64,000 nt of DNA, taken from contig CABYIV010000002.1 in NCBI GenBank assembly GCA_902519255.1, positions 17,501 through 81,500 on the forward strand, given 5' to 3'. Position 1 is the first letter of the stretch, and the number at the start of each line of letters is the position of its first letter. The DNA is from an uncultured Pelagibacteraceae bacterium (GTDB taxonomy: Bacteria; Pseudomonadota; Alphaproteobacteria; Pelagibacterales; Pelagibacteraceae). Positions 1-64,000 of the stretch are shown here, one piece after another. The notes under the pieces were generated by a model. That model was given only the letters and a program-made list of their open reading frames with translations. It made no database searches and was not told the DNA's origin. The position numbers were made by a program, and so were the translations under genes.

Positions 1-870
1 TCCCCGTCAATTCATTTGAGTTTTAACCTTGCGGTCGTACTCCCCAGGCGGTGTGTTTAATGCTTTCGCTGCGACACTGAAAATAAATTTCCAACGTCTA
101 ACACACATCGTTTACGGCATGGACTACGAGGGTATCTAATCCTCTTCGCTACCCATGCTTTCGTTCCTCAGTGTCAGTAATGATCCAGAAAGCTGCCTTC
201 GCAATCGGTATTCTTTCTAATATCTACGAATTTCACCTCTACACTAGAAATTCTGCTTTCCTCTATCATACTCTAGCTAAAAAGTTTTGATGGCAGTTCC
301 AGAGTTAAGCTCTGGGATTTCACCACCAACTTTTTTAACAACCTACGAACTCTTTAAGCCCAGTAATTCCGAACTACGCTAGGTCCCTTCGTATTACCGC
401 GGCTGCTGGCACGAAGTTAGCCGGACCTTCTTATTCGGGTACAGTCATTTTCTTCCCCGACGAAAGAGCTTTACAACCCAAAGGCCTTCTTCACTCACGC
501 GGCATCGCTGCATCAGAGTTTCCTCCATTGTGCAATATTCCCTACTGCTGCCTCCCGTAGGAGTTTGGGCCGTGTCTCAGTCCCAATGTGGCTGATCATC
601 CTCTCAGATCAGCTATTGATCAAAGTCTTGGTAGGCCATTACCCCACCAACAAACTAATCAAATGCAGGCTCATCCTTCGGCGCATAAAGCTTTCTCCGT
701 AAAGACTTATGAGGTATTAGCACAAGTTTCCTCGTGTTATTCCTCACCAAAGGGAAGATACCTACATGTTACTCACCCGTCTGCCACTAAGTATTGCTAC
801 TTCGTTCGACTTGCATGTATAAGGCGTGCCGCCAGCGTACGTTCTGAGCCATGATCAAACTCTCAAGTTT
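1..870 (-). rRNA. rrs: 16S ribosomal RNA, 5' part (partial)
   Basis: Small-subunit rRNA read on the minus strand. The complement of the universal 5' primer region (GAGTTTGATCATGGCTCAG) lies near 847-866. The complement of the region around E. coli position 907-926 is at the very start of the window, so about 870 nt of roughly 1,480 are present and the 3' part is cut off by the window edge. The 515-530 loop (complement of GTGCCAGCAGCCGCGGTAA, with local variation) is near 395-415, and the 340 region (complement of ACTCCTACGGGAGGCAGCAG) near 545-565. The sequence fits an alphaproteobacterium, most likely SAR11. The exact mature 5' end is inferred by comparison with E. coli. Confidence 0.97.
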
Positions 871-880
871 AAAAACGGCG

Positions 881-972
881 CACACTAGCTTCAACATAAA
901 TACTAAGAATAATATTTATGTGATTTTGAAGTGTGTACGACAAATTTTGGTAACCTTAACCGTCCACACTTC
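881..972 (-). other. 16S leader with two competing hairpins
   Basis: Immediately upstream of the 16S 5' end there is a long imperfect inverted repeat: the arm at 881-901 pairs with 914-936, mainly CTTCAA with TTGAAG and CATAAAT with ATTTATG. The same GAAGTGTG segment (928-935) is also perfectly complementary to CACACTTC at 965-972. The leader transcript could therefore form one of two mutually exclusive stems. A role in 16S processing or rRNA antitermination is inference. The repeats themselves are visible. Confidence 0.5.
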
Positions 973-1026
973 TCTTCTTAAAATATTAACAAATTAAATA
1001 GCTAATTAGGTTTTAACCCAATAAAT

Positions 1027-1043
1027 AACATTTTTTAAATGTT
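1027..1043. repeat. Short perfect inverted repeat
   Basis: A 7-bp perfect inverted repeat (AACATTT, 3-nt loop, AAATGTT) lies between the candidate rRNA promoter and the 16S leader hairpins. It has no T-run of its own beyond the loop. Function unknown; it may be chance in AT-rich DNA. Confidence 0.3.
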
Positions 1044-1053
1044 GAGTGGAACG

Positions 1054-1081
1054 CTTATAAATAATATTATTAATAAATCAA
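1054..1081 (-). promoter_or_regulatory. Candidate rRNA promoter
   Basis: On the minus strand TTGATT (1076-1081) is followed after 16 nt by TATAAG (1054-1059) and then a relatively GC-rich CGTTCC start region. This would give a leader of about 175 nt before 16S. The background is very AT-rich, so the match could be fortuitous, but position and orientation are right. Confidence 0.4.
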
Positions 1082-1145
1082 GATATTAGATTAATTAAAA
1101 ATGTTACAAAATGCCATATAAATCAAGGGTTTTTTGAGGTTACTA

Positions 1146-2444
1146 GTGAAATTCTTAAAAATAAACACATACAAAGAGTACTCGATTTTTTTCTGGTTGA
1201 TAGTTATCGCCATCATGGGGATCATTATTTCATCTGTTTATTCGTTAGATAAAGAGAAACAACAAGATCAAGTTAAATCAAGTTTAGATAATATATACTT
1301 AAAAAAAACTATTAAAGAAATAACAGAAAACCTAGAACCTAGATATGAGATTATAATCTACAAATCTATGTCAGGAGATACATATGAAAGTATTTTAAAT
1401 AAATTAAACATTGATATAGATGAAAAAAAATTATTACTAAATACAATTTTAAATGAAAAATCCTTAAAAATATTAAGAATTAATCAAAATTTTACTTTTA
1501 AGTTTGATAATTTGGCCTCTCAAAAAATCTCTGAGTTCAAAATTGAAACTGATAAAAAAAATGAAATTCTTTTTACTAAATCTGAAGTAGAAAAAAAGTT
1601 TTTATCAAAAAAAATAAAAAAAAATTTTACTAAAAAAACTGTTTATAAAGAAACTGTGATCTCTAATAGTTTATATAGTAGTGCAATAAATTTAGGAATA
1701 AAACCTAATATTATAATTGAGTTTGCAAGACTCTACGGTTTTCAAGTAGATTTTCAAAGAGATATTTGGAAAGATGATAGTTTTCAAATTATATATGAAG
1801 AATTCGTTAACGAAAATGACAAAGTTGTTGATACCGGAGAAATAATTTTTGCAAATTTAAATCTTCAAAATAAAGATCTACAACTTTACAAATTTGAGTA
1901 TGAAAAAAATAAAATTGATTATTTTGATGAAAATGGAAAAAGTATAAGAAAAACTTTAATGAAAACTCCAATAAATGGTGCTAGACTCTCTTCTTCATAC
2001 GGTAAAAGAAAGCATCCAATTTTAGGATATACAAAGATGCATACTGGGACGGATTTTGCAGCACCAACAGGTACTCCAATTATGGCTTCAGGAGATGGAA
2101 AGGTAACTAAGGCTGGATGGTGCGGCGGCGGAGGAAATTGTGTAAAAATTAGACATAACAGTAAATATCAAACAGTTTATGCTCATATGTCAAAATTTGG
2201 GAGAAATATTAAAAGAGGTGTTAGAGTTAAACAAGGTCAGATTATTGGTTATGTAGGATCTACAGGTATGTCAACAGGCCCACATTTGCATTATGAAGTA
2301 ATTGAAAATGGTAAAAAAATTAATTCACAAAAACTAAAATTGCCATCAGGAAAAATTCTTAAAGGTGAAGAGAGAAAAAAATTTGAGGTTGATAAAATTA
2401 AAATTGATGTACTAAAATCTAATTTAATAGTAAAATTAAACTAG
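1146..2444 (+). CDS. M23 family metallopeptidase (murein endopeptidase-like)
   Basis: Likely a membrane-anchored peptidoglycan endopeptidase or an activator of one. The N-terminus has one hydrophobic segment (about residues 12-32), so the bulk should be periplasmic. A long middle region resembles the LysM/OapA-like part of this family. The C-terminal peptidase M23 domain holds the zinc motif HTGTDFAAPTGTP near residue 299 and the second motif GPHLHYEV near residue 378, so the catalytic residues look complete. A GTG start at 1146 is preferred because GAGG lies 6 nt upstream; an in-frame TTG at 1134 has no such site. The gene runs away from the 16S gene. Its stop shares the palindrome CTAG with the stop of the convergent DUF4167 gene. 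Family call is firm; the exact bond cleaved is not known. Confidence 0.88.
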   Translation: MKFLKINTYKEYSIFFWLIVIAIMGIIISSVYSLDKEKQQDQVKSSLDNIYLKKTIKEITENLEPRYEIIIYKSMSGDTYESILNKLNIDIDEKKLLLNTILNEKSLKILRINQNFTFKFDNLASQKISEFKIETDKKNEILFTKSEVEKKFLSKKIKKNFTKKTVYKETVISNSLYSSAINLGIKPNIIIEFARLYGFQVDFQRDIWKDDSFQIIYEEFVNENDKVVDTGEIIFANLNLQNKDLQLYKFEYEKNKIDYFDENGKSIRKTLMKTPINGARLSSSYGKRKHPILGYTKMHTGTDFAAPTGTPIMASGDGKVTKAGWCGGGGNCVKIRHNSKYQTVYAHMSKFGRNIKRGVRVKQGQIIGYVGSTGMSTGPHLHYEVIENGKKINSQKLKLPSGKILKGEERKKFEVDKIKIDVLKSNLIVKLN

Positions 2445-2845
2445 TCTGATTTTGCAAGCTCCACATCTGTGTTATTTTCAGCCTTGTCTAAATTCATTTT
2501 TTCAGTATTTTTTTGGAAATTTTGTTCGATGACGTTATTATTGTCTTGAGATATTTTATTAATTTCTTGCATACTTAGTATTCTTGAGAAATGGTCTGCA
2601 TGTTGCAAATAGTTTTCTGATAAAATTTTGTCTCCAGCTGATGAGGCTTCTCTTGCTAAATTATTATATTTATCAACTAGTTTTGCAGCGTTTTGATTAT
2701 TGCGACCAGGATTTCTATGTCTGAAATCTGAGTTTGATGTGAAATCAGTTTGATTTTTTAATCCATTTAAAGATCTTTTTCTGAAATTTCTATCATTATT
2801 AGATTTAAATCTATTTTTTCTATTATTATTTCGGTAATTATTCAT
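2441..2845 (-). CDS. DUF4167 domain protein
   Basis: A 134-residue Asn/Arg-rich protein. The first ~50 residues are low-complexity and basic. Residues ~53-95 (NAAKLVDKYNNLAREASSAG and the following HADHF motif) are the DUF4167 core known from alphaproteobacteria, where it typically lies next to prmC and prfA as here. The basic tail suggests RNA or ribosome contact, but the function of the family is not established. It follows prmC with 2 nt between the genes, so it is probably cotranscribed with prfA-prmC. Confidence 0.85.
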   Translation of the reverse strand: MNNYRNNNRKNRFKSNNDRNFRKRSLNGLKNQTDFTSNSDFRHRNPGRNNQNAAKLVDKYNNLAREASSAGDKILSENYLQHADHFSRILSMQEINKISQDNNNVIEQNFQKNTEKMNLDKAENNTDVELAKSD

Positions 2846-2847
2846 TA

Positions 2848-3690
2848 TTATAATTTAGTACAGACTATTACTCTAGGAATAGAACTTATATCTTTAGATA
2901 CTTTGTTTATATAAAACCCATTTTTAGTTAATATGTTTTTTGATTTATTCAGTTGATTAATTCCTATTTCAAATATCAATTTTCCATTTTTCTTAAGCAA
3001 ATTTTTACTTTTTTTTATAACTTTTTTTATTTCTCTTAATCCATCAACACCAGCTTCAAGAGCTAAATGTGGTTCAAAAAGCTTAACATTATCTTCTAAT
3101 CTCATTAAATTATTACGATTAATGTATGGAGGATTAGATATAATTAAATCATATTTATTATCATTAAACTTGTCAATATCGATATTTATGAAACTTATTT
3201 TATTCTCTAAGTGATGCATTTTTGCATTATATTTTGCTACATTTAAGGCTTTTTTACTTATATCTATAGCTTTTCCATAAAAATTTGGTCTTTCATTCAA
3301 AATGGATATAATTAAACATCCTGATCCTGTTCCAACATCTAGCAACTTTTTTGTGGTTTTTTCTTTTGTTATTTTTAAGACCTCTTCAATTATTATCTCT
3401 GTATCTGGTCTTGGTATCAATACGTTTTTATTAACATAAAATTCGTATTTCCAAAAAAATTTTTTATTTATAATATAAGCAACTGGCTCATTTAATTTTC
3501 GTCTATTTATTTGTTTTTTAAACTTATTAAAAGTTTGTTTAGCTATTTTTTTATCTAGACTCGTTAAAATTTTCTCTCTCGTAGAATTTAAAATATTAGC
3601 TAATATTAATTCGCTATCTAGACTATAACTAATTATATCATTTTGTTTAAGTATTTTGCTCCCAAAATTAATAGCATCTAAGTAAATCAT
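2848..3690 (-). CDS. prmC: Release factor glutamine methyltransferase
   Basis: Methylates the glutamine of the GGQ motif in peptide chain release factors using S-adenosylmethionine. The SAM-binding glycine motif DVGTGSG is at residues 118-124 and the catalytic NPPY motif at 186-189. The 280-residue length is normal. It begins inside the last base of prfA's stop codon (1-nt overlap), so enzyme and substrate are translationally coupled. Confidence 0.95.
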   Translation of the reverse strand: MIYLDAINFGSKILKQNDIISYSLDSELILANILNSTREKILTSLDKKIAKQTFNKFKKQINRRKLNEPVAYIINKKFFWKYEFYVNKNVLIPRPDTEIIIEEVLKITKEKTTKKLLDVGTGSGCLIISILNERPNFYGKAIDISKKALNVAKYNAKMHHLENKISFINIDIDKFNDNKYDLIISNPPYINRNNLMRLEDNVKLFEPHLALEAGVDGLREIKKVIKKSKNLLKKNGKLIFEIGINQLNKSKNILTKNGFYINKVSKDISSIPRVIVCTKL

Positions 3691-4763
3691 TAATTGATTT
3701 TATTAAGTTCATATTGTTGAGCTTGTAAATTTAAATTCTCAATCATTTCATCAAAAATTTCTCCCTCCATAAATTCTTCCAATTTGTGTAAGGTTAAATT
3801 TATTCTATGATCTGTAACTCTTCCTTGGGGAAAATTATAGGTTCTTATTCTTTCTGATCTATCTCCTGTACCTATCTTATTTTTTCTATCTCTTGACCTC
3901 TCTGAGTCTATTTTTTGTCTTTCAAAATCATAAATTCTAGATTTTAAAATTTTCAAACCTTTCTCTTTATTTCTTATTTGAGATTTTTCATCTTGTTGAC
4001 TTACAACTATGCCTGTAGGAATATGGGTTATCCTTACAGCTGAGTCTGTTGTATTAACACTTTGTCCACCAGGACCACTACTTCTAAATACATCAATTCT
4101 TAAATCCTTTTCCTCTAATTTAATATCTAAATCTTCAGCCTCAGGTAATACAGCAACAGTAGCAGCTGAAGTATGAACTCTTCCTTGAGTTTCAGTATCT
4201 GGAACTCGTTGTACTCTATGAACACCACTTTCATATTTTAGAGAAGAATATATGTTTTTACCCTTTATTAGTGCAACCACTTCCTTTAGACCTCCAGCAT
4301 CACTTTTTGAAATTGAAATAATTTCTAAACTCCATTTTTTTTTTTGACATACTTTTTCATACATTTTGTATAAATCTGATGCAAATAGACTTGCCTCTAA
4401 ACCGCCAGTGCCAGCTCTAATCTCAATGATCGCATTTTTACTATCAGCAAGATCTTTTGGTAGTAAAAACATTTTTAATTTTTTTTCGATTATTAAATAA
4501 TTATTTTTTAAATTTTCAATCTCACTGTTTGCAAATTCTTTCATTTCATTATCAGAATCTTTATCATTTATTATATTATTTAAATCTTCAATATCTTTAT
4601 CATAGCTCAAATATTGTTTTGCTTTTTCTACTATCTCATTTAGATCTGAATATTCTTTTGAGACTTCTGCGTACTTATTTTTATCAATCTCACCTGAAGA
4701 AAGTTCCTTTTCAAGTTGAAGATGTCTATTGATTAAATTTTGAACCTTATCCTGTGGAAGCAT
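3690..4763 (-). CDS. prfA: Peptide chain release factor 1
   Basis: Terminates translation at UAA and UAG. The GGQ motif that triggers peptidyl-tRNA hydrolysis is at residues 232-234. The P-x-T codon-recognition tripeptide appears as PDT at 188-190, the position and form expected for RF1 rather than RF2. Length 357 is typical. It lies 9 nt downstream of ispG and overlaps prmC, forming lysC-ispG-prfA-prmC-DUF4167 in one direction. Confidence 0.96.
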
Positions 4764-4772
4764 TAGTTTTAT

Positions 4773-5867
4773 TTATATATTTGAGACTTTTTCTTCAACT
4801 AAAGTAACAATTTTATTTATCATATCTTTTGTCATTACTTTTTCTGTTTCTAAACCATTTAAATACAACATATGATTATCTTTTCCACCACCGGTAATTC
4901 CTATTTCAGTTTGTTTTGCCTCACCCGGACCATTAACTACACATCCTATAATCGACAGTGTTATTGGTTTCTTTATGTGTGATAATCTTTCTTCTAATTT
5001 TTTTACTGTTTCAATTACTGGGAAAGCTTGTCTTGCACAAGATGGGCATGAAATAATTTTTACACCCCTGTTTCTTAAGTTTAGAGATTTTAAAATTTCA
5101 TTTCCAACTTTTACCTCTTCAAGAGGATCGTCAGAAAGTGATACTCTTATAGTATCTCCGATACCATCAAGCAATAAATTTCCAAATCCTATCGAGGTTT
5201 TAATGCTACCAGGCAAATAGCTGCCAGCTTCTGTAATTCCTAAGTGGAGTGGATAATCAGTTTTATCTGACAATAATTTGTATGCAGCAATAGATAAAAA
5301 TACGTCTGAAGATTTTACGCTTATTTTAAAATTTGTAAAATCCATATCTTCGATTATTTTAATATTCCTCAGTGCACTCTCAACTAAGGCTTCAGGACAT
5401 GGCTCTTTATATTTCTCAAGTATATCTTTTTCTAGCGATCCTGCATTTACACCAATTCTAATCGAACAGTTGTTATTTTTTGCGGCGGAAACAACTTCTG
5501 CAACTCTTTTTGTATCTCCTATATTTCCAGGATTTATTCTAAGACAATTTGCACCATTCTCTGCAGCTTCAATTGCTCTCTTATAATGAAAATGAATATC
5601 TGCAACTAAAGGAATATCAACATGTTTGATTATTGTTTTTAAAGCTTCTGTTGACTTACTATCAGGGCACGACACTCTGACAATATCTGCACCAGCTTCA
5701 GTAACTTTATGAATTTGTTCTATTGTAGATTTATGGTCAGTTGTCAATGTATTAGTCATTGTCTGAACAGTGATTGGATTATTTCCACCAACCTTAATTT
5801 TACCAACACTTATCTCTTTGGTCTTTTTTCTATTAATTTTTCTAAATGGTCTAATTTCAGATGTCAT
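4773..5867 (-). CDS. ispG: 4-hydroxy-3-methylbut-2-en-1-yl diphosphate synthase
   Basis: Penultimate step of the MEP isoprenoid pathway: reductive ring opening of MEcPP to HMBPP by a [4Fe-4S] enzyme. The cluster cysteines are visible in the C-terminal part ([11 protein letters not shown] and [10 protein letters not shown]). The N-terminal TIM-barrel motifs ([26 protein letters not shown]) are all present. At 364 residues it is the usual bacterial short form. The start overlaps the lysC stop by 4 nt, suggesting cotranscription. Confidence 0.96.
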
Positions 5868-7075
5868 TTTTCTAACTTAAATTCTTTATGCAAACATTTT
5901 ACAGCTTTTAAAACATTTGTGCTTTTTATTAATACTGATATTTTAATTTCTGAAGTTGAAATAACTTGTATATTTATATTTTTTTTTGCAAGTGCTTGAA
6001 ACATTCTAAATGTAACCCCTGGAGTAGTAATCATTCCAACGCCTATTATTGATACTTTCGATACATTTTTATCAAAAATTAATTTTTTAAAAACAATATT
6101 TTTATTTTTGTTTATTATTTTCTTTGTTTTATTCAAATCATTTGACTTGATTGTAAATGTAAGATCTGTTTGCTTTCCATCAGCAGATATATTTTGAACT
6201 ACCATATCTACGTTTATCGAATTTTGTGAAAGTGGTTTAAATATCGATGCTGCTATGCCTGGTCTATCTTTAACTCCTAATAAAGTTACTTTTGCATCAT
6301 TATCTGTGGAAGAAATTCCTGTGATAATTTTATTATTAATAATATTTTTTCTTTTTGTAATTAATGTGCCAGATTTGTTTATAAATGACGATTTTACCTC
6401 AATATTTATCCTATTTAATCTTGCATCTTGTATAGAATCTGGTTGCATTACTTTTGATCCTAATGAGGCCATTTCTAACATTTCTTCATAAGATATATTT
6501 TTAATTTTTTTTGCAGAACTAAGTTTATTTGGATCTGTTGTATATACTCCCTCAACATCTGTGTAAATGACACATCGATCAGCTTTAAAAAACTTTGCAA
6601 CCATAATTGCACTTGAATCTGAACCACCCCTGCCAATAGTTGTAATATTTGAATTTTTATCCACACCCTGAAATCCAGCAATAATAGGGATTCCTCCAGA
6701 TTTTAAAAATTTTAAAATTTTAGTTTTATTTATATGTTTAATTCTTGAATATTTGTGTTTACCCTCTGTCACAATTGGTATTTGCCAAGCCATCCAAGAT
6801 CTAGAATTTAAACCATTTGCTACTAGATGGCCTGCTAACAACGAACACGAAATCTGCTCACCAGCAGAAACTAGAGTATCATATTCATTATCAGGAAAAT
6901 TTTCACTGATTTTTTTTGACATATTGATCAACTTATTGGTAGTACCGCTCATTGCTGATGATAAAACTATTACCCTATATTTTTTTGAGTAAGATTTAAT
7001 TATTTTTGATACTTTTTTAATTCTTTGAATTGACCCAACTGAAGTACCGCCAAATTTTAATACAATAATTTTCAT
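5864..7075 (-). CDS. lysC: Aspartate kinase
   Basis: First enzyme of the aspartate family (Lys, Thr, Met, DAP): phosphorylates aspartate. The N-terminal kinase signature KFGGTSVG is at residues 7-14. Further kinase motifs are GRGGSDSSA and [12 protein letters not shown]. Two ACT domains follow from about residue 265 ([11 protein letters not shown] and [12 protein letters not shown]), implying feedback control by an end product. Length 403 fits the monofunctional class. It heads the minus-strand run lysC-ispG-prfA-prmC-DUF4167 and is divergent from ubiG. Confidence 0.95.
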
Positions 7076-7106
7076 TGGTAGTTTTATTTACAAGCCTTAT
7101 AATATT

Positions 7107-7135
7107 GATAAAATACATCTTATTTATAATGTCAA
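7107..7135 (-). promoter_or_regulatory. Candidate lysC promoter
   Basis: In the 66-nt gap between the divergent lysC and ubiG starts, the minus strand carries a perfect TTGACA (7130-7135) followed after 17 nt by TTTATC (7107-7112). A TATAAT-like element on the plus strand (about 7125-7130) could serve ubiG. The -10 for lysC is a weak match. Confidence 0.35.
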
Positions 7136-7141
7136 TAAAGA

Positions 7142-7870
7142 ATGAGCAATAATACTATAAACAAGGAAGAAGTAGAAAAATTTAACAAAATCGCAGAAGA
7201 ATGGTGGGATCCTAAAGGAAAATTTAAACCACTTCACAAATTTAATCCAATTAGAATAGAATATATAAAAGACAATATTATTAAAGATTTTAACATTTCA
7301 TCTAACCACAAACCGCTAAAGGGAATAAGTATTCTCGATATTGGATGCGGAGGAGGTTTATTATCTGAGCCTTTAGCAAGACTTGGGGGAGAAGTTGTAG
7401 GTATTGATGCATCCAAAAAAAATATTGATATTGCAAAACATCATTTAAAAAAAAGCAATTTAAAAATTGAATATCATGATAAGTCTCCAGAGAATTTTAA
7501 TTATGAAAAAAAATTTGATGTAGTTCTTAATATGGAAATAGTTGAACATGTCGAAAATATTCCTGAATTTATAAATCAAAGTACAAAATTTTTAAAAAAC
7601 AATGGTTTAATGTTTATTGCCACCTTAAACCAAACATTAAAATCTTATGTATTTGCAATAATAGGAGCTGAATATATTTTAAGATGGCTTCCAATCGGAA
7701 CACATGATTGGAATAAATTTGTAAAACCTGAAAATCTAGAAGATATCTGCAATAAAAATTCACTCAAATTAAAATGTATTGATGGTGTTAAATTTAACCC
7801 AATTTTAAATAAGTGGAAACTTTCAAATGACAAATCAGTAAATTATATAACAAAGTACAAAAAGAGTTAA
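7142..7870 (+). CDS. ubiG: Ubiquinone biosynthesis O-methyltransferase
   Basis: SAM-dependent methyltransferase carrying out the two O-methylations in ubiquinone synthesis. The SAM motif DIGCGGGLLSEPLARLG is near residues 66-82 and is typical of UbiG. The N-terminal FNKIAEEWWDPKGKFKPLH is the UbiG family opening. Length 242 is normal. The stop overlaps that of the convergent DUF1178 gene in the palindrome TTAA. Confidence 0.94.
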   Translation: MSNNTINKEEVEKFNKIAEEWWDPKGKFKPLHKFNPIRIEYIKDNIIKDFNISSNHKPLKGISILDIGCGGGLLSEPLARLGGEVVGIDASKKNIDIAKHHLKKSNLKIEYHDKSPENFNYEKKFDVVLNMEIVEHVENIPEFINQSTKFLKNNGLMFIATLNQTLKSYVFAIIGAEYILRWLPIGTHDWNKFVKPENLEDICNKNSLKLKCIDGVKFNPILNKWKLSNDKSVNYITKYKKS

Positions 7871-8289
7871 TTTTCCTTATCTTCAATCCATGGAATAGTT
7901 GACGTCTCTATACCTTCTTCTTTTAGTTCCTTAACATCTTCAATTGATGCTTTGCCAAAAATATTTTTTTTATTCTTTTTTTTGCTATAATGAATAGATC
8001 TAGCCTCATAAGCAAAATTTTCTCCAACATATTCAAAGTTTTCTTTTACAAATTTTTGATATTCTCTTAATTTTTTTTTAACATTTTTATAATTCTTATA
8101 AGCTTTATCTTGTTTGAAAGTAGAATTAGCTAAATTTGGTTTCATCAAAGACTTTTCAATCTTTTGAGAATTACACTGCTGACAACTAAGAAGTTTTAAT
8201 TTTTTTAATTTATCAAATTCTTTTGAGCTAGCAAACCAACTTTCAAACTCAAGACTGCAATTTTTACAATTTAATAAATACTTAATCAT
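7867..8289 (-). CDS. DUF1178 family zinc-ribbon protein
   Basis: A 140-residue protein beginning MIKYLLNCKNC. Paired CxxC motifs (CKNC at residues 8-11, CQQC at 36-39) suggest a small zinc ribbon. The rest is charged and helical, ending in a conserved-looking KEEGIETSTIPW segment typical of DUF1178. Function unknown. It lies downstream of argJ in the same direction with a 37-nt gap. Confidence 0.85.
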   Translation of the reverse strand: MIKYLLNCKNCSLEFESWFASSKEFDKLKKLKLLSCQQCNSQKIEKSLMKPNLANSTFKQDKAYKNYKNVKKKLREYQKFVKENFEYVGENFAYEARSIHYSKKKNKKNIFGKASIEDVKELKEEGIETSTIPWIEDKEN

Positions 8290-8326
8290 TGAAATGACTT
8301 AATTACATTTTATAGGATTTCAATAC

Positions 8327-9628
8327 CTAAGATCTGTAATCAGAATTAATTTCAATATATTCCTTAGATAAATCCATAGTATACGCTGTAAATTTTTTAC
8401 TTCCAATAGATAGATCAATTGTTATCTCTATATTCTCATTTTTCATATAATCACTAAGGATATTTTCGTTATAATTTTTATCTAATTTTCCATCTTTAAG
8501 GATCATATTAGATCCCATTAATATAGATAATTTTTCTTGTTTAACAGTTACACCACTTTTTCCGATTGCCATCGCAATTCTACCCCAATTAGGATCTTCT
8601 CCAAATATTGCTGTTTTAACTAATGGTGAGTTAGCTATTGAGAAACAAATATTTTTTGCATCTTTCTCGGTTTTGCTATTAATGCATTTGATGGTAACAA
8701 ATTTTGTTGCTCCCTCTCCATCACTCGCAACTCTTTTTGCTAAGTTTAACATGACCTGATGAACGCTACTTATGAATTGCTTTAATTTTGGATCTTTAAA
8801 ACTTTTTATCTCTTTGTTGTTTGCTTTGCCTGTTGAAAATATTGAAACCATGTCATTTGTACTAGTATCCCCATCGCATGTTATAGCATTAAAAGTAGTC
8901 TTAATATTTAGATTAAGTATCTGTTTCAAAATTGATGAAGAAATATTGGCATCAGTAAAAATAAATCCTAAAGTTGTAGCCATATTTGGAAAGATCATTC
9001 CTGATCCTTTTGCAACTCCATATATTTTTACATCGGAACCAGCTATCTTGCATTCTGCCATTGATAATTTTGGTTTAGTGTCTGTTGTCATAATCCCAAG
9101 AGCTGCTTTGATCCAAATTAATTTATTTTGATTGTATTTTATTTTATCAACTAAGTTTTTAGTGTTACTTAAAATTTCATTTTCAGGAAATTTTTCCCCT
9201 ATGGTGCCTGTGCAAGCAAATAGTAATTGGTTTGGTCTAATTTCTCTTGGCTTTTCCTCATCTTCTATTTGTTTTGATGTTAATAATTTTGACAAATTTA
9301 ACGAAATTTTTTTAAGAGAGTTATAGCCATCATTTCCTGTTAGGGCATTTGCGTTTCTTGTGTTGATTAAAATGCCATAAATTTTTTTATCTTTTATTTT
9401 TTTATTCCATTTTATATTTTCAGATACTAAACTAGACTTTGTATATACATTTGCATAACTTGCTCCATCCCTAAAATAAAATAAAACTAAGTCGTCTCTT
9501 TTTTTGTTATAAAGACCACAGCTAATTGTTGAGATAGATAATCCATCAATATGTTCAAGATCTTGAAAATGTCCTATTTTAGAGTCCTTGTGTTTCTTAT
9601 CAAAAAAGTTGTTTATACCAAAATCCAT
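8327..9628 (-). CDS. argJ: Bifunctional glutamate N-acetyltransferase / amino-acid acetyltransferase
   Basis: Transfers acetyl from N-acetylornithine to glutamate in the cyclic arginine pathway. The precursor cleaves itself at the conserved KGSGMIxPNMAT motif (residues 208-218), leaving Thr218 as the nucleophile of the beta chain; the motif is intact here. Length 433 is slightly longer than usual. The N-terminus is poorly conserved but this ATG gives the best fit. It is divergent from secA across 59 nt. argD, argF and argB are also in this window but in separate transcription units. Confidence 0.95.
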   Translation of the reverse strand: MDFGINNFFDKKHKDSKIGHFQDLEHIDGLSISTISCGLYNKKRDDLVLFYFRDGASYANVYTKSSLVSENIKWNKKIKDKKIYGILINTRNANALTGNDGYNSLKKISLNLSKLLTSKQIEDEEKPREIRPNQLLFACTGTIGEKFPENEILSNTKNLVDKIKYNQNKLIWIKAALGIMTTDTKPKLSMAECKIAGSDVKIYGVAKGSGMIFPNMATTLGFIFTDANISSSILKQILNLNIKTTFNAITCDGDTSTNDMVSIFSTGKANNKEIKSFKDPKLKQFISSVHQVMLNLAKRVASDGEGATKFVTIKCINSKTEKDAKNICFSIANSPLVKTAIFGEDPNWGRIAMAIGKSGVTVKQEKLSILMGSNMILKDGKLDKNYNENILSDYMKNENIEITIDLSIGSKKFTAYTMDLSKEYIEINSDYRS

Positions 9629-9687
9629 GCTATTTAATTTTTTAAATAAATAACTATATAATTTATAACTATTAAAACATCAAAAAT

Positions 9688-12210
9688 ATGCTTAATCCTT
9701 TAAACATTATTAGTAAATTTATTAAAAGCGGCAATCAAAAGGAATTAGACAGAATTCAAAAAATTGTAGAAGAGATTAATCTTAAAGAAAGTAAGGTTAG
9801 TAAATTTGAGGATAATGAATTTCCTTTAAGAACAAATGAATTTATCTCTAGATTAAAAGAAGGAGAAAAATTAAACGATTTATTACCAGAAGCATTCGCA
9901 TTGGTAAGAGAAGCTTCGAAAAGAACTAACAATGAGAGACACTTTGATGTTCAGCTAATTGGAGGTATTGCGTTACATGAGAATAAGATTGCAGAGATGA
10001 AAACGGGTGAAGGCAAAACACTTACTATAGTTCTTGCTGCATACCTTAACGCATTAGAAAAAAAAGGTGTTCATATAGTTACTGTAAATGATTACCTCGC
10101 AAAAAGAGATAGTATAAATATGGGTAAAATTTACAATTTTTTGGGTTTGAGCTGTGGATATATAAACTCAAACCAGTCAGATGAGGAACGCCAAGAAAAT
10201 TATAATAAAGATATAACTTATGCCACTAACAGTGAATTAGGCTTTGATTTTTTAAGAGACAACATGAAATATTCAAAAAATGAGATGGTCTTGAGGAAGC
10301 ATAACTTTGCGATAGTTGATGAGATTGACTCTTGTTTAATAGATGAGGCAAGAACTCCTTTGGTTATTTCTGGTGCAGCAGAGGATAAAACTATGCAATA
10401 TATTGCTGTAGATAAATTAATTAAAAATTTGAAACAAACAGACTTTGACTTAGATGAAAAAGAAAAAAATATACTCTTAACAAATGAGGGAATAGATAAT
10501 GTTGAAAAAATATTTTCTGATGCTGGTATTTTAAAAAATAACAATTTTTATGACCCAGAAAATTTACATTTAGTTCATCATGTAAACCAAGCATTAAGGG
10601 CAAATTATTTATTTGAGAATGGACGAGATTATATAGTTAAAGATAACGAAATAATTATAATTGATGAGCAAACAGGCAGGCAACTGCCAGGTAGAAGATT
10701 TGGTGATGGACTTCATCAGAGTTTAGAGGCTAAAGAAAAAATAGAAGTTAAAGCTGAAAATCAAACTCTGGCATCAATAACCTATCAAAATTTTTTTAAG
10801 TTGTACGATAAATTAGCAGGTTGTACAGGAACAGCACAAACAGAGTCTGCAGAATTTTTTGAAATTTATAACTTGCCTGTTTTACAGATACCTACCAATA
10901 AAGAAATGATAAGAAACGATCTTAATGACCAAATCTTTAGAACAGGTTTAGAAAAAGACAATGCAATCATTCAAAAAATAAAAGAATGTAATGAAATTGG
11001 ACAACCACTGTTGGTTTTCACTTCTAGCATAAATAAATCTGAGTATTACTCGAATTTGTTAGAAAAAGAGAAAATTCAACATATTGTTTTAAATGCTAAA
11101 AATCATGAGAAAGAAGCAGAAATTATTGCAAATGCTGGCAAAACAAATTCAGTAATTATTACAACAAGTATATCGGGAAGAGGTGTTGATATTAAGTTAG
11201 GTGGACAAGATCAATCTGAAAAAGAGGATGTAAAAAAAAAGGGGGGGTTATTTGTTATTGGAACAGAAAGAATGGAAAGTAGAAGAGTTGATAATCAAGC
11301 AAGAGGACGATCTGGAAGACAGGGAGATGAAGGAAGTTCAATATTTTTTGTAAGTTTAGAAGATGACTTGATGAGATTGTTTGGCTCAGAAACCATGAAT
11401 TCAATGCTAGAAAAGCTTGGTCTTAAAGATGGTGAAAGCATTGATCATCCTTGGATAAATAAAGCGATTGAAAGAGCCCAACAAAAAGTTGAAGCAAGAA
11501 ACTTTGATATAAGAAAAACGCTTATTAAATTTGACAATGTTCTTAATGACCAAAGACATGTAATTTTTGAACAACGAAAAAATGTAATAGAAGGTAAAGA
11601 AGATGAGAATTATTCAGATATTTTCCTTGAAGAAGTTTTAGAAAATTTAAAAAGACAAAAAATATTACATGAAAAATCTCCTAATTCTAAAGAATTTCCA
11701 AAAGCTTTAAAGCAGACTTTAGGTAAATCAATAACTGATGATGAGTTGGGTGAAATTTTAAATTCAGATCACAAAACAATGGAAAAAAAAATAAAGGATA
11801 AATTTATAAATAACAGAGATGAAAGAAATAATTTATTAGGCATTGAACAAGGAAAAGAAATTGAAAAAAGAATATTGGTACAAATTATAGATCAAAATTG
11901 GAAATCACATATTCAATATCTAGAGCAATTAAGACAAGTAATTGGCTTAAGATCTTATGGACAAAGAGATCCTTTAGTGGAGTACAAAAAAGAAGCTTTT
12001 CTATTATTTGAAAATTTACTGGGAAAATTAAAAACTGATCTTGTCACAATGCTTTTAAATTTAAAAATAATACAAAAAGAAGAGGAAGATAATTCTCAAA
12101 ACAAAGTTAAAGAAAAGTTAAAATCAATTGCAAAAAGTAAAATTGGAAGAAATGAACCTTGCCCGTGTGGATCTGGGAAAAAATATAAACACTGCTGCGG
12201 TGCCTTATAA
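9688..12210 (+). CDS. secA: Preprotein translocase ATPase SecA
   Basis: Motor of the Sec pathway, pushing unfolded preproteins through SecYEG. Walker A (MKTGEGKT) lies near residues 105-112, DEAD-type box VDEIDS near 210, and helicase motif VI (QARGRSGRQGDEG) in NBD2. The C-terminus has the SEC-C zinc motif CPCGSGKKYKHCC, which binds SecB or ribosomes. Length 840 is a little shorter than E. coli's. The gene ends 1 nt before the convergent accA stop. Confidence 0.98.
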   Translation: MLNPLNIISKFIKSGNQKELDRIQKIVEEINLKESKVSKFEDNEFPLRTNEFISRLKEGEKLNDLLPEAFALVREASKRTNNERHFDVQLIGGIALHENKIAEMKTGEGKTLTIVLAAYLNALEKKGVHIVTVNDYLAKRDSINMGKIYNFLGLSCGYINSNQSDEERQENYNKDITYATNSELGFDFLRDNMKYSKNEMVLRKHNFAIVDEIDSCLIDEARTPLVISGAAEDKTMQYIAVDKLIKNLKQTDFDLDEKEKNILLTNEGIDNVEKIFSDAGILKNNNFYDPENLHLVHHVNQALRANYLFENGRDYIVKDNEIIIIDEQTGRQLPGRRFGDGLHQSLEAKEKIEVKAENQTLASITYQNFFKLYDKLAGCTGTAQTESAEFFEIYNLPVLQIPTNKEMIRNDLNDQIFRTGLEKDNAIIQKIKECNEIGQPLLVFTSSINKSEYYSNLLEKEKIQHIVLNAKNHEKEAEIIANAGKTNSVIITTSISGRGVDIKLGGQDQSEKEDVKKKGGLFVIGTERMESRRVDNQARGRSGRQGDEGSSIFFVSLEDDLMRLFGSETMNSMLEKLGLKDGESIDHPWINKAIERAQQKVEARNFDIRKTLIKFDNVLNDQRHVIFEQRKNVIEGKEDENYSDIFLEEVLENLKRQKILHEKSPNSKEFPKALKQTLGKSITDDELGEILNSDHKTMEKKIKDKFINNRDERNNLLGIEQGKEIEKRILVQIIDQNWKSHIQYLEQLRQVIGLRSYGQRDPLVEYKKEAFLLFENLLGKLKTDLVTMLLNLKIIQKEEEDNSQNKVKEKLKSIAKSKIGRNEPCPCGSGKKYKHCCGAL

Positions 12211-12211
12211 A

Positions 12212-13318
12212 TTAAAAAATCACTTTTAATAAAATTAACAATAGAAGAATTGATGTAGTTGAAATAAATAATTTTTTATTCAATTTAATATTCGAAATCA
12301 AATTTTGAAGGAGATTATGTTTAATGGTAAGTTTATCTTGATGCGTTGCATTGGTACTGAAACCTTTATTTCTTCCAATATCTAAAAACTTATTCTTTCT
12401 TTGATTTAATATTTCTTCCTCATTTAATGTTAGAAATTTACTTAAGTTTCTATCAATAGCATTACGTACATTATCTAGAATGAGATCTTTATCTCGATGC
12501 GCACCCCCTAAAGGTTCGGGTATTATTTCATCGATAATTTCTAGTTTTAAAAGATCTTTTGCTGACAGCTTCATTGCTTTTGCAGCTTCTAAAGTCTTTG
12601 TTGGATCTCGCCAAAGTATAGTTGCACATCCCTCTGGAGATATTACTGAATATATTGCATTCTCTAACATCAAGACTTTACTTGAAGAAGCTAGTGCAAT
12701 AGCACCACCGGAGCCTCCTTCGCCTATAATTATAGATAAAGTTGGAACAGTCAGTTGCATAGAACATTCAATAGACTTTGCAATTGCTTCTGCCTGTCCT
12801 CTTTCTTCAGCACCAACTCCAGGATAAGCACCTGGAGTATCAACAAAGTTAATTATTGGTATTTTGAATTTATTAGCTAAATTCATTAACCTTATTGTTT
12901 TTCTGTACCCTTCTGGTCTCATCATCCCAAAATTTCTCTCAATCCTTGAGTCTAAATTTTCACCTTTTTCCTGTCCTATTACTAAAACTGACTTAGAATG
13001 AAATTTACCAAAACCACATATCACAGATTTATCCTCTCCATAAAATCTATCCCCTGAAAGTGAAATAAATTCATCAAATAAATTATCAATAAAAAATTTT
13101 GATTTAGGTCTATCCTCGTGTCTTGCAACCAATGTTGTCTGCCATGCATCTAAATTTGAATATACATCTTTAAGTTTTTTATCTATTTCATTTTGTAAAT
13201 CCGTTATTTTACTTGTATCAACTTCTGAAATGCCATCTTGATTATACGGATCTTTTAATTTATCTAACTCTGTTTCTAAGTTTTTTATATCTGTCTCAAA
13301 ATTTAAATAATTTTTCAT
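12212..13318 (-). CDS. accA: Acetyl-CoA carboxylase carboxyltransferase, alpha subunit, with C-terminal membrane segment
   Basis: Alpha half of the carboxyltransferase that makes malonyl-CoA for fatty acid synthesis; its partner accD is at 34,955. Family motifs are clear (VDTPGAYPGVGAEERGQAEA, IGEGGSGGAIA, MLENAIYSVISPEGCA). The usual protein ends near the RNKFLDIGRNKGF motif, about residue 318. Here ~45 further residues follow, ending in a strongly hydrophobic stretch (about residues 349-368, FISTTSILLLLILLKVIF). This could tether the enzyme to the inner membrane. The extension is in frame without any sign of a sequencing break. Confidence 0.95.
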   Translation of the reverse strand: MKNYLNFETDIKNLETELDKLKDPYNQDGISEVDTSKITDLQNEIDKKLKDVYSNLDAWQTTLVARHEDRPKSKFFIDNLFDEFISLSGDRFYGEDKSVICGFGKFHSKSVLVIGQEKGENLDSRIERNFGMMRPEGYRKTIRLMNLANKFKIPIINFVDTPGAYPGVGAEERGQAEAIAKSIECSMQLTVPTLSIIIGEGGSGGAIALASSSKVLMLENAIYSVISPEGCATILWRDPTKTLEAAKAMKLSAKDLLKLEIIDEIIPEPLGGAHRDKDLILDNVRNAIDRNLSKFLTLNEEEILNQRKNKFLDIGRNKGFSTNATHQDKLTIKHNLLQNLISNIKLNKKLFISTTSILLLLILLKVIF

Positions 13319-13465
13319 TACTTCATTATATATAATTTTTAGGCTATAAAATGATCAAATTTCAAAAATTATATTCTTTTCGGATGAAAAGTAACATTTT
13401 TTTAAATAAAGTAATGACATAATTTATTGATTATCATATACAACGGTTTCTAAATTTTAAAAATT

Positions 13466-15616
13466 ATGAGTGATTCATTTATTAAAATAAATACTTTATC
13501 TGTTTCTAAGAATTTGGCTGATTTTGTAAAAAATGAACTTCTTGCAGGATTAGATGTTAACGAAAAAGATTTCTGGGATGGATTTGATAAAAGTATAAAT
13601 GAACTTGCGCCAATCAATAAAAAGTTGCTAGAAGTCCGTGAAACTCTTCAATCTGAAATTGATTTATGGTTAAAAAAAAACAGAAATGGAGGATTTAGTC
13701 ATCAAGAATATAAGAATTTTTTAAAAGAAATTGGATATTTAAAAGAAGAAGGGAATGATTTTAAAATTGATACCAAAAACCTTGATAGTGAGATTTCCAG
13801 CATCGCAGGTCCTCAACTTGTAGTTCCTATAATGAACTCTAGATATACATTAAATGCTGCTAATGCTAGATGGGTAAGTCTTTACGATAGTTTATATGGA
13901 ACAGATTTAATTGAGTCAGAAGAAACTGGAAGTCAAAAGTATGATCCACTTAGAGGACAAGAAGTAATAAGATATGCACGTGAATTTCTAAATGACCACT
14001 TCTCTATCAATGAAATTCATTGGAAAGATATAAATGGATTTAAAATAAAGGGAAGTGACTTAAAAATTTTAAAAGATGATAAAGAGTTTGAGTTATTAGA
14101 TAAAAATAAATTTATTGGATACAGAGGAGAACCTAATAATCCAACAACAATAATTTTAGAAAATAATAATTTAAAAATTGAGATAATAATTAACCCAAAA
14201 GCATTTAGTGCTGTTCAAGATGCTGCAGGGATAAGTGACATAATTATAGAATCTGCAATATCTACAATATGTGATAATGAAGATAGTGTTGCAGCAGTAG
14301 ACTCAGAAGATAAAATTTTATGTTACAAAAATTGGTTAGGTTTGATGAAAGGAACTCTAAAATCTGTCTTCGAAAAGGATGGAAAAACTTTAGAAAGAAA
14401 ACTTAATCCAGATAGAAGTTATATTTCAAAAGATAATAAAAAAGAAAAATTACATGGTAGAAGCTTACTTTTAATTAGGAATGTTGGTCATTTAATGACC
14501 AATTCAGCAATTATTTTAGAAGATGGTTCTGAAGTCCCAGAGGGTATCATGGATGCATTTATTACAACTGCTGCAGCAATTCATGATTTAAAAAGAAAAG
14601 GTAACTCAAGAACTGGATCTATATATATTGTAAAACCGAAAATGCATGGACCTGAAGAGACTGCTTTTACAGATAAAATATTCACAAGAGTTGAAGAAGT
14701 ATTAAAACTTGAAAAGAATACAATTAAATGCGGTATTATGGATGAAGAAAGAAGAACATCTGTAAACTTAAAAGAATGTATTAGAACATTAAAGAGTAGA
14801 GTTTTTTTTATAAATACTGGCTTTTTGGATAGAACTGGAGATGAAATGCACACATCAATGGAAGCAGGTCCAATGATAAAAAAAGGTGACATGAAAAAAT
14901 CAAAATGGATAGCTGCATATGAAGATAACAATGTTGATGTTGGTTTAAAATGTGGATTTTCAGGTGTTGCACAAATAGGTAAGGGTATGTGGGCTATGCC
15001 AGATAAAATGAAAGATATGATAGATCAAAAAATATCACATCTTGAAGCTGGTGCAAATTGCGCATGGGTTCCTTCACCTACCGCAGCCTCTTTACATGCA
15101 ATGCACTATCATAAATTAAATATTTTTGAAAAACATAAAAAATTAAATAATAATAAAATAAATTACATTGATAATTTATTAACGATACCGATTGCAGATA
15201 GACCTAATTGGGGCAAAGAAGAAATAAAAAATGAATTATGTAACTCAGCTCAGACTATTTTAGGATATGTAGTAAGGTGGGTAGACCAAGGAATAGGATG
15301 CTCTAAAGTTCCAGATATAAATAATGTTGGATTGATGGAGGATAGAGCAACACTAAGAATATCTTCACAACATATAGCTAACTGGCTACATCATGGTATT
15401 TGCTCAAATAGACAAGTTTTAGAAATTCTAAAAAAAATGGCAAAGATAGTTGATAAACAAAATGAAGGAGATCCAAAATATCAAAAAATGTCTCCAAATT
15501 ACGACAAGTCAATCTCCTTTAAGGCGGCTTGTGAATTGATTTTCCATGGCAAGTCACAACCATCAGGTTATACTGAACCTCTATTACATTTAAATAGATT
15601 GATCAAAAAAAGCTAA
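13466..15616 (+). CDS. glcB: Malate synthase G
   Basis: Condenses glyoxylate with acetyl-CoA to malate. At 716 residues it is the large G isoform. Recognisable motifs include DAAGISDIIIESAIST, GLMKGTL, RKLNPDRSY, GRSLLLIRNVGHLM (with the catalytic arginine), IMDEERRTSVNL, FINTGFLDRTGDEMH and GANCAWVPSPTAA. It is a stand-alone plus-strand gene between accA and recR. In Ca. Pelagibacter ubique glcB is known to be controlled by a glycine riboswitch; I do not see one in the 147-nt upstream region here. Confidence 0.97.
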   Translation: MSDSFIKINTLSVSKNLADFVKNELLAGLDVNEKDFWDGFDKSINELAPINKKLLEVRETLQSEIDLWLKKNRNGGFSHQEYKNFLKEIGYLKEEGNDFKIDTKNLDSEISSIAGPQLVVPIMNSRYTLNAANARWVSLYDSLYGTDLIESEETGSQKYDPLRGQEVIRYAREFLNDHFSINEIHWKDINGFKIKGSDLKILKDDKEFELLDKNKFIGYRGEPNNPTTIILENNNLKIEIIINPKAFSAVQDAAGISDIIIESAISTICDNEDSVAAVDSEDKILCYKNWLGLMKGTLKSVFEKDGKTLERKLNPDRSYISKDNKKEKLHGRSLLLIRNVGHLMTNSAIILEDGSEVPEGIMDAFITTAAAIHDLKRKGNSRTGSIYIVKPKMHGPEETAFTDKIFTRVEEVLKLEKNTIKCGIMDEERRTSVNLKECIRTLKSRVFFINTGFLDRTGDEMHTSMEAGPMIKKGDMKKSKWIAAYEDNNVDVGLKCGFSGVAQIGKGMWAMPDKMKDMIDQKISHLEAGANCAWVPSPTAASLHAMHYHKLNIFEKHKKLNNNKINYIDNLLTIPIADRPNWGKEEIKNELCNSAQTILGYVVRWVDQGIGCSKVPDINNVGLMEDRATLRISSQHIANWLHHGICSNRQVLEILKKMAKIVDKQNEGDPKYQKMSPNYDKSISFKAACELIFHGKSQPSGYTEPLLHLNRLIKKS

Positions 15617-15623
15617 TTTAAAT

Positions 15624-16232
15624 TTATAAATCTCTTCTATTTTTAAAAGCAGATATAAGGGTTCCATCATCTGAAGTTTCTATTTCTCCTCCAACTGGTA
15701 AACCTTGAGCTAATTTTGAAATTTTTACATTTGTATTTTTTAAACTATCCTGAATATAAAAAGCAGTAGTTTGTCCTTCAACGGTAGCGCTAGTTGCTAA
15801 AATTACTTCATCAATATTGTCATTTTTTATTCTTTCAATTAAAGAATTAATTAGCAAATTTTCTCTATTGTTGCTGTTATCGGTATCAGAAATCGTGCCA
15901 CCTAAAATATGATAATAACCTTGAAAAATAGATGAACTCTCTATTGCCCATTGATCTGAAATATTCTCAACTACACAAATTTTATCATATTTTTTATCTA
16001 CAAATACACAGTTATTATATTCACAATTAATTGTATTAGGTTTTAATGTTCCACATATTTTACAACGTTCAATATTTTTTATTACCTGACTTAGATTATT
16101 AGCCAAAGGTTTTAATATTTCTTGGCGATTATTGATCATTTTTAAAATTATTCTTTTTGCAGACTTTGGTCCAAGACCCGGTAATTTAGATATTAGTTTA
16201 ATTAAATTATCTATTTCAGGGAGATTTTGCAT
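15624..16232 (-). CDS. recR: Recombination mediator RecR
   Basis: Works with RecF/RecO to load RecA on gapped DNA. Helix-hairpin-helix near residues 13-30 (LPGLGPKSAKRI), a C4 zinc finger beginning CKICGTLKPN near 57, then a Toprim domain. Length 202 is normal. It is the last gene of the classic ffs-dnaX-ybaB-recR unit. Confidence 0.96.
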   Translation of the reverse strand: MQNLPEIDNLIKLISKLPGLGPKSAKRIILKMINNRQEILKPLANNLSQVIKNIERCKICGTLKPNTINCEYNNCVFVDKKYDKICVVENISDQWAIESSSIFQGYYHILGGTISDTDNSNNRENLLINSLIERIKNDNIDEVILATSATVEGQTTAFYIQDSLKNTNVKISKLAQGLPVGGEIETSDDGTLISAFKNRRDL

Positions 16233-16236
16233 TTAA

Positions 16237-16554
16237 TTAAATAGGCCACTTAAACCCAGGTACACCTAATCCCCCAGTTGCTTTTGATATTTCTTCAGAG
16301 GTTTTTGATTTTAATTTATTTTTTGCATCATTATGAGCGGCAGTGATTAAATCTTGAATTATCTCTTTATCTTCTTTCAACACTTTGTCGCTTAACAAAA
16401 TTTTAGTCATCTCCCCATCACCGTTAAGTGTAATTTTAACCACGTCTCCTCCAGATACACCGTTTACTTCTATCTTTTTAAGGTTCTCCTGACTTTCTTT
16501 CATTTTTTTTTCTATTTCTTTTGCTTTTTCTAAAATTTTATTAAAATCAGTCAT
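16237..16554 (-). CDS. ybaB: YbaB/EbfC family nucleoid-associated protein
   Basis: Small DNA-binding dimer of the YbaB/EbfC family. The protein from MTDFNKILEKAKEIEKKMKE is 105 residues with the family core GVSGGDVVKITLNGDGEM. An in-frame start 18 nt upstream exists, but MTDFN matches family N-termini best. The start lies 8 nt inside the 3' end of dnaX, indicating coupled translation. Confidence 0.94.
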   Translation of the reverse strand: MTDFNKILEKAKEIEKKMKESQENLKKIEVNGVSGGDVVKITLNGDGEMTKILLSDKVLKEDKEIIQDLITAAHNDAKNKLKSKTSEEISKATGGLGVPGFKWPI

Positions 16555-18157
16555 CGTTTTTTTCAATATCAATTAATTCAATATCAGGAAGTGCCTGTAT
16601 CAACTTTTTATATTCACTTGAGCCTTTGTACTCTGATATTTTTTTCTTTTTTAAAATATTTTTTTTCTCTTTTTCACTCATTTCACCTTTTTCCTTTGTA
16701 AAAGAAATCAGCCAACGGTTTTTGGTCCAATCATATAATTTTTCAGATAAATCTTTTACAAAACTCTTATTTAATTTGTCATTAAAAGAAATTTCTATAT
16801 TGGTATTTGAAAAAGAGACTAAGTTTACATTATTTTCTAATTCGTATTTTAGTTTCATCTCTTTTTTCTGGACACATATTTCTATTAAATCTTCTAAATT
16901 TTTGATCTCTAAGGTATTTTTCTTTTCAATTTTTTCGTCTTCTTGTTTTATATTTTTAATCTGATTAATCGCTTCCTTATTTGTAGTATTTTTCACATCT
17001 ACATTTTTTATTGAAATATTTTTTAATTTATTTTGGTCATTATTTTGTATTAAATTTTTTTTTTTTAAATAAATTAATTGAATAAGGAACATCTCAATTA
17101 ATAAATTTTGGTTAGCAACTATTTTTATTTCTTTTAAAGTTTTTAAAGTAAATTCCCAAAATAATAACATTACATTTGGATCTAATTGTTTTGATAAAGA
17201 GGTTATTTTTTTATAATCACTATCGTTCAATGTAAAATTATTTCCTTGATTTTCAATATGTGATATGTTCTTCAAATAATATAGTATTTCTAAAAAGTCA
17301 TTTAAGAATGTTTCAGGTTCAATGCCTGAATTATACAGTTTTCTATAATAGTTTATTATTTTACTTTCATTTCCTAAAAAAACTATTTCTAGCAAATCTA
17401 AATATGAACTTTTATTGACATAGCCAAAAATCTTTTGAGCATCTTCAAATGTCAGAGATTTTTCATTGTTCGAAATAATTGCTCTATCTAGCAAAGACAA
17501 TGCATCTCTTACAGAGCCTTCTGATAATTTAACTATTAATCTAATCGCATTATCTTCGACATCCTTTTTTTCTTTTGTTGTTACATTTTTTAAATAATTG
17601 AATAGTTCTTCAGACTTAATTCTTGATAAATCATACCTTTGACACCTTGATATAACAGTAATAGGAATTTTTTTTACTTCAGTAGTTGCAAAAATGAATT
17701 TTAAGTATTTAGGAGGTTCTTCCAATGTCTTGAGTAATGCATTAAATGCTTGCTTGCTTAACATGTGTACTTCATCAACAATAAAAATTTTAAACTTCGC
17801 TACTGATGGTGGATATCTAGAAAATTCTATTAGTTCTCTGACATCATCAACGCCTGTTTTGCTTGCTGCATCCATTTCAAGAACATCAATATGATTAGAA
17901 TTAGCTATGGGATCACATTGATTGCATTTTTTTTCACACATACCTTCAATTGAATTTTCACAATTCAATGCTTTAGCAACAATTCTTGCAAATGTAGTCT
18001 TTCCAATTCCCCTCATACCAGTAAACAAAAAAGCATTAGCTGGATTGTTATTTTTAATAGAATTATAAATTGTAGTGGCAATTTCCTCATGACCAATCAA
18101 ATCTTTAAATATTTGAGGCCTATATTTTAATGCCAGAACTTGAGATTTTTTTGTCAT
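16547..18157 (-). CDS. dnaX: DNA polymerase III subunits tau/gamma
   Basis: Clamp-loader ATPase of the replicative polymerase. Walker A is GMRGIGKT (residues 47-54), followed by the zinc-binding cysteines (CEKKCNQC), DEVHML (Walker B) and the arginine-finger region SRCQRYDLSR. The C-terminal third is lysine-rich low complexity followed by a tau-like end. The start at MTKKSQVLALKYRPQ is chosen; an in-frame ATG 33 nt upstream lies inside the SRP RNA gene. Length 536. Confidence 0.95.
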   Translation of the reverse strand: MTKKSQVLALKYRPQIFKDLIGHEEIATTIYNSIKNNNPANAFLFTGMRGIGKTTFARIVAKALNCENSIEGMCEKKCNQCDPIANSNHIDVLEMDAASKTGVDDVRELIEFSRYPPSVAKFKIFIVDEVHMLSKQAFNALLKTLEEPPKYLKFIFATTEVKKIPITVISRCQRYDLSRIKSEELFNYLKNVTTKEKKDVEDNAIRLIVKLSEGSVRDALSLLDRAIISNNEKSLTFEDAQKIFGYVNKSSYLDLLEIVFLGNESKIINYYRKLYNSGIEPETFLNDFLEILYYLKNISHIENQGNNFTLNDSDYKKITSLSKQLDPNVMLLFWEFTLKTLKEIKIVANQNLLIEMFLIQLIYLKKKNLIQNNDQNKLKNISIKNVDVKNTTNKEAINQIKNIKQEDEKIEKKNTLEIKNLEDLIEICVQKKEMKLKYELENNVNLVSFSNTNIEISFNDKLNKSFVKDLSEKLYDWTKNRWLISFTKEKGEMSEKEKKNILKKKKISEYKGSSEYKKLIQALPDIELIDIEKNDD

Positions 18158-18161
18158 AATA

Positions 18162-18249
18162 GGAGACCTACCAACCTGGAAATAACTCATTACCCTTGCT
18201 CTTTTTCAAGTCTGGGGGAGTTCATGGTAATCCCACCTGGAAGGCCTCC
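18162..18249 (-). ncRNA. ffs: Signal recognition particle RNA (4.5S)
   Basis: The minus-strand transcript has complementary ends (GGAGGCC at the 5' end against GGTCTCC at the 3' end). The central domain IV hairpin reads CAGA-CTT-GAAA-AAG-AGCA, which reproduces the SRP pattern of an asymmetric CAG/AGCA internal loop, a 3-bp stem and a GNRA tetraloop that binds Ffh. The flanking AAGGG matches alphaproteobacterial 4.5S RNAs. Position immediately upstream of dnaX is the usual alphaproteobacterial arrangement. Ends are inferred from pairing; the apical loop is GAAA rather than the common GGAA. Confidence 0.88.
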
Positions 18250-18255
18250 AAATGT

Positions 18256-18285
18256 ATTATAACAATAATTTTTTCTAATCTACAA
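18256..18285 (-). promoter_or_regulatory. ffs promoter
   Basis: A perfect TATAAT (18256-18261, minus strand) is preceded after 18 nt by TTGTAG (18280-18285). The predicted start falls at about 18249-18250, exactly where the SRP RNA begins by pairing. This is the best sigma70-type promoter in the window and probably also feeds dnaX-ybaB-recR. Confidence 0.65.
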
Positions 18286-18294
18286 TAAAGTTAA

Positions 18295-19125
18295 TTATTT
18301 TTTTTCTCTGAAATTGTGAGCCTTATAAACACCTAGTACGTGCATGTCTTCACAGTGAAAAGCCAATTCCTCTAAAGAATTTTTAATTTTTATTTCATCT
18401 AAATGTCCATCAATATCACATAAAAAGAAGAACGATGAAAATGAATTTTTCTCAGGAAAACTTTGAAGCTTAGTCATATTCACTCCATTAATTGCGAACC
18501 CTGATAGAGCTGAATATAAAGCAGCAGGTCTCTCTCTTAATTTAAACAAAAGAGAAGTGATATATTTATTTTTATCAATCTCAGGCTGTACGATATCTTT
18601 TCCCATTACTAAGAATCTCGTATAATTTTCATTATCGTCTTGAATATTCTCTTTCAAAATTTCAAGATTATATATTTCAGCACTTAGTTTTGATGCTATT
18701 GCAGCCTTGCTTTTATCTTTTGCCTCTGAAATATATTTAGCAGATCCTGCTGTATCTGCTCTTACGTTACCTGATAAGTTATTTTTTTTTAAAAATTCAG
18801 AAGCTTGACTTAATGCTTGAGCATGAGAGTAAACATTCTTGATATCCTTTAATTTAGAACCTTTAATGCCTATTAGATTATGATTAATTGGATAAAAGAT
18901 TTCTTCATAAATGTTTAATCTGTATTTAAATATTAAATATTCTACTCCAATATTTCCTGTTGTTTTGTTTGATTCAGGTATAATCGCTCTTATATTACTG
19001 TTTTTACTTGCCCTTTCAAAACATTCATCAAATGTTTTACATGGAATGGTATCTATGGTTGGATGCAGATATTTGGCGCAACTCTCACTATAACTACCTG
19101 CAATGCCCTGATAAACTATCTTCAT
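18295..19125 (-). CDS. pheA: Prephenate dehydratase
   Basis: Converts prephenate to phenylpyruvate in phenylalanine synthesis. It is a monofunctional 276-residue form without chorismate mutase. The N-terminal IVYQGIAGSYSESCA motif and the catalytic TRF motif (NYTRFLVMG, near residue 168) are present. A C-terminal ACT domain (RPAALYSALSGFAINGVNMT) implies feedback regulation by phenylalanine. It is 4 nt downstream of kdsB. Confidence 0.95.
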   Translation of the reverse strand: MKIVYQGIAGSYSESCAKYLHPTIDTIPCKTFDECFERASKNSNIRAIIPESNKTTGNIGVEYLIFKYRLNIYEEIFYPINHNLIGIKGSKLKDIKNVYSHAQALSQASEFLKKNNLSGNVRADTAGSAKYISEAKDKSKAAIASKLSAEIYNLEILKENIQDDNENYTRFLVMGKDIVQPEIDKNKYITSLLFKLRERPAALYSALSGFAINGVNMTKLQSFPEKNSFSSFFFLCDIDGHLDEIKIKNSLEELAFHCEDMHVLGVYKAHNFREKK

Positions 19126-19129
19126 TATA

Positions 19130-19864
19130 TTATTTTTTAAAAGATTTTATATAATCTTCTAGATCTTTTTTTGTATCAATACCACTGGAAAAATAGTTTG
19201 CCAATATCACATTGATTTTCATATTATTATCAATAGCTCTAAGCTGCTCCAGTTTTTCATTAGTTTCATTCTCAGTTTTTTCAAAATTTACAAATTTTTT
19301 TAAAGCTGAATACTTATATAGATATATTCCAAAATGATGATAAATGTTGATAGAGCTATTTTCTTTAATAACTCTATGAAAATTCAAAGCTTCTGTTGCT
19401 GAATTATCAGATATCTTATTTTTTGTAATAACTTTTACAATGTTTTCATTATCATAATCTTCTTTTTTCTCAATCTCGAATGCTAATGTTGAAATATTGA
19501 AGTTATTTTCTTTTGATAATTTATTTAAATTTCTAATATCTAAAGGATTAATCATTGGTTCATCGCTCTGGACATTCATAATAAAATCTATATCTTTTAA
19601 ATTTAATTTCTGAGAGGCTTCAAATACTCTATCTGTTCCAGTGGTGTGATTTATGTCTGTCATTATAAATTTTCCCCCATTTTTTTTTACTTCTGATGCG
19701 ATTTCCTCGTCACATGTTGCTACATAAACTTCTCCAATTTGGCTTTGTAAAGCTTTTTCGTATACATGCATAATTAGAGTTTTATTATTAACTTTTATTA
19801 ATGGCTTTTGAGGGAGTCTTGTTGCTGCTAATCTTGAGGGAATTATTATAATTGAATTACTCAT
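19130..19864 (-). CDS. kdsB: 3-deoxy-manno-octulosonate cytidylyltransferase
   Basis: Activates KDO as CMP-KDO for lipopolysaccharide synthesis. The nucleotide-binding N-terminus IIIPSRLAATRLPQKPL and the motifs TGTDRVFEA and MNVQSDEPMI are characteristic. Length 244 is normal. It is cotranscribed with pheA and divergent from the cytochrome c gene. kdsD, of the same pathway, is at 25.1 kb. Confidence 0.96.
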   Translation of the reverse strand: MSNSIIIIPSRLAATRLPQKPLIKVNNKTLIMHVYEKALQSQIGEVYVATCDEEIASEVKKNGGKFIMTDINHTTGTDRVFEASQKLNLKDIDFIMNVQSDEPMINPLDIRNLNKLSKENNFNISTLAFEIEKKEDYDNENIVKVITKNKISDNSATEALNFHRVIKENSSINIYHHFGIYLYKYSALKKFVNFEKTENETNEKLEQLRAIDNNMKINVILANYFSSGIDTKKDLEDYIKSFKK

Positions 19865-19878
19865 ATATTCATATTTTA

Positions 19879-19895
19879 TGCGTCTTTGGGACGCA
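19879..19895 (-). promoter_or_regulatory. GC-rich hairpin in the kdsB leader
   Basis: A 6-bp perfect stem TGCGTC/GACGCA with a 5-nt loop sits 14 nt upstream of the kdsB start codon in otherwise very AT-rich DNA. It lies between the divergent kdsB and cytochrome c genes. It could affect kdsB translation or be a protein site; no function is established. Confidence 0.35.
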
Positions 19896-19961
19896 AATTT
19901 ATAAATTAAATTTCTTATAAATTTTGTTTAACATGTTATACGACCATATTAAAAAAAAATA

Positions 19962-20501
19962 ATGGATTCATTTGAAATAAACAAAATTATTGCTGCTGTA
20001 CTACTTATAGCACTTCTTGTGATTGGAATTGGCAAAATTTCAGATATTGCTTTTCACGTAGATAAACCAAATAAATCGGCTTACAAAGTAGATATTCAGG
20101 AAAGCAGCCAAATTTCAAATTCAACAGCTAAAAAAATTGAGGAAAAAGTTGATATATCTGCATTACTTGCATTAGGAGATGTTTCTCATGGAGAGAAAGT
20201 TTTCAAAAAATGTTCTGCTTGCCATTTAGTAAATAAAGGAGGAGAAAATAAGATCGGACCTGCTTTGTATGGTGTATTAGGAAGAAAAGTTGCATCAAAA
20301 CAAGATTATAAATATTCAAAAGCAATGGCGGCATATGACAAAAATTGGACATTTGAAGAGATGAATGGGTATTTAAAAAAACCGCAAAGTTATATTAAAG
20401 GAACTAAGATGGCATTCGCTGGATTAAGAAAAGAAAGAGACAGGGCATCAGTAATTTTGTATCTTAATCAAAATTCAGATAATCCACTACCTTTACCTTA
20501 G
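19962..20501 (+). CDS. Membrane-anchored cytochrome c
   Basis: A 179-residue protein with one N-terminal membrane helix (about residues 9-30) that should anchor a periplasmic haem domain. The haem attachment site is CSACH (near residue 83). Downstream are GPALYGVLGRK and the probable axial methionine in GTKMAFAGLRK. This is the CycM/cytochrome c552 pattern of alphaproteobacteria, thought to shuttle electrons to terminal oxidases. The last 9 nt overlap the 3' end of convergent argF. Confidence 0.93.
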   Translation: MDSFEINKIIAAVLLIALLVIGIGKISDIAFHVDKPNKSAYKVDIQESSQISNSTAKKIEEKVDISALLALGDVSHGEKVFKKCSACHLVNKGGENKIGPALYGVLGRKVASKQDYKYSKAMAAYDKNWTFEEMNGYLKKPQSYIKGTKMAFAGLRKERDRASVILYLNQNSDNPLPLP

Positions 20502-21422
20502 TTTTCCAAAACAATACAATAGTATACTTTTTTGAACATGAACTCTGTTCAACGCCTGTTGCCAAACATGGGAATTTTTTCCTAAAAATACACTCTCTTC
20601 AACTTCATCTCCTCTTGGTAAACAATGCAAAAAAATACAATTTTTTTTTGTATATTTAAATATCTCTTTTTTAATTTTAAATTTTTGAAACTGTTGTATT
20701 TTTCTTTTTTTGTTCACTTTATCATTTAGAGATATTACTTTGTCAGAGAAAATTACATCTGCATCCATGGCTGCTTTTTTTGGATCATGATAAATAAAGA
20801 TTCTTTTCTTGTTTTTTCTTACCCAATTTTTAACTATTTTGCCTGGTGCAAATTTTTTTGGACACCCAATACTTAATCTAAATGAAAACTTAACAGATGC
20901 AGCTATTAAGCTGTCCAAAACATTATTGGAATCTCCAATCCAACAAATTTTTAATTTTGATATTGGTTTTTTTTTTATTTCCTCAATAGTAAAAATATCT
21001 GATAATACTTGAGTTGGATGAGATGATGGACTTAAACCGTTTATTATTGGGATAGTTAGATGCTTCTGAAAATCTTCAATTTTTCTATCATCATCAGTTC
21101 TCAACATGAAACCATCACCATATTTAGATAAAATTTTAGCGGTATCAGCAATCGTCTCACCACCTTGTCCAAGATGAAGTTCGTTAGATCTAAGTGTCAA
21201 TGTTCCTCCACCAAGCTGTTTAATCGCCAAATAGAAGCTTATTCTTGTTCTTGAACTAGCTTTTTCAAACATTTGTACTAGCATTTTACCTCTAAGAGGT
21301 GATCCCCTGTCTGGCTCTAGAGTATTTAATTTTTTTCTTTGTTTTTTTCTTTGTTTCGCATCAACAATTATTTTTCTAAGATCTTTACTGGGGATATCTT
21401 TTAAATTTATAAAATGTTTCAT
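20493..21422 (-). CDS. argF: Ornithine carbamoyltransferase
   Basis: Makes citrulline from ornithine and carbamoyl phosphate. The carbamoyl-phosphate motif is FEKASSRTRISF (near residues 51-62) and the ornithine-binding HCLPRG is near 268. The sequence is richer in lysine than usual but all key motifs remain. Length 309. The start overlaps the end of argD by 4 nt, so argD-argF form one unit. Confidence 0.95.
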   Translation of the reverse strand: MKHFINLKDIPSKDLRKIIVDAKQRKKQRKKLNTLEPDRGSPLRGKMLVQMFEKASSRTRISFYLAIKQLGGGTLTLRSNELHLGQGGETIADTAKILSKYGDGFMLRTDDDRKIEDFQKHLTIPIINGLSPSSHPTQVLSDIFTIEEIKKKPISKLKICWIGDSNNVLDSLIAASVKFSFRLSIGCPKKFAPGKIVKNWVRKNKKRIFIYHDPKKAAMDADVIFSDKVISLNDKVNKKRKIQQFQKFKIKKEIFKYTKKNCIFLHCLPRGDEVEESVFLGKNSHVWQQALNRVHVQKSILLYCFGKLR

Positions 21423-22582
21423 TTTAATTCATTACAAACTTTACTGATGACTTTTAAAGCTATATCAATTTCTCTTTTTTTTACATTTAATGGGGGTAAA
21501 ATTCTTATGACATTTTCAGCTGCTCTAATAGTTAATAATTTATTTTCCATTAATTTTTTTATAAACTTAGTTTGGTCTTTAAAAAGTTGCAAACCAATTA
21601 ATAATCCTACTCCTCTAACTTCTTTAATTACCTTGGGATATTTAATTTTTATTTCATTAAGTTCATGAAAAAAATATTTCGACATTTTATTTACATTAAT
21701 TAATAAATTCCTGTTTATTTGATCTAAAACAGCATTACCTACTGCCATAGCAAGTGGGTTCCCACCAAATGTTGAACCATGCGTACCTGGTACCATAGCT
21801 TTTGCAACTTTCTTTGTCATTAGAACTGCACCAATAGGAAAACCGCCTCCAATTCCTTTTGCTATGGGTACTATATCAGGTTTAACATTTGCATATTCAA
21901 AAGCAAAAAATTTGCCAGATCTTCCAATACCACATTGAACTTCATCTAGTATTAAAAGTATTCCTTTTTCGTTACATAATTTTCTTAAAGCCTGTATACA
22001 CCAGTGTGGAATTACTTTAATACCTCCCTCGCCAATGACAGTTTCAATCATAATAGCTGCAGTATTTTTATTAATTAACTTTTTTAGTTTCTTGTGATCA
22101 CCAAATTTAAAATGATCAAAACCTGGAATTTTTGGGCCAAATCCTTGTGTCATTTTTTTTGAGCCACTTGCATGAATTGCTGCGATTGTTCTACCGTGAA
22201 ACGAATTTTTGATACAAATTATTCTGTTTTTATTTTCTTTTCCAATTGAAAAGAAATATCTTCTAGCAACTTTAATCGCAGCTTCGGTAGCCTCTGCGCC
22301 ACTATTCTGAAAAATAACAGAGTCTGCAAAAGTTTTTTTAACCAATCTGCTAGCTAATTTTTCTCCTTCAGGTATTTTAAAAGCATTAGACACATGCCAA
22401 AGTTTTTTTGATTGTTTATCTATTGCTTTAATTAAATTTTTGTTTGCATGACCAAGTGAATTTACAGCAATTCCTTGGACAAAATCTAAATATTTTTTTC
22501 CATCCACAGTTATCAAAAAACTGCCTTTTCCTTTTGCAAATGATAAATTTTTTCTTTTATAGTTGCCTGCTAATGCGCTCAT
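21419..22582 (-). CDS. argD: Acetylornithine aminotransferase
   Basis: PLP enzyme of arginine synthesis (also able in many bacteria to act in the DAP pathway). Motifs seen: NSGAEATEAAIKVAR, FHGRTIAA, LILDEVQCGIGRSGK and the PLP lysine in PIAKGIGGG. Length 387 is typical. First gene of the argD-argF unit; divergent from gcrA across about 160 nt. A dapC is not visible here, so dual use with the DAP pathway is plausible but inferred. Confidence 0.95.
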   Translation of the reverse strand: MSALAGNYKRKNLSFAKGKGSFLITVDGKKYLDFVQGIAVNSLGHANKNLIKAIDKQSKKLWHVSNAFKIPEGEKLASRLVKKTFADSVIFQNSGAEATEAAIKVARRYFFSIGKENKNRIICIKNSFHGRTIAAIHASGSKKMTQGFGPKIPGFDHFKFGDHKKLKKLINKNTAAIMIETVIGEGGIKVIPHWCIQALRKLCNEKGILLILDEVQCGIGRSGKFFAFEYANVKPDIVPIAKGIGGGFPIGAVLMTKKVAKAMVPGTHGSTFGGNPLAMAVGNAVLDQINRNLLINVNKMSKYFFHELNEIKIKYPKVIKEVRGVGLLIGLQLFKDQTKFIKKLMENKLLTIRAAENVIRILPPLNVKKREIDIALKVISKVCNELK

Positions 22583-22696
22583 ATTTAATTATAATTTTTT
22601 TTGTTTTAAATGACAGTTTAATTTACAACCACAAGTTATAATTCTATTTCAGTTGTTGAAAAATATTAAAAAAAACTTGTTTTAATTCATATTATG

Positions 22697-22709
22697 CAAC
22701 ATCATGTTG
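22697..22709. promoter_or_regulatory. Perfect 13-bp palindrome upstream of gcrA
   Basis: CAACAT-C-ATGTTG is a perfect dyad with a single central base. It lies 36 nt before the gcrA start at 22746, inside the divergent argD/gcrA region. Its shape fits an operator for a dimeric regulator; which one is unknown. Confidence 0.4.
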
Positions 22710-22745
22710 AATAAAATTAATTATACACTAAATATAGTATATGTA

Positions 22746-23243
22746 ATGAGTTGGACAGAGGAAAAAGTTAATAAATTAAAAGAGCTTTGGGGAAAAGGTC
22801 AAACTGCAAGTCAAATTGCAGAAATTATCGGTGGTGTTTCAAGAAATGCAGTTATTGGAAAGGCGCATAGATTAAATTTATCCTCAAAAATTAAAACTAG
22901 ATCAGTATCAAATAATTCAAAAAATTATCAAAAAAATAATGATGAAAAACAAATTAATTTAAAAGGTAAAAGAGGAAGATTTAAGTCACTTTTGCTTGAT
23001 AAAAATTTTGAACCTGCAAAGAATTTAAATCTTGAAGAATTGACGGAAGAAACATGTAAATACATGGAGGGCCATCCAAACGATAAAGATTCAAGTTTTT
23101 GTGGGAGAAAAACTGTGGAAAAATTTAGCTACTGTCCGCTTCACCTTATGATTGTCTTTACTCCTAAAAATAAAAAAGATGATGCATCTGAAAAAGATGA
23201 GGAGATGCCAAAGTTTATTCAAAAGAAAATAAAGTCGGCTTAG
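22746..23243 (+). CDS. gcrA: GcrA-type cell cycle regulator
   Basis: Alphaproteobacterial transcription factor that, in Caulobacter, binds RNA polymerase sigma70 and methylated DNA. The N-terminal domain from MSWTEEKVNKLKELWGKG through SRNAVIGKAHRLNL is a near-perfect match to the GcrA family. The C-terminal sigma-binding region has TCKYMEGHP and FCGRKTVEKFSYCPLH. The start is set at MSWT; an in-frame ATG 42 nt upstream adds residues unlike the family. Its stop overlaps that of the convergent SHOCT gene. Confidence 0.94.
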   Translation: MSWTEEKVNKLKELWGKGQTASQIAEIIGGVSRNAVIGKAHRLNLSSKIKTRSVSNNSKNYQKNNDEKQINLKGKRGRFKSLLLDKNFEPAKNLNLEELTEETCKYMEGHPNDKDSSFCGRKTVEKFSYCPLHLMIVFTPKNKKDDASEKDEEMPKFIQKKIKSA

Positions 23244-23518
23244 TCAAGCAATTTTTTTTTTGCTTTCTCATACTCTTCTTGTGTCAAAGCTCCCTCGTCT
23301 TTTAATTTTCGTAACTTAATTACCTCTTCAGAAATTTTGGATATTGTATTTTCTCTTACGGAGTCATTTGCATCATCAAATTCATCTTGATCTTCATTTA
23401 CAATGTTATTTTTTAAATTTCTCCTAGCTTCAATTCCCATGTTAATTGGTTTTGCTGAAACATAGATAACGGCAACTAATAGCAAGATACAGATTCCTAT
23501 GACAATATAATTTATCAT
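23240..23518 (-). CDS. Small membrane protein with SHOCT-like C-terminus
   Basis: A 92-residue protein with one N-terminal membrane helix (about residues 4-22), an acidic middle, and a C-terminal SHOCT-like motif (LRKLKDEGALTQEEYEKAKKKLL). SHOCT motifs are oligomerisation modules of unknown specific role. It overlaps the upstream NDUFA9-like gene by 4 nt, so the two are likely made together. Confidence 0.75.
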   Translation of the reverse strand: MINYIVIGICILLLVAVIYVSAKPINMGIEARRNLKNNIVNEDQDEFDDANDSVRENTISKISEEVIKLRKLKDEGALTQEEYEKAKKKLLD

Positions 23519-24480
23519 TTAATTTTATCTATTTTGTTATTTTTCGAATATTGCCCGCCAGATCTCCAGTTATAACTATATTTATTAATTTCAATATTAA
23601 ATATTTTATCTGCTTTAAAACCTAAATCGAAGTTAGTTTTATAGTTTCCTGAACTTACATTATTATACTTTAATAATTTTAATTGATCTTCTGTCAATAA
23701 TGGTTTCGGTAAAATTTGTAATATTTTTGCAGTAATTTTTGCAATAAACAAAGGTAAAGGTATCAATAATCGACTTCTATTAATAGATTTAAGTAATTGT
23801 TCTATTATGTCTTTAAATGTTAATTCTTCAGGGCCTATACATTCTACAACTATATTGTTCATGTTATTATTTACCATTTCGAAAATTATTTTGACAAGAT
23901 CAGTGACATGTATTGGTCTAAATTTAGTCAATCCATCATAATAAAGTGGCATTATTGGCATTCTACTCAATAGTGTCATAAAATGTGTCGTAAATTTATC
24001 ATCTACAGAGTAAACAATTGAAGGTTTTAAAATTATAGAGTTTTTAAAATTAAGTTTAATCCTTTTTTCGCCTTCTAGTTTACTATTAGCATACTCACTG
24101 TCACTTGCCTCCTCTATACCTAAGGCTGATAAATGTATAAATTTGCTAATTTTATATTTACTTGCTTTTTTAGATAGAAGGTCGGGAAGAATAGTATGGA
24201 TATTTTTAAAATGATTTTTTTTTTTTTCGTATAAAATTCCAATAAGATTAATGCATATGTCGCAATTTCCCATCAAATTTTCTATTTTTTCATTATCAAA
24301 ATTTTTTAATTCAACTAATTTTAAATATCCAGGATTAGCCTGGGTTTTTAAAATATATCCAGCACGGTGAATATTTCTAGTAACTGCTGTAATTTTATAG
24401 TTATTTTGAGATAACTTTCTGATAAGGTTTTTACCAATCTGTCCTGTTGCACCGAAAAGTAGAATTTCTTTCTTTTTCAT
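23515..24480 (-). CDS. Complex I NDUFA9-like NAD(P)-binding protein
   Basis: Atypical short-chain dehydrogenase of 321 residues. The Rossmann motif is LFGATGQIGKNLI at the N-terminus. Later blocks (KFIHLSALGIEEASDSEYANSK, VYSVDDKFTTHFMTLLSRMP, RPIHVTDLVKII) match the alphaproteobacterial relatives of mitochondrial complex I subunit NDUFA9. A stabilising role at NADH dehydrogenase is known for the mitochondrial protein and only inferred here. The start is divergent from rnd across 16 nt. Confidence 0.85.
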   Translation of the reverse strand: MKKKEILLFGATGQIGKNLIRKLSQNNYKITAVTRNIHRAGYILKTQANPGYLKLVELKNFDNEKIENLMGNCDICINLIGILYEKKKNHFKNIHTILPDLLSKKASKYKISKFIHLSALGIEEASDSEYANSKLEGEKRIKLNFKNSIILKPSIVYSVDDKFTTHFMTLLSRMPIMPLYYDGLTKFRPIHVTDLVKIIFEMVNNNMNNIVVECIGPEELTFKDIIEQLLKSINRSRLLIPLPLFIAKITAKILQILPKPLLTEDQLKLLKYNNVSSGNYKTNFDLGFKADKIFNIEINKYSYNWRSGGQYSKNNKIDKIK

Positions 24481-24496
24481 ATATATATTCTGTCAA

Positions 24497-25108
24497 ATGA
24501 ATATAGATATTAAATTACACAAAGAAGATTTGCCAGATCAATTAGTACTTAGTGACAATATATCAGTAGATTGTGAGTTTATGGGCTTGAATGTTGAGAG
24601 GGATAAGCTTTGTTTGGTACAAATATCGACAGGAAATAATGATGCGCATATTGTGCAGCTTAATCGTACAAAATATAATGCACCAAATTTAAAAAAAATA
24701 TTGATTAATAAGGATATAAATAAAATCTTTCATTATGCTAGAGCTGATCTATTATTTATTAAAAAATATCTAAATATAAATGTAGAAAATATTAATTGTA
24801 CTAAAATAATGAGTAAAATAGCTAGAAGCTATAGCGATAAACATGGACTCAAAGATTTAATAAAAGAATTCATCGGTATTGATATAAATAAAAATCTTCA
24901 ATCATCAGATTTTGGTGGAGAACTTTCTGAGAAACAACTCCAATATTGTGCAAAAGATGTCATCTATTTGCACAAGATTTATGAAAATCTTAAAAAAATA
25001 TTAATAAGAGAGAAAAGAGACGAATTATATAATAATGCAATTAAATTTGTACATAGCAGGGTTGAATTAGACTTGGCATCTTTTACATCAGATATTTGGT
25101 CACACTAA
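24497..25108 (+). CDS. rnd: Ribonuclease D family 3'-5' exonuclease
   Basis: DEDD exonuclease domain only (203 residues), without the HRDC domains of full RNase D. Exo I is VDCEFMGL; the second motif region is HYARADL; Exo III is YCAKDVIYLHKIY with the conserved tyrosine and aspartate. This compact form is the usual one in many alphaproteobacteria, where it precedes kdsD as here. It opens a long plus-strand run of closely packed genes. Confidence 0.9.
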   Translation: MNIDIKLHKEDLPDQLVLSDNISVDCEFMGLNVERDKLCLVQISTGNNDAHIVQLNRTKYNAPNLKKILINKDINKIFHYARADLLFIKKYLNINVENINCTKIMSKIARSYSDKHGLKDLIKEFIGIDINKNLQSSDFGGELSEKQLQYCAKDVIYLHKIYENLKKILIREKRDELYNNAIKFVHSRVELDLASFTSDIWSH

Positions 25109-26092
25109 ATGAAAAAAAATTTAAATTACCAACAAATTGGCAAAGAAGTAATTCAATTTGAAATTAACGCACTTAAAAGTTTAAAAAGTTATATATCAAA
25201 ATCTTTTTCAAAAGTTGTTAAACTAATACTTAATTGCAAAGATGGAAAAGTAATTTTATCTGGAGTTGGAAAGAGTGGAGTAATTGCAAGAAAATGGGCT
25301 GCAACTCTATCTTCAACTGGTACGCCATCATTTTTTTTAGATGCTGCTGATGCAAGTCATGGAGATATGGGGCAGATAACTTCTAAAGATATTGTAATAT
25401 TAATAAGTAATAGTGGAGAAAGTGATGAGCTTAAAAATATTATTCAATATACCTCGAGAAATAAAAATATAAAATTAATTGGTATTACCTCAAAAAAAAA
25501 TTCTATCTTGTTTAAAAGTTCAGATGTATCTTTATTAATGCCACGAATAAAAGAAGCTGGGCCAGAAAATATTGTACCCACATCATCTACAACAAATCAA
25601 TTAGCATTGGGTGACGCTATAGCTATTGCATGTATGAGATATAAAAAATTTACAAAGTTTGATTTTAAAAAAATACACCCTGGTGGATCTTTGTCTATTA
25701 AATTAAAAACAGTAGGTGAACTCATGATAACTGGAAAAAAGCTACCCGTTGTAAAAGAATATATAAAAATGAAACAAGCGCTTAAAATAATAAATAATAA
25801 AAAATTAGGTGTACTAATAATTAAAAACCAAAAAGGTGATACAAAGGGAATAATTACAGATGGAGATCTTAAAAGAATAGCTCAAAAATATAATAATTTT
25901 GAAAATTTAATGTTACAAAAGGTTATGAAGAAAAATCCAATATCTGTTAGAGATGATACTTTGGCAGCTGCTGCGTTATCAATAATGAACACTAAAAAAA
26001 TTACTTCACTTTGTGTGCATAAAGATAAAAAAATAAGGAAAACAATAGGTTTGATACATATGCACGATATTTTAAGATCTAATATCAACTAA
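25109..26092 (+). CDS. kdsD: Arabinose-5-phosphate isomerase
   Basis: Interconverts ribulose 5-phosphate and arabinose 5-phosphate, the first step to KDO. An N-terminal SIS domain (GVGKSGVIARKWAATLSSTG) is followed by the loop SGESDELKNI and GPENIVPTSSTTNQLALGDA, then two CBS domains from about residue 205. Length 327 is normal. It starts directly after the rnd stop with no gap, and sits beside the LPS export genes. Confidence 0.95.
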   Translation: MKKNLNYQQIGKEVIQFEINALKSLKSYISKSFSKVVKLILNCKDGKVILSGVGKSGVIARKWAATLSSTGTPSFFLDAADASHGDMGQITSKDIVILISNSGESDELKNIIQYTSRNKNIKLIGITSKKNSILFKSSDVSLLMPRIKEAGPENIVPTSSTTNQLALGDAIAIACMRYKKFTKFDFKKIHPGGSLSIKLKTVGELMITGKKLPVVKEYIKMKQALKIINNKKLGVLIIKNQKGDTKGIITDGDLKRIAQKYNNFENLMLQKVMKKNPISVRDDTLAAAALSIMNTKKITSLCVHKDKKIRKTIGLIHMHDILRSNIN

Positions 26093-26871
26093 TGTCACTA
26101 AGATCCTTGTTGCAACTTACATTGTTTTTTATGATTATTTTAATAGTTGGGTCAATTTATTTTATATATTTTTATTCCGGTCCAATAAAAAATCAAATTA
26201 TTGATGAAAATTTAGTAAAAATAAATGAAAAAAACTTAGTTGATCAAAATATAACTGATCAAGAAATTTTAGAAACTATTCAAATAACAGAGGAAGAAAT
26301 AATTAAAAAAAAAGAATTAAGTCTTGAAGAAGACAGAAACAATAAAGTTTTAGATATTAAAAAAAAAGAAGATTCGTCAAAAAAAACGAATTCAAGTAGT
26401 AATAACAATCAAATTAAAATAAATAAAAATCTTAAGAATGATAAGATGGAAAATCTAACAAAAGAAATAGAATATATTACTTCAAATGAAAAAGGTGATA
26501 TTTTTAAAATTTTAGCTCAGTATGGCAAAACAAACTTAGAAAATTCAAGTATATTAGATTTAGAGATTGTTAACGGAATTGTATCATCAATCGAAAGGTC
26601 AACAATTTACATAACTTCTGACTATGCAAACTATAACTATGTAAACCAAAATTCTAAATTTTACAGCAACGTTATAGTAAAATATGATGATAAATTAATA
26701 ACTTGTGATAATTTAGACATAACAATTAGTGATAATATTGCGGTAGCTTATAGTAATGTTATTGTTAAAGATAGTAACTCAATTATGAAAACCCAAATTA
26801 TGACTTTAGACCTCGTAACAAAAGATATAAACATAAATTCAAGAAACGATATTAAAATAAATACAAATTAA
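26092..26871 (+). CDS. lptC: LptC/OstA-like LPS transport protein
   Basis: A 259-residue protein with one N-terminal membrane helix (about residues 7-29), a charged low-complexity linker rich in Lys, Glu and Asn (about 35-130), and a beta-rich C-terminal half with repeats such as FYSNVIVKYDDKLITCDNL that look like the LptA/LptC (OstA) jellyroll fold. Position between kdsD and lptB is that of lptC in other alphaproteobacteria. A separate lptA, normally next, is missing, so this could cover part of both roles. It starts 1 nt inside the kdsD stop. Confidence 0.72.
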   Translation: MSLRSLLQLTLFFMIILIVGSIYFIYFYSGPIKNQIIDENLVKINEKNLVDQNITDQEILETIQITEEEIIKKKELSLEEDRNNKVLDIKKKEDSSKKTNSSSNNNQIKINKNLKNDKMENLTKEIEYITSNEKGDIFKILAQYGKTNLENSSILDLEIVNGIVSSIERSTIYITSDYANYNYVNQNSKFYSNVIVKYDDKLITCDNLDITISDNIAVAYSNVIVKDSNSIMKTQIMTLDLVTKDININSRNDIKINTN

Positions 26872-27648
26872 ATGGGACTAATAAAAAAATTTAGAATTAA
26901 AAGTTTTAAAAGTGAAGAAACAATTGTCGAATTGAAAAATACGTCTGTTTTTTACAACAAAAGACAAATATTAAATAACTTAAATCTTAAAGTTAAAAAA
27001 CAAGAAATTTTGGGTATGCTTGGTCCTAATGGAGTTGGTAAATCAACAATTTTTAATTTAATAACGGGACTCAAAAATCCAAATTTTGGAGAAGTTGTAA
27101 TTCAAGGAATAAATGTAACTAATTTGCCAATTAATGAGAGATTTACAAAATTTAAGTTAGGTTTGGTACCACAATACGGTGGATTAATTCACGACCTGAG
27201 TATGCTAGATAATTTAAAATTAGTAGCAGAAATTCATATAAGACAAAGAGAGTTAAGAGAACAAAAAATAAATAAAATTGTTTCTCAATTTGAATTTGAA
27301 GCACTTCTTAATATTAAAGCAAAACATCTTTCAGGGGGTCAAAAAAAAAAACTTGTTATTGCTATGGCATTAATAAATGATCCTAAAATATTATTATTAG
27401 ATGAACCATTTGCAGCCTTAGATATTTTGACCATTAGAATGTTACAAGAAATAATCCTTAATTTACAGTCAACAGAGGAAATATCGGTTGTTATTTGTGA
27501 TCATCAAGCAAGAGATCTTTTAAGTTGTGTTGATAGGGCGATTATCTTATCTAATGGTAAAGTAATAGCTTCAGGCAGTCCAAATGAAGTTATTAGTAAC
27601 CAGGCAGCTAAAACAGAATATTTTGGGGATGAATTTAATATAAATTAA
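26872..27648 (+). CDS. lptB: LPS export ABC transporter ATP-binding protein
   Basis: Cytoplasmic ATPase that powers LPS extraction by LptFGC. Walker A GPNGVGKST, signature LSGGQKKK, Walker B LLLDEPFAALD and the switch histidine in VVICDHQARDLL are all present. The family-specific GLVPQYGGL is seen. Compared with E. coli LptB (about 241 aa) it has a ~15-residue N-terminal extension. It directly follows the lptC-like gene. Confidence 0.95.
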   Translation: MGLIKKFRIKSFKSEETIVELKNTSVFYNKRQILNNLNLKVKKQEILGMLGPNGVGKSTIFNLITGLKNPNFGEVVIQGINVTNLPINERFTKFKLGLVPQYGGLIHDLSMLDNLKLVAEIHIRQRELREQKINKIVSQFEFEALLNIKAKHLSGGQKKKLVIAMALINDPKILLLDEPFAALDILTIRMLQEIILNLQSTEEISVVICDHQARDLLSCVDRAIILSNGKVIASGSPNEVISNQAAKTEYFGDEFNIN

Positions 27649-27655
27649 TTCATCG

Positions 27656-28981
27656 ATGAAAAATCATATAGAAATTAAAAGTTTAATTAAACCCTTCAAA
27701 GAAAAAATTGAGGTGAGTGCTGATAAAAGTATTTCAATTAGAAGTGTCCTGTTGGCATCTCAGGCAATCGGTAAATCTAAAATATATAATTTATTAGAGT
27801 CTGAAGATGTTCTGCACTCTTTAAAAGCAATAAAAAAACTTGGCATCAATTATAAAAAAAATAAAAATTGTTATGAAATAGAGGGATTTGGGATAAATGG
27901 ATTTAAAATTGAAAGAGAAAAAAATATATATGCTGGAAATTCAGGAACACTTGCTAGATTGATTGCGGGTTTACTTGTAAATGCAAAAAAAAAAGTAAAA
28001 ATAACTGGTGATGAAAGTTTATCAAGAAGAGATTTTACAAGAATAACAGAACCTTTAAAATACTTTGGGGTAAATATAAAAACAAAAAATAACGGGTTAC
28101 CTCTTACTATTATTGGATCTGATTATTTAAGACCTATTAATTATACTGAAAACTTAGGAAGTGCTCAGTGTAAAAGCTCTGTAATGTTTGCAGCAATAAA
28201 AACTTCTGGTATTACAAAGATAAAAGCCAAAAAATCCAGAGATCATACAGAGTTATTTTTTAAAAATCTTAATATTCCTATAAATATCTCTAAAAAAAAA
28301 AAATATGATATTATTCGTGTAAAAGGACCATCCAATTTTAGAGGATTTTCTTATAACGTGCCAGGAGATATAAGCTCGTGTTCTTTTCTTTTGGTTTTGA
28401 CTCTGCTTTCAAAAAAGTCAGAGATTACAATAAAAAATGTAAATGTAAATAGAACTAGGATAGGGATTATAAAAATTTTAAATATGATGAAAGCAAAAAT
28501 AATTTTTAAAAATAAAAAAATCTATAGAGGAGAAGAAATTGCAGATATTTTTGTTAAAAGCAAAAATAAACTTGTGGGAGTAAATTGCCCTGAAAGTTTA
28601 AATAGTTCTGCAATAGACGAATTTCTGGTTATTTTTTTAGTTGCTGCAAAAGCAAAAGGGGTATCAACTTTTCGAAATTTAGGAGAATTAAATAAAAAAG
28701 AAAGTCCAAGATTAAATATTGCTTTAGATTTTTTGAAAATGATTGGAATAAAATTTTTAAGAAATAAAGATAATATTAAAATTTTTGGAAATCCAAATAT
28801 AAAATTAAGTAACAAATATACAGTCAAAAATTTTCGGAAAGATCATAGAATATTTATGATGTCGTGTATTGCAGCTTTGACCTTTGGAGGAAAGTGGATA
28901 ATTCATGATAAAAATTCAATTAATACTTCTTTTCCAAATTTCTTAAAAAAAATTAGAATGTTAGGTGGTAAAATAATTTGA
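27656..28981 (+). CDS. aroA: 3-phosphoshikimate 1-carboxyvinyltransferase (EPSP synthase)
   Basis: Sixth step of the shikimate pathway. The N-terminal ADKSISIRSVLLAS, the PEP-loop GNSGTLARLIAGLL and the LGSAQCKSSVMFAA motif are clear. Other motifs are SRDHTELF and FRKDHRIFMMSC. Length 441 is normal. It sits 7 nt after lptB (the largest gap in this run) and its stop overlaps the cmk start (TTGA). The order aroA-cmk-rpsA-ihfB is conserved in proteobacteria. Confidence 0.95.
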   Translation: MKNHIEIKSLIKPFKEKIEVSADKSISIRSVLLASQAIGKSKIYNLLESEDVLHSLKAIKKLGINYKKNKNCYEIEGFGINGFKIEREKNIYAGNSGTLARLIAGLLVNAKKKVKITGDESLSRRDFTRITEPLKYFGVNIKTKNNGLPLTIIGSDYLRPINYTENLGSAQCKSSVMFAAIKTSGITKIKAKKSRDHTELFFKNLNIPINISKKKKYDIIRVKGPSNFRGFSYNVPGDISSCSFLLVLTLLSKKSEITIKNVNVNRTRIGIIKILNMMKAKIIFKNKKIYRGEEIADIFVKSKNKLVGVNCPESLNSSAIDEFLVIFLVAAKAKGVSTFRNLGELNKKESPRLNIALDFLKMIGIKFLRNKDNIKIFGNPNIKLSNKYTVKNFRKDHRIFMMSCIAALTFGGKWIIHDKNSINTSFPNFLKKIRMLGGKII

Positions 28982-29646
28982 AAAAAAGAAAAAAAATTAT
29001 TACAGTAGCAATTGATTCACCGGCAGCTGCAGGTGCTGGTACGCAGGCAAAACTTATAGCTAAGCACTATAATTTATTGTATTTAGATACAGGAAAAATA
29101 TACCGCCTATTTGGCAAAATTAGACTAAATAACAAAGAAAATTTTACATACAAATTAGTAAAAAAAGAGATAAAAAATTTAAAATTTAAAGATCTTGATA
29201 AAAAAGAATTATTAAATGACAATGTCGCGGTCTCAGCATCAATAATAGCAAAAAATTTTGAAATAAGGAAAATTATTAAAAAATTTCAATTAAAGTGTGC
29301 ATTTAATCCGCCAAGAAATTTTGTTGGCTCGGTTTTAGATGGAAGAGATATAACCTCAGTGATAATGAAAAAGGCTATGTTTAAATTTTATATTACTGCA
29401 AATTTAAAAATAAGAGCTAAAAGAAGACATTTAGAATTTAAAAAGTTAAAAAAAAAAATATCATATAAGGAAGTCTTAAAAAGCTTAAAAAATAGGGACT
29501 ATTTAGATAAAAATCGCAAATATAGCCCACTTAAAAAAACCAAAGATTCAATCTTGATTAATACCACTAAATTAAGTAAGAAAGCCTGCTTTATGAAAAT
29601 AAAAACTATAATGGACAAAAAATTGCAATTTAATGGAAATTTATAA
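28978..29646 (+). CDS. cmk: Cytidylate kinase with altered P-loop
   Basis: Phosphorylates CMP/dCMP. The fold is recognisable from AIDSPAAAGAGTQAK, YLDTGKIYR, LDGRDITSVIM, the arginine-rich LID (RAKRRHLEF) and NRDYLDKNRKYSPL. The ATP-binding P-loop, usually PAxSGKGT, reads PAAAGAGT (residues 15-22): the lysine position is Ala20. All other blocks are in place, so this is probably a working enzyme with changed nucleotide handling, not a decayed gene. Start codon is TTG at 28978, overlapping the aroA stop. Length 222. Confidence 0.88.
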   Translation: MKKRKKIITVAIDSPAAAGAGTQAKLIAKHYNLLYLDTGKIYRLFGKIRLNNKENFTYKLVKKEIKNLKFKDLDKKELLNDNVAVSASIIAKNFEIRKIIKKFQLKCAFNPPRNFVGSVLDGRDITSVIMKKAMFKFYITANLKIRAKRRHLEFKKLKKKISYKEVLKSLKNRDYLDKNRKYSPLKKTKDSILINTTKLSKKACFMKIKTIMDKKLQFNGNL

Positions 29647-31363
29647 AGATCTACAAACACCTGAAAATCAGTTATTCGAAAAACTACTTAATTCTCAACT
29701 ATCTAAAAATAAAATTGAAGAGGGAAAAATCATAAACGGTAAAATAACAAAAATTACAGAAAAATTTGTTTTTATTTTCATTCCTGGTTTAAAAAGTGAA
29801 CCAATTGTTGACATAAATGAATTAAAAATGATTGGTTTAAAAGACAGAATATTAGTTGGTGAAACTATACCTGTATTACTCGAAAAAATTGAGGACAGAA
29901 ATGGAGAAGTTATAGTTTCTGCAATAAAAGCACAAAAAATTGAAGGTTGGTATAAACTTGAGAAGGCTTATGAAAATAATGAGTCTATAATGGGAAAAAT
30001 TACTACAAAATGTAAGGGTGGAGTAATTGTTGAACATATTGATACTGGATCCCTAATGTTTTGCCCTGGGTCTCAAATAAGTGACAAGCCATTAAAAAAC
30101 ATTGATCATCTGATTGGTGTAGAACAAAAATTTGCGATAATAAAATTGGATAAATTAAGAGGAAATGCATGTGTATCCAGAAGACAAATAGTATCTTCAA
30201 ACAAAAGAGAGGACAAAGCGAAAATTATTGAAAAGTTCAAAGTAGGCGACATCATCAAAGATGCAGTTGTTAAGGGTTATTCATCCTTTGGATGCTTTTT
30301 TGAAGTAAATAATGAAATAGATGTATTAGTTCATATTCAAGAAGTGTCTTACTCAAGAGTAAATCATCCAGATGAAATATTTAATATTGGTGAAAAACAT
30401 GATCTAAAAGTCATTTCTATAGATAAAGAAAAACTACAGATTGGATGTTCGATTAAACAACTTTCACCAGATCCGTTTGAGCATATATCTAACTACAAAA
30501 TAGGTAATAAGTATAAAGTTAAGGTAGAAAAAATCACTGAGTACGGATGTTTTTGTTCGTTAGAACCTGGTCTAAGTACACTTTTACATAGCAGTGAAAT
30601 GAGTTGGACAAAGAGAAATGTCGTTCCAAAGAAGTTATTTAAAATAGGCGATATGATAGAATGTGTGATAACAGAAATAGATAAGGAAAAAAGAAGAATT
30701 GCTATCTCACATAAATTAACATTAGACAACCCATTTGAATTATTATCAAATAAATATCCTGAAGGTAGTGAAGTAGATGGAATAATATCCAGCACAAATG
30801 AATATGCTTTATATGTTAAACTAAATGAATTCGACATAGACGGATTTTTACATGCAAACGATTTGTCGTACACTGGAGATCCTGAACAAGAATTAAAAAA
30901 ATTTAAAAAAGGTGACAATATAAAAATTAAAGTACTAGAAATTAAAAAAGATGAACAAAAAGTGAGAGTTGGTTTAAAACAATTAGATAAAGATCCTTTT
31001 GACTGGTTTAAAGGAAAAAAGGTTAATGATATAATCACAGTACAAGTAATATCTACAGATAATAAGGGGTTAATAGTTAAACCAGAAAATTGTGAAATTG
31101 AGTTTCAAATAAAAAAGGCAAATATTGCGGTCAATTCCTCAGACGCAAGACCTTCGAGGTTTGTCGGTGGTGAAAGAATTGATGCAGCTATAGCAGAATT
31201 AAATTTTGATAAAAGAAAAGTAAGTTTAAGTATTAAATTGCTAGAAGAATTACAAAACAAAGAAGCTGTTTCAAAATTCTCAAGTCCTTTAAGTGGAAAA
31301 AATTTACCTTTTTCCTCACTTTCCGAAAAGTTAAGTGATAAAAAAGATAAAGATAATGAGTGA
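29633..31363 (+). CDS. rpsA: 30S ribosomal protein S1
   Basis: Binds mRNA at the small subunit and helps initiation. The 576 residues hold six S1/OB repeats, for instance those ending in GCFFEVNNEIDVLVHIQEVS and GCFCSLEPGLSTLLHSSEMS. The conserved linker-type phrases LGLKQLDKDPF and SIKQLSPDPF separate repeats. The start overlaps the cmk end by 14 nt, giving tight coupling. ihfB follows after 4 nt. Confidence 0.97.
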   Translation: MEIYKDLQTPENQLFEKLLNSQLSKNKIEEGKIINGKITKITEKFVFIFIPGLKSEPIVDINELKMIGLKDRILVGETIPVLLEKIEDRNGEVIVSAIKAQKIEGWYKLEKAYENNESIMGKITTKCKGGVIVEHIDTGSLMFCPGSQISDKPLKNIDHLIGVEQKFAIIKLDKLRGNACVSRRQIVSSNKREDKAKIIEKFKVGDIIKDAVVKGYSSFGCFFEVNNEIDVLVHIQEVSYSRVNHPDEIFNIGEKHDLKVISIDKEKLQIGCSIKQLSPDPFEHISNYKIGNKYKVKVEKITEYGCFCSLEPGLSTLLHSSEMSWTKRNVVPKKLFKIGDMIECVITEIDKEKRRIAISHKLTLDNPFELLSNKYPEGSEVDGIISSTNEYALYVKLNEFDIDGFLHANDLSYTGDPEQELKKFKKGDNIKIKVLEIKKDEQKVRVGLKQLDKDPFDWFKGKKVNDIITVQVISTDNKGLIVKPENCEIEFQIKKANIAVNSSDARPSRFVGGERIDAAIAELNFDKRKVSLSIKLLEELQNKEAVSKFSSPLSGKNLPFSSLSEKLSDKKDKDNE

Positions 31364-31367
31364 TTAA

Positions 31368-31652
31368 TTGTCTACCAAAAAATCAGATATAATTAATATA
31401 TTAGCTAACAATTATCCAAACTTCTTAAGAAAAGACCTAAAAAAATTAATTGAAATTTCTATTTCTGAAATAAAAAATTCTCTAAAAAGACATGAAAGAG
31501 TAGAATTAAGAGATGTATTCTCAATTGAAACAAAACTTCGTAAGGCTAAATTTGCAAGAAATCCTAAAACTAGTGAAAAGGTTTATGTTAATCAAAAGTA
31601 TTCAATCTTATTTAAATTTTCAAAAATGTGGTCAAAAAAGATAAATGAATAA
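31368..31652 (+). CDS. ihfB: Integration host factor beta subunit / HU-family protein
   Basis: DNA-bending histone-like protein of 94 residues. The DNA-binding arm with the RNPKT motif and the surrounding beta-ribbon (FSIETKLRKAKFARNPKT) is typical. Position after rpsA is the usual place for ihfB. It begins with TTG, 4 nt after the rpsA stop. The N-terminal helix pair is divergent, so IHF-beta versus HU is decided mainly by context. Confidence 0.88.
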   Translation: MSTKKSDIINILANNYPNFLRKDLKKLIEISISEIKNSLKRHERVELRDVFSIETKLRKAKFARNPKTSEKVYVNQKYSILFKFSKMWSKKINE

Positions 31653-32319
31653 AAATAAAATATTTATTGCATGTGATACAACAAGTACAAAAAGAATTAA
31701 CAGCATATTAAAATATACAAAATCTAGTAAGTTAAAGATTGGTTATAAATTTGGATTAGAGTTTTTAAATTCTAAAAATGGTAGGGGATTTATTAAGAAG
31801 CTAAAGAATCAAATTACTTTTGGAGATTTTAAGTTTTCGGATATTCCTAACACATGCTCCTCTGCTATTAAATCGGTCAGTGATTTGAAATTTGATTATA
31901 TAACTATACATATTAATTCAGGGTTTGAAGCTCTTAGAGAAGCAAAAAAAGCTGCAGGTAAAACAAAACTAATTGGCGTTACAATATTAACTTCATTAGA
32001 TAATAAAGCTATTAAAGAAATCGGATTTAGTAAAAATATAAAAGAATTAGTTCTTCATCAAGCAAAATTAGCAACTAAAGCAAAATTGGATGCTATAGTA
32101 TGTAGTGCTCAAGAAGCTAAAATAGTAAAAAAAGTATTTAAAAAAGAAATAATAACTCCTGGAATAAGATTTAGTTCAAAAATAAATGATCAAAAAAGAA
32201 CTTTATCTCCTAAACAAGCTTATAGAAATGGTGCAGATTGGTTAGTAATTGGAAGAGACATTACTAAAGGCAATATCAAAAAAAATGTTCAAACATTAAT
32301 TGATCACTTAAATCAATGA
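31645..32319 (+). CDS. pyrF: Orotidine 5'-phosphate decarboxylase
   Basis: Last step of UMP synthesis. The catalytic block is FGDFKFSDIPNT (D-x-K-x-x-D-I-P-x-T, near residues 61-72), followed by GVTILTS, the phosphate-binding TPGIRF and GADWLVIGRDIT. Length 224 fits the bacterial group. It overlaps ihfB by 8 nt and trpF by 4 nt. Confidence 0.95.
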   Translation: MNKNKIFIACDTTSTKRINSILKYTKSSKLKIGYKFGLEFLNSKNGRGFIKKLKNQITFGDFKFSDIPNTCSSAIKSVSDLKFDYITIHINSGFEALREAKKAAGKTKLIGVTILTSLDNKAIKEIGFSKNIKELVLHQAKLATKAKLDAIVCSAQEAKIVKKVFKKEIITPGIRFSSKINDQKRTLSPKQAYRNGADWLVIGRDITKGNIKKNVQTLIDHLNQ

Positions 32320-32933
32320 TCAAAGGTTTGAAAATTTGTGGGATCTCAGATCCTAAAACTTTAAACTATATTTTAAATCATCCATATCCGCCAAATTATG
32401 TAGGTTTCATTACAAATTATAAAAAAAGCAATAGGTATGTTGAATTTCAAAAGTTAAAAGAATTAATTAAAGTTGATAAAAAAAAATTAAATTTTATTTC
32501 AGTGCTTGTTGATCCCGATGACGAAATTTTAGAAAAAATTAAGGATTTTAATTTTGATTATTATCAACTATATGACGTTACGCCTGAGAGAACCAAAGAA
32601 ATTAAATCAAAATACAAAATTAAAATAATAACAGCAATTACTGTATCTGAAAGATATGATGTAATTAAATATAAAGATTATTTAGAGATCTCAGAAATAA
32701 TTTTATTTGACTCAAAAGGTTACCATAAATCTGAAAGTTTTGATCATAGTCTTCTAGATGAAGTGCCTAAAAAATTGAACAAAATGATTGCAGGAAATAT
32801 ACAAATAGAGGATATTCCTAATTTTAGAGACAAAGATTTTATAATAGACCTTAGTGGATCACTAGAAGATGCTAATGGAAAAAAGGATATAAATAAAATT
32901 AATAGATTGTTAAATTTGTTTGCAAACATATGA
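32316..32933 (+). CDS. trpF: Phosphoribosylanthranilate isomerase (divergent)
   Basis: Third step of tryptophan synthesis from anthranilate. The catalytic Cys in LKICGISDP near the N-terminus and the catalytic Asp in ILFDSKG are conserved. The phosphate region is KKSNRYV in place of the usual PKSPR-V, and the loop normally reading QLHG-E is QLYDVTPERT. The C-terminal phosphate motif reads LSGSLEDANGKKD. Length 205. It sits between pyrF and trpB with ATGA overlaps on both sides. Assignment is strong from context, moderate from sequence. Confidence 0.85.
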   Translation: MIKGLKICGISDPKTLNYILNHPYPPNYVGFITNYKKSNRYVEFQKLKELIKVDKKKLNFISVLVDPDDEILEKIKDFNFDYYQLYDVTPERTKEIKSKYKIKIITAITVSERYDVIKYKDYLEISEIILFDSKGYHKSESFDHSLLDEVPKKLNKMIAGNIQIEDIPNFRDKDFIIDLSGSLEDANGKKDINKINRLLNLFANI

Positions 32934-34174
32934 AAATTAAAAAAAAAATTCCACTAATTGATCAGGCAAGCAAACTTGGCTTTTGGGGTGGAAAGTTTGG
33001 AGGTAACTACGTTCCAGAAACATTGAAAAAGCCAATAGAAGATCTAGAAATTCTATTCAATAAATTAAAAAATGACAAAAGATTCATAGCTGAAAGAGAT
33101 AAATATTTTAAAAATTGGGTTGGTTCTCCTACTCGTTTTATAAAGTTAGAAAATCTAACAAATCATGTGGGCGGAGCTCAAATTTGGTCTAAAGTTGTAT
33201 CAGACGCAAATGGAGGAGCACACAAAATATACAATGCTACCGTACATTGTCTACTTGCCAAAAGATCTGGTAAAAAATTTATAATTGGGGATACGGGCGC
33301 TGGTTATGCAGGCAAAATGTTAAGCATGGCCGCTAAAAAATTTGGATTAAAATGCAAAATTTTCATGGGTGCAAAAGATATTGCAAGACAACAGCCCAAT
33401 GTAAAAGCTATGAAAAAAAATGGAGCTGAAGTAATACCTGTATACTCAGGAAGTCAAACACTTGTTGATGCTGTTTCTGAATGTATGCGATACTGGGTTG
33501 CTAATTGCGATACGACAGCAATGTGTGTTGGCAGTACAGTAGGACCAGCCGTCTTTGTTCGTATTTGTGGATGGAGTACTAGCCAAATTTCAAGAGAACT
33601 AAAAGTGCAATTAATTGATGAGTTTGGGTCAATACCAAAAAAGCTAAAACTTTATAACTGTGTTGGCGGCGGAAGCTCAAGTTTTGGTTTTTGGAACGAA
33701 TTTATGGATTATGATAAAAAACAATGTGAATTTATTGGTGTAGAAGCTGGTGGACCTGCAAAAAGTAAAAAGCATGCAGCACCTCTAACTTATGGTTCAA
33801 AAATTGGAATTCTTCATGGTGCAGCTCAATATGTTAATCAAGATTTGGATGGACAGATAGAAGAAACTGAGTCAATTTCTGCTGGACTTGATTATCCAGG
33901 AATTTCTCCACTACATTGTTTTTTAAAAGATACTAAACGAGCAAGATATACCGCAGCAACCGATGAAGATGCTTTAAACGCATATAAAACTGTAACAAAA
34001 TTCGAGAAATTAAGGCCTTCTCTTGAACCAAGTCATGCTTTTTCAATTGCAATAAAAGAAGCAAAAAAATTAACCAAAGATACTATAGTGGTAGTTAATA
34101 GTTGTGGTGATGCATACAAAGATCGAGAAATTTTAATAAAAAGATTAGGTAAAAAATATGTTGAACCCAATTAG
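32930..34174 (+). CDS. trpB: Tryptophan synthase beta subunit homologue with rewritten active-site motifs
   Basis: PLP enzyme expected to join indole and serine. The N-terminus (FGGNYVPETL) and the PLP lysine K99 in GGAHKIYNAT are clear. Several canonical blocks differ: KREDLNHTGAHK is KVVSDANGGAHK; AETGAGQHG is GDTGAGYAG, so the catalytic Glu position (22 residues after the lysine, as in Salmonella K87/E109) is Asp121; GSVAGPHPYP is GSTVGPAVFV; GGGSNA is GGGSSS; the C-terminal SGRGDKD is SCGDAYKD. SAGLDYPGISP is kept. Length 414 is normal. It overlaps trpF by 4 nt and trpA by 17 nt. Either a strongly diverged TrpB or a relative with altered chemistry. Confidence 0.82.
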   Translation: MKIKKKIPLIDQASKLGFWGGKFGGNYVPETLKKPIEDLEILFNKLKNDKRFIAERDKYFKNWVGSPTRFIKLENLTNHVGGAQIWSKVVSDANGGAHKIYNATVHCLLAKRSGKKFIIGDTGAGYAGKMLSMAAKKFGLKCKIFMGAKDIARQQPNVKAMKKNGAEVIPVYSGSQTLVDAVSECMRYWVANCDTTAMCVGSTVGPAVFVRICGWSTSQISRELKVQLIDEFGSIPKKLKLYNCVGGGSSSFGFWNEFMDYDKKQCEFIGVEAGGPAKSKKHAAPLTYGSKIGILHGAAQYVNQDLDGQIEETESISAGLDYPGISPLHCFLKDTKRARYTAATDEDALNAYKTVTKFEKLRPSLEPSHAFSIAIKEAKKLTKDTIVVVNSCGDAYKDREILIKRLGKKYVEPN

Positions 34175-34958
34175 TCTAGCTTTTAAAAAAGCAAAACAAG
34201 AAAATAGAGCTGCTCTATTAACTTATACTGTTGCAGGTGATAGCTCGAAAAAACAATCATTAGATATATTAAATTCAATTTCAAAAAATGCGGATATTTT
34301 AGAATTAGGTGTACCGCACAACACTCCAGTTGCAGATGGTAGTCAAATTCAAACAAGTGCATATAGAGCGATAAAAAATGGAATTAAAATGAATGATATT
34401 TTTAAAATTGTAAAAGACTTTAAAAAATTAAATAAAAATAAACCAATTATATTGATGGGTTATTATAATATGATTTTTCAATACGGAGAAAATAGATTTT
34501 TAAGTAAATGTAAATCTTCAGGTGTAAATGGATTAATAGTTGTAGACTTGCCCTGGCCTGAAAATAAGGATTTTGCTAAAAAATGTAAAAAAGAATCTAT
34601 CTATTTTATACAGCTTTTATCACCAACTACTTCAGAACAGAGGCTTAAAAAAATTATAAGAGATTCTCACCCTATGAATTATTTTATTTCAATGCTAAGC
34701 ACAACAGGTGGTAAACTAAAAGTATCCCCAAAAAGTATACTTAAAAATTACAACAAAATAAAAAAAATTAACCCAAAAAAAGAAATTGTTATTGGTTTTG
34801 GAATCACAGAAAAAACGATTGGTAAACTCAAATCTGCGGATGGATTAGTTGTTGGAAGCGCTATTTGTAAGGAAATTACCAAGAGTTTAAGGCATAGACA
34901 AAATCCTGTCACAAATGTAAGTAAACTAGTAAAAAAATTAAAAAGTAAAATTCTATGA
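34158..34958 (+). CDS. trpA: Tryptophan synthase alpha subunit homologue (divergent)
   Basis: Should release indole from indole-3-glycerol phosphate and pass it to TrpB. The catalytic Glu49 and Asp60 are retained at exactly the Salmonella positions (LELGVPHNTPVADGSQIQ), but the usual FSDP is HNTP and PTIQ is SQIQ. The loop-6 region, normally S-R-x-G-V-T-G, reads SMLSTTGGK. The phosphate motifs GFGI and GLVVGSAI are good. Length 266. It overlaps trpB by 17 nt and accD by 4 nt, so stoichiometric coupling with the equally divergent beta subunit is likely. Confidence 0.84.
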   Translation: MLNPISLAFKKAKQENRAALLTYTVAGDSSKKQSLDILNSISKNADILELGVPHNTPVADGSQIQTSAYRAIKNGIKMNDIFKIVKDFKKLNKNKPIILMGYYNMIFQYGENRFLSKCKSSGVNGLIVVDLPWPENKDFAKKCKKESIYFIQLLSPTTSEQRLKKIIRDSHPMNYFISMLSTTGGKLKVSPKSILKNYNKIKKINPKKEIVIGFGITEKTIGKLKSADGLVVGSAICKEITKSLRHRQNPVTNVSKLVKKLKSKIL

Positions 34959-35887
34959 ACTGGATTACAAAAGCTTTAAGTTTTGGGGAGAAAATTAAAA
35001 AAGTTTTAAAAAAAAGACCATCAAAAGAGGACATAGCAAACTCAGACTGGACTAGTTGTTGCAAAGGCCCAATATTAAAAAAAGATCTTGAAGAAAATTT
35101 ATGGGTTTGTAACTCGTGTGGTAAACATCATAGAATTAATTGTCGACAAAGATTTGATATTATTTTTGGAAGAAATGCTTACGAAATACTTGATACACCA
35201 ATTCCTGCAGAAGATCCTCTTGGATGGGTAGATACAAAATCTTATAAAGACAGATTAAAATCTGCACGAAAAAAAACCAATCAAAATTCAGCTGTGATGA
35301 TTGCTAAAGGAAGAATAAATGGAATCGAAGTGACAGCTGGAGCAATAAATTTTGAGTTTATTGGTGGTTCTGTTGGAGCTGCAGAAGGTGAAGCAATTAT
35401 TTATGGTGTTCAACACGCTATTGATAATCAAACACCATTTGTTTTCTTTCCTTGTGGTGGTGGACAAAGAATGTTCGAGTCTCCTATTGCGCTTGCAAAT
35501 ATGACAAGAACTACTCTTGCTATTAATGAACTTAAAAAAAATAATCTCCCCTATTTAGTCTGTTTTACTGATCCTACCGCTGGTGGAATTACAGCATCAT
35601 TTGCAATGTTAGGAGACATTCATTTTGCTGAACCAGGTTGTTTGATAGCCTTTGCGGGAAAAAGAGTTATACAAGCAACAGTTAAGGAGGAGCTTAGTTC
35701 TGACTTCCAAACCTCTGAGTTCGTTGAAAAGCATGGATTTGTAGACAGAATTGTTGAACGAAAAGATTTAAAAACAGAAATAAGCTTACTATTATCAATA
35801 TTGTTAAAAAAAGATAATGCGGTAAATGAAAAGCAAATTGATGAAACTTCAGACAATATTGAACCGCTTGCAAAAGCTGCATCCTAG
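34955..35887 (+). CDS. accD: Acetyl-CoA carboxylase carboxyltransferase, beta subunit
   Basis: Partner of AccA in making malonyl-CoA. An N-terminal Cys-rich segment (SCCKGPILKKDLEENLWVC and CGKHH) is the zinc-ribbon region. The carboxyltransferase core shows GAINFEFIGGSVGAAEGEAI, GGGQRMFESP, and FTDPTAGGITASFAMLGD. Length 310. The trpA-accD-folC order is the normal alphaproteobacterial one. folC starts inside its 3' end. Confidence 0.96.
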   Translation: MNWITKALSFGEKIKKVLKKRPSKEDIANSDWTSCCKGPILKKDLEENLWVCNSCGKHHRINCRQRFDIIFGRNAYEILDTPIPAEDPLGWVDTKSYKDRLKSARKKTNQNSAVMIAKGRINGIEVTAGAINFEFIGGSVGAAEGEAIIYGVQHAIDNQTPFVFFPCGGGQRMFESPIALANMTRTTLAINELKKNNLPYLVCFTDPTAGGITASFAMLGDIHFAEPGCLIAFAGKRVIQATVKEELSSDFQTSEFVEKHGFVDRIVERKDLKTEISLLLSILLKKDNAVNEKQIDETSDNIEPLAKAAS

Positions 35888-37106
35888 AGAAATTGATCTA
35901 AGCCTTAATAGAGTTAAGAAACTTTGTGAGAAATTAGGTGATCCACAAAAAAGATTAAAATATATATCAGTCGTTGGTACAAATGGTAAGTATTCAACGA
36001 TACAGGCAATACGATCAATTTTAAAAACTGCAAATATAAATTGCAATATATATACAAGCCCACATATTCAAAAAATAAATGAGAGATTTATCTTTAATGA
36101 TGAAGAATTATCTGACAATGACTTATCTAATTTATTAATAGAGGTAGAAAATATAAATGATGGTGAACAGATAACTTATTTTGAAATATTAACTGCAGCA
36201 TATTTTTATTATGCAAGTAAATTCAAAAACAAAATAAATATTTTAGAAAGCGGTCTATTTCATAGATTTGATGCAACAAATATTATAGATACTAATTTAT
36301 CTAGCATTGTTACTTCAATAGGTTTAGATCATTTAGATTGGTTACCAAAAAACGAGAAGAATATTGAAAAAATTGTTTATGAAAAAACTTCATCCCTAGT
36401 GAATTCTACTATTGTAGTTAGCAAACAAAGCTCAGATGAAACATTAAATTTAATAAAAAAATCAATTATTAATAATCAATCAAAAAAAATCATTTATAAA
36501 GATGATTTTAATTATTTATTAAATGAGAATGGTTTTATTTATTATGAAGATGAATATGGTGGTTTAAAATTACCAAAACCAAATCTTTTAGGTAATTTTC
36601 AAATTGATAATTGTGCGACAGCTATTGCTACAGTAAGAAATTTACAACTAGGAGTGAAAGATGAAAATATTAAACAAGGCATTACGAGGATAAAAAGTAT
36701 TGCAAGACTACAAGAAATTAAATCTGGAAAACTAAAAAATATTTGTAAGTATAATAAACTATATTTAGATGGTTCACATAATCCTCTTGGTGCAGTTGCC
36801 CTAAATGATTATTTAAATACTATTAATTGTAAAAAGCATTTAGTTCTTGGTATGATGTCTAATAAAGATCACGAAGAATATGTAAGCAAATTTAATAATA
36901 TATCTTCCATAACAACCATAGATATTCCTAACCAACCAAATGCTATCAAAGGAAAAGATTTAAAGGAAAAATTAAATAAATATTCTAATGTTAGTTACAA
37001 AAAATCTATTGAAGAAGCTCTTGACTCTATAAATCTAGGTAAAGATGATTTGATAATGATAACCGGGTCTTTATATCTCGCTGGTGAGCTACTTAATTTG
37101 AATTAA
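35841..37106 (+). CDS. folC: Folylpolyglutamate / dihydrofolate synthase with altered motifs
   Basis: Adds glutamate to dihydropteroate or folates. The start MKLQTILNRLQKLHPREIDL matches the family; an in-frame ATG 15 nt upstream is possible. Overlap with accD is 47 nt. Conserved landmarks are TSPHIQKINERF, FDATNIIDTN, LDHLDWL, YLDGSHNPLGA and GSLYLAGE. Three usually invariant spots differ: the P-loop GTNGKGS is GTNGKYS (residues 46-52), GLGGR is GLFHR, and EKAGI is EKTSSL. The P-loop lysine itself is kept. Its stop shares TTAA with that of the convergent trxA. Confidence 0.9.
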   Translation: MKLQTILNRLQKLHPREIDLSLNRVKKLCEKLGDPQKRLKYISVVGTNGKYSTIQAIRSILKTANINCNIYTSPHIQKINERFIFNDEELSDNDLSNLLIEVENINDGEQITYFEILTAAYFYYASKFKNKINILESGLFHRFDATNIIDTNLSSIVTSIGLDHLDWLPKNEKNIEKIVYEKTSSLVNSTIVVSKQSSDETLNLIKKSIINNQSKKIIYKDDFNYLLNENGFIYYEDEYGGLKLPKPNLLGNFQIDNCATAIATVRNLQLGVKDENIKQGITRIKSIARLQEIKSGKLKNICKYNKLYLDGSHNPLGAVALNDYLNTINCKKHLVLGMMSNKDHEEYVSKFNNISSITTIDIPNQPNAIKGKDLKEKLNKYSNVSYKKSIEEALDSINLGKDDLIMITGSLYLAGELLNLN

Positions 37107-37423
37107 ATATTTTCTTTAATAAAAGCAACAATATCGCTCTTAGGTGTAGCTCCAACTTTAGTTGCTTTTAATTCGCCACCTTTAAATAAAAGCATTGTAG
37201 GAATTCCACGAACACCGTACTTAGTAGGCATGTTAGGCTCTGAGTCTATGTCATGTTTTGCAATGACTATGTCGTTCGCCATCTCCTCTGAAATTTCCTC
37301 TAAAATTGGTCCTACCATTTTACAAGGTCCACACCATTCGGCCCAAAAATCTACTAAAACTGGTTTTTCGTTTTTTAAAACTTGTTCTTCAAATTTTTCG
37401 TCTGTAACTTTTAATGTTGCCAT
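37103..37423 (-). CDS. trxA: Thioredoxin
   Basis: Small redox protein of 106 residues with active site WCGPC (near residues 31-35) and the cis-proline loop GIPTML. It lies convergent to folC, the same neighbourhood as in other alphaproteobacteria, where addA usually follows upstream; here that position holds sbcB and two other DNA-processing genes. Confidence 0.97.
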   Translation of the reverse strand: MATLKVTDEKFEEQVLKNEKPVLVDFWAEWCGPCKMVGPILEEISEEMANDIVIAKHDIDSEPNMPTKYGVRGIPTMLLFKGGELKATKVGATPKSDIVAFIKENI

Positions 37424-37480
37424 AGGTTTTATATATAAATAAAAATTTTTTTATCAATAGTTAAAAGAGAAATAATAAAA

Positions 37481-37489
37481 TTATCCACA
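37481..37489 (+). promoter_or_regulatory. Perfect DnaA-box sequence
   Basis: TTATCCACA lies directly next to the sbcB stop codon, in the 66-nt gap between trxA and sbcB. It matches the DnaA consensus 9 of 9. One such match in 64 kb could arise by chance, so binding is only a possibility. Confidence 0.25.
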
Positions 37490-38923
37490 TTAAACATTTT
37501 CATACTTCTTCTGTATTGACATTGCATACTCATTAAACTCGTCTAGCAGAACAAGCTTTTCATTGTCATTTTCATTAGTATATTTTTCTCTAAGTGTATC
37601 AATTTCTGTATAAAGTGTAGGAATTGTCCACCATTTTTCTTTCTTTTCACTCAAAATTCGCTTTGCAATTTCTCGTTTTATTGTTTTAAACATGCTCTCG
37701 GGAAGAACTTCTGGTGCCTCTTGATATATGATTTTTTTTCCAAATCCTACTAAACGATCATCCTCAAATTTATCTAGTAATTTAAGTTTATCTTTCCATG
37801 ATGCTGCATGCCATGCAGGAAATAAGGCGGTATCTTTGTTTGATGTAAATTTCGTGTAAATACTTTCTTCAGCATATATATCTTCTTGTGTTTTAGACTG
37901 TTCTTTTTCTTCAGCTACTTCTCTTAATGCATGAAGTATATTTTGAGAAAATTTCTCATTATTTTTAACAATATCTGCTCTTTTATTGATTAATGACTTA
38001 TCCATAGCACTATAAGGATCTACTTGCATACCGTACTTTGCATCTACAATAATTGGAGCCTTGTTAGATCTAATAGTTCTTAAGAACTTAGGAGACTTTT
38101 TCATTTCAACTTTTAGCTCATTTATTGATAAATTCAATAAAGGTTCTATATCAATCCTTAAATCGAATGCATAATACCAACCGGTATATATTGGATGCAT
38201 ACAGTATTTTTGATGAAGAGGTGCAACTAGATGAAGTCTAGATTTACCATAATAATACTCATTTAGAGTAATAATTTCCCCTTTCTTAATTATAGTTTCA
38301 GTGTCAGATTTGTTAGCAGTTTTAAAAAAAGACTCCCAAGTATATGGTTGTTTTTTTTTAACAATATTTAAGACTTTGGCAGTCATAATACTATCACTTA
38401 AAGCACTATGGGCATCGGTTGAATCTATGCCCTGCATTCTTGCTAATGACTCTAATTTGAATACTGCATTATTTTTTTCATTTAATTCTACTTCTAAAAT
38501 TGAAGGATCAATTGCATAAGCTGCACGAGCAATATTAATACCATCATGTCTTTTGTTCGGAGCGGCATTTGTTAAATATGGATATCTAATCCCTTTAAAA
38601 AACTCTTTTCTTATCATTTCATCATCAAATCCAATATTAGACCAACCAAGAAATACTGCGGGACTCCACTTTTTAAATATTTTTTCAACTTCTGCTAACA
38701 TTTGATAATGAGAAAGATTAGTTTGAGTTAATTGCTTTATTGATGTCTTATTAACAATAAGCGCCATGGCCTGAAAGATTTCTCCTTCAGGTAAGCTGCA
38801 TCTTAAATTAAATCTGTCTTTCTCTTTAAAATTCTCATCAACTAAAACTCCGCCAATTTCAATGATGCTCCCAAAGTCAGTGCTTGCGCTCGATGATTCT
38901 ATATCCCAAATTGCTAAATTCAT
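37490..38923 (-). CDS. sbcB: Exodeoxyribonuclease I
   Basis: 3'-5' single-strand DNA exonuclease. The DEDDh catalytic residues are visible: Exo I DIESSS (residues 6-11), Exo II within GWSNIGFDDEMIRKEFF, and Exo III AHSALSDS. The SH3-like region (HLVAPLHQKYCMHP) and the C-terminal helical domain follow the E. coli ExoI pattern (NKAPIIVDAKYG). Length 477 matches the family. Upstream is a 124-nt gap, which may hold its promoter. It forms a same-strand group with an MGME1-like nuclease and rmuC. Confidence 0.92.
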   Translation of the reverse strand: MNLAIWDIESSSASTDFGSIIEIGGVLVDENFKEKDRFNLRCSLPEGEIFQAMALIVNKTSIKQLTQTNLSHYQMLAEVEKIFKKWSPAVFLGWSNIGFDDEMIRKEFFKGIRYPYLTNAAPNKRHDGINIARAAYAIDPSILEVELNEKNNAVFKLESLARMQGIDSTDAHSALSDSIMTAKVLNIVKKKQPYTWESFFKTANKSDTETIIKKGEIITLNEYYYGKSRLHLVAPLHQKYCMHPIYTGWYYAFDLRIDIEPLLNLSINELKVEMKKSPKFLRTIRSNKAPIIVDAKYGMQVDPYSAMDKSLINKRADIVKNNEKFSQNILHALREVAEEKEQSKTQEDIYAEESIYTKFTSNKDTALFPAWHAASWKDKLKLLDKFEDDRLVGFGKKIIYQEAPEVLPESMFKTIKREIAKRILSEKKEKWWTIPTLYTEIDTLREKYTNENDNEKLVLLDEFNEYAMSIQKKYENV

Positions 38924-39047
38924 AATTTTATCCTGAAATTAGCTAATATTTTATGGGTTTTTGGAAAGTTTTTTAAAGACTTAACCATTAGCATATAAAC
39001 GATTAGCTCAGGTATTAATAACTCTTTTATGGATTGGTTAGTTAAAG

Positions 39048-39734
39048 TCAAGATATATTATTCAATTCGTAAAACATTTTAACCCTACCTAAAAATAAAT
39101 TTTGATACATTTCTAATTCAGCTCCCTCAATTTTAAATTCTTGGAATAAAATATCTTTAGTACATAATAATATTATACCCGCTTTCATCTTAGTTCCATG
39201 GACAGTATCATGTGCTAAAGTATATGCTCCTAATTGTAAAAAATAATCTTGAATATAATCTACTTTTTTCGGTTTATTAGACTGTTTAAAATCTACAATG
39301 ACATCTTTACCTTCGTATACTGCTATCATGTCAGCTGTTCCAGCATATTGATCTGGATAATATAAAGTTTCTTCCATTCCATATACTTCGTTAAGTCTTC
39401 CAGTAATTCCTTTTTGAATTATTTCTTTAGCCATGTTTTTATATTGTTCATTACTCTCAAAAAAACTCTCATTAATTCTTCCTCTTAAATAGTCCTCAAT
39501 ATAAGAGTGCATAGAAGTACCCCTCGATGAAGCCTCTGTTTTAATTCTATTTGCTTCCTTAACTCCTACTCTCTCTTTCCAATTTGCAAGAGCTGCCTTC
39601 TCTTCTTCAGACTTCGTAGCACTTAGAATAGTAGTAACACTTGGTAGTTTGTTCTCTCCTAATAAATATTTTCTGTATCCATCTTCAATTGATCTTGAAG
39701 ACTTGGGATAATTAAATTTATTATTCCACTTCAT
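39048..39734 (-). CDS. MGME1-like PD-(D/E)XK single-strand exonuclease
   Basis: A 228-residue nuclease. The PD-(D/E)XK core is YAGTADMIAVYEGKDVIVDF with the following lysine, giving D135, D148 and K150; the D-x12-D-x-K spacing matches my memory of human MGME1. N-terminal LPSVTTILSATKSEEEKAAL and the SRGTSMHSYIEDYL block also follow MGME1. The family includes phage exonucleases (some marine phages) and the mitochondrial enzyme that trims single-strand flaps. It lies 24 nt from rmuC in the same direction. The role here is inferred: DNA end processing, possibly in recombination. Confidence 0.82.
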   Translation of the reverse strand: MKWNNKFNYPKSSRSIEDGYRKYLLGENKLPSVTTILSATKSEEEKAALANWKERVGVKEANRIKTEASSRGTSMHSYIEDYLRGRINESFFESNEQYKNMAKEIIQKGITGRLNEVYGMEETLYYPDQYAGTADMIAVYEGKDVIVDFKQSNKPKKVDYIQDYFLQLGAYTLAHDTVHGTKMKAGIILLCTKDILFQEFKIEGAELEMYQNLFLGRVKMFYELNNIS

Positions 39735-39758
39735 TAAATTTTTTGTATTAGAATTAAT

Positions 39759-40853
39759 TTAATTTTTTGCTTGTCTTGGAATATCCTCAAATTTCTCGAC
39801 ATTTTCTGTTTCAATAGCTTTTTCAATTTGCTCGGGATCTTTTATATTTTCTAATGTTCTTTTAATAGATCTTGCATCTGTTCCAAATTTATCAACAGCT
39901 GTCATTGCCTCTTCTAATTTTTTTCTGAGATTAACAATTCCATCAAAGTGTTTTGTAAATCTAGTACTTATTGTTTTTAAATGATCATATATTTCTGTTG
40001 CGTGTTTTTGAACTTTTAATGTTTGAAAACCCATGTGTAATGATTGTAGATACCCAGATAAATTATTTGGTCCCATAACAGTTACTTTATATTTTTTCAT
40101 TAATTCTTGGCTCAATAATTCTTTAGTATTTGGATCTTGATAATTAGCTAACTCTAAAAACAAACTCTCTGTTGGCGCATACACAATTGCAAAATCAGTG
40201 GTTTTAGGTGGGACAATATATTTTTCATTTATACTCTTGGCTTTTTCTTTGAAAGCTTTTGCAAGTTTAGTTCTTGCATCCGCAATAGCTTTTTTATCGT
40301 CTTCTTGATGAGCATCTTGAATAGCTTTAAATCTCTCAACAGGAAAATGGCTATCAACCGGAACCAATACACCCTCTTGAAGTTTAATAGCAAATTCAAC
40401 ATTTTCGCTAGTTTCCTCCTTCATTTTAACATTTGAAAGGTACTGTGAAGAAGGTAATAAATCCTTAATAAGTGAGCCCAGGCTGAACTCAGCTAAAGTT
40501 CCATACTTTTTAACTCCAGCTAAAATTTTATTAATGCCTTTCTGACTTTCATTTAAATTTTCAACTTGGGAATTAAAAGCTGCAACTTTCTCATCAACTT
40601 TTGTCAGAGCTGCAGTCATATCTTTCGTAACACCAGTTGAAAGATTGTTAAAAGATGAAGACATCGAACTTAAAGATGTATTTATAGTAGTATTTAAACT
40701 ATCTTTTAATTTAATTATTTCAGCATTTAGATTAGCTATCTCATCAGCTTTGTTTTCATCCTCTTTTTTTATATTTGATTTAATATTTAAATAAAGGATA
40801 GATAAAGTCGCTATTAATATTGAAGCTAAAATAATTATTAAAATTATATCCAT
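39759..40853 (-). CDS. rmuC: DNA recombination protein RmuC
   Basis: Predicted nuclease-like protein that limits inversions at short inverted repeats in E. coli. One N-terminal membrane helix (about residues 3-23) is followed by a coiled-coil region (about 30-105) and the RmuC domain with LLPSSQYLSNVKMKEE, VDSHFPVERF and the conserved FAIVYAPTESLFLELA. Length 364. Groups with sbcB and the MGME1-like nuclease, 41 nt from hisG. Confidence 0.93.
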   Translation of the reverse strand: MDIILIIILASILIATLSILYLNIKSNIKKEDENKADEIANLNAEIIKLKDSLNTTINTSLSSMSSSFNNLSTGVTKDMTAALTKVDEKVAAFNSQVENLNESQKGINKILAGVKKYGTLAEFSLGSLIKDLLPSSQYLSNVKMKEETSENVEFAIKLQEGVLVPVDSHFPVERFKAIQDAHQEDDKKAIADARTKLAKAFKEKAKSINEKYIVPPKTTDFAIVYAPTESLFLELANYQDPNTKELLSQELMKKYKVTVMGPNNLSGYLQSLHMGFQTLKVQKHATEIYDHLKTISTRFTKHFDGIVNLRKKLEEAMTAVDKFGTDARSIKRTLENIKDPEQIEKAIETENVEKFEDIPRQAKN

Positions 40854-40894
40854 GATTCGTATGTTACACTTACTTAATAATATTTAAAGTTTAT

Positions 40895-41566
40895 TTAAAA
40901 CACTTTTAAGAGTTCTACCTCTTTATTTTTTTTTGGGGTCATTAAACACGCTTGGGATTTAAGAATTATTCCATCTTTTAATATCCTTAATTTATTAGCT
41001 TTTAAGGTTGCTCCTGTTGAAGTTATATCAGTTATAATTTCTGATGATCCAGTAAATGGATATATCTCTGTAGCACCAAGACTCTTTACCAATTTAAATT
41101 GTGTAACTCCTCTTGTGAACATAAATTCTCTAGTTAGATTAGGATATTTTGTAGCTATACGTAATCTCTTTCTTTTTTTATCTTTAAATTCAAAAGCTAT
41201 TTCTTCAAGATCAGGCATTGTCTGTACATCTATCCAATCATCTGGAATTGCAACTACCAATGTAGCCTCTCCAAAATTGTACTTTTTTTTTACAATCACC
41301 TTTTTTTGAATATTAATTTCGCTTTCCATTAATAAATCATATCCAGAAAAACCAATATCTAAAGATCCATCTGCAAGACGTTCTACTATCTCCCTAGCAT
41401 GAAGATAATAAATAACTATATTTTTTTTTCCTTTGATAAATCCAAATAAGTCTCTTTCACCTCTTTCAGATAGAATTTTTAATTTCTTTTTTTTAAAAAT
41501 ATTTAATACTCCAGACCGTAAACGACCTTTACTTGGAATTCCAATTTTAATGATGTTGTTACTCAT
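40895..41566 (-). CDS. hisG: ATP phosphoribosyltransferase, catalytic subunit (short form)
   Basis: First step of histidine synthesis. At 223 residues it is the short HisG, lacking the C-terminal regulatory domain and so needing HisZ, which is encoded nearby. Motifs include GIPSKGRLRSG, DIGFSGYDLLMES, IATKYPNLTREFM and GATEIYPFTGSSEIITDITSTG in two parts. It is last in hisS-hisZ-sulfotransferase-hisG, overlapping the sulfotransferase by 8 nt. Confidence 0.93.
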   Translation of the reverse strand: MSNNIIKIGIPSKGRLRSGVLNIFKKKKLKILSERGERDLFGFIKGKKNIVIYYLHAREIVERLADGSLDIGFSGYDLLMESEINIQKKVIVKKKYNFGEATLVVAIPDDWIDVQTMPDLEEIAFEFKDKKRKRLRIATKYPNLTREFMFTRGVTQFKLVKSLGATEIYPFTGSSEIITDITSTGATLKANKLRILKDGIILKSQACLMTPKKNKEVELLKVF

Positions 41567-42404
41567 ATTTATATTTTACCAATTCTTCTTGAAATAAATT
41601 GTTCATTTTGTTTATTAAATTCTCATTAAGTAATTTCCTATAATCATTATCTTTTCCTAAATTAAAAAATTTTATTTTTTCGTCTGATCCTTTTTTTGTA
41701 ATTGCTTCTGTAAAACCTTTTTCGTCCTCTAGTTTTTTCAAATTATTAAAATTGCAATTTCTTATACATTTTAATGCTTTTTCTTTATTAAATTTTTCAT
41801 CTGATTTAGAAATTTTATGAATGAAGTTAATAACTTGTTTAAAAGTATTTAGTGCATCACTTTGTAGATCTTCATACCTTACAGTTAAAACTGGATATAA
41901 TTTATTATCTACCCATGATTTCTGATTTAACTTCCATGAAAAAAGTGATTGAAATCCTAAAAATCTCTCTTGTTCTTTAGAGACAATTCCTCTTTTTTCA
42001 TCTGTCATAAATTGAAAAGCTTCATCGACAGAAATTTGATAATGATTTGATAATGAAGAGATTACATTTCTTGGGTCTCTTATTATATAAATAACGCCTA
42101 ACGTATTTTCTTTATTAGTAAATTGATTACCATCTATTTTACAAAGAGCATTATGGGTTTTAAAAAATTTCAAACCTTTGGATTGATTAATTTTTTCTTG
42201 CTCCTTTATCCAATACTTTGAAGTATCGTGAGGCTGGTTAAATTTATCTAAATACTTTCTAAAATATTTGTTGCTTGGAAAAGAGTCTATTTTTTCTAAA
42301 AGTTCAAAATTAAAATCACCTGTTTCTGAAAAATAGTAATTTGCTATTAAAGATCTCAACCAAGTATTTCCACTTTTAGGATATGAAGCTAACCAAATTA
42401 TCAT
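41559..42404 (-). CDS. Sulfotransferase domain protein
   Basis: PAPS-dependent sulfotransferase fold of 281 residues. The 5'-phosphosulfate loop is SYPKSGNTWLRSLI (residues 7-20). The 3'-phosphate motif is RDPRNVISS (109-117). KTHNA (82-86) fits the catalytic-region histidine. The substrate is unknown: candidates are a carbohydrate, lipid or small metabolite. It sits between hisZ and hisG with overlaps of 4 and 8 nt, so it is made with histidine enzymes, which is unusual. No signal peptide is evident. Confidence 0.85.
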   Translation of the reverse strand: MIIWLASYPKSGNTWLRSLIANYYFSETGDFNFELLEKIDSFPSNKYFRKYLDKFNQPHDTSKYWIKEQEKINQSKGLKFFKTHNALCKIDGNQFTNKENTLGVIYIIRDPRNVISSLSNHYQISVDEAFQFMTDEKRGIVSKEQERFLGFQSLFSWKLNQKSWVDNKLYPVLTVRYEDLQSDALNTFKQVINFIHKISKSDEKFNKEKALKCIRNCNFNNLKKLEDEKGFTEAITKKGSDEKIKFFNLGKDNDYRKLLNENLINKMNNLFQEELVKYKYE

Positions 42405-43453
42405 ATTTTTTCTAAGTTAATAGCGGCTCCAACAGCTGGTATATTTTTTTTAAAGCCAAGATCTTTAATTAAAGAATCGTATCTACCACCTCTAATATTT
42501 AATTTCTCAGATTTCGATTTAATATCGATCTTAAATACCAAACCAGTGTAATATTCGAGATGTCTTCCAAAAGAAGAATTAAATCTAACATTTAATTTAT
42601 TAATTTTATTTTTAGTTATTGGAAAATAATCATTCTGAACTCTAAGATTAATTTTATTTTTTTTAAAAAATAAATTTAACTTTTTAGATGCTTGATTAAT
42701 AGGACATTCAATTTTTAAGTACTCTTTTAAAATTTTTACAACATTACTACCTTTTTTTGTTCTTCTTGGATCTTTAATTTTAGTGTCAAATCTTAATAAT
42801 ATTTCTTCTATTGATCTTCCAGCAACTTCTTTTTTTTGATTTCCATTAATCATTTTAGAATATTTTTTTTTATCTATTTCTACAATTGTTGGATCGATAT
42901 CAGAGTTCGTCTCCAATCTTTTTAATAAATCATTAAAATATTTTTCTCTCCAAAAATGACGTTGCAATCTTAATTTCCATCTTGCTGGACAATCCAATTT
43001 ATCTAACAAAAGCCTAAAAATTTCTATGTTACCTATTACTAAATTTCCGCTTTTATATTTAATTTTTGATAATGCTTTAAGTGAAGTTTCTATTATTTTT
43101 TTATCATCTTTTTTTTCAGTAAAAGATCCTAATATTTCAAAACCAATTTGATTTCTGATAACAGAATCTTTTTTATTTAATCCTTTTCTAAATGCTTGAC
43201 CACTATAGAAAATTTTTTCACTATTTTTCTTATTATTTTTTAAATATCTAACACAAGATGCAATTGTTAAATCAGGTCTTAAACAAAGTTCATTTCCTAA
43301 TTGATCATTGAAAGAAAATATAAATCTTTTGAAATTTTCTCCCGACCTTTCCAATATTAAATTGGTGTCAATAACTGTATCAAGATCAATATATTTATAT
43401 CCATTTGACTTAATTACTTTTAAAATATTTTCAGATAAGTTTTTTGATTTCAT
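42401..43453 (-). CDS. hisZ: ATP phosphoribosyltransferase regulatory subunit
   Basis: HisRS-like protein without tRNA charging that pairs with short HisG. Class II motif 2-like region is LCLRPDLTIASCVRYL; YSGQAFR follows. The C-terminal GRHLEYYTGLVFKID and IRGGRYDSLI correspond to histidyl A/B regions. It lacks the anticodon-binding domain. Start is ATG at 43453 (a TTG lies one codon upstream), 23 nt inside the hisS 3' end. hisS and hisZ are paralogues side by side. Confidence 0.9.
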   Translation of the reverse strand: MKSKNLSENILKVIKSNGYKYIDLDTVIDTNLILERSGENFKRFIFSFNDQLGNELCLRPDLTIASCVRYLKNNKKNSEKIFYSGQAFRKGLNKKDSVIRNQIGFEILGSFTEKKDDKKIIETSLKALSKIKYKSGNLVIGNIEIFRLLLDKLDCPARWKLRLQRHFWREKYFNDLLKRLETNSDIDPTIVEIDKKKYSKMINGNQKKEVAGRSIEEILLRFDTKIKDPRRTKKGSNVVKILKEYLKIECPINQASKKLNLFFKKNKINLRVQNDYFPITKNKINKLNVRFNSSFGRHLEYYTGLVFKIDIKSKSEKLNIRGGRYDSLIKDLGFKKNIPAVGAAINLEKI

Positions 43454-44861
43454 CAATCAGCTTCTCCTTATCAAATGTAATTTGAGTATTTTCAGATTTT
43501 TTCCATTCTTCTCTAGATAAATTTCTTGATGTTTCTTCTAAATTTGGGACTAATTTTTTTATAGTAACTTTATTATTTTTAAATTCATCATCTCCACAAA
43601 GAATTACAGCTGGCGAACTTCTTTTATCAGCATATTTTAATTGAGATTTCAAACCTGAATCTCCTAGATAAATTTCGGATCTTATATTTTGATTTCTAAG
43701 TTGTGATAACAATTCATAATAATTCGAGAGATATTTTTCATCTAAAACACATATTATTATTGGTGAATTATTTTTTACCTCAATTTTGTTTAACTGAACT
43801 AAAGCGTATAACAAACGATCAAGACCTATAGATACACCTGTTGCAGATAGGTCTACTTTTTTAAACCGTGAAACTAAAGAATTATATCTTCCACCTCCAC
43901 CAACTGATCCAAACTCCACCTCTTGGTTTTTTTGATTTTTAACTTTAAATGTTAAATTTGCCTCAAATATTGGGCCATCATAATATTCAAGTCCTCTAAT
44001 AACTTCAGGAGAAAAAATTATTTGATCAAAATTAGATGAATAACTTATTCCATCTAATACTTTATTTAATTCATCAACACCATCTTCAACTAATTTGTTT
44101 GGTATAGCTGACTTAATTTCATCTAAAGATTTCATATTTATAAAACTTACTATTTCTTCAGCTTGATTATCAGAGAGGTTTGCTCCAATAGTTTTATCAC
44201 CAGATTTGTCTTCACGTCCTGTTGTAAGCAATTGTTTAACACCATCAGTTCCAACTCTATCAAGTTTATCTATAGCTCTCAAAACAGTAAGTTGTTGTTT
44301 GCTTTCTGAAATTTTTAAATTTTCTATAAGTCCTTGAATTAATTTTCTATTACTTAATTTGATTTGATATTGATTTTTTTCTAAGCCACAGAAATATAAA
44401 GTGTCAGCTAAAAGATTGCACATCTCAGCATCTGCTAAAGGATTGCTAGATCCAACAATATCACAATCGGCTTGTGTAAACTCTCTAAATCTACCAGGAC
44501 CGGGTTTCTCATTTCGCCATACATTACCAATCTGATATCTTTTAAAAGGATTTGAGATATTTAAATAATTTTGAGATACGTATCTTGCTAATGGCGCAGT
44601 TAAATCATAACGTAATGATATCCAACTATTATTTTCTTCTTGAAAACCAAATACACCAGAACTTGGCCTATCTTCATCTGGTAAAAATTTTCCTATATTT
44701 TCTGATATTTCAAAACTTGGGGTTTCTAGCTTGGAAAAACCAAATTTTAAAAAATTTTCTTCAATCTTAGCAATTAAATTTTCTTTTAACGCTAATTCTT
44801 TTCCGTATCTATCAACAAAACCCGAAGGGGTGTTTGCAGACAATTTTTTTTCTTTATTCAT
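43431..44861 (-). CDS. hisS: Histidyl-tRNA synthetase
   Basis: Charges tRNA-His. Class II motifs are present: SLRYDLTAPLARYV (motif 2), GNVWRNEKPGPGRFREFTQ, GLEYYDGPIFE (histidyl A) and GGGGRYNSLV; the C-terminal anticodon domain follows (IRSEIYLGDSGLKSQLKYAD). The start is MNKEKKLSANTPSGF; a longer in-frame reading runs through the tRNA-His gene and is rejected. Length 476. Its sequence type (GPGRFREFTQADCDIVGS) fits the alphaproteobacterial-type HisRS known to match a non-canonical tRNA-His, which is what lies just upstream. Confidence 0.95.
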   Translation of the reverse strand: MNKEKKLSANTPSGFVDRYGKELALKENLIAKIEENFLKFGFSKLETPSFEISENIGKFLPDEDRPSSGVFGFQEENNSWISLRYDLTAPLARYVSQNYLNISNPFKRYQIGNVWRNEKPGPGRFREFTQADCDIVGSSNPLADAEMCNLLADTLYFCGLEKNQYQIKLSNRKLIQGLIENLKISESKQQLTVLRAIDKLDRVGTDGVKQLLTTGREDKSGDKTIGANLSDNQAEEIVSFINMKSLDEIKSAIPNKLVEDGVDELNKVLDGISYSSNFDQIIFSPEVIRGLEYYDGPIFEANLTFKVKNQKNQEVEFGSVGGGGRYNSLVSRFKKVDLSATGVSIGLDRLLYALVQLNKIEVKNNSPIIICVLDEKYLSNYYELLSQLRNQNIRSEIYLGDSGLKSQLKYADKRSSPAVILCGDDEFKNNKVTIKKLVPNLEETSRNLSREEWKKSENTQITFDKEKLIDEIKKLI

Positions 44862-44865
44862 TTTT

Positions 44866-44942
44866 TGGTACACGGGGACAGATTCGAACTGTCGACCTTC
44901 GGTTCCACAAACCGCTGCTCTAACCAACTGAGCTACCCGTGC
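44866..44942 (-). tRNA. tRNA-His (GUG), non-canonical acceptor end
   Basis: A full cloverleaf of 77 nt including the encoded CCA. Acceptor GCACGGG pairs with CCCGTGT; D arm GCTC/GAGC; anticodon loop TTGTGGA with anticodon GTG; T arm GACAG-TTCGAAT-CTGTC. The acceptor top pair is G1:U72, the discriminator is A73, and the base before position 1 is A, so the usual G-1:C73 pair is absent. One G-A mismatch closes the anticodon stem. It ends 4 nt before the hisS start codon. Confidence 0.95.
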
Positions 44943-44954
44943 TCCTTCTACTGT

Positions 44955-44974
44955 TTTATACTAAATGTGGATAA
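44955..44974 (-). promoter_or_regulatory. Candidate tRNA-His/hisS promoter with a DnaA-box match
   Basis: On the minus strand TATAAA (44955-44960) lies 12 nt before the tRNA 5' end, a good -10 position. A perfect TTATCCACA (44966-44974) overlaps the expected spacer; no clear -35 is visible. DnaA control of the unit would follow if the box were bound. This is unproven and could be chance. Confidence 0.35.
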
Positions 44975-45121
44975 AATTAAATTTATAAATAATTAAATAG
45001 CTAGCTTGCAGCCAGCATGAAAATGATGTCTGTGAGTTTCTTTTTTAATAATAACGAATTTATTCATCGCTGTGTAATTAGCATTTTTTTTTTTAAATGC
45101 AAGCAAGAAAAGGTTTTGCAC

Positions 45122-45156
45122 AGGAATAGCTATGCTTTTTAACATATACTATTCCT
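45122..45156 (-). terminator. Possible terminator/hairpin downstream of csp
   Basis: AGGAATAG (45122-45129) and CTATTCCT (45149-45156) form an 8-bp perfect inverted repeat with a 19-nt loop, 30 nt beyond the csp stop. On the minus strand it is followed a few bases later by TTTTC only, so it is a weak intrinsic terminator at best. The rest of the 44,943-45,186 gap is AT-rich with short repeats of GCTTGCA/TGCAAGC type. Confidence 0.4.
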
Positions 45157-45186
45157 ATACAAATGTTTTTGATGAATTAAATTTTA

Positions 45187-45399
45187 TTAACCTAATTTTT
45201 TCAAATTTACAGCGCTTGGACCTTTTTCGCCGTCTTGAATTTCGAATTCTATAGCATCGTTTTCATTCAAAAATCTTAGCCCAGCTTCTCTAACTGCGCT
45301 CGCATGAACGAAACAATCTTTTTCTCCGTCTTCTCTTTCAATAAAACCGTAGCCCTTCTTACCGTTGAACCACTTTACTTTGCCTTTTAATGTACTCAT
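45187..45399 (-). CDS. cspA: Cold-shock-type RNA chaperone
   Basis: A 70-residue single cold-shock domain. RNP1 is KGYGFIER and RNP2 is CFVHASAV, both intact. It should bind single-stranded RNA/DNA. It is alone between two tRNA genes with a 115-nt leader region after tRNA-Phe. A small palindrome (AGCTATAAATAGCT, 45434-45447) lies in its 5' region; cold-responsive control is possible but not shown. Confidence 0.95.
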
Positions 45400-45514
45400 A
45401 CTTTAGTTACTCTTTCTTTGTTATTATATAATTAGCTATAAATAGCTGATGGATAGGTATTAGATTTTAATTTTGAATGCAAGCATAATGATGGATATTA
45501 ATACCACATGGGAG

Positions 45515-45590
45515 TGGTGGCTTCGGCGGGACTCGAACCAGCGACACAAGCCTTTTCAGGGCTCTGCTCTACCAACTGAGCTACGAAGCC
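45515..45590 (-). tRNA. tRNA-Phe (GAA)
   Basis: 76-nt cloverleaf with encoded CCA. Acceptor GGCTTCG/CGAAGCC, D arm GCTC/GAGC, anticodon stem GAGCC/GGCTT (last pair G-T) with loop CTGAAAA and anticodon GAA; discriminator A. One U-C mismatch is in the T stem. It begins 3 nt after the infA stop, so it is probably processed from the murA-hisD-infA transcript. Confidence 0.96.
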
Positions 45591-45593
45591 ATA

Positions 45594-45809
45594 TTAAGAT
45601 CTAAAAATTATACGACCCTTTGATAAATCGTATGGAGATACTTCCAATTTCACTCTATCTCCTTGTAAAACACGAATACGATTTTTTCTAAGTTTTCCTG
45701 CTGTGTGAGCAGTAACATTATGACCATTGTCTAGTTTTACTCTAAACATAGCATTAGGAAGAAGATCTGTTACCACACCTTCAAACTCCAACGTATCCTG
45801 TTTACTCAA
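45594..45809 (-). CDS. infA: Translation initiation factor IF-1
   Basis: 71-residue OB-fold protein binding the ribosomal A site. The sequence [20 protein letters not shown] and the [20 protein letters not shown] block are highly conserved. It follows hisD by 4 nt and precedes tRNA-Phe by 3 nt. Confidence 0.98.
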
Positions 45810-45813
45810 ATTA

Positions 45814-47076
45814 TTATCTCCTCATTCTAGATTTAATACTTTGAGCATGATTATCTAGTTCTTCATACTCAGCGAGATGTGTAGCGGATTCTCCTAATTT
45901 CTCAATACCTTTTTTTGTAAGAGTTATATGGCTAATTTTTTTATAAAATTCACTAAGATTTAGTCCAGATGAAAATTTTGCAGATCCTAAAGTTGGCAAT
46001 ACATGGTTTGAACCAACATTATAATCTGAGACAGCCATTGGAGAATACTTTCCAATCATAATACTTCCTGCATTATGAATTTGATTTAAATACTTTTTAT
46101 GATTAGACACATTAATTTCTAAGTGCTCTGGAGCAACTTCATTAATTGCTTCTATTATTTGCTTATCACTTTGGGCTAATACAATTAATCCATTATTTTT
46201 TAAACTTTTTAAAACAACTCTTTTCCTTTGAACTTTTTTGATACTTTCTTTTATTTCTATATTAAATTTGTTTGCTAATTTTTTATCTTTCGTAATTAAA
46301 ATACACTGGGAGTTTACATCATGTTCTGCTTGTCCAATCATAGATGTTATAACTTGATTTAGATCAGTTTTACTATCTGCTAAAACACAAATTTCACTAG
46401 GCCCAGCGACCATTCCTTCTGTCCCAACATCACCAAAGACTTCACGTTTGCTTCTTGCAACATAAATATTTCCAGGCCCAACAATTTTATTCACTTTTTG
46501 AATATACGCTAAACTTGCTATGGCTTGGGCACCACCCATTGAGTAAATTTCCTTAATTCCAACTTTTTTTGCTGCATAAAGAACTGCAGGATTTAGTTTT
46601 CCGTTAAGTTTTGGATTGGCCAAAACAATTCTTTTTACACCTGAAATTTTTGCAGGCACTGCATTCATTAATAATGTAGATGGTAAATTAGCTGGTACAT
46701 AAATACCTACAGACTGTAGTGGCACATGCTTATATTCAAGTTTATTTTTGAAATCATCTACATGCTTAATATTTTTTGGTTTTTGTAGTGAATGAAACTT
46801 AAAAATTCTATTATAAGCTAAATCGATACTTTTTTTAATCTTAGGTTCCAATGTATTAATTGCTTTGTTTACTTTATCTTTTGAAGGAACTATCTCTGTA
46901 TTTTTACTAAATTTTTTCTCATACCTTAAAAGTGCTTTTCTTCCATTAATTTTGATGTCTTTTAAAATTTTTGGAACTATCGAAGTGTCTACTGCTTTTC
47001 CAGATCTCCTTTTATCCAAAAAAGATATTAATTCTCTTTTATAATTTTTTTTCCTACAACTAATTACTTTTATCAT
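45814..47076 (-). CDS. hisD: Histidinol dehydrogenase
   Basis: Last two oxidation steps to histidine, zinc-dependent. Motifs: [77 protein letters not shown] and [13 protein letters not shown], with the catalytic Glu/His region APEHLEI. ATG at 47076 is preferred over a TTG two codons earlier. It overlaps the DUF2948 gene by 17 nt. The murA-DUF2948-hisD-infA order is typical of alphaproteobacteria. Confidence 0.96.
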
Positions 47077-47461
47077 TTTCAATTTTTTGGTCTTCTAATG
47101 TTACATCAATAACTTCTGTGGACAGTGTTATAATTCCATTTTTGGAAAATAACAGAACTATTTCAAAATTTTCTTTTTTTTTAAAAATATCAATTGCAAA
47201 TAATTCTAAAGTTAAATCTGCATTGGACTGGTTAATGTTTTTAGTCTTGGAACTTTCAATAAATTCAAATTTTATAACACTATTAATAGGTTTGTTGCTA
47301 TCTCCCTCCTTATCTATTCTTAAAACAGAAAGTAAAAAAATTTTTGTAGATGGCAAATATTTTATATCAGAAACTTTGACTTTAGACTCTGCGCAAATAG
47401 CTGATATAATTTGTAAGTCGTCTGGAGATTGAGCGATTACTTTCTTTAAAAAATTATTCAC
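47060..47461 (-). CDS. DUF2948 family protein
   Basis: 133-residue protein with the family opening (VIAQSPDDLQIISAICAESK) and a beta-rich remainder ending in VIDVTLED. Found between murA and hisD in many alphaproteobacteria. Function unknown. It starts with GTG, which shares one base with the murA stop (TAGTG), so it is translationally coupled to murA. Confidence 0.85.
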   Translation of the reverse strand: MNNFLKKVIAQSPDDLQIISAICAESKVKVSDIKYLPSTKIFLLSVLRIDKEGDSNKPINSVIKFEFIESSKTKNINQSNADLTLELFAIDIFKKKENFEIVLLFSKNGIITLSTEVIDVTLEDQKIENDKSN

Positions 47462-48723
47462 TAAGATATTCTTTTTATTTTTACTCCAATTTTTTTTAAT
47501 TTATTTTCAATTTTTTCATAACCTCGGTCTAAATGATATACTCTATTTATAATAGATGTTCCTCTTGAAATAAAAGCTGCCAAAACTAAAGCTACTGATG
47601 CCCTTAAATCACTAGACATTAGCTCAGCTCCCTCTAGATTGTTAGTTCCTTCAATAATTGCCTTGTTGCCTTTGATATTTATTTTTGCACCTAATCTTTT
47701 TAATTCTGGAACATGCATAAATCTGTTTTCAAATATATTTTCTTCAATTGTGCTTTTTCCATTTGCTCTAGTTAATAATACCATAATTTGAGCCTGCAAA
47801 TCGGTGGGGAAGTTTGGATATTCTCCAGTTTTTAAAAAATCCAAACTTCTAATTTTTTTTGGTCCCTTAATTTGAATTGTATTTTTTGTGGTCTTTATCT
47901 TTGCACCAATTTTCTTAAGTAAATTTATCTCTGTGTTAATAATTTTCGGCTCGAAGTTTTTAATTTTTAATTTTCCACCATTCAAGCATGCAGCAACACA
48001 AAAAGTGCCCGCTTCAATTCTATCATTCATGATTGAGTAAGTTATACTTTTTAATGTTTTAACACCTTCTATTTTTAAAGTTCTTTTACCAATCCATTTG
48101 ATCTTGGCGCCAGCTGTTTTAAGAAAATTTGTCAGATCCTTGATCTCAGGCTCTATAGCACAATTCCTAATTATTGTTGCTCCTTTTGCAAGACAAGCAG
48201 CAAGAATTGAATTTTCGGTAGCTCCAACAGATATTTTTGACAATCTTATTTCTGAACCAACTAACCCTTCCTGAGCTTTTGCATTAACGTATCCTTTTTC
48301 AATTTGTATTTTAACTCCTAACTTTGATATAGCTTTTAAATGTATATCTATTGGTCTTACTCCTATACTGCAACCACCTGGGCTACTAACTTTTGCTTTT
48401 TTATTTTTTGCCAATAAAGGACCAAGAACTAAAATTCCTGCTCTCATTGTTTTAACTAGAGAATATGGTGCAAAAAAATTATTTTTTTTTCCTTTTGAGA
48501 TTGTCGCGATTTTTTTATTATTTTTAAAGCTAACTTTTTTTCCTAGTGATTTTAGCAAATTAAGCATTGTATCTATGTCTTTAACTCGTGGAAGATTTTT
48601 AATTGTTACACTTTTATCGAAGAGTAAAGTTGCAGCAAGTATTGGGAGAGCGGCATTTTTACTTCCAGAAATAGAGACCTCTCCTCTGATCTTGGAGGGA
48701 CCATTAATTTTAAATTTGTCCAT
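47461..48723 (-). CDS. murA: UDP-N-acetylglucosamine 1-carboxyvinyltransferase
   Basis: First committed step of peptidoglycan synthesis. The N-terminal ISGSKNAALPILAA carries the conserved Lys/Asn pair, and the catalytic loop GGCSIGVRPIDIHL contains the reactive cysteine, so the product should be fosfomycin-sensitive. TGEYPNFPTDLQAQIMVL and DLRASVALVLAA follow. Length 420. It lies 1 nt after dcd. Confidence 0.97.
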   Translation of the reverse strand: MDKFKINGPSKIRGEVSISGSKNAALPILAATLLFDKSVTIKNLPRVKDIDTMLNLLKSLGKKVSFKNNKKIATISKGKKNNFFAPYSLVKTMRAGILVLGPLLAKNKKAKVSSPGGCSIGVRPIDIHLKAISKLGVKIQIEKGYVNAKAQEGLVGSEIRLSKISVGATENSILAACLAKGATIIRNCAIEPEIKDLTNFLKTAGAKIKWIGKRTLKIEGVKTLKSITYSIMNDRIEAGTFCVAACLNGGKLKIKNFEPKIINTEINLLKKIGAKIKTTKNTIQIKGPKKIRSLDFLKTGEYPNFPTDLQAQIMVLLTRANGKSTIEENIFENRFMHVPELKRLGAKINIKGNKAIIEGTNNLEGAELMSSDLRASVALVLAAFISRGTSIINRVYHLDRGYEKIENKLKKIGVKIKRIS

Positions 48724-48724
48724 T

Positions 48725-49279
48725 TTAAATTTTGGGAAGTGTTACCCCTTTTTGACCCATATATTTTCCATTTCTGTCAGCATATGAAACATCGGGTTTC
48801 TCATTCCCTTTTAAAAATATAAATTGAGCCACACCCTCATTTGCATATATTTTAGCTGGTAGTGGAGTGGTGTTAGAAAATTCAAGAGTTACATGGCCTT
48901 CCCATCCTGGCTCCAAAGGTGTTACATTAACAATTATTCCACATCTAGCATAAGTAGACTTACCTAAACAAATAACTAAGACATCACTAGGAATTTTAAA
49001 ATATTCTACAGTTCTTGCTAGAACAAAAGAATTTGGTGGAATAATACATTCATCGGATTCTTTTGTTACAAAATTTGTTGGTTTAAAATTTTTTGGGTCT
49101 ACAATCTCAGAGTTAACATTAGTAAATATTTTAAACTCATTAGATACTCTAGCATCGTACCCATATGAAGAAACACCAAATGAAATTTTTCCTTCCCTTA
49201 TTTGTTTATCTTCAAATGGTGAAATCATTGCTTTTTCTTTAGCCATTTTGATAATCCATTTATCTGATTGCACTGACAT
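48725..49279 (-). CDS. dcd: dCTP deaminase
   Basis: Makes dUTP from dCTP for thymidylate supply. The motifs [19 protein letters not shown] and [20 protein letters not shown] with the catalytic Glu are intact. Length 184 is normal. The start codon directly follows the stop of a 33-codon upstream gene with no gap, and murA follows after 1 nt. Confidence 0.96.
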
Positions 49280-49381
49280 TTATTTATTTTTTTTGTTTTT
49301 TTTTTGAAAAATTTTTCTTTTTCTTAAGTTTTTACGCAAAGCTTCTTCGAGTTTAGCTTTTTTTTCCTTCTTCCTATCCAT
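49280..49381 (-). CDS. Tiny basic protein upstream of dcd
   Basis: A 33-codon reading frame (starts MDRKKEKKAKLEEALRKNLR, ends in KKNKKNK) whose TAA stop abuts the dcd ATG. It is almost only Lys/Arg/Glu/Leu and would form a basic helix. Support is the exact junction with dcd, same-strand packing and the 5-nt gap to the gene above. It could bind RNA, or be a coupling leader for dcd; no family recognised. Confidence 0.5.
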   Translation of the reverse strand: MDRKKEKKAKLEEALRKNLRKRKIFQKKNKKNK

Positions 49382-49386
49382 CTTGA

Positions 49387-49584
49387 TTATTTTTTGTCTG
49401 GATTGGTAAGGTGATCCAAAGTTATTATTTGATCGATTGGTATCGTTTTATCCTCTGGAGTTTTGGGGTCACCTTGTTTAGCTATTTTTTTTGCTCTTTT
49501 TTCAGCAAGCTTTTTTTCTCTTTTAGCTTGCTTCTCCATAGCCTTAGCTCCTCTTGTAGATTTATAATCGTAGTGAATTCCCAT
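49387..49584 (-). CDS. Small basic hypothetical protein
   Basis: 65 residues beginning MGIHYDYKSTRGAKAMEKQA. The middle is a charged Lys/Ala/Glu helix (residues 14-37) and the C-terminus (PIDQIITLDHLTNPDKK) is more ordered. I do not recognise a family. It is the first gene of the minus-strand run toward dcd and murA, 96 nt from the divergent tRNA-Thr. Confidence 0.65.
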   Translation of the reverse strand: MGIHYDYKSTRGAKAMEKQAKREKKLAEKRAKKIAKQGDPKTPEDKTIPIDQIITLDHLTNPDKK

Positions 49585-49665
49585 ATCATTTACCTATTTT
49601 AGATATACCCGATTTTCGTAAAAAATTAAGGCATTTATTTGAAAAAAACAATTTTATACACTAAT

Positions 49666-49671
49666 TATAAT
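49666..49671 (+). promoter_or_regulatory. -10 element for tRNA-Thr
   Basis: A perfect TATAAT ends 9 nt before the first base of tRNA-Thr, which is where a -10 should be for transcription starting at or just before the tRNA. A TTGAAA at 49639-49644 is 21 nt upstream, too far for a good -35. Confidence 0.5.
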
Positions 49672-49680
49672 TAAAAAAAT

Positions 49681-49754
49681 GCCCTCATAGTTAAATGGTA
49701 TAACACATCCATGGTAAGGATGAGTTTCCAGTTCAATTCTGGGTGAGGGCACCA
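49681..49754 (+). tRNA. tRNA-Thr (GGU)
   Basis: 74-nt cloverleaf with encoded CCA. Acceptor GCCCTCA/TGAGGGC, D arm GTTA/TAAC, anticodon stem CATCC/GGATG with loop ATGGTAA and anticodon GGT, T arm TCCAG-TTCAATT-CTGGG, discriminator A. It is plus-strand and converges with the VTT-domain gene, whose stop lies 2 nt beyond. Confidence 0.95.
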
Positions 49755-49755
49755 G

Positions 49756-50472
49756 TTATTTGTAGAATTTTTTTCTAATTATAAATCCAACTAAAACCAG
49801 GATTATCATACCAATTACTGGTACAAAAATATCTGGAGTTAAAATTATATCAAAAAAGCTTGGAAGTTCTTGATTGTTTTCAATTACTTTATTTAGCCCT
49901 GCGCCAAGTGAGGCTCCAACAAATAACTGGGGTGTCATTCCAATAACAGATCCGAAAAAGAAATTGCTAATCTTAACATTAAATAATGTTGGCAAAATGT
50001 TTGAAATAAAAAAAGGTATTCCACCAACAATTCTATATATCAGAAAAAAAGTAAATTCATTTTTTTTGAATTTTTCAGTAAGATTAGAAAACTTTGATGA
50101 AAATTTTTTTTTAATTAAATCTTTGAAAAAATAATTTGCACAAATATATAAAAGTGTTGCACCAATAGATAAACCAAATACTATAAGTATTGTCCCTATC
50201 CATTTTCCAAATACAAATCCTCCAATTAAAAAAACTGGAGAACCAAATCCTAAGAGCAATACCCAAATAATCACTCCAATAAAAAATAATATGCTAGCAA
50301 TTAAAAGATTGGAATTTTTGATATTATTAAGTTTATCTCTATTATTTTTTATAAGTTCAAAACTTGAAAAGTCATCGAACGAGAAATAGCTAAAAAAAAG
50401 CAACAAAAAGCCAGTAACTATGGAAAGATATATTATACCGAGAATAATTTTTAATTTATTTTCATTTTCCAT
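49756..50472 (-). CDS. TVP38/TMEM64 (VTT domain) membrane protein
   Basis: 238-residue inner-membrane protein with about five or six hydrophobic segments. The family core GGFVFGKWIGTILIVFGLSIGA and the later RIVGGIPFFISNILPTLF and VIGMTPQLFVGASLGAGL mark a VTT/SNARE-associated (DedA-like) protein. Family members are linked to lipid scrambling or membrane homeostasis; the substrate here is unknown. It is divergent from rpmH. Confidence 0.88.
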   Translation of the reverse strand: MENENKLKIILGIIYLSIVTGFLLLFFSYFSFDDFSSFELIKNNRDKLNNIKNSNLLIASILFFIGVIIWVLLLGFGSPVFLIGGFVFGKWIGTILIVFGLSIGATLLYICANYFFKDLIKKKFSSKFSNLTEKFKKNEFTFFLIYRIVGGIPFFISNILPTLFNVKISNFFFGSVIGMTPQLFVGASLGAGLNKVIENNQELPSFFDIILTPDIFVPVIGMIILVLVGFIIRKKFYK

Positions 50473-50556
50473 TTTGTTTTAATTTATTAAAAATCGCTGT
50501 ACTTATATACATTAAATTGTATAACTACCGAAATTTAACAAAAAAGAAGCCTTAAT

Positions 50557-50691
50557 ATGAAACGTACATATCAACCTAGTAAAAAAGTGAGAAAAAGAAG
50601 GCATGGTTTTAGATCTAAAATGAAGACTAAAGGTGGAAGAAAATTAATTAGACGAAGAAGAAGTAAGGGTAGAAAAAAACTCACTGTTTAA
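50557..50691 (+). CDS. rpmH: 50S ribosomal protein L34
   Basis: 44-residue very basic protein, [20 protein letters not shown] then a KTKGGRK-type segment, typical of L34. Its TAA stop shares its last base with the rnpA ATG (TAATG), so the two are coupled. It begins the rpmH-rnpA-yidD-yidC export/translation cluster. No dnaA or clear oriC lies next to it here. Confidence 0.97.
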
Positions 50692-51032
50692 TGCAGGTTA
50701 AATTAAAAAGTTTATCTAAAAATGAGGATTTTAAATTTATTTTAAATGGTAAAAAAATTTCAAATAGATATTCAACAATTTTTTATAGGAGATTAGAAAA
50801 TAAAAGTAATAAATATTTTAATATAAGTTTTATTACAAAAAAAAAGATTGGTACAGCTGTTATAAGAAATAAAATTAAAAGAAGATTAAGAAATATGATG
50901 AGTGAGGCTTTAAAAAAAATTAAAATTAATCTTAACTATAGTTATTTATTAATTGCTAGAAAGTCTGTTTTAGAAGATGAGTACAATTTTATTAAATTAA
51001 AAATTTTTAGTGAGTTAAAAAAAATTAGATAG
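50691..51032 (+). CDS. rnpA: Ribonuclease P protein component
   Basis: Protein subunit of RNase P, which matures tRNA 5' ends. The RNR motif region reads ITKKKIGTAVIRNKIKRRLR (near residues 49-68), intact. Length 113 is normal. It overlaps rpmH by 1 nt. Confidence 0.95.
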   Translation: MQVKLKSLSKNEDFKFILNGKKISNRYSTIFYRRLENKSNKYFNISFITKKKIGTAVIRNKIKRRLRNMMSEALKKIKINLNYSYLLIARKSVLEDEYNFIKLKIFSELKKIR

Positions 51033-51034
51033 TT

Positions 51035-51274
51035 ATGATTAAAAAAGGATTTATATATTTAATTAAATTTTATAAATTTTTCATTTCACCAGTTCTGGGT
51101 GATAATTGTAGGTATCTTCCAACCTGTTCAGATTATTTTATTCATAGTTTAAATGAATATGGTGTTTTGAAAGGTTGTTACAAAGGTATTAAAAGAATTT
51201 TATCTTGTCATCCTATAAAATTTTTAGGAGGAGGACATGGGTATGATCCAGTAAAGAAAAAGAATATTAAATAA
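51035..51274 (+). CDS. yidD: Membrane protein insertion efficiency factor YidD
   Basis: 79-residue YidD/DUF37 protein with the signature CRYLPTCSDYFIHSLNEYG and GGHGYDPV. It is a helper for YidC-mediated insertion. Spacing to rnpA is 2 nt and it overlaps yidC by 1 nt. Confidence 0.95.
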   Translation: MIKKGFIYLIKFYKFFISPVLGDNCRYLPTCSDYFIHSLNEYGVLKGCYKGIKRILSCHPIKFLGGGHGYDPVKKKNIK

Positions 51275-52956
51275 TGGACACAAGAAACGTAATAGCAGCA
51301 ATTTCATTAAGTGCAGCAGTAATAATTCTCTATGGATTATTTTTTGCTCCACCAAGTCCTGATCCAAAGCAGGTAACTAATAATGATCAAAATAAGAATA
51401 ATCTTCAACTAAACGAAGCACCAAAAATAGAGCAAAATATTGAGAATAATAAAATTTCTAGATCAGAGGCGATTAACAAAGTTGAAAGGATACTTTTTGA
51501 AAATGAAAATATTAAAGGTTCTATTTCTCTAGAGGGATCATTAATCGATGACCTGATCTTTAAGAAATACACTGAAACTTTAGACTCTGACGAAAATGTA
51601 GTTTTGCTTAATCCTAAAGAGTCTGAAAATGGTTATTATATAGAAACAGGTTGGGCTATAAATAATAAAGATATCAAAGTTCCTAATTCAAATACAAAGT
51701 GGGAAGTTGTTGGCAATAAATTGCTAACACCAAAAAATCCAATTAAATTAGTATGGAATAATGAGCAGAATATAACTTTTGAGAAAGAAATAAGTATAGA
51801 TGATAAATTTTTATTTACTGTTAACCAAAAAATTACGAATAATACTCAAAATACTTATAACTTTTATCCCTACGGACAGATTATTAGAAACCTAGCTCCT
51901 GATGTAACTGATTTTTATATATTACATGAAGGTTTATTAGGTGTTTTTGATGATAATCTTGTTGAGGAAGATTACGATGACATTAAAGATAAGAAGTACT
52001 CTGTAAATGCTAATAAAGGATGGATGGGTATTACAGATAAATATTGGATAACAAGTTTAATCCCAGAAAGTAATAAAAGTTTTAGATCAGATTTCGATTA
52101 TAAAAATAAATTTAAAGCTAACTTCATAGAGACTGCTGCAACAGAAGTCAGGGCTAACGAAAGTAAAACTAATCAGGTAAAGGTGATTATTGCAGCAAAA
52201 GAAGTGGATGTTGTTGATGGTTATGCGGAAAAACTAAAAATTAATAAATTTGATTTAGCGATTGATTGGGGTTTCTTATATTTTTTAACAAAACCCATAT
52301 TTTTAATATCCGATTATTTTTTTAAATTAACTGGCAACTATGGAATTGCAATAATACTAATTACTGCTTGTATACGAATACTTTTTTTTCCTCTCGCTAA
52401 CTACTCATTTAGATCAATGGCAAAAATGAAAGTTCTTCAACCCGAAATGGTAAGGCTCAAAGAACTTCATAAGGAAGATAAAATGAAGTTACAGCAAGAA
52501 ATGATGGCTCTTTACAAAAGAGAGAAGGTTAATCCAGTAAGTGGGTGTTTGCCTATTTTAATTCAAATACCATTCTTTTTTGCAATTTATAAAATGTTGT
52601 TTGTTACAATTGAAATGAGACATCAGCCTTTTTTTGGTTGGATAAATGATCTAAGCGAAAGAGATCCAACGAGTTTATTTAATCTATTTGGTTTGTTGCC
52701 TTATGATGTTCCATCATTTTTAATTATTGGCGCTTGGCCAGTAGCAATGGGTGTAACAATGTGGATGCAACAAAAACTTAATCCAACACCACCAGATCCA
52801 ATTCAGCAAAAAATTTTCATGTTTTTTCCTGTATTCTTAACAGTGATACTTGCACCATTTCCATCTGGATTAGTTATATATTGGACAATTAATAACGTGC
52901 TTACAATGGCACAACAGTATGTAATTATGAAAAGAACTTCAGTTAAAACAGTTTAA
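51274..52956 (+). CDS. yidC: Membrane protein insertase YidC
   Basis: Inserts inner-membrane proteins alone or with Sec. An N-terminal membrane helix (about residues 5-25) precedes a Gram-negative periplasmic domain. The C-terminal insertase core starts near residue 355 (GNYGIAIILITACIRILFFP) and holds the conserved arginine in that segment, the cytoplasmic coiled hairpin (LQPEMVRLKELHKEDKMKLQ), NPVSGCLPILIQIPFFFAIY and the final TINNVLTMAQQYVI. Length 560. Confidence 0.97.
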   Translation: MDTRNVIAAISLSAAVIILYGLFFAPPSPDPKQVTNNDQNKNNLQLNEAPKIEQNIENNKISRSEAINKVERILFENENIKGSISLEGSLIDDLIFKKYTETLDSDENVVLLNPKESENGYYIETGWAINNKDIKVPNSNTKWEVVGNKLLTPKNPIKLVWNNEQNITFEKEISIDDKFLFTVNQKITNNTQNTYNFYPYGQIIRNLAPDVTDFYILHEGLLGVFDDNLVEEDYDDIKDKKYSVNANKGWMGITDKYWITSLIPESNKSFRSDFDYKNKFKANFIETAATEVRANESKTNQVKVIIAAKEVDVVDGYAEKLKINKFDLAIDWGFLYFLTKPIFLISDYFFKLTGNYGIAIILITACIRILFFPLANYSFRSMAKMKVLQPEMVRLKELHKEDKMKLQQEMMALYKREKVNPVSGCLPILIQIPFFFAIYKMLFVTIEMRHQPFFGWINDLSERDPTSLFNLFGLLPYDVPSFLIIGAWPVAMGVTMWMQQKLNPTPPDPIQQKIFMFFPVFLTVILAPFPSGLVIYWTINNVLTMAQQYVIMKRTSVKTV

Positions 52957-52959
52957 TTG

Positions 52960-53808
52960 ATGGAATTAGATAAGATTATTCCAAAAGATGGTCCTAATAT
53001 TAATGAAGTTGAAAAATATATAAATAAATATCAGTCTGAGGTTATAGTAATTAAATGTGGTGGATCTGTTTTATTAGATAAAAAGCTATTCAATCAGTTC
53101 ATAGAAGATATTTCAGTAATAAACAAAATTGGTTTATCAGCAATAGTCGTCCATGGTGGAGGTAAGAATATTAAAAAAAAATTAGACGAAAAAAATATTG
53201 AAACAAGATTTATCAATGGACTTAGGATTTCAGACGAAAAAACAATAAGATATATTGAAGAAGCTTTACTAGAGCTTAATTTAGAGATTTTACATGAATT
53301 AAAATCTAAAAACACAAATGTTTGTTCAATATCACCTAAAGAAAATAATGTAATTAATATTATTCCTGAAAGTAAAGAATTGGGATATGTGGGCACACCA
53401 AAAAAAATTAATAAAGAGAAAATATTGAATTTTATTAACAATAAACAAATACCAATCGTTGTACCTTTAGGAGTGGGTGATGATGGAAAAATTTATAATA
53501 TTAATGCAGATGTTGCAGCAGGCTCAATTGCAAAAGAGATCGGTGCTAGACGACTTCTTTTAATGACAGATGTTGAAGGGGTTCTTGACGAAAATCAAAA
53601 ACTTATATCTGAAATTAATCTCAATAGAGCCAATGAAATGTTAAAAAATAATATTATTTCTGGAGGCATGATACCAAAAATAAACACTTGTTTAGATGCA
53701 ATATCTAATGGTGTTAGAGGTGTTGTTATTGTTGATGGGAGAAAACCACATTCAATACTATTTGAATTATTTTCTGATAAGGGTGCAGGAACATTAATAA
53801 GAAAATGA
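52960..53808 (+). CDS. argB: Acetylglutamate kinase
   Basis: Second step of arginine synthesis. Motifs VIKCGGSVL, VVHGGGKNIKKKL, GLRISDEKTI, NINADVAAGSIAKEIGA, LLLMTDVEGVLD and GGMIPKINTCLDAI are in place. Length 282. An in-frame TTG one codon earlier is possible. It follows yidC within a few bases, with no engB (yihA) between them, which differs from many alphaproteobacteria. It overlaps the HAD gene by 4 nt. Confidence 0.95.
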   Translation: MELDKIIPKDGPNINEVEKYINKYQSEVIVIKCGGSVLLDKKLFNQFIEDISVINKIGLSAIVVHGGGKNIKKKLDEKNIETRFINGLRISDEKTIRYIEEALLELNLEILHELKSKNTNVCSISPKENNVINIIPESKELGYVGTPKKINKEKILNFINNKQIPIVVPLGVGDDGKIYNINADVAAGSIAKEIGARRLLLMTDVEGVLDENQKLISEINLNRANEMLKNNIISGGMIPKINTCLDAISNGVRGVVIVDGRKPHSILFELFSDKGAGTLIRK

Positions 53809-54476
53809 ATAATTTAAAAAATATTAAAAATATTTTATTCGACTGTGATGGTGTTTTATATAATGACTTAGAAGCAGTTTTTGGCCAAGTTAGTAAGAGG
53901 ATGACAAAATATATTTCGAATAAACTCAACTTAGATCTTGTAAAAGCTAAAGAATTACAAAGAGATTATTTTCACAAATACAACACAAGTTTAAATGGAC
54001 TGATGATACATCATGATATACCACCAGAAGAATTCTTGGAGTATGTTCATGATATTGATCTTTCATTTATGGAAAAAGATCTTATTTTAAGAAATGAGCT
54101 TGAAAATCTTAATTTAAATAAATTCGTATTTACAAATGGAAGTAGAGCTCACGTAAAAAATATAGTAAAAACTCTTGGTATTGAAGACCAATTTAAAGAT
54201 ATATTTGATATAGTAGACGCAAAATATCACCCTAAGCCTGAGGCCAAGGCCTTTGATCTTATGGTTGATAAATTTAAGATCAATCCAAAAGAAACACTTT
54301 ATATTGAAGATATAGCTAAAAATTTATCAATAGGTAAAGAGCGAGGGACAATAACAGCCTGGCTTATCAATAATGAATACTGGGGGAAAAAAGAGTCTGA
54401 CAAAAATTACATAGATTATAAAATTGAAAATCTCTCTTTATTTTTAAAAGAAATAAGGTTATTAAAAAGTTCTTAA
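53805..54476 (+). CDS. HAD-family pyrimidine 5'-nucleotidase-like hydrolase
   Basis: 223-residue phosphatase. The DxD motif is [10 protein letters not shown] near the N-terminus; motif II is [11 protein letters not shown]; motif III/IV are [11 protein letters not shown] and YIEDIAKN. The type matches the alphaproteobacterial pyrimidine 5'-nucleotidase (SDT1-like) between argB and dapD. Natural substrate here is inferred to be a nucleotide. Confidence 0.9.
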
Positions 54477-54480
54477 ATTT

Positions 54481-55308
54481 ATGAGCAAAGAAAATATAAT
54501 CAATGATGCTTGGGAAAATAGGGACCAAGTAAGTCCAAACTCGGATGAGAGTTTAAAAAATACTGTTAATCAAATTATTGAAGACTTAGATAGTGGTAAA
54601 GTCAGAGTAGCTGAAAAAATCAATGGTGAGTGGATAACACATCAATATATAAAAAAAGCAATTATGTTAAGTTTTAGAATGTATCCAATGGAAAATTTAA
54701 ATGGCCCCTACAGTAGTTGGTATGACAAAGCGCATCTTTTAAAAGGTAAAACAGCAGGTTGGTCAAGGGAAGACCACGAAAAAGCAGGCTTCAGAATGGT
54801 TCCTAATTCTCCAGTTAGAAAAGGGTCTTTTGTAGGCAAAAATGCAGTTTTAATGCCATGCTATGTGAATATAGGAGCATACATTGATGAGGGAACAATG
54901 ATAGATACTTTTGCAAGAGCTGGGAGCTGTTCTCAAATTGGAAAAAATTGTCATATCTCTGCGGGTAGTGGGGTTGGAGGAGTTTTAGAGCCTGCACAAG
55001 CATTACCAACAATCATTGAGGACAATGTTTTTTTAGGAGCAATGTCCGAAGTTGTAGAAGGAGTGATAGTAGGCGAAGGTTCTGTTTTAAGTATGGGAAT
55101 GTATATTGGACAATCAACAAAAATTGTTAACAGGAAAACAGGAGAAATTAGCTACGGTAAAATTCCACCATATTCTGTTGTTGTTCCAGGTTCTTTACCA
55201 GATAAAAATAATTCAAACGCTCCCTCATTATACTGCGCGGTAATAATCAAACAAGTAGACGAAAAAACAAGATCAAAGACTTCAATAAACGATCTTTTAA
55301 GAGAATAA
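54481..55308 (+). CDS. dapD: 2,3,4,5-tetrahydropyridine-2,6-dicarboxylate N-succinyltransferase
   Basis: Succinylase branch of lysine/DAP synthesis. The left-handed beta-helix hexapeptides appear as [20 protein letters not shown] and [36 protein letters not shown] is diagnostic. Length 275 is normal. It is 4 nt downstream of the HAD gene and 4 nt upstream of dapE. Confidence 0.97.
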
Positions 55309-55312
55309 ATTA

Positions 55313-56455
55313 ATGAAAACTTATAATGAACTTAAGTTAGCTCAAGAGCTAATAAAATTTCAAACAATTAAAACAGAAGATAAAGGTATTATGAATTTCC
55401 TTTCAAGGAAACTCTCATCAATAGGTTTTAAATGTCATATAATAAAATCAAAAGGTACAGGTGCTAAACCCGCATTAAATTTATATGCAAAATTTGGTAA
55501 ATCAAAACCTAATATTAATTATTTGGGTCACACTGATGTTGTTGCTAACCTCAATAATTGGGAATTTCCACCATTTAAAGCAGTAGTAAAAAAAGGATAT
55601 TTATATGGAAGAGGATCCCAGGACATGAAGGGTAGTGTGGCATGTTGGATAAGTGCTGTAAGTAATTTTATTAAAAATAAAAAATTTAAAGGTTCTATAT
55701 CAATAATAATTACGGCTGATGAAGAAACTACAGGTCATGGTTGTCCAGCCGTTATGAAATATTTAAAGAAAAAAAAAGAAAAAATTGACTTTTCAGTAGT
55801 AGGCGAGCCGTCATCAAATAAATCAGTTGGAGATGAAATAAGGATTGGAAGAAGAGGTTCTATGAATGCAACAATAACAGTGTATGGAAAAAGTGGACAT
55901 TCTGCATTTTATGGCACTTATATAAATCCATGTACTGCTCTTGCTAAAATAATATCTAAACTTAAAAGTGTTCCACTAGACAAAGGAACAAAATATATGC
56001 CACCATCCAATTTGGAATTTACAAAAATTAATGTGGATAATATATCTGAAAATGTAGTCCCACAATCTGTAAGTGCTAAATTTAATGTTAGATTTAATTC
56101 AACTTATAAATCGTTATCATTAAAAAAAAAACTTAGTAAAATTATTAATGCAGTTGCAAAAAAAGAAAATTGCAAAACCAAAATAGATTATAAAGTAAGT
56201 GGAGAAGCATTTTACACAGAGCCAAATAAACAAATATATATGGTAAAAAAAGTTGTAAAAAAAGTTACAGGGAATAATGCAAAATTAAATTGTAGAGGTG
56301 GCACAAGTGACAGCAGATTTCTAGGTTCAATACCTCGACTTGAGTTGGGGTTAAGAAATAATACTATTCATATGATTAATGAGAGAACATCGATCTCAGA
56401 TTTAAAAAAGTTAACTAAGATTTATAAGAACATCTTACATAATTATTTCGCTTGA
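55313..56455 (+). CDS. dapE: Succinyl-diaminopimelate desuccinylase
   Basis: Di-zinc amidohydrolase giving LL-DAP. Metal and catalytic residues are in YLGHTDVV, GRGSQDMKGSVA, ADEETTGHG and VGEPSSN, with the terminal histidine in LRNNTIHMINERTSI. Length 380. Its stop overlaps the TTG start of the following deacetylase-like gene (TTGA). Confidence 0.96.
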   Translation: MKTYNELKLAQELIKFQTIKTEDKGIMNFLSRKLSSIGFKCHIIKSKGTGAKPALNLYAKFGKSKPNINYLGHTDVVANLNNWEFPPFKAVVKKGYLYGRGSQDMKGSVACWISAVSNFIKNKKFKGSISIIITADEETTGHGCPAVMKYLKKKKEKIDFSVVGEPSSNKSVGDEIRIGRRGSMNATITVYGKSGHSAFYGTYINPCTALAKIISKLKSVPLDKGTKYMPPSNLEFTKINVDNISENVVPQSVSAKFNVRFNSTYKSLSLKKKLSKIINAVAKKENCKTKIDYKVSGEAFYTEPNKQIYMVKKVVKKVTGNNAKLNCRGGTSDSRFLGSIPRLELGLRNNTIHMINERTSISDLKKLTKIYKNILHNYFA

Positions 56456-57381
56456 AAACTGCAATCATAACATCTGAGTCTTCGGAAAAACATATAACAG
56501 GTGATGGTCATCCAGAGCAACCAAAGAGAGTAGTTTCAATAATTGATACTTTAAAAAAAAATAAAGAACTGCTTTGGGATAAACCAGATGTTGTTCCTAT
56601 TGATATTCTTAATATGACACATTCTAAAGATTACATTAATAATTTAAAAAATTCATTTCCTAAAAGTGGCTTAAATTTTTTAGATGGTGATACAGTTGTA
56701 TCTCCTGGAAGTAAGGATGCAGTATTTCAAGCCGCAGGATCAGCTATAAGTGCAATAGATGGAATTGAAAATAAAAAATATAAAAATGCTTTTTGTGTTG
56801 TACGGCCACCAGGACATCATGCTGAAAAAAATAAATCAATGGGCTTTTGTTGCATTTCTAATGCAGGTGTTGCAGTTAATTATTTAATAAAAAAATATAA
56901 GTATAAAAGAATTGCATGTGTAGATTTTGATGTTCATTGGGGAAATGGAAATTATGATATAATGTATGACAACAAAAATTCACTTTATATATCAACACAT
57001 CAATATCCATTTTATCCAGGTGGTGGTTCAGAAAAAGACAAGGGAAAGTATAATAATTCTCTCAATATACCTCTTCCTGCAGGCACAAATTCTGAAGAGT
57101 ATTTTAATGCTTATGATAGAGTTTTAGATAGGTTAATTGAATATAAGCCTGATTTCCTAGTTTTTTCTGCTGGCTTTGATGCTCACAAGAATGATCCATT
57201 AGCTCAATTTGAACTTTCATCCAAAGATTTTTATGAAATAACAAGAAGAACACTAAAAGCCACTAATAAATTTACTAATGGAAAAGTGGTATCTTTATTA
57301 GAAGGTGGATACGACCTGAAAGCACTTGCTGAAAGTGCTAATTATCATGTAAATGCATTAATCGAATCGGAAAATACATAA
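56452..57381 (+). CDS. Histone deacetylase-like / acetylpolyamine-type amidohydrolase
   Basis: Zinc hydrolase of the HDAC/AcuC superfamily, 309 residues. The paired active-site histidines are in RPPGHHAEKNKSMGFC; zinc ligands are in DFDVHWGNGN and SAGFDAHKNDP; the late EGGYDLKAL motif is present. The N-terminal HPEQPKRV is typical of the class II/acetoin-utilisation type. Substrate unknown: acetylated protein lysines, polyamines or another acyl amide. TTG start overlapping dapE; a SET-domain gene follows after 2 nt. It lies where truA follows dapE in relatives. Confidence 0.9.
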   Translation: MKTAIITSESSEKHITGDGHPEQPKRVVSIIDTLKKNKELLWDKPDVVPIDILNMTHSKDYINNLKNSFPKSGLNFLDGDTVVSPGSKDAVFQAAGSAISAIDGIENKKYKNAFCVVRPPGHHAEKNKSMGFCCISNAGVAVNYLIKKYKYKRIACVDFDVHWGNGNYDIMYDNKNSLYISTHQYPFYPGGGSEKDKGKYNNSLNIPLPAGTNSEEYFNAYDRVLDRLIEYKPDFLVFSAGFDAHKNDPLAQFELSSKDFYEITRRTLKATNKFTNGKVVSLLEGGYDLKALAESANYHVNALIESENT

Positions 57382-57383
57382 TC

Positions 57384-57842
57384 ATGAAACTATATAAACA
57401 AAAATCATCAAATATTGATAACAGGGGACTATTTGCATCTAAAAATATAAAAAAAGGAACTAAGATTATTTACTACACAGGTAAAATAATTACAAAAAAA
57501 CAAACCGAAAATAATCCAAAATTTGATAACGATAAAGCAATTTATCTTTTTAACTTAAATAATAGGTATGATTTAGACGGTGATTTTGCTTATAATACTG
57601 CAAGACTTATTAACCACTCATGTAATCCAAACTGTGAAGTTGAGGGTAAAGGTTTAAAATTATGGATTAGTTCTATCAAAGATATAAAAAAAAATGAGGA
57701 ACTAACTTATGATTATGGATTTAGTTTTGATGAAAATTATAAGGATTTCCCTTGTAAGTGCGGCTCCAAAAATTGTTGTGGTTATATAGTTAGAGAGGGA
57801 TCAAGATGGAGAATAAAAAAAAAAAAGAAATCTAATAAATAA
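57384..57842 (+). CDS. SET-domain protein lysine methyltransferase
   Basis: 152-residue compact SET protein. N-SET motif NRGLFASKNIKKGTKIIYYT (residues 13-32); the SAM/pseudoknot motif INHSCNPNC (76-84); the catalytic tyrosine block ELTYDYG (106-112); and a post-SET zinc motif CKCGSKNCCG (124-133). All hallmark residues are there, so it should be active on a lysine. Target unknown; a ribosomal or nucleoid protein is plausible. Paired with the deacetylase-like gene. Convergent with truA and overlapping its 3' end by 11 nt. Confidence 0.9.
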   Translation: MKLYKQKSSNIDNRGLFASKNIKKGTKIIYYTGKIITKKQTENNPKFDNDKAIYLFNLNNRYDLDGDFAYNTARLINHSCNPNCEVEGKGLKLWISSIKDIKKNEELTYDYGFSFDENYKDFPCKCGSKNCCGYIVREGSRWRIKKKKKSNK

Positions 57843-58578
57843 TTTTCTCAAGATATAAACCATGTGCAGGGGCAAGAGGAGCACAATTTTTTCTAGATTT
57901 TGATTTAAATACACTGGTAAATTTTTTTAAGTTCCATTTATTTTCACCTAGGTATTTGAGTGAACCAACCATGGATCTAACTTGACTCTTAAGAAATGAT
58001 TCTGATACAAATTGAATTTTTATAACACTTTTAACTTTGGTTATTTTTACTTTTTTCATGGTTCTTACCGGACTTTTTGCAGCACAATTAGATGCTCTAA
58101 AAGTTGAAAAATCATGAGTTCCAACTAATTTTTTTGCTCCTTTTTTCATTAATTCAACATCAATTTTTTTTTTAATATGCCACTCTCTGTTAAAATTGAT
58201 AACTGAAGGAGAGGCATCATTTCTAATTAAGTAAGTATACCGTCTTTCTATTGCAGAATATCTTGAATGAAAAAGTTTATTTTTTTTCTTTATTTTTAAA
58301 ATAGATATTTTTTTTTTATTTAAAAAGAAGTTTAGTGAATTCAATAATTTATCTTTCTGAATAATTTTGTTTTTAGTATCAAAGTGTGCTGATTGCTCTT
58401 TAGCATGAACTCCTGTATCTGTTCGTCCAGACCCATAAATTTTTATTTTTTCTTTTAATAATTTAGATAAGACAATCTCAATATTTTCTTGGATTGACTT
58501 ACCTTTTTTTTGAATTTGCCAACCATTGTATAAAGTGCCTTCGTATTCTATTAGAATCTGATACCTATTCACTTGCAA
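57832..58578 (-). CDS. truA: tRNA pseudouridine(38-40) synthase
   Basis: Makes pseudouridine in the anticodon stem of tRNAs. The catalytic Asp is in the block GSGRTDTGVHAKEQSAHF (near residues 50-67). FLKSQVRSMVGSL is the C-terminal family motif. Length 248. It overlaps fmt by 14 nt, in the def-fmt-truA unit. Confidence 0.95.
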   Translation of the reverse strand: MQVNRYQILIEYEGTLYNGWQIQKKGKSIQENIEIVLSKLLKEKIKIYGSGRTDTGVHAKEQSAHFDTKNKIIQKDKLLNSLNFFLNKKKISILKIKKKNKLFHSRYSAIERRYTYLIRNDASPSVINFNREWHIKKKIDVELMKKGAKKLVGTHDFSTFRASNCAAKSPVRTMKKVKITKVKSVIKIQFVSESFLKSQVRSMVGSLKYLGENKWNLKKFTSVFKSKSRKNCAPLAPAHGLYLEKIIY

Positions 58579-59479
58579 TTATTGTTCCTTTTCTAACCTT
58601 ATTCCCTAATAAAAATTCGTTAATTAATTGAGGATTCTTGCCCTCTTTTTGTATCTCAATAATATTTATTGAATTTTCACCACACGCTATTGTCATTTGT
58701 TCGTCGATTACTTCACCGATTGTTGCTGACTGCTTATTTATTTTGGCTTTTAATATTTTATATCTTTTGTTGTTAAGCTCAAACCATGCACCAGGTTTTG
58801 GATATAATCCATTTATTTGAGCAATTATTTTACGAGCACTATTATTCCAATCTATCTTTCCCTCTATTTTTTGAATTTTCTTCGCATATGTAGCTTTTGC
58901 ATGATCTTGCTCTTTAAATATTGCCTCTCCGTCTAAAACTTTTTGCACATTTTCTAAAATTTTTTCTGTACTCAAATAAGATAATTTTTCTGATAAAATT
59001 TCTGCGTTGTCTTGATCAAGAATATCTATTGAATATTTATTACATACTGGTCCAGAATCTAATTTTTCATCAATTTTCATAAATGATATACCAGTTTTTT
59101 TTTCATTGTTTAAAATCGATCTTTGAATTGGTGCCGCCCCTCTCCATTTTGGTAATAATGAAGCATGAATATTCAAAAAACCTTTTTTACTCAAATCAAG
59201 AATTTTTTTCGAAATTAATTGTCCGTATGCAACAACAATTACAAGATCTAAATTTAATTTTTTAAGATATTCTAATTCTTCATCAATTTTTTTTGGAGTT
59301 TTAACTTCTAGATTAAGTTCCTCTGCACATATATGAATTGATGATTTCGTAAACTTTTGACCTCTATTTGATTTACTTGGAGGCTGAGTAAATACACAGT
59401 TAATTTTATATTTTTGATTAATTTTTTTAAGGATGGGCACAGCAAACTGTGGTGTGCCCATGAATACAATATTTGACAT
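58565..59479 (-). CDS. fmt: Methionyl-tRNA formyltransferase
   Basis: Formylates initiator Met-tRNA. The N-terminus IVFMGTPQFAVPIL, the folate loop FTQPPSKSNRGQKFTKS, the catalytic NIHASLLPKWRGAAPI and the SFMKIDEKLDSGP block are clear. Length 304. It directly abuts def (1-nt spacing). Confidence 0.96.
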   Translation of the reverse strand: MSNIVFMGTPQFAVPILKKINQKYKINCVFTQPPSKSNRGQKFTKSSIHICAEELNLEVKTPKKIDEELEYLKKLNLDLVIVVAYGQLISKKILDLSKKGFLNIHASLLPKWRGAAPIQRSILNNEKKTGISFMKIDEKLDSGPVCNKYSIDILDQDNAEILSEKLSYLSTEKILENVQKVLDGEAIFKEQDHAKATYAKKIQKIEGKIDWNNSARKIIAQINGLYPKPGAWFELNNKRYKILKAKINKQSATIGEVIDEQMTIACGENSINIIEIQKEGKNPQLINEFLLGNKVRKGTIIASE

Positions 59480-60001
59480 TTAAACAACAACTCTATTAGA
59501 AGTTTTTTGTTTAGACAATTTTTTTATTATTAAATCTTTTTTGATTTTAGATAAATAATCAATTATTAGCTTTCCATCTAGGTGATTTATTTCATGTTGT
59601 AAACATGTTGAGAGTAATCCATCGCATTCCATTTCTTTCTTATCGCCATTTTCATCTATATAAGATACGGTACAAATTTCTGGTCTCTCTATCTCAATAA
59701 AGGTATTAGGTATTGATAAACAACCTTCCTCATATGTAGACATTTTTTCACTTAAAGTTTTTATTTGTGGATTAATAAAACATAAAGGTTTTTTTTCATT
59801 TTCATTTTTTGACACATCTAAAACAACTACTCTTTTAAGTATTCCAACTTGAACAGCTGCCAAACCTATACCATTGTGATGGTACATAGTTTCAAACAAA
59901 TCTTTTATGAGTTTTTTTTCATTAACATCAACTTTATTTAAAGGCTCAGATTTTTCTCTAAGGATATCATCAGGTACTGTGATTAGCTCTTTTACTGACA
60001 T
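59480..60001 (-). CDS. def: Peptide deformylase
   Basis: Removes the N-formyl group from new proteins. Motif 1 GIGLAAVQVG, motif 2 EGCLSIP, and motif 3 CLQHEINHLDG, i.e. the usual HExxH with Gln-His-Glu, are all intact. Length 173 is normal. It lies 14 nt after a large unknown secreted protein. Confidence 0.96.
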   Translation of the reverse strand: MSVKELITVPDDILREKSEPLNKVDVNEKKLIKDLFETMYHHNGIGLAAVQVGILKRVVVLDVSKNENEKKPLCFINPQIKTLSEKMSTYEEGCLSIPNTFIEIERPEICTVSYIDENGDKKEMECDGLLSTCLQHEINHLDGKLIIDYLSKIKKDLIIKKLSKQKTSNRVVV

Positions 60002-60015
60002 AGTTTATTTATTGT

Positions 60016-61755
60016 TTAGACTTTTAAAGGCAAGACTTCTATTAGAATTTCGTTCCTTAAATCTACATTTTTTAGCTCATTCATAGTTGAAACTAATAAA
60101 TTCACAGTATTTATATCTAGATCTTCAAGGTTACTTTCACCAACAATATCTACTATTTTAATTAATAATAAGCCTAACTCTCCATTTGATAGCATTTGTT
60201 TTATATCAGAAGAAAATTGATAGTTGTATTCATAGAGGTTTGCGTATTTTTTATCTATTTTTACGCCATCTGATTTAAGCGATTCAATAAGAATCATATC
60301 TTTTGTTGAAAAAACATATTTTTTGTTTCTTTTAATTTTTTTTAAAATATCGTTTGTTTCCTTTTCAGCTTTAGGCAAACTAGTTTTATTTAAAAAGTAA
60401 TTTAATAATTTTGACTGATGTATTTTTTTATTATTAAATTTTATCTTTTTCTCCTTTTTTAACTTGTTGTCGGTATGATTTTCATAAAAGGTAGTAAAAT
60501 TTGAGGGAACATCATCTTTTTTTATTTTTTTTAATATTACTTTAATTTCATTATCAAACGCATTATCTAATTTTTTTTTTTGGAAAGATTTATATAGTTC
60601 AGACGTCATACTTAATCTTTGCTCGACATCAACAGATAAAAGTAATCTTTGATATAATAAAGCTCTGCCCTCATAATCTGGAAGTAGCTTATAAGAATCT
60701 TTGGCATTTAATAGTTGTGTTATGTTAAATTGAAATTTTTTATATGTATCTAGTAGTTCTCTCTCCTCAAATACATTTTCGTGAGTTGCTCTTTCTAATA
60801 ATCTTAAATCTTCTGGATTTTCAATATCAAAGGAATTTGCATTTTTAAGAATATTTGATGATGACAAATAACTCCAGATATATCTAGGTGATTCCATTTT
60901 TGGCTCATAATTAAAATCATTATTTGTTTTATGAGATAAGTGAAAATATAAAATATTTTCGTCTGAAATTATTTCATCTTTACTAGCGTAACCCATTAAT
61001 ATATTAAATTTATTTTCAAAAAAAGTGTCTATCTCATCCAACTCTTTTGACAAATCGAAAAGTAGTTGAGCTTGTTCTTTTTTATCTTCTAGAATTAAAC
61101 AATAAATTTTAAAATTATTTAGGTACTTATCAGTAATAGCACCACTAATATTAAATATTTCACATGCTTTTTTTACCTCAGAGTTTGAAAGAAAATATTC
61201 TGAATAAAATTTTATCAATTTATTTTTATTTGAAACTTCAGAGTTATTAATTAAAAATTCTTTGATTAATTCAAAATCTTTTTTGTTTATTAAATGATTA
61301 AATTTAAACTCTAAAAATTCCTCTTCAGTAATATTATTTGTAGGAATATATGAATTTGTTAGTAAAGCTATATCTAATATTTTTTTTGAAAATTCAGATA
61401 AATTTCTATTTAAATTTTTATTTAATATACTTTTAATTAACTCACCATCACTGTTCGACCACATGTCAATTTTTAGGCCATTCTGCGCAGGATCATATAA
61501 TCCAGCTAATTTTATAGCGGATGAGTCGATTTCTTTATTTATCACTATCTCGGAACTAGATTGAACTGATAATGTTGTATTATTATTTAGATTATTACTT
61601 ACGTTTATGTTTGAGGTTGAATTTTCTTTGTTAATGATGTCTTTTTTTTCAATTTTCCAGATATCGATTGGTTCATTTGCATAAGAACAATTATAAAAAA
61701 ATAAAATTAAGGTTATTTTGAAAATTTTTTTACTTAATTGTTTTAAAATTTTCAT
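60016..61755 (-). CDS. Large exported protein of unknown function
   Basis: 579 residues starting with a lysine-rich n-region and a hydrophobic stretch (about 12-26, ending NCSYANEP), which fits a Sec signal peptide cleaved near Ala-Asn. A Ser/Asn-rich linker (about 40-75) leads to a long helical, repeat-like body (for example ACEIFN, KIYCLILEDKKEQAQLLF). Its shape resembles an alphaproteobacterial family of helical-repeat secreted proteins that is poorly named, but I cannot assign a function. It is coupled to an upstream 46-residue membrane protein (26-nt overlap) and runs into def. Confidence 0.75.
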   Translation of the reverse strand: MKILKQLSKKIFKITLILFFYNCSYANEPIDIWKIEKKDIINKENSTSNINVSNNLNNNTTLSVQSSSEIVINKEIDSSAIKLAGLYDPAQNGLKIDMWSNSDGELIKSILNKNLNRNLSEFSKKILDIALLTNSYIPTNNITEEEFLEFKFNHLINKKDFELIKEFLINNSEVSNKNKLIKFYSEYFLSNSEVKKACEIFNISGAITDKYLNNFKIYCLILEDKKEQAQLLFDLSKELDEIDTFFENKFNILMGYASKDEIISDENILYFHLSHKTNNDFNYEPKMESPRYIWSYLSSSNILKNANSFDIENPEDLRLLERATHENVFEERELLDTYKKFQFNITQLLNAKDSYKLLPDYEGRALLYQRLLLSVDVEQRLSMTSELYKSFQKKKLDNAFDNEIKVILKKIKKDDVPSNFTTFYENHTDNKLKKEKKIKFNNKKIHQSKLLNYFLNKTSLPKAEKETNDILKKIKRNKKYVFSTKDMILIESLKSDGVKIDKKYANLYEYNYQFSSDIKQMLSNGELGLLLIKIVDIVGESNLEDLDINTVNLLVSTMNELKNVDLRNEILIEVLPLKV

Positions 61756-61870
61756 TAGGCAAAATCACTTCAATTTTTTTGTTGGGGGATGGGAAATCAA
61801 TCTGAATCAAAACAACAATAGACAAAATTAATATAAAAAAAATAATTCCAGCTTTAATTGCAAATTTCAT
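61730..61870 (-). CDS. Single-span micro membrane protein
   Basis: 46 codons: MKFAIKAGIIFFILILSIVV (one membrane helix, residues 7-23) followed by IQIDFPSPNKKIEVILPNEN. Its end overlaps the start of the large exported protein by 26 nt in another frame. The IDFPSP then basic/IxP pattern resembles small periplasm-facing anchors seen near aroK in relatives, but that is memory, not a search. Support here is the membrane helix, the overlap and the tight context. Confidence 0.6.
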   Translation of the reverse strand: MKFAIKAGIIFFILILSIVVLIQIDFPSPNKKIEVILPNENFKTIK

Positions 61871-61966
61871 ATTATGTTATATTCCTTTGTAGTATAATGT
61901 TTTAAAAGCATATAATTTTGTAAAATCAAAATAAGACATATTTGTGTTTTTTCAACTTAGAAATAT

Positions 61967-62491
61967 ATGGAATCAAATAAAAATCTAGTTTTAGTAGGTA
62001 TGATGGGCTCAGGAAAGACATTAATAGGAAAATTGATTTCTAAACAAACCAAACTTAAATTTATTGATATAGATAATAAAATTGAAGAAAAAGAAAAAAT
62101 GAAAATTGCAGAAATTTTCAAAAAAAAGGGAGAAAAATACTTCCGTGATTGTGAAGAAGAAATAACATTATCATGTTTACAAGGTGAAAAACAAATTTTA
62201 TCACTAGGTGGAGGTGCATATATTAATACCAATATTAGGAAAGAATGTAAGAAAAGTTCTTTTAGTTTTTGGTTGAACTGGAAAAAAGATATAATAATTA
62301 AAAGAATAAATGGTAGCAAAAAAAGACCTCTAGCCATGACATTAAGTAAAACAGATCTAGAGAGACTAATAAATGAAAGAGCTAAAATATATAGTTTGGC
62401 AGACTTCACAATTAATTGTGATCAGCTAAATAAAAATGAAATAGCGAATAAAATTATAAAAAAATATGAAACCAAAAATAATAAAGGTTAA
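61967..62491 (+). CDS. aroK: Shikimate kinase
   Basis: ATP-dependent phosphorylation of shikimate. Walker A GMMGSGKT (residues 11-18), substrate motif FIDIDNKIEE, FRDCEEE and GGGAYI are present, and KKRPLA carries the LID arginine. Length 174. It overlaps aroB by 26 nt; divergent from the micro membrane gene across 96 nt. Confidence 0.95.
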   Translation: MESNKNLVLVGMMGSGKTLIGKLISKQTKLKFIDIDNKIEEKEKMKIAEIFKKKGEKYFRDCEEEITLSCLQGEKQILSLGGGAYINTNIRKECKKSSFSFWLNWKKDIIIKRINGSKKRPLAMTLSKTDLERLINERAKIYSLADFTINCDQLNKNEIANKIIKKYETKNNKG

Positions 62492-63581
62492 AACTAAAAG
62501 TAAAAATTACGAAGTTCATATTGGTACCAATATAATTTCAAAATTAAGAAATATTATAAAAAAAAATAAATTATCATTTTCAAAATGTTTAATAGTAACT
62601 GATAGTAAAATACCAAAAAAATTTAGAACAATGCTCTTAGGAAATTTAAAAAATCAAAAAATCTATACTTTAAATTTTAGTGCAAGTGAGAAAAATAAAA
62701 GTAACTTAAGTATCGATAAAATACATAATGTTTTATTTAAAAATAATTTTTATAGAGAAGACTGTATAATTTCATTTGGTGGAGGAATTACAGGAGATGT
62801 AGTTGGATATGCGGCCAGCACATTTAAAAGAGGAATAAAATTTATTAATATACCCTCAACTTTATTAGCTCAAGTCGATTCTTCTATAGGTGGTAAAACA
62901 GGTATTAATAATAAATTTGGAAAAAATCTTATAGGAAGTTTTTATCAGCCAGATTTAGTAATTTCAGATATTAATTTACTACGCACCCTCCCCAAAAGAG
63001 AAATTATATGTGGATATGCTGAAATATTAAAAAGTAGTTTAATTGATAGCAAAAAAAATTTTATTTTCTTAGATAAAAATTTTAATAAGATTTTAAATCT
63101 GAAAGGAAATTTTATAATTAATGCAATTTTAAATAGCTGTTTATTAAAAAAAAAAATTATTGAAAAAGATGAAAAAGAAAAAAATTTAAGAAAATCTTTA
63201 AATCTTGGCCATACTTTTGCTCACGCATATGAGGCTAGTCTTGGTTACTCAAAAAAATTAAATCATGGAGAAGCTGTTATATTTGGTTTAATGAATGCTG
63301 TAAATTTTAGTAAAGAAAAAAAAATTATTTCAAATTCAAATTCAGAATTAATAAACAATCATATTAGAAAGATAGAAATTAAAAATAAATATAAAGACCT
63401 TTTTAATAAAAGGAAAATTACATCAATTATTGATTTTATGAAAAGTGACAAAAAAAATAAATCAGACAATATAAACTTAATTTTAATAAGGAATTTTGGA
63501 AAATTAAACCTAAATTATCAAGCCAAATCTGGTGAATTGAACAAGTTTTTATTAAAAGAATTAAGTAAAGCTTATTTGTAA
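62466..63581 (+). CDS. aroB: 3-dehydroquinate synthase
   Basis: Second shikimate step. NAD- and zinc-binding motifs: FGGGITGDVVGYAASTFKRG, PSTLLAQVDSSIGGKTGINN, KNLIGSFYQPDLVI, LNLGHTFAHAYEASLGY and LNHGEAVIFGLMNA. Length 371 is normal. It is overlapped by the convergent bolA gene for 21 nt. Confidence 0.97.
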   Translation: MKPKIIKVKTKSKNYEVHIGTNIISKLRNIIKKNKLSFSKCLIVTDSKIPKKFRTMLLGNLKNQKIYTLNFSASEKNKSNLSIDKIHNVLFKNNFYREDCIISFGGGITGDVVGYAASTFKRGIKFINIPSTLLAQVDSSIGGKTGINNKFGKNLIGSFYQPDLVISDINLLRTLPKREIICGYAEILKSSLIDSKKNFIFLDKNFNKILNLKGNFIINAILNSCLLKKKIIEKDEKEKNLRKSLNLGHTFAHAYEASLGYSKKLNHGEAVIFGLMNAVNFSKEKKIISNSNSELINNHIRKIEIKNKYKDLFNKRKITSIIDFMKSDKKNKSDNINLILIRNFGKLNLNYQAKSGELNKFLLKELSKAYL

Positions 63582-63821
63582 AGAATGAATATCAGTTTTC
63601 AATTCTTCGCTTAAAATTTTGTAGATTACTTTATTAGACTGAATTCTATTCGTTTTTTTCAATATTTCAGAATTTATTTCTAATTTAATATGATATTTGC
63701 CTTTCTGATGTGAATTATGTTTTAAATGCTTATAAGTGTTATCAATTATCTTTACATTTTTTATAGACCTGTCATTCAAAAGTTTATTTTCAATTTTTTT
63801 TGAAAGTTGATTAATATCCAT
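63561..63821 (-). CDS. bolA: BolA family protein
   Basis: Small stress/iron-linked protein that partners monothiol glutaredoxins. The block IIDNTYKHLKHNSHQKGKYH carries the conserved histidines; the C-terminal TDIHSLQIS is typical. Starting at MDINQLSK gives 86 residues; a 26-residue upstream extension in frame does not resemble the family and would overlap the divergent gene. It is convergent with aroB and 20 nt from the divergent DnaJ-like gene. Confidence 0.93.
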   Translation of the reverse strand: MDINQLSKKIENKLLNDRSIKNVKIIDNTYKHLKHNSHQKGKYHIKLEINSEILKKTNRIQSNKVIYKILSEELKTDIHSLQISFT

Positions 63822-63841
63822 TAAACTTGATATTATATTAT

Positions 63842-64000
63842 ATGAAAAACATTTGTGAATGGAATAATTGCAATGAGGAGGGACTTTACAAAGCTCCAAA
63901 AGAAAAGGATAACAGCAAAGAATATAGGCTTCTATGTCTAGAGCATGTAAGAGAGTTTAATAAAAGCTGGAATTATTTTTCAGGTATGAGCGACGAACAA
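63842..64000 (+). CDS. DnaJ-like (J-domain) protein, N-terminal part
   Basis: The first 53 codons before the window ends: MKNICEWNNCNEEGLYKAPK, then a segment with LCLEHVREFNKSWNYFSGMS. This is the N-terminal Cys-containing region of the alphaproteobacterial J-domain protein usually found next to bolA and before cobS. The J domain itself lies outside the window, so the call rests on the N-terminal match and position. Confidence 0.75.
   Translation, partial: MKNICEWNNCNEEGLYKAPKEKDNSKEYRLLCLEHVREFNKSWNYFSGMSDEQ

Follow-up and report, generated by a model that had tools for sequence, protein, structure and literature searches.

A TrpB homologue with rewritten active-site motifs is a lineage-wide variant in SAR11 bacteria

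Results

The trp locus

The window, i.e. the whole stretch of 64,000 nucleotides that we analysed from an uncultured Pelagibacteraceae bacterium, carries a trpB homologue flanked by trpF and trpA:

32316 to 32933, + strand: trpF (PF00697, 79.9 bits against a cut-off of 22.7); overlaps the trpB start by 4 nt
32930 to 34174, + strand: trpB, 414 aa, here termed SAR11 type 1; ATG start, intact ORF without frameshift
34158 to 34958, + strand: trpA (PF00290, 222.4 bits; TIGR00262, 214.9 bits against a cut-off of 102.35)

The intact frame had already been described in a first-pass annotation made from the letters alone, and this was confirmed. By coordinates, trpA shares 17 nt with the 3' part of trpB and 4 nt with accD; trpB thus has a trpA partner in the same operon, as TrpB1 does. 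The closest single-function model was by far TIGR00263, at 380.7 bits and hence 12 bits below its curated cut-off (392.45), which a near relative (L199; the score is also that of genome G066) exceeded with 403.7 bits. The TrpB2 model TIGR01415 gave 95.5 bits, below its cut-off of 518.85. The best solved-structure match was 5ey5, the reconstructed LBCA TrpB (E 5.9e-101). The listing of solved structures had 46 entries: the top 43 (E≤5.2e-72) were TrpB chains or enzymes derived from them, and the last three had much lower scores.

The source genome (1.07 Mb, 33 contigs, 83.8% complete) contained a single TrpB match, and the only other PALP protein above cut-off was threonine synthase (TIGR00260, 266.1 bits). 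The search for another trpB that the first-pass annotation had suggested thus yielded none, in an assembly that is 83.8% complete and from which a second copy could therefore be missing. Eleven single-contig relatives of the family had three or four PALP hits each, one of which had the length and score of TrpB; in the five comparable ones this hit lay at the position of the TrpB match. A second, TrpB2-like match occurred in four of 61 genomes, and the two tested were TrpB2, present alongside the SAR11 trp genes. The genuine TrpB2 genes of these two SAR11 genomes lie at L041, 4789 to 6147, and L042, 4858 to 6216 (TIGR01415, 624 and 636 bits). Family search of the source genome located trpC, adjoined by trpG, trpD and the end of trpE, which is cut by the contig edge; these three names were assigned from sequence.

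Other genes of the window also showed unusual features. In cmk (28978 to 29646) the CMP kinase P-loop is SPAAAGAGT instead of GPAASGKGT, with Ala for the Walker-A lysine; GAGT occurs in 51 of the loci fetched, a count that includes copies of one genome, and the Lys is kept in L035, L038 and L040, which belong to the other family. The folC P-loop (gene at 35826 to 37106) is GTNGKYS instead of GTNGKGS, and relatives have GTNGKFS, GTNSKAS or GSDGKFT. Close SAR11 relatives carry very different thioredoxin forms, 31–97% identical, at trxA (37103 to 37423). A sulfotransferase-like ORF (41559 to 42404), named by eye, had no match in 120-kb stretches of G012 and G066.

Active-site residues

Residue positions are given in enteric numbering, next to those of the window protein in the following list:

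33191 to 33226, + strand: KVVSDANGGAHK, ending in the PLP lysine K99 (K87)
33290 to 33292, + strand: Asp121, at the site of the catalytic Glu109
33305 to 33310, + strand: Tyr126-Ala127, at the site of Gln114-His115 in the serine-carboxylate loop
33464 to 33466, + strand: Val179, at the site of β Lys167 on the side facing TrpA
33542 to 33559, + strand: GPAVFV, at the site of GPHPYP (193–198)
33677 to 33679, + strand: Ser250, at the site of Asn236 in the PLP-phosphate motif GGGSN
33890 to 33892, + strand: Asp321, the retained Asp305
34100 to 34123, + strand: SCGDAYKD, at the site of LSGRGDKD

All motifs of the first-pass annotation (KVVSDANGGAHK, DTGAGYAG, GPAVFV, GGGSSS, SAGLDYPG and SCGDAYKD) were present as given, and Asp121 follows K99 by 22 residues, the spacing of K87 and E109 in E. 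coli TrpB. One of its readings was correct in part: in SCGDAYKD, Asp for Arg379 is not ordinary in Alphaproteobacteria, but the Cys (S377C) is usual there (26 of 27). Overall, the window TrpB retains K87, H86, T110, R141, N145, R175, S235, D305 and E350. The replacements are E109D, Q114Y, H115A, R148A, K167V, N171S, H195A, P196V, P198V, N236S and R379D, with K167V as an addition to the first-pass annotation. E109, Q114, H115, K167, H195, P196 and N236 were found in all 27 other alphaproteobacterial TrpBs, and ETGAGQHG in 8/8 further ones.

The PLP lysine and Asp305 were conserved in 116/116 type-1 sequences; Asp305 is the TrpB1 mark of L-serine use (PMC11917138, excerpt). The same 116 sequences all have Asp at the site of the catalytic Glu109. 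Since this Glu is replaced, with its carboxylate kept, assignment to TrpB1 is based on homology and context rather than on that residue.

Distribution in SAR11

Because type 1 was initially defined by the motif DTGAG, we repeated the count by identity. The set comprised 162 distinct TrpBs with an adjacent TrpA, from which short, duplicate and TrpA-less rows had been removed beforehand. D109 and S236 were present in 116/116 sequences that share 54% or more identity with the window TrpB, and E109 and N236 in 46/46 others (20 from SAR11, 26 from other alphaproteobacteria), which were at most 45% identical to it.

A TrpB match (E≤1e-20) was obtained in 361 of 397 Pelagibacterales genomes, and 341 of these matches were type 1 by best E-value (≤1e-104), most of them by that value and not by residue-level reading. 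Among the other 20, 19 were read and proved to be type 2 (12), type 3 (five) or canonical (two); the twentieth (G134) clustered by E-value with canonical TrpBs. A sixth type 3 came from the 61-genome set (G017). The type-1 profile (E≤1e-30) matched 181 of 241 alphaproteobacteria, with 818–837 bits in three Pelagibacterales and at most 397 bits in all others. A scan of named genomes gave at least 589 relatives, the best 80 of which were all titled Pelagibacteraceae or Pelagibacterales. Within the genomes searched, type 1 looks confined to SAR11. A DNA pattern for Asp109 in otherwise canonical context, blind outside that context, hit ten sites in nine of 397 genomes of the phylum, and none of the eight sites read was a TrpB; the matching Glu pattern hit 357 of the 397. 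Viral contigs contained no relative detectable with the type-1 profile, and another profile gave one relative of 23% identity.

We also considered real absence of trpB and inspected 21 genomes in which no complete TrpB had been matched: 12 from the 36 unmatched genomes and nine from the 61-genome set. Sixteen of them also lacked accD, and in the other five a contig ended inside trpA or accD or right beside accD. True loss of trpB was not demonstrated among these 21.

The first-pass annotation had held that a tree, together with normal activity, would reduce the protein to a lineage-specific variant, and the tree largely does so: the window TrpB groups with other SAR11 TrpBs sharing its changes. 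We conclude that the rewritten TrpB is a lineage-wide, unusually deep variant and not the oddity of a single strain.

Further types and their exchange

At this operon slot SAR11 bacteria have two or more other trpBA types, which are rewritten in different ways and ~25–40% identical. Type 2 (L033, L034, L036, L147, L148 and L149–L155) keeps E109 and has Q, N or T at position 305 in 12/12; its TrpA has Glu for the catalytic Asp60 in 9/12, as do 2/26 other alphaproteobacteria. Type 3 keeps E109 and D305 and has M114 and L167. Type 2 (L033) scored above the TIGR00263 cut-off and type 3 (L037) below it. A TrpB tree built from 60 rows put each of the three types on a starred stem (lengths 1.08, 0.43 and 2.61 for types 1, 2 and 3), and tips of other alphaproteobacteria were ~0.1–0.4 long; given a long-branch warning, we draw nothing from how the types join. 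In the TrpA tree types 2 and 3 formed single clades, and the type-1 subgroups split once more.

All 29 loci with long flanks were colinear from rpsA to folC. One of them, the type-3 locus L223, has no trpF: pyrF ends 33 nt before trpB, and a TrpF-like start was not found there. We built a tree of rpsA, accD and pyrF from 30 of the 40 SAR11 rows, the other ten being left out for a missing gene. Its starred branches force at least five changes each for types 2 and 3. Among 13 pairs hand-picked from this tree, L220 and L037 are 90% identical in RpsA and 96% in AccD, yet 30% in TrpB and 31% in TrpA; L037 and L224 are 97% identical in TrpB and 85% in TrpA, yet 65% in RpsA and 52% in AccD. As a control, the flanking genes were also found to recombine among themselves, and recombination in SAR11 is already known (PMC7542561, excerpt). 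Over 253 pairs, the identity of flanks and TrpB correlated with rho 0.16, flanking genes with each other at 0.14 to 0.52, and TrpB with TrpA at 0.47. With the flanking genes themselves discordant, this correlation does not single out trpBA, and we dropped it as an argument on its own; the case for exchange is based on the type switches and the trees. These demonstrate that trpBA types ~25–40% identical have been exchanged between SAR11 lineages as α-β pairs.

Paired residues within and between subunits

In the enteric enzyme, β Lys167 forms a salt bridge with α Asp56. Both residues lie near β Tyr279 (PMC8187860, excerpt), and changes of α Asp56 matter in the complex only (PMC6608616, excerpt). 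The relevant part of the window TrpA is:

34302 to 34337, + strand: TrpA E49 to D60; catalytic Glu49 and Asp60 kept, Thr56 for Asp56

Across the 162 pairs, all 40 with K at β 167 had D or E at α 56, and all 122 with V or L had T, A or C; mixed pairs did not occur (0/162). Loss of the charges is restricted to types 1 and 3 and may therefore represent just two events. Moreover, ten TrpB and four TrpA columns split these groups as cleanly, 167 and 56 being one column each, so that the match between the joint loss of β K167 and α D56 and a known contact is suggestive but no proof.

Within TrpB, Gln114 of the Salmonella enzyme bonds to Asn145 and Arg148 in the closed state (PMC9512447, excerpt). 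Loss of Q114 mostly goes along with loss of R148: position 148 is A, S or F in 113/116 type-1 sequences and I in 6/6 of type 3. Three type-1 rows depart from this, having M114 and R148, as do four of type 2, which have A114 and K148. An AlphaFold model computed with 40 close relatives had a mean pLDDT of 41.7 and was set aside.

Selection, pathway context and alternative explanations

We calculated dN/dS for 60 pairs drawn at random from 80 type-1 loci; the filter required complete genes and a moderate synonymous divergence in trpB. The medians were 0.043 (trpB), 0.102 (trpA), 0.125 (pyrF), 0.147 (accD) and 0.156 (trpF), rough ratios at a median dS of ~1. The value of trpB was the lowest of the five neighbours, and in the comparison with G066 no other window gene examined was as conserved as trpB (78% identity). 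The first-pass view of selection, not decay, is borne out by this purifying selection and by the fixation of the changes over the clade. Relaxed selection on the way to losing tryptophan synthesis is thus exceedingly improbable. The long type-1 stem (1.08 changes per column) would fit it; the intact frame, the motifs fixed across the order and the dN/dS, which by itself already contradicts decay, do not, and missing copies traced to contig ends in all five cases open to inspection. We had also considered decay of a whole block from aroA to trxA and rejected it: most flanking genes were within the ~50–75% identity background of the two relatives compared. Against G012, the outliers are trpB (36%) and trpA (28%), and besides them trxA (38%) and two genes that aligned in part. 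A riboswitch 'trpB motif' was set aside since it concerns Firmicutes and Fusobacteria (PMC11109978, excerpt). Phages or antimetabolites as a driver of the diversity were weighed too, and nothing pointed for or against them.

The first-pass annotation had proposed either altered kinetics or a different β-replacement reaction. Altered kinetics, we infer, would be compatible with the changes. A move to another β-replacement or elimination, with a different nucleophile or amino acid donor and with tryptophan imported or made otherwise, could account for the alteration of the catalytic Glu109, the serine loop and the GPHPYP loop all together. We consider it unlikely: trpF and trpA flank trpB, trpC and its neighbours trpE-G-D are kept, TrpA retains E49 and D60, Asp305 persists, and the genome yielded no other TrpB. 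G066, which we take to be P. ubique HTCC1062, carries type 1, and this cultured strain very probably does so too. HTCC1062 was grown in artificial seawater with glycine, glycine betaine, pyruvate, DMSP and vitamins, a recipe in which tryptophan is not listed (PMC5069961, excerpt). It is very improbable, too, that the protein is a pseudoenzyme that merely activates TrpA and frees indole, like plant TSB-like proteins. These are altered at the same Glu (E105 in Thermotoga numbering), but carry Ala, Ser or Pro in its place, have Asp386, the equivalent of D305, replaced by Glu, and are extra copies beside a working TSB (PMC12727527, excerpt). The window TrpB has Asp at both sites, i.e. keeps a carboxylate at the first, and is the only TrpB found. 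The best reading of the sequences is that the gene product is a working but rewired tryptophan synthase, and tryptophan is very probably still made by it. Several points weigh against this reading: the TIGR00263 score 12 bits under the cut-off, the effects of E109D and Q114A in the Salmonella enzyme, an assembly that is 83.8% complete, and the TrpB2-like matches in four of 61 genomes.

Discussion

We consider it highly probable, judging from sequence and context, that the window TrpB is the β subunit of the cell's tryptophan synthase and that it has a rewired active site and belongs to a co-evolved α-β pair. TrpA would still cleave indole-glycerol phosphate, for which Glu49 and Asp60 do the acid-base work in Salmonella (PMC9512447, excerpt); in type-1 partners these were kept in 116/116 and 115/116, respectively. 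TrpB would still couple the indole with aminoacrylate from L-serine on PLP at K99, as the kept equivalents of K87, H86, S235, R141 and D305 suggest. Glu109 stabilises the charge at indole N1 in Salmonella, and Arg141-Asp305 maintains the closed state (PMC9512447, excerpt). The shorter Asp121 would replace Glu109 in the contact to indole N1-H and carry this charge, and R141 and D305 are both present in 116/116 type-1 TrpBs. The serine-carboxylate loop and its partner (Q114, H115, R148) and the PLP-phosphate motif (N236) appear to have been repacked, and the facing charged residues between the subunits (β K167, α D56) to have been replaced on both sides. The enzyme would function as a co-evolved pair whose two genes are passed on, and exchanged, together.

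A broader reading is more tentative, and we rate it as possible but doubtful: SAR11 would maintain a pool of three or more tryptophan synthases that differ deeply, each a co-evolved α-β pair with catalytic and allosteric wiring of its own, swapped as cassettes at a single operon slot and kept for useful differences. Type 1 would have D109 and R141-D305 without K167-D56; type 2, E109 without D305 and, in most, α Glu for D60; type 3, E109 and M114 without K167-D56. If so, an example of such a difference could be the affinity for serine, in cells whose serine supply relies on external glycine, and the 'essential' enteric wiring would be one among several natural solutions.

Tryptophan synthase serves as a textbook example for catalysis and allostery, and which of its residues count as essential has been judged largely from the enzymes of enteric bacteria and thermophiles. 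Among the most numerous marine cells are some with natural versions, in matched pairs, that lack the catalytic Glu109, the serine loop, the K167-D56 contact or the D305 bridge. How far each part is needed thereby becomes testable with natural, selected enzymes, which also offer TrpB biocatalysis new scaffolds. Automatic annotation that relies on motif checks would misjudge such genes.

Compared with canonical TrpB1 (TIGR00263; Salmonella, E. coli, LBCA-TrpB 5ey5), the window TrpB has the same fold, length and motif order at ~40% identity and shares the PLP Lys, Asp305, Arg141 and a downstream trpA, but differs in Asp for Glu109, Tyr-Ala for Gln114-His115, Val for Lys167, Ser for Asn236 and the rewritten GPHPYP. 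TrpB2 (TIGR01415) is a fold type II relative, and the 95.5 bits of the window protein are far from the 624–636 of genuine SAR11 TrpB2. In Salmonella, the β exchange E109D strongly reduces tryptophan synthesis. The Q114A enzyme, which lacks the side chain of Gln114, is disturbed in this synthesis as well (PMC9512447, excerpt). Both are laboratory mutants with an otherwise canonical pocket, unlike the window TrpB, which has the same exchange at 109 and has lost Q114 as well. The plant TSB-like pseudoenzyme shares a change at this catalytic Glu, but it is a paralogue without the carboxylate and with Glu for the Asp305 equivalent (PMC12727527, excerpt). In the papers searched, mainly open-access ones, we found no active-site analysis of these SAR11 TrpBs and no account of the D109 change, the β 167/α 56 change or swapped types. 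The unusual SAR11 cluster as such has been known since 2008: HTCC1062 has a single trpB, in an arrangement of trpE-G-D-C and trpF-B-A (Kagan et al. 2008, PMC2395257, excerpt). That trpB_1 cluster, which was taken as functional, comes from the same group of organisms with the same gene order, and is very probably of the same type as the window TrpB. To what the excerpt of that study describes, the present work adds the analysis of catalytic residues and of the subunit interface, together with the further SAR11 types.
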